From assembly GCA_030592625.1 (NCBI GenBank), contig JAUVIY010000010.1:1-20769 (forward strand): a stretch of 20,769 bases of DNA, read 5' to 3'. Position numbers and translations under genes: made by a program. This document shows positions 1 through 20,769 of the stretch, one piece after another (the stretch's first letter is position 1; every line of letters begins with the position of its first letter). The notes under the pieces were generated by a model. That model was not told where the DNA came from and made no database searches. It worked only from the letters and a program-made list of their open reading frames with translations. Source of the DNA: Spirochaeta sp. (GTDB lineage Bacteria; Spirochaetota; Spirochaetia; DSM-2461).

Positions 1-545
1 ACCGGTCGACTCAGGATGTCGCTGGACATGTCGGCCACCAGTGGAACATCCCCGGAGTCCGGGAAAGCTTTCCACTGAATTCCGCCGATGGTTTCATTGC
101 TGGTGATATGGAGATATGAGGCCCCCGGAGTGGGTTTTATTGACCCGGGATCCGGAAGACGCATGTAATTATCAATTGAACCATCGTAGACGACGTTCAC
201 CGTACCGACTTTTTCCGCCTCGGAAATGGCCTTTTTAGCCCAGGCACCGGTGTTGATATAATCGGCGCTTCCGCCGGGAAGAAGCAGGTTCATGGGCAGC
301 ATGGAGAACTGCAGGGTAGCACCGCCGCCGATGAACAGCACCGAATAGCCCTCGGGTATCCCCATCAGTTCCTTGATGAGGGAGATAGTGTCCTGATGGA
401 CTTCATCATAAACGGGACCGCGATGGCTGACTTCCACCAGGGACAGACCAGTACCCTGGTAATCAACCATATCCCTGGCGAGGGACTCAAGAACCTCTAC
501 GGGAATCATGGATGGACCGGCTGAGAAATTGACGGGACGGCTCAT
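1..545 (-). CDS. serC: Phosphoserine aminotransferase (3' end cut by window start)
   Basis: PLP-dependent enzyme of serine biosynthesis: converts 3-phosphohydroxypyruvate and glutamate to 3-phosphoserine and 2-oxoglutarate in the cytoplasm. The first 181 residues are visible. They start MSRPVNFSAGPS, the family's invariant N-terminus, followed by a YQGTGLSLVEVSHRG stretch and GGGATLQFSMLPMNLL, close to the GGxSxQFxMxPxNL motif that anchors the cofactor phosphate. The PLP-binding lysine (near residue 200 in the family) lies beyond the window. The ATG at 543-545 is supported by an AGGAG 8 nt upstream and by the family N-terminus. The gene stands alone with its own candidate promoter; arcC lies behind it on the same strand. 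Confidence 0.95.
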   Translation of the reverse strand, partial: MSRPVNFSAGPSMIPVEVLESLARDMVDYQGTGLSLVEVSHRGPVYDEVHQDTISLIKELMGIPEGYSVLFIGGGATLQFSMLPMNLLLPGGSADYINTGAWAKKAISEAEKVGTVNVVYDGSIDNYMRLPDPGSIKPTPGASYLHITSNETIGGIQWKAFPDSGDVPLVADMSSDILSRP

Positions 546-633
546 TGGATATGCTCCTGTTAATTCAAATTCGGATTTATTGTGCCAATCATTCACAGAT
601 CGTATCAATGGCAAGGGACTGCAATATCCTTTG

Positions 634-661
634 AGACTAGCACGATTCCTGGATTTGTCAA
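634..661 (-). promoter_or_regulatory. Candidate sigma-70 promoter of serC
   Basis: On the minus strand a perfect -35 TTGACA (656-661) is followed after 16 nt by TAGTCT (634-639), a weak -10 hexamer. It sits about 90 nt before the serC start in the serC-arcC intergenic region. The -35 is convincing; the -10 is not. Confidence 0.4.
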
Positions 662-704
662 GTTAGTTAGGTTTTTTTGATGATTTCATCACTGGCCTCT
701 GACG

Positions 705-1646
705 CTAAGGGACGATTCGAGTTCCCGCTTTTCCGTCCAAAGCCGCGGTAAGATGAGACGGATCCGTTATCACGCCCTCGTTACCCGTGGCTTTCACAAA
801 GGCTGCAAGAGCCTGAATCTTCGGCAGCATGCTCCCCGGGGCGAACTGTCCCTCGGCGGAGAGAGCCTCCGCTTCGGCTACGCTGATCACGTCAAGTTCC
901 TTCTGTGTGGGTTTACCGAAATCAATGCAGACTCTGGGAACGGCCGTTGAAATGATCAGCCTGTCGGCATTCATTGACCGGGCCATCAGTGAGGCGGCCT
1001 TGTCCTTGTCGATGACCGCTTCGATGCCCTCAAGTTCACCATTGGCATCAAAGGCAACGGGGATACCCCCGCCGCCGGCAGCTACGGTGATAACACCCGA
1101 TTCCACAAGTGTCCGGACAACATCGAGTTCAAGTATCTCAATCGGTTCGGGAGAGGGCACGACGCGGCGCCAACCACGGCCGGCGTCTTCCTTCACTATC
1201 CATCCTTCTTCTTGTCCCCGACGTTGGGCTTCTTCTTCATCCATGAAACCACCGATGGGTTTAACGGGATTTACAAAGGCCGTATCGTCCCGATCAACCA
1301 GTACCTGGGTAACCACTGTTACTGCAGTTCGGTCGAGCTTGCGAGCCTTGAATTCGTTCATCATGGCCATCTGAAGGTTGTATCCCAGGGCTCCCTGGGT
1401 ATCGGCAACGCAGGAATCCAGCGGCACTTCATGCATCACCCCCCGGGCAAGCTCGGACCGGCGGAGAATAAAGCCCACTTGAGGCCCGTTTCCATGAACG
1501 ATGGCCAGCTTGTGTCCTGCGGCTGCCAATTCTCCAAGACTTACGGCGGCATGCCGGGCGGCCAGATACTGGGCCGATACAGATACATGTCTGGGGTCTT
1601 CGATCAAGGCGTTTCCGCCGATGGCGATTACGAGTGTTTCGGACAT
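705..1646 (-). CDS. arcC: Carbamate kinase
   Basis: Cytoplasmic amino-acid-kinase-fold enzyme for the reversible reaction ATP + carbamate = ADP + carbamoyl phosphate. In arginine-deiminase or purine fermentation it works in the ATP-forming direction. The 313 residues match the usual family length (about 310). Visible motifs are IAIGGNALI (residues 7-15), HGNGPQVG near 51, the GGGGIPV loop near 193 and DKDKAASLMA near 215, all ATP/carbamate-binding elements of the family. No arcA or arcB is in the window, so the carbamoyl-phosphate source is unknown. There is no good Shine-Dalgarno before the ATG at 1644-1646; a TATTAT hexamer lies 9 nt upstream (1656-1661), so a leaderless or very short-leader mRNA is possible. 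An ATG 8 nt further upstream is out of frame. Confidence 0.95.
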   Translation of the reverse strand: MSETLVIAIGGNALIEDPRHVSVSAQYLAARHAAVSLGELAAAGHKLAIVHGNGPQVGFILRRSELARGVMHEVPLDSCVADTQGALGYNLQMAMMNEFKARKLDRTAVTVVTQVLVDRDDTAFVNPVKPIGGFMDEEEAQRRGQEEGWIVKEDAGRGWRRVVPSPEPIEILELDVVRTLVESGVITVAAGGGGIPVAFDANGELEGIEAVIDKDKAASLMARSMNADRLIISTAVPRVCIDFGKPTQKELDVISVAEAEALSAEGQFAPGSMLPKIQALAAFVKATGNEGVITDPSHLTAALDGKAGTRIVP

Positions 1647-1792
1647 AGGCTCATGATAATACCGTAATAACAGGTCTGCAAGTGCTGAAATCGAAAATAT
1701 CGGAGGCCTAAGTTCGTGTTTTCTGCAGTTTCCCGGCTTTCACCCGACTTTATGCTCGTACGTTGCCAACGCAGAAAAGGGTCAATATGGAT

Positions 1793-2758
1793 TTAACCAA
1801 AAGGAACCCTTTCACATGCTTCAGAAAAATACTCCATATCCTGTTCCAATATCCAATCCCAATCCGGGAAAAACATCTTTCCTCCGGATGCCAATGGTTC
1901 TGGAGGGGTAACTGAAGGATCTGAAGGAAACGCAAGAGCCTGATCTCTGTAGAATTCGATAAACTTAAGGCTTGCCGCTGAGTTGGCTAGGAAATTCACT
2001 ACCGCTTCTGCCTTTTCTGAGTTCCGTATTGCGGTATAGGAAGGGAGAACCGGCGCTCCCTCCAAGGGGTGAATTGCAAGCAGCTTATCCCCAGGTCCGG
2101 GGCCCGCAAATATCCCCGGCAACAAGGCAATGGGCAGCTCATCCTTCACTAGACCGTGCCGGGCCGCGGAAGGGGCACTTTTCTGACGCCAGTTCTTTAT
2201 GCAGGTTTCCAGCCCCTCTTTTCCGAACTTGAACCACATACCGAAAAGAACTGATTTTGCCGAAGGAAGCTCAGTGGCACCAAGAAAAATTTTTCCAGCC
2301 CAGTATGGATCAAGAAGATCTTCAAGACTCCGGGGTATTTCACTTTCACTAAGAAGTTTCGTATTGGCCACAATATAATGAGGAAGTATCACCAGAGGGT
2401 GGAACAGCCCGGCAGAATCAACGGCTCCGCTATTACGAACTTCCTCTCTTATGGAAAAACATTCACTAAGGGGAAATAGTTTATCGGTATGACTTTGAAG
2501 ATACTTCCGGGAACAGAAAAGATCAAAACGACTACTGACAAGCAGGTCAAACCCCAGTTCTCCCTTTGCCATATCCTCATCCATTTTCTCATACATTTTC
2601 ACCTCTTCAGTGTCTCCAAGGTAGATGAATTGAGGACTCAATGAATGAGAATCCTTCCAAATCCGGGCGTCGGCCTCCATCTTTTCTTTTTCCATTCTGT
2701 TGAGAATACAGAGGTTGGCCCAATAGACCCGCAACTCATTCTTGACGGTTCCTAACAT
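1793..2758 (-). CDS. Cytosolic binding-protein-like protein (ABC solute-binding fold, no signal peptide)
   Basis: A 321-residue protein resembling iron/thiamine-type extracellular solute-binding proteins. It has a FDLLVSSRFDLF segment, then HPLVILPHYIVANTKLL, then SLEDLLDPYWAGKIFLGA, which corresponds to the 'W.DLLDP.wkGki' signature of that fold, and AVVNFLANSAASLKFIEFY near the C-terminus. The N-terminus (MLGTVKNELRVYWANLC) has no hydrophobic export signal and no lipobox, so as written the protein stays in the cytoplasm. It is the last gene of a three-gene operon: its ATG overlaps the stop of the upstream ATPase by 7 bp and has an AGGAAG 8 nt upstream. No permease is encoded with it. The function is not known to me; binding a metal, chelate or cofactor intermediate for the neighbouring NTPases is an inference. 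Confidence 0.75.
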   Translation of the reverse strand: MLGTVKNELRVYWANLCILNRMEKEKMEADARIWKDSHSLSPQFIYLGDTEEVKMYEKMDEDMAKGELGFDLLVSSRFDLFCSRKYLQSHTDKLFPLSECFSIREEVRNSGAVDSAGLFHPLVILPHYIVANTKLLSESEIPRSLEDLLDPYWAGKIFLGATELPSAKSVLFGMWFKFGKEGLETCIKNWRQKSAPSAARHGLVKDELPIALLPGIFAGPGPGDKLLAIHPLEGAPVLPSYTAIRNSEKAEAVVNFLANSAASLKFIEFYRDQALAFPSDPSVTPPEPLASGGKMFFPDWDWILEQDMEYFSEACERVPFG

Positions 2759-3546
2759 AACGATTCTTCCTGTATATAGATTAAATCCTCTACCGAGAGA
2801 GATTCTCCACAGCGTATCCGGTTCTGAGCCGTGAGGATTTTTTCGGTAAATCCTTCAAGAAGATATTCCGCTTTTCTTTCCTCATCGGTAAGGGTAAGGA
2901 TTTGATTCATACCGCCGTTTTGCATAACGATTCTCCGGTCTCCCATAAGGGCAAGTAGAGGATCATGAGTTACCAGAAGAACAATCTTTCCCTTTCCTGC
3001 CAATAGATCCATGGCTTTACGACGGTCGATACCGGCATTCTCAACCTCATCGATTAAAATAATGGGTGAGTTGCTGATGGTCGCTATATCAGCAATCATC
3101 AATGCACGGGATTGACCACCCGAAAGACTTGTCAGGATATCATCCTCTCTTACCGGTTCTCCCGCCAGAGTATTGGCGTACTCCATCACCTCTCCTATCA
3201 AAGAGTCAGACTTTTTGATTCCCCTGCATTCACCGTGGAGATGGAGAAAATCTTTAACACCCATTTCCAGGGTAAAATTCATGTTCTGCGAAAGATGCGC
3301 AACGATTTTTACATCAGGATCATACCTGGTGGAATAGTCCGGCGATTGCCCGTTGATGAGTATCTTTCGCTCTGTGATCGTATCCCTTTGTGCCATTTGC
3401 TCAATATCACTGATAAGCTGACTCTTGCCGGATCCGGTAAACCCAACGATACTGTAGATCTGCCCGCTTTCAATTTGTAAAGAGTCGATCGGTTCAGGCC
3501 GGCCGGTTTTATCTTTTCCACCCAGTATGGTTATTGTTTTTGACAT
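2752..3546 (-). CDS. Orphan ABC-type ATPase of the GTPase/ATPase/binding-protein operon
   Basis: A 264-residue single-domain ABC ATPase. Starting from MSKTITILGG it shows Walker A GFTGSGKS (residues 35-42), a Q-loop in AHLSQNMNF, the signature LSGGQSRALMIAD, Walker B IILIDEVENAGID and the H-loop LLVTHDP. The D-loop region 'ENAGID' differs from the usual SALD/NLD of transport ATPases. No membrane partner is encoded beside it, so it may act as a soluble mechano-ATPase rather than an importer subunit. I chose the ATG at 3544-3546: AAAGGAGG and a second GGAG lie just upstream, and the start overlaps the GTPase end by 16 bp. An ATG 27 nt earlier would add a basic MWKRRRRTV extension. It is translationally coupled to both neighbours. 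The substrate is unknown. Confidence 0.8.
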   Translation of the reverse strand: MSKTITILGGKDKTGRPEPIDSLQIESGQIYSIVGFTGSGKSQLISDIEQMAQRDTITERKILINGQSPDYSTRYDPDVKIVAHLSQNMNFTLEMGVKDFLHLHGECRGIKKSDSLIGEVMEYANTLAGEPVREDDILTSLSGGQSRALMIADIATISNSPIILIDEVENAGIDRRKAMDLLAGKGKIVLLVTHDPLLALMGDRRIVMQNGGMNQILTLTDEERKAEYLLEGFTEKILTAQNRIRCGESLSVEDLIYIQEESLC

Positions 3547-4265
3547 AACCGTTCTCCGCCTCCTTTTCCACATGGGAAATCCATTTTATACACCGCGCCC
3601 TGCTGAAACTTTGTTCCTACACGCATTTCTCCCATGCAGTAAGAACAGACCGCGGTGGGCATGGGATGGCGGAGTCTGGCGCCAATAAGATCAGTGGCAT
3701 CCTTCCTGTCCAGAAGCAGTTTGGCAACATGCTCACTTCCTGCACCGGTAATACCATTGGCTTCTACGATGTCGGCGTTGGGATTTATTCGGCGGATTCG
3801 GCTTCGAAAGACTTCCCTCTCGGCCTGACTGATAGAATCACCTTTAACAATGATAACAATGTCAGCAGTGGTAAGAACCGGTCCGACCTTTTCGGGAATT
3901 TTTATACTGGAATGACTGTCAATAACACATACCGAGAGTGCCTTATCGATACCGGGGGCACACCGGTGGCAGAGGCCGGCAGTTTCCACAATAAGCAGAT
4001 CTGCATCTTCCCCTCCCGCCCAGGTAATCATTTCTTCCAGGTTTACTACGAAGTAGTGGTCCGGACAAATGTCCCCACTCAATCCGACAATCACCGGTAC
4101 ATCAATACCGGCATACCGCTGATCATCCTCTGTGGCAAGACAGTCAATTTTAGATACCGCTGTTTTAATCCCCAGCCGCTGAAGGCATTTTATGGAATGG
4201 ATCATCACAGAAGTTTTGCCACAAGCAGGAGGACCAGCCACAATAATGACCTTTGGCTTTCTCAT
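3531..4265 (-). CDS. HypB/UreG/CobW-like (SIMIBI) GTPase with extra Cys pairs
   Basis: A 244-residue P-loop NTPase. Walker A is GPPACGKT (residues 11-18), a conserved Asp sits in KIDCLATEDD (41-48), and a switch-type DLLIVETAGLCHRCAP (89-104) resembles the 'vETaG/ENvGnlvCP' element of UreG and HypB metallochaperone GTPases. The guanine-specificity NKxD is replaced by IVKGD, so GTP rather than ATP use is inferred only from the family. Cysteines stand out: C67, C99-x2-C102, C113, C207-x2-C210, C232 and C241. They suggest metal or Fe-S binding outside the core fold. It is the first gene of the operon; its ATG has AGGGAG 5 nt upstream. Its likely role is NTP-driven metal or metallocofactor delivery with the two downstream proteins (inference). 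Confidence 0.75.
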   Translation of the reverse strand: MRKPKVIIVAGPPACGKTSVMIHSIKCLQRLGIKTAVSKIDCLATEDDQRYAGIDVPVIVGLSGDICPDHYFVVNLEEMITWAGGEDADLLIVETAGLCHRCAPGIDKALSVCVIDSHSSIKIPEKVGPVLTTADIVIIVKGDSISQAEREVFRSRIRRINPNADIVEANGITGAGSEHVAKLLLDRKDATDLIGARLRHPMPTAVCSYCMGEMRVGTKFQQGAVYKMDFPCGKGGGERLCQKQ

Positions 4266-4282
4266 GAGCTCTCCCTGAATCC

Positions 4283-4312
4283 CTTCCAGGCACGCTGAAG
4301 CGCTTCCAGGCA
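4283..4312. repeat. Two 10-bp direct repeats, 20-bp period, in leader of the GTPase operon
   Basis: The sequence CTTCCAGGCA occurs at 4283-4292 and again at 4303-4312, exactly 20 bp apart (about two helical turns). They lie between the candidate promoter and the ribosome-binding site of the minus-strand operon. Between and overlapping them is the 10-bp palindrome GAAGCGCTTC. It may be a regulator-binding site or chance. Confidence 0.35.
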
Positions 4313-4324
4313 GAACTACTCCTC

Positions 4325-4355
4325 TTTATACACATATTAGGCTTTACCAAGTCAA
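4325..4355 (-). promoter_or_regulatory. Candidate promoter of the GTPase/ATPase/binding-protein operon
   Basis: On the minus strand TTGACT (4350-4355) is followed by TATAAA (4325-4330). Both hexamers are good, but the 19-nt spacer is at the upper limit. The position, about 60-90 nt before the GTPase start, is reasonable. Confidence 0.35.
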
Positions 4356-4387
4356 GTAGTGAATATTTTATTTATTAGATAAACCTA

Positions 4388-4417
4388 TTGACAGAACAAG
4401 GTTAATCTTGCTAAATA
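4388..4417 (+). promoter_or_regulatory. Promoter of the FecBCD-TM1266 operon
   Basis: A perfect -35 TTGACA (4388-4393) is followed after 18 nt by TAAATA (4412-4417) in an AT-rich stretch; alternative -10 registers (CTAAAT, AATAAT) overlap it. The predicted transcription start falls inside the downstream palindrome, so that element would act as a DNA operator. Confidence 0.55.
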
Positions 4418-4439
4418 ATGTTAGACACTTCTAACATTA
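4416..4439. promoter_or_regulatory. Perfect 24-bp palindrome (operator) before the metal-importer operon
   Basis: TAATGTTAGA (4416-4425), a 4-nt spacer CACT, then TCTAACATTA (4430-4439): perfect 10-bp arms. It begins at the -10 region and ends on the first base of the AAGGA ribosome-binding site of the FecB-like gene (ATG at 4450). The placement is that of a repressor operator. A metal-responsive regulator (Fur, DtxR/MntR or similar) is the natural guess because the operon imports a metal chelate, but the half-site does not match a consensus I can name with certainty. No regulator gene of those families is in the window. Confidence 0.6.
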
Positions 4440-4449
4440 AGGATTTATC

Positions 4450-5613
4450 ATGAAAAAAATTCTTGTTTATTTTGTTTTTTTATCTCTTACCACTGGGATG
4501 GTTTTCGCAGGAGGAGGTAAGGAGCCTCCTTCTGGGACCGGAACTGAGGCTGAGACCAAAATCGAAACACCAGAGTTTATAACCGTTGTTGATGATCGGG
4601 GAATGGAGGTTAAAATCAGGAAGAATGTAAGTGCGATTGCCACCTTTCCTCTTCCTCACCCCCACATTATTGCTGCTATTGATGGGGGGGTTGACAGGAT
4701 TATCGGTGCCAGCTCCATGTCTGTATCCGCTGCAAAGATTTCAGTCTTCGGCAAGATGTACCCTGAACTGTATAATGTTGAAACAGGTTACCTGAAAGGA
4801 CTGTCCCTCAACGTGGAAGAGCTGGCCCGAATACAGCCGGATGTATTCTTTACCGACAAGGTTCTGGAAGGAATGGAAAATCTGGAATCTACAGGTATTC
4901 CCGTTGTTTACATGGGGCTGAAAAAAGAAACTATCCCTTATGCCAACGGAGAAACTGAGGTCTTCAGCCCCAAAACGACAATGGAAGACTGGGTCAATAT
5001 AACCTCAGAAGTTCTGGGTAAAAATGAGTCGAAAGCTGTGGAAATCGCCCAGGTATGGGAGAATACAGAAGAGGAGATTCTGACAGTCATTTCTAATATC
5101 CCAATAGATGAAAGACCCAGAGTCTTAATTCTGTTTAAAACCAAAGGGATGCTGATAGCGGGTGATGGAACATTCGGACACTACTGGATTGCCCGAACCG
5201 GCGGTATCAACGCAGCGGAAGAATTGAAGGGCGAACACTGTGCCATGATAAAAGCGGGCAACTTCGAAGACATCATGAAATGGAATCCCGATATCATATA
5301 CCTTTCTAATTTTGAGGATACCATGCCTGAAGATCTCTATAGAAACACCATTGACGGCCAGGATTGGTCTAGCATCAATGCGATAAAGAATAAGAAGGTA
5401 TACAGAATTCCTCTGGGTATTTACCGCTGGTATCCACCAAGCCTGGATGGCCCGCTGATGCTCAAATGGATGGCTCAAAAAAACTATCCCGATCTTTTCA
5501 AATACGATATGGCAGCGGAAATTACTTCCTACTTTAAGGAATTCCATTTCTATGAACTGTCCAACCAGGAAGTTGAAGCCATCCTTAATCCTGCCTCCTC
5601 GGGTAATCTTTGA
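4450..5613 (+). CDS. Periplasmic metal-chelate (FecB/BtuF-type) binding protein
   Basis: A 387-residue substrate-binding protein of an iron-siderophore/cobalamin-class ABC importer. A signal peptide is clear: MKK, a hydrophobic core, then a signal-peptidase-I-like site VFA followed by GGGKE near residue 20, a mature N-terminus typical of spirochaete binding proteins. There is no lipobox Cys. The family pattern is present: ITVVDDRGMEVKI near 43, NVEELARIQPDVFF near 119, ILFKTKGMLIAGDG near 223, WNPDIIYLSN near 278, and a C-terminal NKKVYRIPLGIYRWYPPS. The start has AAGGA 6 nt upstream. It is first in an operon with permease, ATPase and a TM1266 protein. The ligand (ferric, cobalt, nickel or other chelate, or heme/corrinoid) cannot be told from sequence; no cobalamin riboswitch is upstream. 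Confidence 0.88.
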   Translation: MKKILVYFVFLSLTTGMVFAGGGKEPPSGTGTEAETKIETPEFITVVDDRGMEVKIRKNVSAIATFPLPHPHIIAAIDGGVDRIIGASSMSVSAAKISVFGKMYPELYNVETGYLKGLSLNVEELARIQPDVFFTDKVLEGMENLESTGIPVVYMGLKKETIPYANGETEVFSPKTTMEDWVNITSEVLGKNESKAVEIAQVWENTEEEILTVISNIPIDERPRVLILFKTKGMLIAGDGTFGHYWIARTGGINAAEELKGEHCAMIKAGNFEDIMKWNPDIIYLSNFEDTMPEDLYRNTIDGQDWSSINAIKNKKVYRIPLGIYRWYPPSLDGPLMLKWMAQKNYPDLFKYDMAAEITSYFKEFHFYELSNQEVEAILNPASSGNL

Positions 5614-5628
5614 GTAAACTTTTTATAA

Positions 5629-6657
5629 ATGAAAGTACTTTCGGTAAAACAAGGATCACCCCTGATCTTTATTATTCTTACAGTTCTTGTCATGGTAGCG
5701 TTCATTCTTGCTCTGGCAGTAGGCCGCTATCCGGTCCCCCCTGGGCGGGTGTTCAAAATACTCTCTTCGACAGTCATACCCGGAAGGGGGGATTGGAGTC
5801 CCATCACCGAAAGTGTCATCCTGAAAATTCGTCTCCCCAGGGTTGGTATGGCCCTGGCAGGAGGGATAGGTTTAGGAGTTTGTGGTGCTATTTTCCAGGG
5901 TATTTTCCGCAATCCGCTGGTAAGTCCCGGTGTCGTAGGAGTTACCAGCGGTGCCGGATTTGGGGCGGCCCTGGCGATTCTCATCTTCGGCATGGGAATT
6001 ATGACTCAGCTCTTTGCCTTTCTTTTCGGCGGCGGGGCGCTTCTATTGACATGGACTATTACGAAACGAACCCGGGGTAGTTCTCTTCTTGTCTTTGTCC
6101 TTTCTGGTGTAATCATCAATATGTTCTTCCAGGCGATGATCTCCCTGGTTAAGTTCATGGCCGATTCGGAGGAAAAACTACCCTCCATCGTCTACTGGCT
6201 TATGGGTTCTCTCTCTTCCTGTTCCTGGCGGAAGATATCTTTTATCATACCTTTGATTCTTATAATTTCCATGATTTTGGTACTCATGAGGCGGCGGATA
6301 AACCTTCTCTCACTGGGAAATGAAACGGTGCTGAGTCTGGGCGTTAACCCTGCGGTACTCATGAATATCATCCTGGTATTAACCACCGTCATCGTTTCCG
6401 CTATCGTTTCTATCGCAGGAATTGTGGGGTGGATCGGCCTCATTATTCCTCATATTGCACGAATGATTGTGGGACCGGACCACGAACGCCTTATCCCTGC
6501 CAGTGCACTTCTGGGAGCGATTTTCTTCATGACAGTCGATACTGTCGGCCGGACTATCTCCCCTCAGGATATCCCTCTGGGAATCCTGACAGCCCTCCTT
6601 GGAGCACCGCTTTTTATCGGGTTATTGATTCGAACAAGAGGCGAGTGGAATCTGTGA
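5629..6657 (+). CDS. FecCD-family ABC permease
   Basis: A 342-residue multi-span inner-membrane permease that forms the homodimeric channel of the importer with the binding protein upstream and the ATPase downstream. Family signatures are visible: ILKIRLPRVGMALAGGIGLGVCGAIFQ near residue 65, RNPLVSPGVVGVTSGAGFGAA near 95, VAGIVGWIGLIIPHIARMIVG-like IAGIVGWIGLIIPH near 263, and DTVGRTISPQDIPLGILTALLGAPLF close to the end. Length is typical (330-350). A stop codon at 5626-5628 makes the ATG at 5629 the earliest possible ATG in frame. No Shine-Dalgarno is evident, so translation may be coupled to the upstream gene, which ends 15 nt before. Confidence 0.93.
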   Translation: MKVLSVKQGSPLIFIILTVLVMVAFILALAVGRYPVPPGRVFKILSSTVIPGRGDWSPITESVILKIRLPRVGMALAGGIGLGVCGAIFQGIFRNPLVSPGVVGVTSGAGFGAALAILIFGMGIMTQLFAFLFGGGALLLTWTITKRTRGSSLLVFVLSGVIINMFFQAMISLVKFMADSEEKLPSIVYWLMGSLSSCSWRKISFIIPLILIISMILVLMRRRINLLSLGNETVLSLGVNPAVLMNIILVLTTVIVSAIVSIAGIVGWIGLIIPHIARMIVGPDHERLIPASALLGAIFFMTVDTVGRTISPQDIPLGILTALLGAPLFIGLLIRTRGEWNL

Positions 6658-7463
6658 CTATCTCTATATCCAACGGAAGCTTCTCGTACGATGGGAAAAA
6701 GGAGATCTTTCACAACCTGAATTTTCTCCTGAAAAAAGGAGAAATTCTTTCGGTTCTCGGCCCTAATGGTTGTGGAAAAACAACGCTCCTTAAGATCCTT
6801 CTGGAGATTCATCACCTCTCGGGAGGTGTTATGAAGGTGGATAATCAACCGTGCAGACACGGCCGCAACGGCAACCAGCACTTCGGTTATGTACCCCAGA
6901 GTACCGGAGTTCCTGTGGCCTACTCGGTATTTCAGATGGTACTTCTGGGCCGTTCCCGGTTTATCGGTACATTTTCCCGGCCATCCCCAGGTGATTATCA
7001 GAAAGTGGAAGAGATTCTCAAGATGGTAAATATCTCCCACCTGGCCGTGAGATCCTTTGCTTCCTTAAGCGGAGGAGAACGCCAGTTAGTGCTCATCGCC
7101 CGGGCTTTAGCCACAGAAGCCCGGGTACTTGTATTCGATGAACCCACCTCGTCACTGGATCTGGTAAACCAGCACCATACAGTGGAACTCATGAGAGTTC
7201 TCTCCCATGAAAAGGGCTACTCCATCATATTCTCCACCCATGATCCCACCCATGCCCTTCACATCTCTGATAATACGATCCTTATAAACAGAGAAGGAAC
7301 CTCACTATTTGGCCTGACAAAAGAAATGATTACAGAAAAACATATGAAACTTCTTTTTGGAGTGGAGACTCGTATCCTCGATCTATCTCTGAACGAGGGG
7401 ATGGTTTCCCGTGGGGTGATGCCAATACTCCCGCCTTTTAAGCCGAGGGCCGTAAACTCATGA
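6654..7463 (+). CDS. FecD/BtuD-type ABC importer ATPase
   Basis: A 269-residue ATPase that powers the FecBC-like importer. Walker A is GPNGCGKT (residues 36-43), the Q-loop lies in GYVPQSTG, the signature is LSGGERQLVLIARAL, Walker B is VLVFDEPTSSLD and the H-loop is FSTHDP. I chose GTG at 6654: it overlaps the permease stop as GTGA, has a GAGGCGAG ribosome-binding site just upstream, and gives the family-like N-terminus MTISISNGSFSYDG. An upstream in-frame extension would lie wholly inside the permease gene and has no family resemblance. The stop overlaps the next gene by ATGA. Confidence 0.92.
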   Translation: MTISISNGSFSYDGKKEIFHNLNFLLKKGEILSVLGPNGCGKTTLLKILLEIHHLSGGVMKVDNQPCRHGRNGNQHFGYVPQSTGVPVAYSVFQMVLLGRSRFIGTFSRPSPGDYQKVEEILKMVNISHLAVRSFASLSGGERQLVLIARALATEARVLVFDEPTSSLDLVNQHHTVELMRVLSHEKGYSIIFSTHDPTHALHISDNTILINREGTSLFGLTKEMITEKHMKLLFGVETRILDLSLNEGMVSRGVMPILPPFKPRAVNS

Positions 7464-7714
7464 GGGTGGGAATCATCAGCATCGCTATCTATAAAGTGGA
7501 GAAAGTCAATCAGGTGAATCAAATCATTACTGAGAACAGTTTCATCGTTCTGGGTAGAATGGGAATGCCCTTACAAGAGCGGTCTATGAAGCTCATATCT
7601 CTGATTGTAGAAGGAAATACCGACGTTATCGGTCGAATGGCTGGGCAGATCGGAGAAATCGATGGGGTAGAAATTCAATCCATGCTGATTAAAGAATTAA
7701 ACAAGAAAGGGTGA
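7460..7714 (+). CDS. TM1266-family iron-only hydrogenase system putative regulator
   Basis: An 84-residue protein with the TM1266 pattern: an N-terminal IISIAIYKVEKVNQVNQIIT, then FIVLGRMGMPLQERSMKLISLIVEG, where GRMGxPxxERxxxxIS is the family hallmark, then DVIGRMAGQIGEIDGVEIQ. Known members form a small ACT/NikR-C-like domain and usually sit beside [FeFe]-hydrogenase maturation genes (hydE, hydF, hydG). They have been proposed to be regulators but have no DNA-binding domain. Here no hyd gene is in the window; instead it is the last gene of a metal-importer operon and overlaps the ATPase stop by ATGA, so co-translation is very likely. Confidence 0.85.
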   Translation: MRVGIISIAIYKVEKVNQVNQIITENSFIVLGRMGMPLQERSMKLISLIVEGNTDVIGRMAGQIGEIDGVEIQSMLIKELNKKG

Positions 7715-7816
7715 ATATTCACCTGACGCGATATTCTACAGTTCCATTGCTGCTTGCTCCCTTACGCCAGCAGGATTAAACTGTATATAAAGTCACCGCG
7801 CCAGAGGTCAACAGCA

Positions 7817-8953
7817 ATGAAAATCGTCATCGCATCCGATTCCTACAAGGGAAGCAATACCAGTCTCAAAGTAGCCGGACTCATCGAGAAAGGGGCTAAG
7901 GCCGTATTCCCCGACGCCGAGTATGTGAAAATTCCCATCGCCGACGGCGGGGAGGGAACGGTGGAAGCCCTGGTGAGCGGATTGGGCGGTGAAACGGTAA
8001 CGGTGAAAGCGGAAGACCCCCTTGGACGACCGGTTGACGCGTTCTACGGCATCGTGGACGGCAAGGCGGTTCTGGAAATGGCTGCGGCCAGCGGATTACC
8101 GCTGTTGACCGCCGATGAGAAGAACCCCCGGATCACCAGCACTTACGGAACCGGACAGGTCCTCCTGGCCGCCCTGAAAGCCGGGTACCGGGACATCACC
8201 ATAGGTATCGGAGGCAGCGCCACAAACGACGGGGGTGCGGGCCTTGCCCAGGCCCTCGGATTCCGGCTCCTTGGAACCGATGGCGCGGAACTTTCCCGGG
8301 GCGGAGCGGCCCTCGCGAATCTCGCAGCAGTGGATGATTCAAGGGTAAGCCCGCTGCTCAAGGATGCGAAAATTCACGTGGCCTGTGACGTGGACAATCC
8401 CCTGCTCGGGGAACACGGCGCATCGGCAGTCTACGGACCTCAGAAAGGGGCCGACCCCGGGATGGTGAAAGAACTCGACGCCGCCCTCGAATGCATGGCG
8501 GACGTTGTGGAGAAGTGGAAGGGGCAATCCATGAGGGATATTCCCGGAACCGGAGCCGCCGGCGGTCTGGGATTCGGCCTGACAGCCTTCTGTAACGCGA
8601 TAATCAAGAGCGGCATTGACACGATACTGGATCTGGTGGATTTCGAAGCGAAAATCGCCGGAGCCGACCTGGTGATTACCGGGGAAGGGAAAATCGACGG
8701 CCAGTCCATCAGGGGCAAGGTGCCTATCGGTGTAGCCGCCCGCTCAGGCCCGGCGGGTGTCCCGGTCCTGGCCGTTGTCGGAGACATCGGAAAAGGCGCC
8801 TCTGCCGTATACGGTTATGGGATCGACTCCATCATGAGTACGGTAGACAAGGCCATGCCTCTGGAGGAAGCCATTGCCCGCTCGGCCGAATGCCTGGTTG
8901 ATGCCGCCGAACGGGCCTGCCGGATGATACGTATCGGGATTAAGATTGCCTGA
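7817..8953 (+). CDS. Glycerate kinase (GlxK/GarK family)
   Basis: A 378-residue cytoplasmic kinase that phosphorylates D-glycerate with ATP; members of this family usually make 2-phosphoglycerate. Family features: N-terminal MKIVIASDSYKGS, IADGGEGTVEALV near residue 48, GIGGSATNDGGAGLAQALGFRLL near 134, and a C-terminal DLVITGEGKIDGQSIRGKVPIGVA block near 288. The ATG at 7817 is preferred: it has AGAGG 9 nt upstream and the family N-terminus. An in-frame ATG-like start 63 nt upstream would add a non-conserved tail. A TATATAAAG box near 7790 could be a -10, but no good -35 accompanies it. The GC content is clearly higher than in the importer operon before it. It is a single gene, convergent with the AsmA-like gene. 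Confidence 0.95.
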   Translation: MKIVIASDSYKGSNTSLKVAGLIEKGAKAVFPDAEYVKIPIADGGEGTVEALVSGLGGETVTVKAEDPLGRPVDAFYGIVDGKAVLEMAAASGLPLLTADEKNPRITSTYGTGQVLLAALKAGYRDITIGIGGSATNDGGAGLAQALGFRLLGTDGAELSRGGAALANLAAVDDSRVSPLLKDAKIHVACDVDNPLLGEHGASAVYGPQKGADPGMVKELDAALECMADVVEKWKGQSMRDIPGTGAAGGLGFGLTAFCNAIIKSGIDTILDLVDFEAKIAGADLVITGEGKIDGQSIRGKVPIGVAARSGPAGVPVLAVVGDIGKGASAVYGYGIDSIMSTVDKAMPLEEAIARSAECLVDAAERACRMIRIGIKIA

Positions 8954-9000
8954 AAGTAATATGGCGAGTAACACAGCAGGAGTTTCCCGAGGGATATCAG

Positions 9001-9097
9001 TGTGGTGTCCCGGTAATTCGCACTCATAAGCAGCTCCCGGACAGTCCCACTCCCGGAATATGACGCTCATATACGAAGGTATTTCCGGGACACCACA
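9001..9097. repeat. Long inverted repeat between convergent genes
   Basis: TGTGGTGTCCCGG (9001-9013) is the exact reverse complement of 9085-9097, which abuts the stop codon of the AsmA-like gene. The 71-nt interior holds further symmetry: CTCCCGGA occurs twice (9034-9041, 9050-9057), the second pairing with TCCGGGA in the right arm, and ATATGA/TCATAT form a small hairpin around 9059-9073. There is no T-run, so it is not a canonical intrinsic terminator. It could be a bidirectional transcription block or an mRNA 3'-end stabiliser. Confidence 0.6.
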
Positions 9098-12000
9098 TCA
9101 GTTCTCCCGTCTGATCCGGCGGTCGTTACGCCGGTTCCAACGGTCTTCCAGGCGTTCACGTCCACGTTTACCAATACCGATGATGATATCTTCCGGTGTA
9201 CCCACCACATTGATGGTTGTGCGGCTCCGCCCGGAGTTCTCGGCATTGATGATTTCATCTTCCACTCCGTCGTCCCCTCCACCGAATATCATCCCGGTGA
9301 CGACATCATCGATGACGGAATTGGGAACCGTGACGCTGTAGCTCATGAAGGAATCCACGGTGCTGTAGCCCTCCAATTCCAGGTAGCCGAGAGTGGATCC
9401 CACCGCAGTCCTTGGAATATCGAGTCGCCCGTCGGCGAGCTCCGCCCTGATTCTGAGGGTATCGAGGCGAACGTCTCTCATGTTCCGGTTCCTGAAACGA
9501 TCGGCAATGGCCACGAAGGGAGGGAACTCCACCAGACGTCCTCCTGCCAGAACCACCTTCACATCCATGACGGATCGGCTCAAATCGATTGACAGGTCCG
9601 GATTCACCACAGCATCCAACCCGACCCGGCCGTCCAGGACGCCTTTCACCATTTTTCCGAGATTCACAGTTTCTTTCCCATTATTTATGGGAATCATGGA
9701 ATCCTCGAGTCTGATTTCATCGAGGGTTACATCCGCTTTCAAAAAGATGCTGTCGGTCCGGGATAAATCAATTGTACCGTCGACACCGGCCCGCCCCTCT
9801 TTTTCACCACTGAAGGAGATATCTTCGAGACGCACGATACCGTCTGACGACAAACCCATCGTTCCGCCGATATCCCTCCAATGAATTGGAGTCATCAGAA
9901 ATTCGGAAACATGCAGATCCAGGCTCACATTCGGATAAGTGCCGCGGCCAAGTTCCCATTGTCCGCCTGGTTCCGATCCTCCGGGTTCCGGCTCCTCTCG
10001 TTTCTTGATGAAATCCGACATGTCCAGGTAATCAGAGTCAAGAACGAGGTTCCCGGTTATCCGGCCCATGTCCAGTGTCTGCAGAGCCTCCAGGTCGTTC
10101 AGATATCCGTGGGCCGTGAAGACACTTTGCCCCAGCCGGCCGGTCAAAACGGACAGATCCGCACGATTGTCTCGGGACAACAGGTCGAAAGTCAATAAAT
10201 ACGGCAACTGACGAAGCATGGAACGGCCGGAGAATTCATGCAGTGTCCACCGTCCCTCGGGCCAGCTGCCTAGGGATTCGAACCAGTCGGAATTCTCGAA
10301 GCTGAGCTCCAGATCCACTAAAACATCATTCAAACTCCGGTTCAACCAGGAATCATCATCCACCACGGAGGTGGGGAGAAAATCCGCTACGGTCAACCTG
10401 GAAGATTTGAGTACAAGATGCGAAGTAACGGTTCCCGCCTCGTTTCCCCTGAGCAGGTATTCGTACCCATCCAACCCGATCTCCAGACTCACGTCGCTGC
10501 CTTGAAGCCGGCCCCTGAGATCTGCGGTGAGCCCGTCGGAAATCTCGATACCGCCAGAGAAATCGCTCAACACCTTACCGGTTTTGGGAACCCGCGCCTT
10601 AAGTTCGATAATGCGGTAGGCTCCTTTCGGAAGGGGGGCGGCCGATCGGAGAGCTTCGGCGGTGGTGTCGAATACCAGACCCAGGGAAACGTCTTCCAGA
10701 TCCCGGTCCCAGGAAGCCGCCACAACGGGATCCTCGAACAAAGCCGATGGGTTGATCAAGGGCGATGTGATATCCAGGCCGAATCGCAACGGACCCTCTC
10801 CGCCGAGAAGAAGGGGCCAGACATCCCCGAAGAATCCGTTCAGGGATATCTCGCCGATATCGGTAACAGCCTCAAGATTGTGGATTTCCATGAAACCGTC
10901 TTCCAGGGTAAACAACAGATCCAGATTCTGTATGCCGGATCCACTTGCCGGCAGAATGTACCTGAAGTCGGAAAGGTGGATTATTCCACCCTCCCGCTCC
11001 CTTTCCCTCAAGCGTCCGGTATCATCAAAACGGCCGGCAACATCGACATCGACTTCAATCTCACCGGCGAGGGATTCGGAACCGGGGAAATTGAAGAATG
11101 AGGCCAGTGAAAACAAGTTGAGTCGGGCATCAAGGTCCAGCATCACCCTGGGAGCTTTCGGATTCATCAGGGTGAAATTCGCATGAATATCTCCATCGGG
11201 CAACCTGGCATTCAAATCCTTCAGATCCAGAGAGATTTCACCTTCGCCGATGCGGGCTATCAGTTCAAAACCGATATCCCCCATCACCATGCCCGTCGGC
11301 ACATGCCTGAGACCGAAGTCATCGCAAACGACATCCAGTCTCATCCGGGGCCGGCCCGACAGAGGGCCATCAAGATAAGCATCGATGACAATCTCACCGT
11401 TCCCTTCAGGAACGACATCACCCAGCTCGACACCGGGAGGAAGAAAGGTGAGCAGCAGGTCTGTGTCGGTACCCCTGGCTTCCAGGAGGAGATCGGCTTC
11501 ATAGGGGTGAAAAAGGGCCGCTTGCCCTCCAAATTTGATCCGTGCCCCCTGAACATCGAGTATACCCGTCTTCACGACGGCTACCCCTTCTTTCATGTCA
11601 ATATCCAGGTCCAGCTGGTATCGTTTGCCCTTGAAGTAACCGGGTCCAAGGCTATCTGATTGGATGTCGGAGAAAGCTGAAGCCAATGCGATATTTCCGT
11701 TTGCCCCGACTCTGACAATGTCCATATCGAGGTATTCCAGCAGAATCGAAACCGATGCACCATTTTGATAGACCCCGGCACGGCAGTTTTCGAACCGGAC
11801 ACCCTTCACATCCGCCGACCAATGCCTCCACCGACCCTCAGAATTATCGGTTTCTTCCCTTTGCTCGGGATCAGGCAGTCCTCCGGTCGATTCAAGACCC
11901 AGGGCATCAAGCAGGTTGATACCCCCTGAGTCATCCATACGCAGTTCCACTTTCACATCACTCAGGACAAGAGACTGCACTTCAATCCGGTGCCTGATGA

Positions 12001-12304
12001 GGGCCAGGGGATTCACCTCCGCACCTATTTCGCCGGCCCGGATCACCTCGACGCCTTTTTCATCGATAAGAACAACCTCATCCAGTCGCAAAGAAAGGCG
12101 TGTGAAGAAACGCCGCCAGCTGAGTTCACCGTCCCCGATAATGATAGTACCGGGTATGGTTTCGTTCACCCGTTCAAGCAGAGAGATGGTAATGGACCGC
12201 CGGAAAATCCAGACTCCTCCGGCCAGCAGCAATACGAGAGCCATGAGACCCATGGGCAGTGCAATCGCCAGGATCGTCAGTTTTTTCCACCGTCGTTCAG
12301 CCAA
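9098..12304 (-). CDS. AsmA/TamB-like large envelope protein
   Basis: A 1068-residue protein with an N-terminal membrane anchor (basic MAERRWKK, hydrophobic segment residues 9-34) and a long periplasmic body rich in short beta-strand repeats (VDLELSFENSDW, LSLDLKDLNARL, ISLNGFFGDVW and similar). This is the architecture of AsmA, YhdP and TamB proteins, which form hydrophobic grooves that carry phospholipids between the inner and outer membranes. Its C-terminal 'LRIRAELADGRLDIPRTAVGS' region matches the AsmA C-terminal domain pattern. The start codon is TTG at 12302-12304, chosen because GGGAG lies 6 nt upstream and no ATG precedes the anchor. The gene is divergent from uup. A role in outer-membrane lipid supply is inferred from family only. 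Confidence 0.8.
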   Translation of the reverse strand: MAERRWKKLTILAIALPMGLMALVLLLAGGVWIFRRSITISLLERVNETIPGTIIIGDGELSWRRFFTRLSLRLDEVVLIDEKGVEVIRAGEIGAEVNPLALIRHRIEVQSLVLSDVKVELRMDDSGGINLLDALGLESTGGLPDPEQREETDNSEGRWRHWSADVKGVRFENCRAGVYQNGASVSILLEYLDMDIVRVGANGNIALASAFSDIQSDSLGPGYFKGKRYQLDLDIDMKEGVAVVKTGILDVQGARIKFGGQAALFHPYEADLLLEARGTDTDLLLTFLPPGVELGDVVPEGNGEIVIDAYLDGPLSGRPRMRLDVVCDDFGLRHVPTGMVMGDIGFELIARIGEGEISLDLKDLNARLPDGDIHANFTLMNPKAPRVMLDLDARLNLFSLASFFNFPGSESLAGEIEVDVDVAGRFDDTGRLREREREGGIIHLSDFRYILPASGSGIQNLDLLFTLEDGFMEIHNLEAVTDIGEISLNGFFGDVWPLLLGGEGPLRFGLDITSPLINPSALFEDPVVAASWDRDLEDVSLGLVFDTTAEALRSAAPLPKGAYRIIELKARVPKTGKVLSDFSGGIEISDGLTADLRGRLQGSDVSLEIGLDGYEYLLRGNEAGTVTSHLVLKSSRLTVADFLPTSVVDDDSWLNRSLNDVLVDLELSFENSDWFESLGSWPEGRWTLHEFSGRSMLRQLPYLLTFDLLSRDNRADLSVLTGRLGQSVFTAHGYLNDLEALQTLDMGRITGNLVLDSDYLDMSDFIKKREEPEPGGSEPGGQWELGRGTYPNVSLDLHVSEFLMTPIHWRDIGGTMGLSSDGIVRLEDISFSGEKEGRAGVDGTIDLSRTDSIFLKADVTLDEIRLEDSMIPINNGKETVNLGKMVKGVLDGRVGLDAVVNPDLSIDLSRSVMDVKVVLAGGRLVEFPPFVAIADRFRNRNMRDVRLDTLRIRAELADGRLDIPRTAVGSTLGYLELEGYSTVDSFMSYSVTVPNSVIDDVVTGMIFGGGDDGVEDEIINAENSGRSRTTINVVGTPEDIIIGIGKRGRERLEDRWNRRNDRRIRREN

Positions 12305-12321
12305 GGTTCACTCCCATATTC

Positions 12322-12352
12322 AGTATAGGCCATTCCTTGTCCAGCCCGACAA
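12322..12352 (-). promoter_or_regulatory. Candidate promoter of the AsmA-like gene
   Basis: On the minus strand TTGTCG (12347-12352) and TATACT (12322-12327) are separated by 19 nt. The -10 is good and the spacing long. Its -35 overlaps the right arm of the dyad shared with the uup promoter. Confidence 0.35.
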
Positions 12353-12353
12353 G
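12336..12353. promoter_or_regulatory. Dyad covering the -35 boxes of two divergent promoters
   Basis: CTTGTC (12336-12341), six bases, then GACAAG (12348-12353): a perfect inverted repeat in which each arm carries the -35 hexamer of one of the divergent promoters. It could be an operator co-regulating the AsmA-like gene and uup, or simply a by-product of two facing -35 boxes. Confidence 0.4.
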
Positions 12354-12365
12354 TGTCGCTATCAT
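12337..12365 (+). promoter_or_regulatory. Promoter of uup, probably giving a leaderless mRNA
   Basis: TTGTCC (12337-12342), a 17-nt spacer and TATCAT (12360-12365) form a good sigma-70 promoter. The ATG at 12374 begins only 8 nt after the -10, about where transcription should start, and no Shine-Dalgarno precedes it. Confidence 0.55.
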
Positions 12366-12373
12366 GGCTCATT

Positions 12374-14230
12374 ATGAATCTTCTCTCCCTCACCGACGTA
12401 TCCCTCACACTGGGGGACACAGAGTTATTCAGCAATGTCACTCTCGGCATCGACTCAGGAGAGCACATTGGATTCATCGGTCCAAACGGGGCGGGAAAGT
12501 CTACTTTACTGTCGATTCTCACCGGTAAACGCCTGCCTGATACCGGGACTCAGCATCGGCGCAGCGATCTGAAAATCGCCTATCTGCCCCAGATTCCCGA
12601 GATTCCCGAAGCTGCGACGGTTGCCGATCTGGTGTTCCGCAGCAATGATCCCAAAGCCGCTCTGGTACGGCGGTACGAATCGCTGCTGGAGCATTACAAC
12701 GAAGAGAAACATGAGGAACTGACCGAACTCCAGGCCCGGATGGACCATGAAAATGCATGGAACATCGAGAACACCTATCATTCGTTTTTAACGGAACTTG
12801 GGATACATGACCTCTCGCGACGGGCGGATACATTGTCCGGTGGTGAACTGAGGAAGGCGGACATGGCGCGGGTACTGGCTTCCGGCGCCGATCTGCTTCT
12901 CCTGGACGAACCGACCAACCACCTCGACCTGGAAACCGTCGAGTGGCTGGAAGGCTGGCTGAAAACCGGCAAACGCAGCTATATCCTGGTCACCCACGAC
13001 CGCAGTTTTCTCGACCGCTCCTGCGACGTTATCCTCGAGCTTGAGGACCGTACCCTCCGAAAATATCCCGGGAACTGGTCCACCTACCTCGCAGCCAAGA
13101 CAAAGCGCCTTGAGGAGGAGGAGAAGGCTGCGGATAAACGTACCAACATCCTCCGCCGGGAAATGGAATGGGCCTCCAGACAGCCCAGGGCCCGGGCAAC
13201 CAAAGACAAGAAACGTCTCTCCCGAATTGAAGATCTTCAGGACGCCCCCCAGGCCGATCTTCAACGCATGACCGAGTTCTCCGCCAGAGGCCGCAGGCTG
13301 GGAAAGAAAGTCCTGGAACTGGTGAGCGTCGAGAAATCCCGGGGAGGCCGGAAAGTCATCGCACCCTTCTCCTACAGTTTCAAAAGGGGCGAGAGAATCG
13401 GCGTCGCCGGGCCGAACGGCGCCGGTAAAACCACCTTGTTGTCCCTGGTATCCGGACTGCTGTCCCAGGACGACGGACGCATCGACGCCGGTGTGAACAC
13501 CCGGTTCGCCGTTCTGGATCAGTCCCCGCTGAAAGCCGATGAATCACTCAATGTGCTGGAGTACATGAAGAAGGAAGCCGACAATGTCCGCAACACCGCC
13601 GGTGAACTGGTGGATGCGGGCAGATGGCTGGAACGATTCGGATTCCCCGCCGCCGCCCGGCGCCGTAAGATCCGTTATGTATCGGGCGGAGAGCGGCGAC
13701 GGCTGCAGCTTATCCGGCTCCTCATGAAGGAACCCAACTTCCTCATCCTCGACGAACCCACCAACGACCTGGACCTGGTTACACTGGGATTACTGGAACA
13801 GTTTCTCGAGGAGTTCGAGGGCTGTCTGCTGGTTGTATCCCACGACAGAACCTTCCTGGAACACATCGTGGACTATTTCTTAATCCTCGACGGCAGCGGT
13901 TCGGTCCTGGGTTTCTCAGGAAGCTGGTCCGAATACCGTGAAACATTGAAAGACAACCCCGGGAAACGCCGGATATCCACGACCGATGCGGCTAAACCTG
14001 CGCGAATACCGAAAAAAGGACTAAACTTCAAAGAGAAGAAGGAAATGGACGATCTGATGGAAGACATTCTCCTTCTTGAAGAGGAGCTGGCCGAATTGGA
14101 ACGATTCTTCTCCCTTCCCAATCCCGATCCCGATGAACTGGCCGCAGCAGGGAGGCGTCATGATCCCCTGCGGAAGGAAATCGCACTCAAAACCGCCGGC
14201 TGGGAAGATCTGGCGGGCCGGGACGAATGA
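12374..14230 (+). CDS. uup: ABC-F ATPase, Uup type
   Basis: A 618-residue soluble protein with two ABC domains and no membrane segments. Domain 1 has Walker A GPNGAGKS (residues 36-43), signature LSGGELRKADMAR and Walker B LLLLDEPTNHLDLE. Domain 2 has GPNGAGKTTLL, VSGGERRRLQLIRLL and FLILDEPTNDLDL. The linker holds EWASRQPRARATKDKKRL, matching the 'WlrrgvkARrtK' linker of Uup, and the end is a charged coiled-coil tail (EKKEMDDLMEDILLLEEELAELERF), as in Uup. ABC-F proteins of this type bind ribosomes or branched DNA; Uup is linked to transposon-excision control and translation. The start ATG at 12374 gives the family N-terminus MNLLSLTDVSL; a GTG 21 nt upstream is less likely. Its stop overlaps the next gene by ATGA. 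Confidence 0.9.
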   Translation: MNLLSLTDVSLTLGDTELFSNVTLGIDSGEHIGFIGPNGAGKSTLLSILTGKRLPDTGTQHRRSDLKIAYLPQIPEIPEAATVADLVFRSNDPKAALVRRYESLLEHYNEEKHEELTELQARMDHENAWNIENTYHSFLTELGIHDLSRRADTLSGGELRKADMARVLASGADLLLLDEPTNHLDLETVEWLEGWLKTGKRSYILVTHDRSFLDRSCDVILELEDRTLRKYPGNWSTYLAAKTKRLEEEEKAADKRTNILRREMEWASRQPRARATKDKKRLSRIEDLQDAPQADLQRMTEFSARGRRLGKKVLELVSVEKSRGGRKVIAPFSYSFKRGERIGVAGPNGAGKTTLLSLVSGLLSQDDGRIDAGVNTRFAVLDQSPLKADESLNVLEYMKKEADNVRNTAGELVDAGRWLERFGFPAAARRRKIRYVSGGERRRLQLIRLLMKEPNFLILDEPTNDLDLVTLGLLEQFLEEFEGCLLVVSHDRTFLEHIVDYFLILDGSGSVLGFSGSWSEYRETLKDNPGKRRISTTDAAKPARIPKKGLNFKEKKEMDDLMEDILLLEEELAELERFFSLPNPDPDELAAAGRRHDPLRKEIALKTAGWEDLAGRDE

Positions 14231-15324
14231 TGCCCCGAAGGATACCGGCCGCTCTGCCCCTGGCTATGATTCCTGTCATTGCTGCAGTCCTCCTGTTCAT
14301 CCCCGGAACGGTGAATGCCGCCCCCCCGGGTGATGAACCGGCTCTGGGACCCCTTGGCGGGCGGAATGTCTACGCTCCTCACCTGCCATGGTTCAGCTTC
14401 ACCGCCGACTCTGCAGCCGCCCTTCCGGCGGGTACTATCAGGACCGGAACCGCCATCTATGTTCTTAACGAATTCAGCTCATACCCCTTCGACCCGGAAG
14501 ATCCCGCGTATTTGCCGTTGGAACCCGATGGAAGACTCGACCCCGACGACCAGGACGATCTGACGGCTATGGATTACGAAAGTACGATCTGGGAACTCAG
14601 CATTGACTGGCAGGCCATGCCCGCCTGGCGTTTCAGCGCCGACTGGCGTCTCCATGCCCGTTACGGCGGATACCTCGACGGCGTCATCGAATGGTGGCAC
14701 AGCGCGCTGGGGGTATCCAATGCCGGAAGGGAGTACTTCTCCCATAACCGCTCGTACTGGGATATCGGGAGTTCCACAGGAACATCCTGGTCCGGAGAGG
14801 GCAGTGTTGTGGGAGCCGGCGACCTGGATCTGCAGGCCGTCTGGTCGTTCCGGAGCGGCCCGAAGCTCATCCTGGCCGCCGGCGGGGCATTCAAGATTCC
14901 GACAGGCCGAAAGGATGGTGGTTTCAGTTCCGGTTATCCGGATATCGGTGCGGAATTCCTGGTTGACTGGCGTCCCTGGAATCGCTGGGCCTTCTACCTT
15001 AATACAGGAATCATCATCCCCTTCGGTGGCGAAGGACGTATGATGGGTCAGTTCATCCCGGCGATGGAATTCCGGGCCACCCGGGGACTGTCCATACTGG
15101 TTCAGATGAATATTCAGACTTCACCGGTCGTTGGAATCGAAGAGTACATTCACCCCATATTCGGACGATCCACCATGTTTGCCCTGCCCCAGACCGATAT
15201 CAAAGTCGGACTCAAGGGCCGCTCCGGCCGATTCGGCTGGCAATTCTATGTGGAAGAGGATCCCCTCACCTGGGAGGGACCCGACATCCTGTTCTTCTTC
15301 GGCGCGGACTGGAGCTTCAGATAA
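14227..15324 (+). CDS. DUF3187-family outer-membrane protein
   Basis: A 365-residue exported protein. The signal peptide spans about residues 1-31 (hydrophobic IPVIAAVLLFIPG, cleavage after VNA). The mature part alternates aromatic and polar residues in strands typical of an outer-membrane beta-barrel, with LGPLGGRNVYAPHLPWFSF at the start, a IEWWHSALG segment, a GAGDLDLQAVWSF strand and a terminal ILFFFGADWSFR ending in aromatic-X-Arg. These features fit DUF3187 (function unknown). It overlaps uup by ATGA, so the two are co-translated; why an ABC-F protein is coupled to a barrel protein is not clear. A second in-frame ATG follows the first immediately. Confidence 0.75.
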   Translation: MMPRRIPAALPLAMIPVIAAVLLFIPGTVNAAPPGDEPALGPLGGRNVYAPHLPWFSFTADSAAALPAGTIRTGTAIYVLNEFSSYPFDPEDPAYLPLEPDGRLDPDDQDDLTAMDYESTIWELSIDWQAMPAWRFSADWRLHARYGGYLDGVIEWWHSALGVSNAGREYFSHNRSYWDIGSSTGTSWSGEGSVVGAGDLDLQAVWSFRSGPKLILAAGGAFKIPTGRKDGGFSSGYPDIGAEFLVDWRPWNRWAFYLNTGIIIPFGGEGRMMGQFIPAMEFRATRGLSILVQMNIQTSPVVGIEEYIHPIFGRSTMFALPQTDIKVGLKGRSGRFGWQFYVEEDPLTWEGPDILFFFGADWSFR

Positions 15325-15449
15325 GCCGGTGTTCATCATCACGACTGGGTAAGGCTGACCCGGACCCGGAAGCCTTCGACGCTGAAGATGCTGTACTTGC
15401 TGATTTTACAGATGATTGCCCTCAAAAGAATAAACATGGATAAAATGAG

Positions 15450-16253
15450 ATGACAACGATACCTTTCAAGAGAATAATCTTTTCTCTACTTATCACTGTT
15501 ACTGTATCATCCTTTTGGGGATGTACATTCATCAGACAATCTATCGCTGTTTTGAGGTCAACAGACCATTTCGTCACACACAAAAACGACTCCAGACTCT
15601 TATTTGAACCAGGTGCCGAGGACTATGCAGATAAGATTGTCTTATTTCTTTCTTCAGCGATTCAACGAGTTGAGGAAAAACAATATCGCTTATTTACCAA
15701 GCCGGTTCGAGTATACATTTGTGCATCGAGAGAGAGCTTTGCACGAATGTACGGGGCTGATGTTAGAGCAGGGGTGCTGACGAAGTTGTTTCTTTCTCCC
15801 CGCATCTTTGAAGACGGGGATGAAATTGCAAAACTGTATCTCATCCATGAGTTGTCCCATCTCCATATCCGGGACCAACTCGGTAACTACAAAGTGAGCC
15901 GATTGCCATCCTGGTTCAAAGAAGGTTTGGCTACCTATGTTTCAGATGGTGGAGGTGCGCACACGGTAACAGAAAAACAAGCGATTGATTCAATAAAATC
16001 AGGTAAACATTTTATTCCCAATAAAACAGGTGGTTTTATTTTTCAAAAGACTGCCAGTGACTGGAGTTTGGAACATCATATGTTTTATCGTCAAAGCATG
16101 ATGTTTATCAGTTATCTGGCGGCAATAAACGAATCCGGATATCGAAAACTTCTCCTGGGCATCGAAAATGGTGAACGGTTTTCTACCGCTCTTCAAGCAG
16201 CATTGGAAAATTTGTGGAACAATTTCCTGTATGAAGTTAACAAGACGGGTTAA
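15450..16253 (+). CDS. Putative lipoprotein metallopeptidase (gluzincin-like)
   Basis: A 267-residue protein with an export signal (basic TTIPFKR, hydrophobic IIFSLLITVTVSS) and C25 in SFWGC, a relaxed spirochaete-style lipobox. The catalytic motif HELSH is at residues 133-137, and WFKEGLATY follows with E158 as the expected third zinc ligand, the 'MA-like' peptidase pattern also called DUF4157/peptidase_MA-like. The protein is probably an envelope-anchored zinc peptidase; its substrate is unknown. No strong ribosome-binding site precedes the ATG (GGA 11 nt upstream). Base composition is noticeably more AT-rich than the uup-DUF3187 operon before it, hinting at acquired DNA. Confidence 0.75.
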   Translation: MTTIPFKRIIFSLLITVTVSSFWGCTFIRQSIAVLRSTDHFVTHKNDSRLLFEPGAEDYADKIVLFLSSAIQRVEEKQYRLFTKPVRVYICASRESFARMYGADVRAGVLTKLFLSPRIFEDGDEIAKLYLIHELSHLHIRDQLGNYKVSRLPSWFKEGLATYVSDGGGAHTVTEKQAIDSIKSGKHFIPNKTGGFIFQKTASDWSLEHHMFYRQSMMFISYLAAINESGYRKLLLGIENGERFSTALQAALENLWNNFLYEVNKTG

Positions 16254-16322
16254 CAACCGCATCAACTCGGACCGGCAAGTCCGTTACGCTTTATTACCAA
16301 CCGGTTACACAGAGGAATCACA

Positions 16323-16886
16323 GTGCAAATCACGTATCCTGAACTCGGAATCTGTGGCCTTTCCTGCAGGCTTTGTCCTCGGTACCATACTGTGGGCAAG
16401 AGCAAGTGCGGCGGCTGCAAGAGTGAATATCGAATGGGGGCAGGCTGTCCATTCATCACTTGCGCAGTGAAGAAAAGGGGAATCGAGTTTTGCTGGCAAT
16501 GTACTGAGAAAGGCACATGCGAGAAGTGGCATAAGCATAGAGCGTTTGGAGCAAATCAGGATACCTTCAAATGCTATCAGAAACTTGAAGATAACATTGG
16601 CTGTATTCAGCGGAATGGCGTGGATGCGTTTGAAGAAGTGCAGAATGTAAGAGAGCGGTTGCTTGGTAAGATGTTACAGGAATTCAATGAGGGACGCTCA
16701 AAGAGTTATTACTGTATTGCTGCAACGGTGTTGGGGGTAGAGGAGCTGGAAACAGCCCTGGTCCAGGCGAGGAGGGATTCGGCCGGGCTGGAGATCAGGG
16801 ACAAATCCAGGATTCTCCATTCGATACTGGATAAAATAGCCGAGGGAGAACGATATTATCTGAAGTTGAGGAAGTCGGGTTCTTGA
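16323..16886 (+). CDS. Cys-rich DUF3795-type protein
   Basis: A 187-residue protein whose first 66 residues carry ten cysteines: C11, C15, C18, C29, C32, C42, C47, C57, C60 and C66. The pattern 'GICGLSCxxCPRY...CxGC...CPFxxC...xxFCWQC...CEKW' is that of DUF3795, a family of unknown function thought to bind zinc or an Fe-S cluster. The second half is helical with no recognised domain. The GTG start at 16323 is supported by AGAGGA 6 nt upstream and places the first Cys motif at the N-terminus as in the family. Directly after its stop, in the same frame, lies the remnant of a PIN-domain toxin gene. Confidence 0.75.
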   Translation: MQITYPELGICGLSCRLCPRYHTVGKSKCGGCKSEYRMGAGCPFITCAVKKRGIEFCWQCTEKGTCEKWHKHRAFGANQDTFKCYQKLEDNIGCIQRNGVDAFEEVQNVRERLLGKMLQEFNEGRSKSYYCIAATVLGVEELETALVQARRDSAGLEIRDKSRILHSILDKIAEGERYYLKLRKSGS

Positions 16887-17015
16887 GTCGGTCGGGGCGC
16901 AAATGTCGAATACCTCGTCACAGGCAACAAAAAGCATTTCCCGAAAAATCTGCGATGCGGTATTGAGGTGTTGTCACCCCGCGAGTTTCTTGACGTATTG
17001 AAAGAACCTCACTGA
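16887..17015 (+). pseudogene. Remnant of a PIN-domain toxin gene (C-terminal 38 residues)
   Basis: Reading from 16899, the frame encodes ANVEYLVTGNKKHFP, then NLRCGIEVLSPREFLDVL, ending at a TGA at 17013-17015. 'A.YLVTGD.KHF....I.I.SPREFL.iL' is the C-terminal signature of PIN-family toxins of toxin-antitoxin systems (the VapC-like 'toxin component, PIN family' group). There is no start codon and no upstream half: the frame is closed by the stop of the DUF3795 gene at 16884-16886. The catalytic Asp residues of the N-terminal part are absent, so it is a dead fragment. Confidence 0.6.
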
Positions 17016-17076
17016 ACAAGATAAATCTGTCGAAAACCCTCCCTCACCAGCAGGAAAACAGAATATACTTCCGGTT

Positions 17077-17556
17077 ATGGTGTATTTAATCAGTGGAAAA
17101 AAGAACGAAGGGAAAACGACGCAGCTGAAGCAGCTCTTTGAGGAAAAGAAAAACGCTTTCGGCTTCATTGCCGAGAAGGTAAACGACTGCGGAAGAGTGA
17201 CAACATATAATCTTGTCGATCTTACCACCGGAGAGAAACGCACATTGGCCCGACTGGCAAGCCTCCCGCTGCCGGAAGACTGGGGCGAGGACTTCAGCCA
17301 CGGACCTTTCAAATTCTCTTTATCCGGCTTCGAGTGGGCCCGCAAACTGTTCATGTCGGCAACCAATGCCGGTGCCGAGAATTTCTTTATTGATGAGTTG
17401 GGGAAACTCGAACTGGACGGTAAAGGTCATGCTGAACTGATCAGATCGGCACTGGAATCCGGGATTACTCTTTATATCTCCATCAGAAATATCAATATCG
17501 AAGAGGCCGTGAAGGTTTTCGGCATCAAGGAACACTCAATCATCAAGGTCAATTAA
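17077..17556 (+). CDS. THEP1-like P-loop NTPase
   Basis: A 159-residue soluble NTPase. Walker A is GKKNEGKTT (residues 7-15), and Walker B lies in NFFIDELGKLEL with D106-E107, the 'DEiGkmEl' hallmark of THEP1-type nucleoside-triphosphatases (PF03266-like). These proteins hydrolyse NTPs in vitro; the cellular role is unclear. Length is near the family usual (about 170). No Shine-Dalgarno precedes the ATG closely; a TATACT hexamer lies 7 nt upstream (17064-17069), and an alternative promoter, TTGAAA (16998-17003) with GATAAA (17020-17025), lies further back. The gene runs tail to tail into the flavin oxidoreductase with an 8-bp overlap. Confidence 0.75.
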   Translation: MVYLISGKKNEGKTTQLKQLFEEKKNAFGFIAEKVNDCGRVTTYNLVDLTTGEKRTLARLASLPLPEDWGEDFSHGPFKFSLSGFEWARKLFMSATNAGAENFFIDELGKLELDGKGHAELIRSALESGITLYISIRNINIEEAVKVFGIKEHSIIKVN

Positions 17557-18733
17557 CGGAGTCTTCCACCGCCGTAACACACACGACACCTCCGCCGTCC
17601 ATTGCGGCGACGCAGCGGTTGCAGATGTCACAATCTGATTCTTCAATCTCTCCCGAGGCCAGCTTCTTCGGGAAATCCGGATCCCGTATCGTCGCCCGTC
17701 CGATCTGAACGAAAGAAAAACCCTCGTCCATCAGTTGGCGTATGCCGCTTCCGGATACAACACCGCCGACATAAACGACGGGAATGGAGACGGCATTCAG
17801 GATTCGCCCAGCCGGTTCATGAAGAAACAGGGGCTCGTAGGGATAGGTTTGAACCATGAATCTCCCGAAGAGTCGTGTGGCAATCCTCTCAAAAAAGGTA
17901 GGGCGATTCCGCGCCATTTCTTTCACAGGCACATTACCACGAAGCATCATGAACGGCGTTTTCGATGTAAAACCGCAGCTGGGAATCAGCGCCGTCGCAC
18001 CGGCCTCTTCGAAAGCCACGGCAACCCCCACCGCTTCCTCTATCTCCAGGCCGCCTGATATGCCGTCAGTAACGTTCATCTTCACCAGGATAGGAAAGTC
18101 TTCACCGACGGCTTTCCTGACACTCTCGATGACTGCGACCGGAAACCGGAGGCGCTTCTCCGGAGATCCGCCCCAGTCATCATCCCGGCGATTTGTGTAG
18201 GGAGAAAGAAACTGACTGAGCAGGTACCCATGTCCGGCGTGGATTTCCACTGCATCGAAACCCACTTCCCTGACGAGATGTGCCGCGTTTCCAAATGCAT
18301 CAATTACGGAGGTGATTTCAGCCGAATTCATGGGATCAGGCGAGGTAAATCTGAAATTGTTGAATACTTTAGAAGCACCCAGGGGTCTGCATCCGATGAC
18401 TTTCGGGTCGGCGAAATATCCGCCATGGGTGAGTTGAATTGATATCGCTGCACCTTCGCCATGGACAACATCTGCCAGCTTCTTGAGGCCAGTTACCGAC
18501 TCAGGGCCGATAACTATCTGATCGGCAAAAGTCCGACCCTCCGGCACAACACAGCCATAAGCCAGAGTCGTCATGGCCACGCCGCCCTCGGCGGTTCGTC
18601 GATGATGCTCGATAAGCTCTTCGGTCACCTTCCCTGTCCGACAATACCCTTCATAACAGCCTGAACGGATCATTCGGTTACGAAGCTTCAGGCTGCCGAG
18701 ATGAGCTGGTGAAACGGGATCTATACATTCCAT
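17549..18733 (-). CDS. Old yellow enzyme family NADH:flavin oxidoreductase
   Basis: A 394-residue FMN-dependent TIM-barrel enzyme. Family features: N-terminal LGSLKLRNRMIRSGCYEG, IQLTHGG near residue 100, the catalytic VEIHAGHGYLLSQFLSPYTNRRDDDWGGS block near 160-185, IPVVYVGGVVSG near 318 and FVQIGRATIRDPDFP near 340. At the C-terminus C368-x2-C371-x2-C374-x10-C385 probably binds a 4Fe-4S cluster, as in trimethylamine dehydrogenase and dienoyl-CoA reductase. The FAD/NADH domain of those larger enzymes is missing, so electrons must come from a partner. The substrate is unknown. The ATG at 18731-18733 has no close Shine-Dalgarno and lies 10 nt after a TATTAT hexamer. Confidence 0.9.
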   Translation of the reverse strand: MECIDPVSPAHLGSLKLRNRMIRSGCYEGYCRTGKVTEELIEHHRRTAEGGVAMTTLAYGCVVPEGRTFADQIVIGPESVTGLKKLADVVHGEGAAISIQLTHGGYFADPKVIGCRPLGASKVFNNFRFTSPDPMNSAEITSVIDAFGNAAHLVREVGFDAVEIHAGHGYLLSQFLSPYTNRRDDDWGGSPEKRLRFPVAVIESVRKAVGEDFPILVKMNVTDGISGGLEIEEAVGVAVAFEEAGATALIPSCGFTSKTPFMMLRGNVPVKEMARNRPTFFERIATRLFGRFMVQTYPYEPLFLHEPAGRILNAVSIPVVYVGGVVSGSGIRQLMDEGFSFVQIGRATIRDPDFPKKLASGEIEESDCDICNRCVAAMDGGGVVCVTAVEDSVN

Positions 18734-18743
18734 ATCACACAGA

Positions 18744-18771
18744 ATAATACCTTATAGCGAAAATTGGGCAA
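18744..18771 (-). promoter_or_regulatory. Promoter of the flavin oxidoreductase gene
   Basis: On the minus strand TTGCCC (18766-18771), a 16-nt spacer and TATTAT (18744-18749). It begins right after the terminator of the upstream trpB-like gene and ends 10 nt before the ATG, so the leader is nearly absent. Confidence 0.5.
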
Positions 18772-18772
18772 T

Positions 18773-18800
18773 AAAAAAGCGCCCCCGCTGAGAGGGACGC
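18773..18800 (-). terminator. Rho-independent terminator of trpB
   Basis: On the minus strand the GC-rich stem GCGTCCC/GGGGCGC (one G-T pair, 8-nt loop) is followed at once by six T (18773-18778). It lies 48 nt after the trpB stop and separates it from the next gene. Confidence 0.85.
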
Positions 18801-18824
18801 CAATTTGCGGTGATGAGATTTCGC

Positions 18825-18858
18825 CTGCAGTCTACTCTGCTCTGCAGTCTAGTCTACC
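18825..18858. repeat. Imperfect 17-bp tandem duplication at the 3' end of trpB
   Basis: 18825-18841 and 18842-18858 match at 14 of 17 positions and share CTGCAGTCTA. The second copy contains the trpB stop codon (CTA on the plus strand), so the coding end and its downstream flank look duplicated. It is small and probably neutral. Confidence 0.5.
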
Positions 18859-20216
18859 TTGGGAAAACCCTTGATACCTGCGAGGAACCCTTCGATATCT
18901 TCCTGGGGCAGCTCGTAATCAAACAGTTCGCCGGCAAAATAAGCCTGGTAACCTTTAAGGTCCATGAGTCCATGACCGGACAGGTTGAAGATGATGACCT
19001 TCTCCTTACCCTCTTCTGTGGCCTTATTCGCCTCCTGAATGGCGGCGGCTACGGCATGACTGGTTTCCGGGGCGACAATAAGGCCTTCAGTCCGGGCGAA
19101 CGTTACCGCCGCTTCGAAGCATTCCATCTGATGGATGGCCCTGGGTGCCATAAGACCCTGCTTCACGGCTGCGGAGACCAGGGGCGACATACCGTGGTAT
19201 CGGAGGCCGCCGGCATGGATTGGAGAAGGGATGAAGTCATGACCGAGGGTGTACATCACCATCAGGGGTGTCATTCCGGACTTATCTCCAATGTCGTAGG
19301 CATAATCACCCCGGGTGATTGAAGGACAGCTGTAAGGTTCTACCGGAATGATTTCCATCTCCGCCCCGGCGATTTTGTCCGCTACGAAGGGAAAGGCCAG
19401 GCCGGCGAAATTGCTTCCGCCTCCGGCGCATCCGATCACAACATCGGGCTGCTTCTCACCGAATTTAGCAAGCTGAACCTTGGCTTCCTGCCCAATTACC
19501 GTCTGATGGAGCATGACGTGGTTGAGGACGCTACCCAGAGCGTACTTCGTATCACCGGATTTATCGGAGACAGCGGCTTCAACGGCTTCGGAGATGGCGA
19601 TACCCAGAGATCCCGGTGTATCGGGCATTTCCGCCAGAATCTTCCTGCCGATCTCTGTGGTGTCCGAGGGGCTTGCGATGCAATCGGCACCCCAGGTCTG
19701 CATCATCACCTTCCGGTAGGGTTTTTGATCGAAGCTGATCCGAACCATGTACACCTTGCAGCTCATACCCACCTGAGCGCAGGAGAAGGCCAGGGCGCTG
19801 CCCCACTGACCGGCACCGGTCTCGGTAATAAGATGCTTGGTTCCGGCCTGTTTGTTATACCAGGCCTGGGCTACAGCGGTATTCGGCTTGTGGCTTCCCG
19901 GAGGACTCACCGACTCATTTTTATAGTATATGCGGGCCGGAGTCCCAAGGGCTTTCTCCAGGTCCCTGGCTCGATGAAGGGGACTGGGCCTCCATTTGTA
20001 CAGAATCTCCCGAATGCCCTCAGGAATATCGATCCAGCGCTCGGGGCTCATTTCCTGCTCGATGAGATTCATCGGGAAAATCGCTGCCATCATCTCCGGC
20101 GTGACGGGATTACCATCAGGTCCCAGGTAGGGTTTGGGAGGCTCTGGCAGATCAGCAACGAGATTGTACCACTGCTTGGGCAATTCATCGGGGTTGAGAA
20201 CGACTTTTGATATCAC
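18849..20216 (-). CDS. trpB: Tryptophan synthase beta chain, TrpB2 type
   Basis: A 455-residue PLP enzyme that condenses indole with serine. The long N-terminal region ([19 protein letters not shown], then [31 protein letters not shown]) is characteristic of TrpB2 rather than the shorter TrpB1. The PLP lysine is K110 in GSHKPNTA, the catalytic Glu is E132 in TETGAGQWG, the phosphate loop is [11 protein letters not shown], and the terminal part has IIFNLSGHG. The GTG start at 20214-20216 has AAAGGAG 7 nt upstream. No trpA or other trp gene is nearby and the gene has its own terminator, so it is a stand-alone unit; TrpB2 proteins are thought to scavenge free indole. A palindrome overlaps its promoter. 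Confidence 0.95.
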
Positions 20217-20269
20217 GAATGGGCTCCTTTTCTGAACCAGGCGGCGGACGAAAGTCTTCCCTGGTACGA

Positions 20270-20295
20270 ATATGTTTCTATAAATAGATACATAT
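20270..20295. promoter_or_regulatory. 26-bp imperfect palindrome at the trpB promoter
   Basis: ATATGTTTCTAT (20270-20281), two bases, then ATAGATACATAT (20284-20295): 11 of 12 arm positions are complementary. It covers the likely -10 and start region of the trpB promoter, the place for a repressor operator. The regulator is unknown. Confidence 0.5.
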
Positions 20296-20318
20296 CACAA
20301 CAGACAAAACCCCGTCAA
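20289..20318 (-). promoter_or_regulatory. Candidate promoter of trpB
   Basis: On the minus strand TTGACG (20313-20318) followed after 18 nt by TATGTA (20289-20294). The -35 is strong and the -10 weak; the overlap with the palindrome supports a regulated promoter here. Confidence 0.45.
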
Positions 20319-20319
20319 T

Positions 20320-20337
20320 GAAAAACTTCAGTTTTTC
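20320..20337. terminator. AT-rich hairpin after the alcohol dehydrogenase gene
   Basis: GAAAAAC and GTTTTTC flank a 4-base loop (TTCA), 15 nt past the dehydrogenase stop codon. It is a short, AT-rich stem whose own arm supplies the T-run, so it is at best a weak terminator. Confidence 0.35.
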
Positions 20338-20352
20338 CGCCTTTAGCTGCGA

Positions 20353-20769
20353 TTAATTGCTTTCAGCCAACGTATAGATGGCAACGACATCTTTCTTGCT
20401 CAGCTTCTTCAACCCACCGAAGGGACCGTCCCGCATGGCTTTATCGGCCATTATGTCATATCGGTTATCGGTGATGCCCAGAGCGGAAAGGCTGGTGGGC
20501 ATACCGATGGAGTCATAGAAGGCTTTATGCCGGCGGATGCCTTCCAGAGCCGTCTCGTCTTCCCGGCCGGCGACATAGTCCACATCCCAGACCCTCACGG
20601 CAAACTGGACGAATCGGGCAGGATTCTCATGACGTACATGGGTCATCCAGGCGGGGAACACCACAGCCAGGCCGGCCCCATGGGCCACGTCATACTGAGC
20701 TGAGAGCTCGTGTTCAATCTGATGGCTGGCCCAGTCGTCCTCCCGGCCGAGCCCGATTATATCGGTATG
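20353..20769 (-). CDS. Iron-containing alcohol dehydrogenase, YqhD/BDH type (5' part outside window)
   Basis: The C-terminal 138 residues of a group III alcohol dehydrogenase (NAD(P)H-dependent aldehyde or butanal reductase). The visible part opens with IIGLGREDDWASHQIEHELSAQYDVAHGAG, then LAVVFPAWM: the His residues of 'WA.H.IEHELSA' and 'DVAHGAG' are metal ligands of the family. The tail (FYDSIGMPTSLSALGI, then KDVVAIYTLA) is also typical of YqhD/BdhA-like enzymes. The start codon and nucleotide-binding domain lie beyond the window end. The ADH stop is followed by the weak hairpin and the trpB promoter, so the two genes are probably separate units. Confidence 0.93.
   Translation of the reverse strand, partial: HTDIIGLGREDDWASHQIEHELSAQYDVAHGAGLAVVFPAWMTHVRHENPARFVQFAVRVWDVDYVAGREDETALEGIRRHKAFYDSIGMPTSLSALGITDNRYDIMADKAMRDGPFGGLKKLSKKDVVAIYTLAESN

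Follow-up and report, generated by a model that had tools for sequence, protein, structure and literature searches.

Substrate-binding proteins (SBPs) of the class considered here are known as exported proteins that pass their ligands to membrane permeases. What would such a protein do without an export signal, encoded beside a metallochaperone-like GTPase and an ABC-type ATPase that has no permease? This question is raised by a 20,769-nucleotide stretch of Spirochaeta sp. DNA (the window), in which these three genes, referred to here as the trio, stand back to back with a FecBCD importer.

Organisation of the divergent locus

Two closely packed operons diverge in the window from a common promoter region of 184 bp (4266-4449). 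On the minus strand, the leftward trio genes overlap in the order GTPase, ABC ATPase and SBP, encoding a HypB/UreG-like GTPase of 244 amino acids (3531-4265; PF02492, E=5.8e-14), a soluble ABC-type ATPase of 273 amino acids (2752-3573; PF00005, E=4.3e-14) and a form-A SBP_bac_6 protein of 321 amino acids (1793-2758; PF13343, E=3.9e-19). The plus strand carries a FecB-type substrate-binding protein with a hydrophobic N-terminus (4450-5613; PF01497, E=3.1e-19), a FecCD-type permease, FecC (5629-6657; PF01032, E=2.4e-84), an importer ATPase of the FecE/FecD type (6645-7463; PF00005, E=7.7e-29) and a TM1266-family protein (7460-7714; TIGR03959, 81.6 bits, cut-off 60.8). The start of the importer ATPase was set by inspection; its frame opens at 6429, with GTG 6645 or 6654 as the likely starts. 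Every gene lies where the initial annotation had placed it when describing the trio and the FecBCD-TM1266 operon as 184 bp apart. That annotation had also called the block AT-richer than its flanks, which holds (GC 46.5% against 54.1%), although this composition is not special to the block, because segment 15400-17550 is equally AT-rich (GC 45.5%).

The trio is a conserved system

A search with the GTPase returned 2012 proteins at E<=0.001, among which other GTPases of the class may be included, and at least 548 GTPase loci were confirmed in genome contigs. The 80 loci kept lean towards the query, because they are the best-scoring of at least 548; they represent Bacillota, Spirochaetota, Cloacimonadota, Planctomycetota, Fusobacteriota, Pseudomonadota, Methanospirillum and others, and the trio was also found in a Vibrio record. 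Its carriers include many anaerobes among the bacteria and some archaea. In the window together with these best 80 of at least 548 loci, which hold the 84 GTPases reached by the GTPase search alone, the family ABC ATPase adjoins the GTPase on the same strand in 83 of 84 cases and the SBP does so in 80 of 84, the one exception for the ABC ATPase (L086) and the four for the SBP all lying at contig ends. A search with the SBP brought in kin loci with 15 more GTPases, and among all 99 (96/97 loci) the ABC ATPase stands beside 98 and the SBP beside 95, as counted with family profiles built from the very loci counted and with near-copies (e.g. L063/L064, L072/L080) each taken singly. The trio is a real conserved system and not a chance arrangement; the concern that the three genes might not co-occur outside close relatives is answered by these counts. 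A fusion of GTPase and ABC ATPase in L063, L064 and L090 was considered and rejected; what looked like one is an open frame across the GTPase that runs too long.

The GTPase carries a cobW/HypB/UreG nucleotide-binding domain (52.5 bits, cut-off 20.7) and keeps the motifs CPDH, ETAGLCHRCAP and CSYC in an alignment of 19. Its best named profile matches are the nickel metallochaperones HypB and UreG, which belong to the same PF02492 family. However, it falls far under the equivalog cut-offs of both HypB (40.2 versus 121.2 bits) and UreG (23.2 versus 204.2 bits), possesses cysteine motifs of its own, and occurs with an ABC ATPase as its partner, joined in forms A and B by an SBP. The window ABC ATPase bears the signature LSGGQSRALMIAD and IDEVENAGID, and the motifs LSGGQSRALM and ENAGID are conserved across 89 family members. 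As initially described, this ATPase is without a permease: none was found between or beside the trio genes in the window, nor within the trio loci, and the facing FecBCD importer is self-sufficient, with a permease and an ATPase of its own. Fe-S assembly employs soluble ABC-type ATPases, SufC among them. As generally described, these share with the trio ATPase a cytosolic location and the lack of a membrane partner, and it is by general description only that the trio ATPase, with a GTPase and an SBP as partners, is set apart from them.

No description of the trio was found in open-licence PMC papers, a set that mostly leaves subscription journals outside, and the trio is not mentioned in the passages taken from PMC1274295, PMC12915319, PMC5701242 and PMC10502027. 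No characterised combination of a cytosolic SBP with two soluble NTPases was found in that open-licence set.

A binding-protein fold in the cytosol

The N-terminus of the window SBP is not hydrophobic (1.29), in contrast to that of FecB (2.46). By the same hydropathy test, used in place of a dedicated signal-peptide predictor, 0 of 80 trio SBPs have the strongly hydrophobic N-terminus that marks the importer SBPs of these loci (21 of 21). The trio SBP is accordingly predicted from its sequence to be cytosolic; its initial description as lacking an export signal is upheld, and a missed signal peptide is ruled out by the hydropathy of the window SBP and of the 80 trio SBPs.

The window SBP, modelled at pLDDT 93, is predicted to adopt the type-II periplasmic binding-protein fold of FbpA, and its Foldseek/VIA matches are ferric-binding proteins, with a two-component-system protein (6lkg) also among the fold matches. 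This fold is common to non-metal binders as well, and for the form-B SBP model, pyridoxal-phosphate and sugar-phosphate binders rank first. FbpA binds Fe3+ through a tyrosine pair. In a profile alignment to 7li0, where TYYYG aligns with GIFAG of the profile, this pair of the FbpA class is absent from the aligned site of the window SBP, which by sequence alignment only corresponds to I216-F217-A218, F217 being present in 28 of 28. With these residues in place of the pair, the window SBP is unlikely to bind bare Fe3+ as FbpA does. C17 and C82 are conserved in close homologues of the window SBP, and the first-strand cysteine occurs in only 8 of 18 form-A SBPs. The window SBP is thus akin in predicted fold to the ferric-binding proteins FbpA, SfuA, FutA and HitA, but differs from them in the absence of an export signal and of the tyrosine pair at the aligned site, and in being encoded with soluble NTPases and no permease of its own. 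A cytosolic SBP branch working with two soluble NTPases would change the use of this fold.

Three forms of the system

At least three forms of the system, A, B and C, exist. In a tree of 92 GTPases, the group with short ABC ATPases (form A, which includes the window) and the group with long ones (form B, its paralogue) are separated by one branch with support of 100/99. Both forms are carried by the host genome, and loci L057, L059 and L081 also hold both. Form A accounts for 23 of the 99 GTPases, with one contig included twice (L029, L062) and with L061 assigned by gene order and L086 and L122 by the tree, and form B for 76. The host form-B SBP opens with DUF1858 (47.0 bits, cut-off 32.2), a part common to other form-B SBPs by alignment only, and a small CxxC protein ends several form-B operons. 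Form C, found in the Petroclostridium phylum at about 200 bits, consists of an ABC ATPase, a GTPase and, in the SBP's place, a protein with an FeS motif. This layout without an SBP was present in 12 of 12 loci read, those with a callable GTPase among 13 fetched (L175 being the one without) from 16 low-scoring matches. PF04060 was detected in the four form-C third proteins scanned, and the match of the third protein to the gamma subunit of acetyl-CoA decarbonylase/synthase is far under the cut-off.

Form A, importers and an intergenic palindrome

Of the form-A trios, 16 of 19 have importer genes within 7 kb, compared with 11 of 69 among the form-B trios, in a count where importer clusters were called by recurrence, form B may be underestimated and the window FecBC was added by hand. 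FecBCD, NMT1/Ssu-like, Dpp/Opp-like and ModAB-like importers stand beside form A, and since these classes differ, a single common metal for form A is not established.

A likely sigma-70 promoter of fecB (TTGACA-18 bp-TAAATA; 4388-4417, plus strand), read from the sequence and not among the three sites of the scanner, lies within the shared promoter region. Its likely -10 element is overlapped by a perfect palindrome, TAATGTTAGA-N4-TCTAACATTA (4416-4439), a putative operator whose layout, TTAGR-N4-YCTAA, is that of DtxR boxes. The core TGTTAGAN4TCTAACA has exactly one further site in the host assembly. That site immediately precedes feo-like genes, with a DtxR-like/FeoA-domain gene on one side and feoA-feoA-feoB-like genes on the other; the contig end cuts the last of these, and all the names were given by eye from translations with no family search. 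Within the host, the palindrome pattern gave two sites against none for a reversed control at up to one mismatch, and two against six at up to two mismatches; across 25 genomes, 12 sites were obtained against 16 for the control at up to one mismatch. Among 10 sites within one mismatch in eight other genomes, one (G012) precedes feoA-feoB-like genes, and the other form-A loci hold one further intergenic TTAGRN4YCTAA site (L058, about 3.6 kb from the GTPase). The palindrome provides moderate evidence that the facing FecBCD importer may be iron-regulated, a conclusion that applies to the importer and not to the trio.

TM1266, the last gene of the importer operon, was not found beside the trio in the other loci examined by a single-sequence search. 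Of 24 other genomes of relatives that carry TM1266, 11 have it less than 1.4 kb from HydG; elsewhere it follows genes resembling, by eye, ilvD, transketolase or rlmN, so that it is a poor pointer to hydrogenase here. HydG itself was not found in the host metagenome-assembled genome, which is 73% complete; it is over the cut-off in 10 of 19 form-A genomes and not in the other nine, some of which are incomplete.

Form B is linked to Hcp and HcpR boxes

Genes for the hybrid cluster protein (Hcp) occur at 20 of 76 form-B loci versus 0 of 23 form-A loci, fragments (L031, L068, L078, L112) being included in these counts; with one hcp per 3.5 Mb, the expected number is about 0.3. The published HcpR boxes are GTAACn4GTTAC and TTGACn4GTCAA, and the passages on HcpR in PMC1274295 name hcp, frdX and respiratory genes, not the trio. 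Our scan covered these two boxes; that of Desulfovibrio HcpR1, as given in a passage of PMC5701242, differs (TGTGA-N6-TCACA). Exact boxes of the published kinds stand upstream of 16 of 76 form-B operons versus 0 of 23 form-A operons, the window included. The GTAACn4GTTAC box, GTAACnnnnGTTAC, precedes 13 of the 76 (0.33 expected), and the TTGACn4GTCAA box, TTGACnnnnGTCAA, precedes three, which represent one clade (L030, L033, L037), and was found nowhere else. Three control palindromes were absent upstream of all 76 form-B operons, and nine GTAAC boxes occur elsewhere, three of them by hcp. Form B thus resembles the HcpR regulon, as far as its boxes are given in the passages cited, and often adjoins hcp, whereas form A of the window lies outside this regulon.

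At the level of whole genomes, the co-occurrence of Hcp with the trio is weak and does not serve as proof. In a sample of the spirochaete phylum, the GTPase was present in 7 of 149 genomes and Hcp was over the cut-off in 44 of 149; five of the seven GTPase genomes have Hcp, in each case on the same contig as the GTPase at a gap below 2.2 kb, and it was not found in the other two, the host at 73% and G130 at 99% completeness. Of 41 relatives, 22 have an SBP regarded as form B, and Hcp was over the cut-off in 18 of these 22 versus 10 of the 19 others. The Petroclostridium (G187) phylum has the GTPase in 29 of 199 and Hcp over the cut-off in 144 of 199, and Hcp adjoins form B in four of six form-B regions fetched there. 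Because Hcp is common without the trio in both phyla, Hcp does not need the trio. At the form B of the host, an Rrf2 regulator (78.3 bits, cut-off 73.3) is found instead; Hcp itself was not found in the host genome, which is 73% complete.

Candidate functions of the trio

The reading we favour, while granting it somewhat less than an even chance, is that the trio represents form A of a soluble system in which the GTPase/ABC-ATPase pair would drive the loading and release of iron, or of an Fe-S precursor, on a cytosolic carrier. Iron is favoured because the palindrome is common to the feo-like genes and because the SBP has the fold of ferric-binding proteins; we infer the metal, its target, a three-protein complex and the direction of transfer. 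The FecBCD importer would bring an iron chelate into the cell, the cytosolic SBP would take the metal over from import, and the GTPase and the ABC ATPase would time its transfer to an apo-enzyme or an assembly scaffold. On this reading, form B, encoded near hcp, would supply or repair iron clusters during nitrosative stress, and an FeS-motif protein would stand in for the carrier in form C. Of the import-and-insertion pathway proposed in the initial annotation, this keeps a cytosolic SBP fold with a soluble ABC ATPase and a metallochaperone-like GTPase as its partners and an importer nearby, a set that recurs well beyond close relatives, and drops the link to hydrogenase.

The same machinery might handle another metal or chelate (Ni, Co, Mo/W), as a metallochaperone set taking the cargo of the neighbouring importer in the way HypB and UreG do for nickel. 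The profile proximity of the GTPase to HypB and UreG and the Dpp/Opp-like and ModAB-like importers beside some form-A trios suit this alternative, but it is unlikely, as the ferric-binding-protein fold, the palindrome shared with feo-like genes, the Hcp/HcpR linkage of form B and the FeS motif of form C point to iron.

A soluble ABC-type protein takes part in activating methyl-coenzyme M reductase. The trio might likewise be an NTP-driven reductive activator: the GTPase/ABC pair would power electron transfer at low potential, or a conformational change that activates an Fe-S or corrinoid enzyme, with the SBP or FeS protein facing that enzyme. This would accommodate the FeS motif of the form-C third protein, its sub-threshold likeness to the acetyl-CoA decarbonylase/synthase subunit and the CxxC motifs of the GTPase. 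We consider it improbable: the form-A and form-B proteins scanned gave no FeS domain, the fold of the SBP points to a small ligand, and the importer linkage is left without explanation.

Less probable still is a sensing or gating system, in which the cytosolic SBP would signal that a ligand has been imported, with importers or enzymes under the control of the NTPases. The importer linkage of form A and the match to 6lkg speak for it, yet both NTPases keep their catalytic motifs, a recognised importer is missing from most form-B loci, and the trio has no DNA-binding or kinase domain. The cytosolic [FeFe]-hydrogenase maturation pathway originally proposed, to which TM1266 in the facing operon and the HydG-positive form-A genomes had lent some credit, is rejected as the main reading on the distribution of HydG and TM1266 and is highly improbable, the trio occurring also in the Methanospirillum and Vibrio records.

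Implications for iron delivery in anaerobes

If iron loading on a cytosolic carrier is extended to all three forms, they may constitute a family of NTP-driven machines by which anaerobes deliver iron within the cytosol, a tentative proposal that we regard as rather doubtful as a whole. Besides the importer-fed branch, form B would be dedicated to the hybrid cluster protein, which it would supply or repair under nitric oxide stress, and form C would be built anew around an Fe-S protein. The proposal bears on iron delivery inside anaerobes and on whether the hybrid cluster needs helpers. The linkage of form B to hcp and HcpR boxes lends itself to a direct genetic test in carriers that can be cultured, Halanaerobium (L101, L109) among them. 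If the proposal is true, the system would be an intracellular counterpart of ABC import, and form B would be the first dedicated hybrid-cluster maturation or repair system known to us.

Genomic contexts of the trio and its neighbours

The host genome carries a second trio of GTPase, ABC ATPase and binding protein, paralogous to that of the window, at positions 7776-11391 of contig C299 (locus L028), where the genes encode an Rrf2 regulator, a DUF1858-bearing solute-binding protein, the GTPase, a long ABC ATPase and an 80-aa CxxC protein. An NMT1/Ssu-like importer lies nearby, as do P-type-ATPase-like, DtxR-like and FeoB-like genes, all three named by eye.

The palindrome of the window, its putative operator, has a second copy in the host genome (L159, positions 780-797), with feoA-feoA-feoB-like genes downstream. 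Among relatives, the gene immediately ahead of TM1266 in L144, L145, L146, L148 and L156 is ilvD-like, as judged by eye, rather than a hydrogenase gene. Another AT-rich segment of the window (15400-17550) encodes peptidase-MA-like, DUF3795 and NTPase_1 proteins.

In form C (L170-L182, from the phylum of Petroclostridium), the GTPase and ABC ATPase are accompanied by an FeS-motif protein, and the binding protein is absent. Alongside form-A trios, the importer-associated type found in the window, and their importers, methyltransferases that all fall into a single protein cluster recur (L044, L046, L048-L052, L054 and L057), and the only one scanned, from L044, belongs to the Methyltransf_11 family; a radical SAM protein of 600 aa occupies the same setting in L051 and L054.
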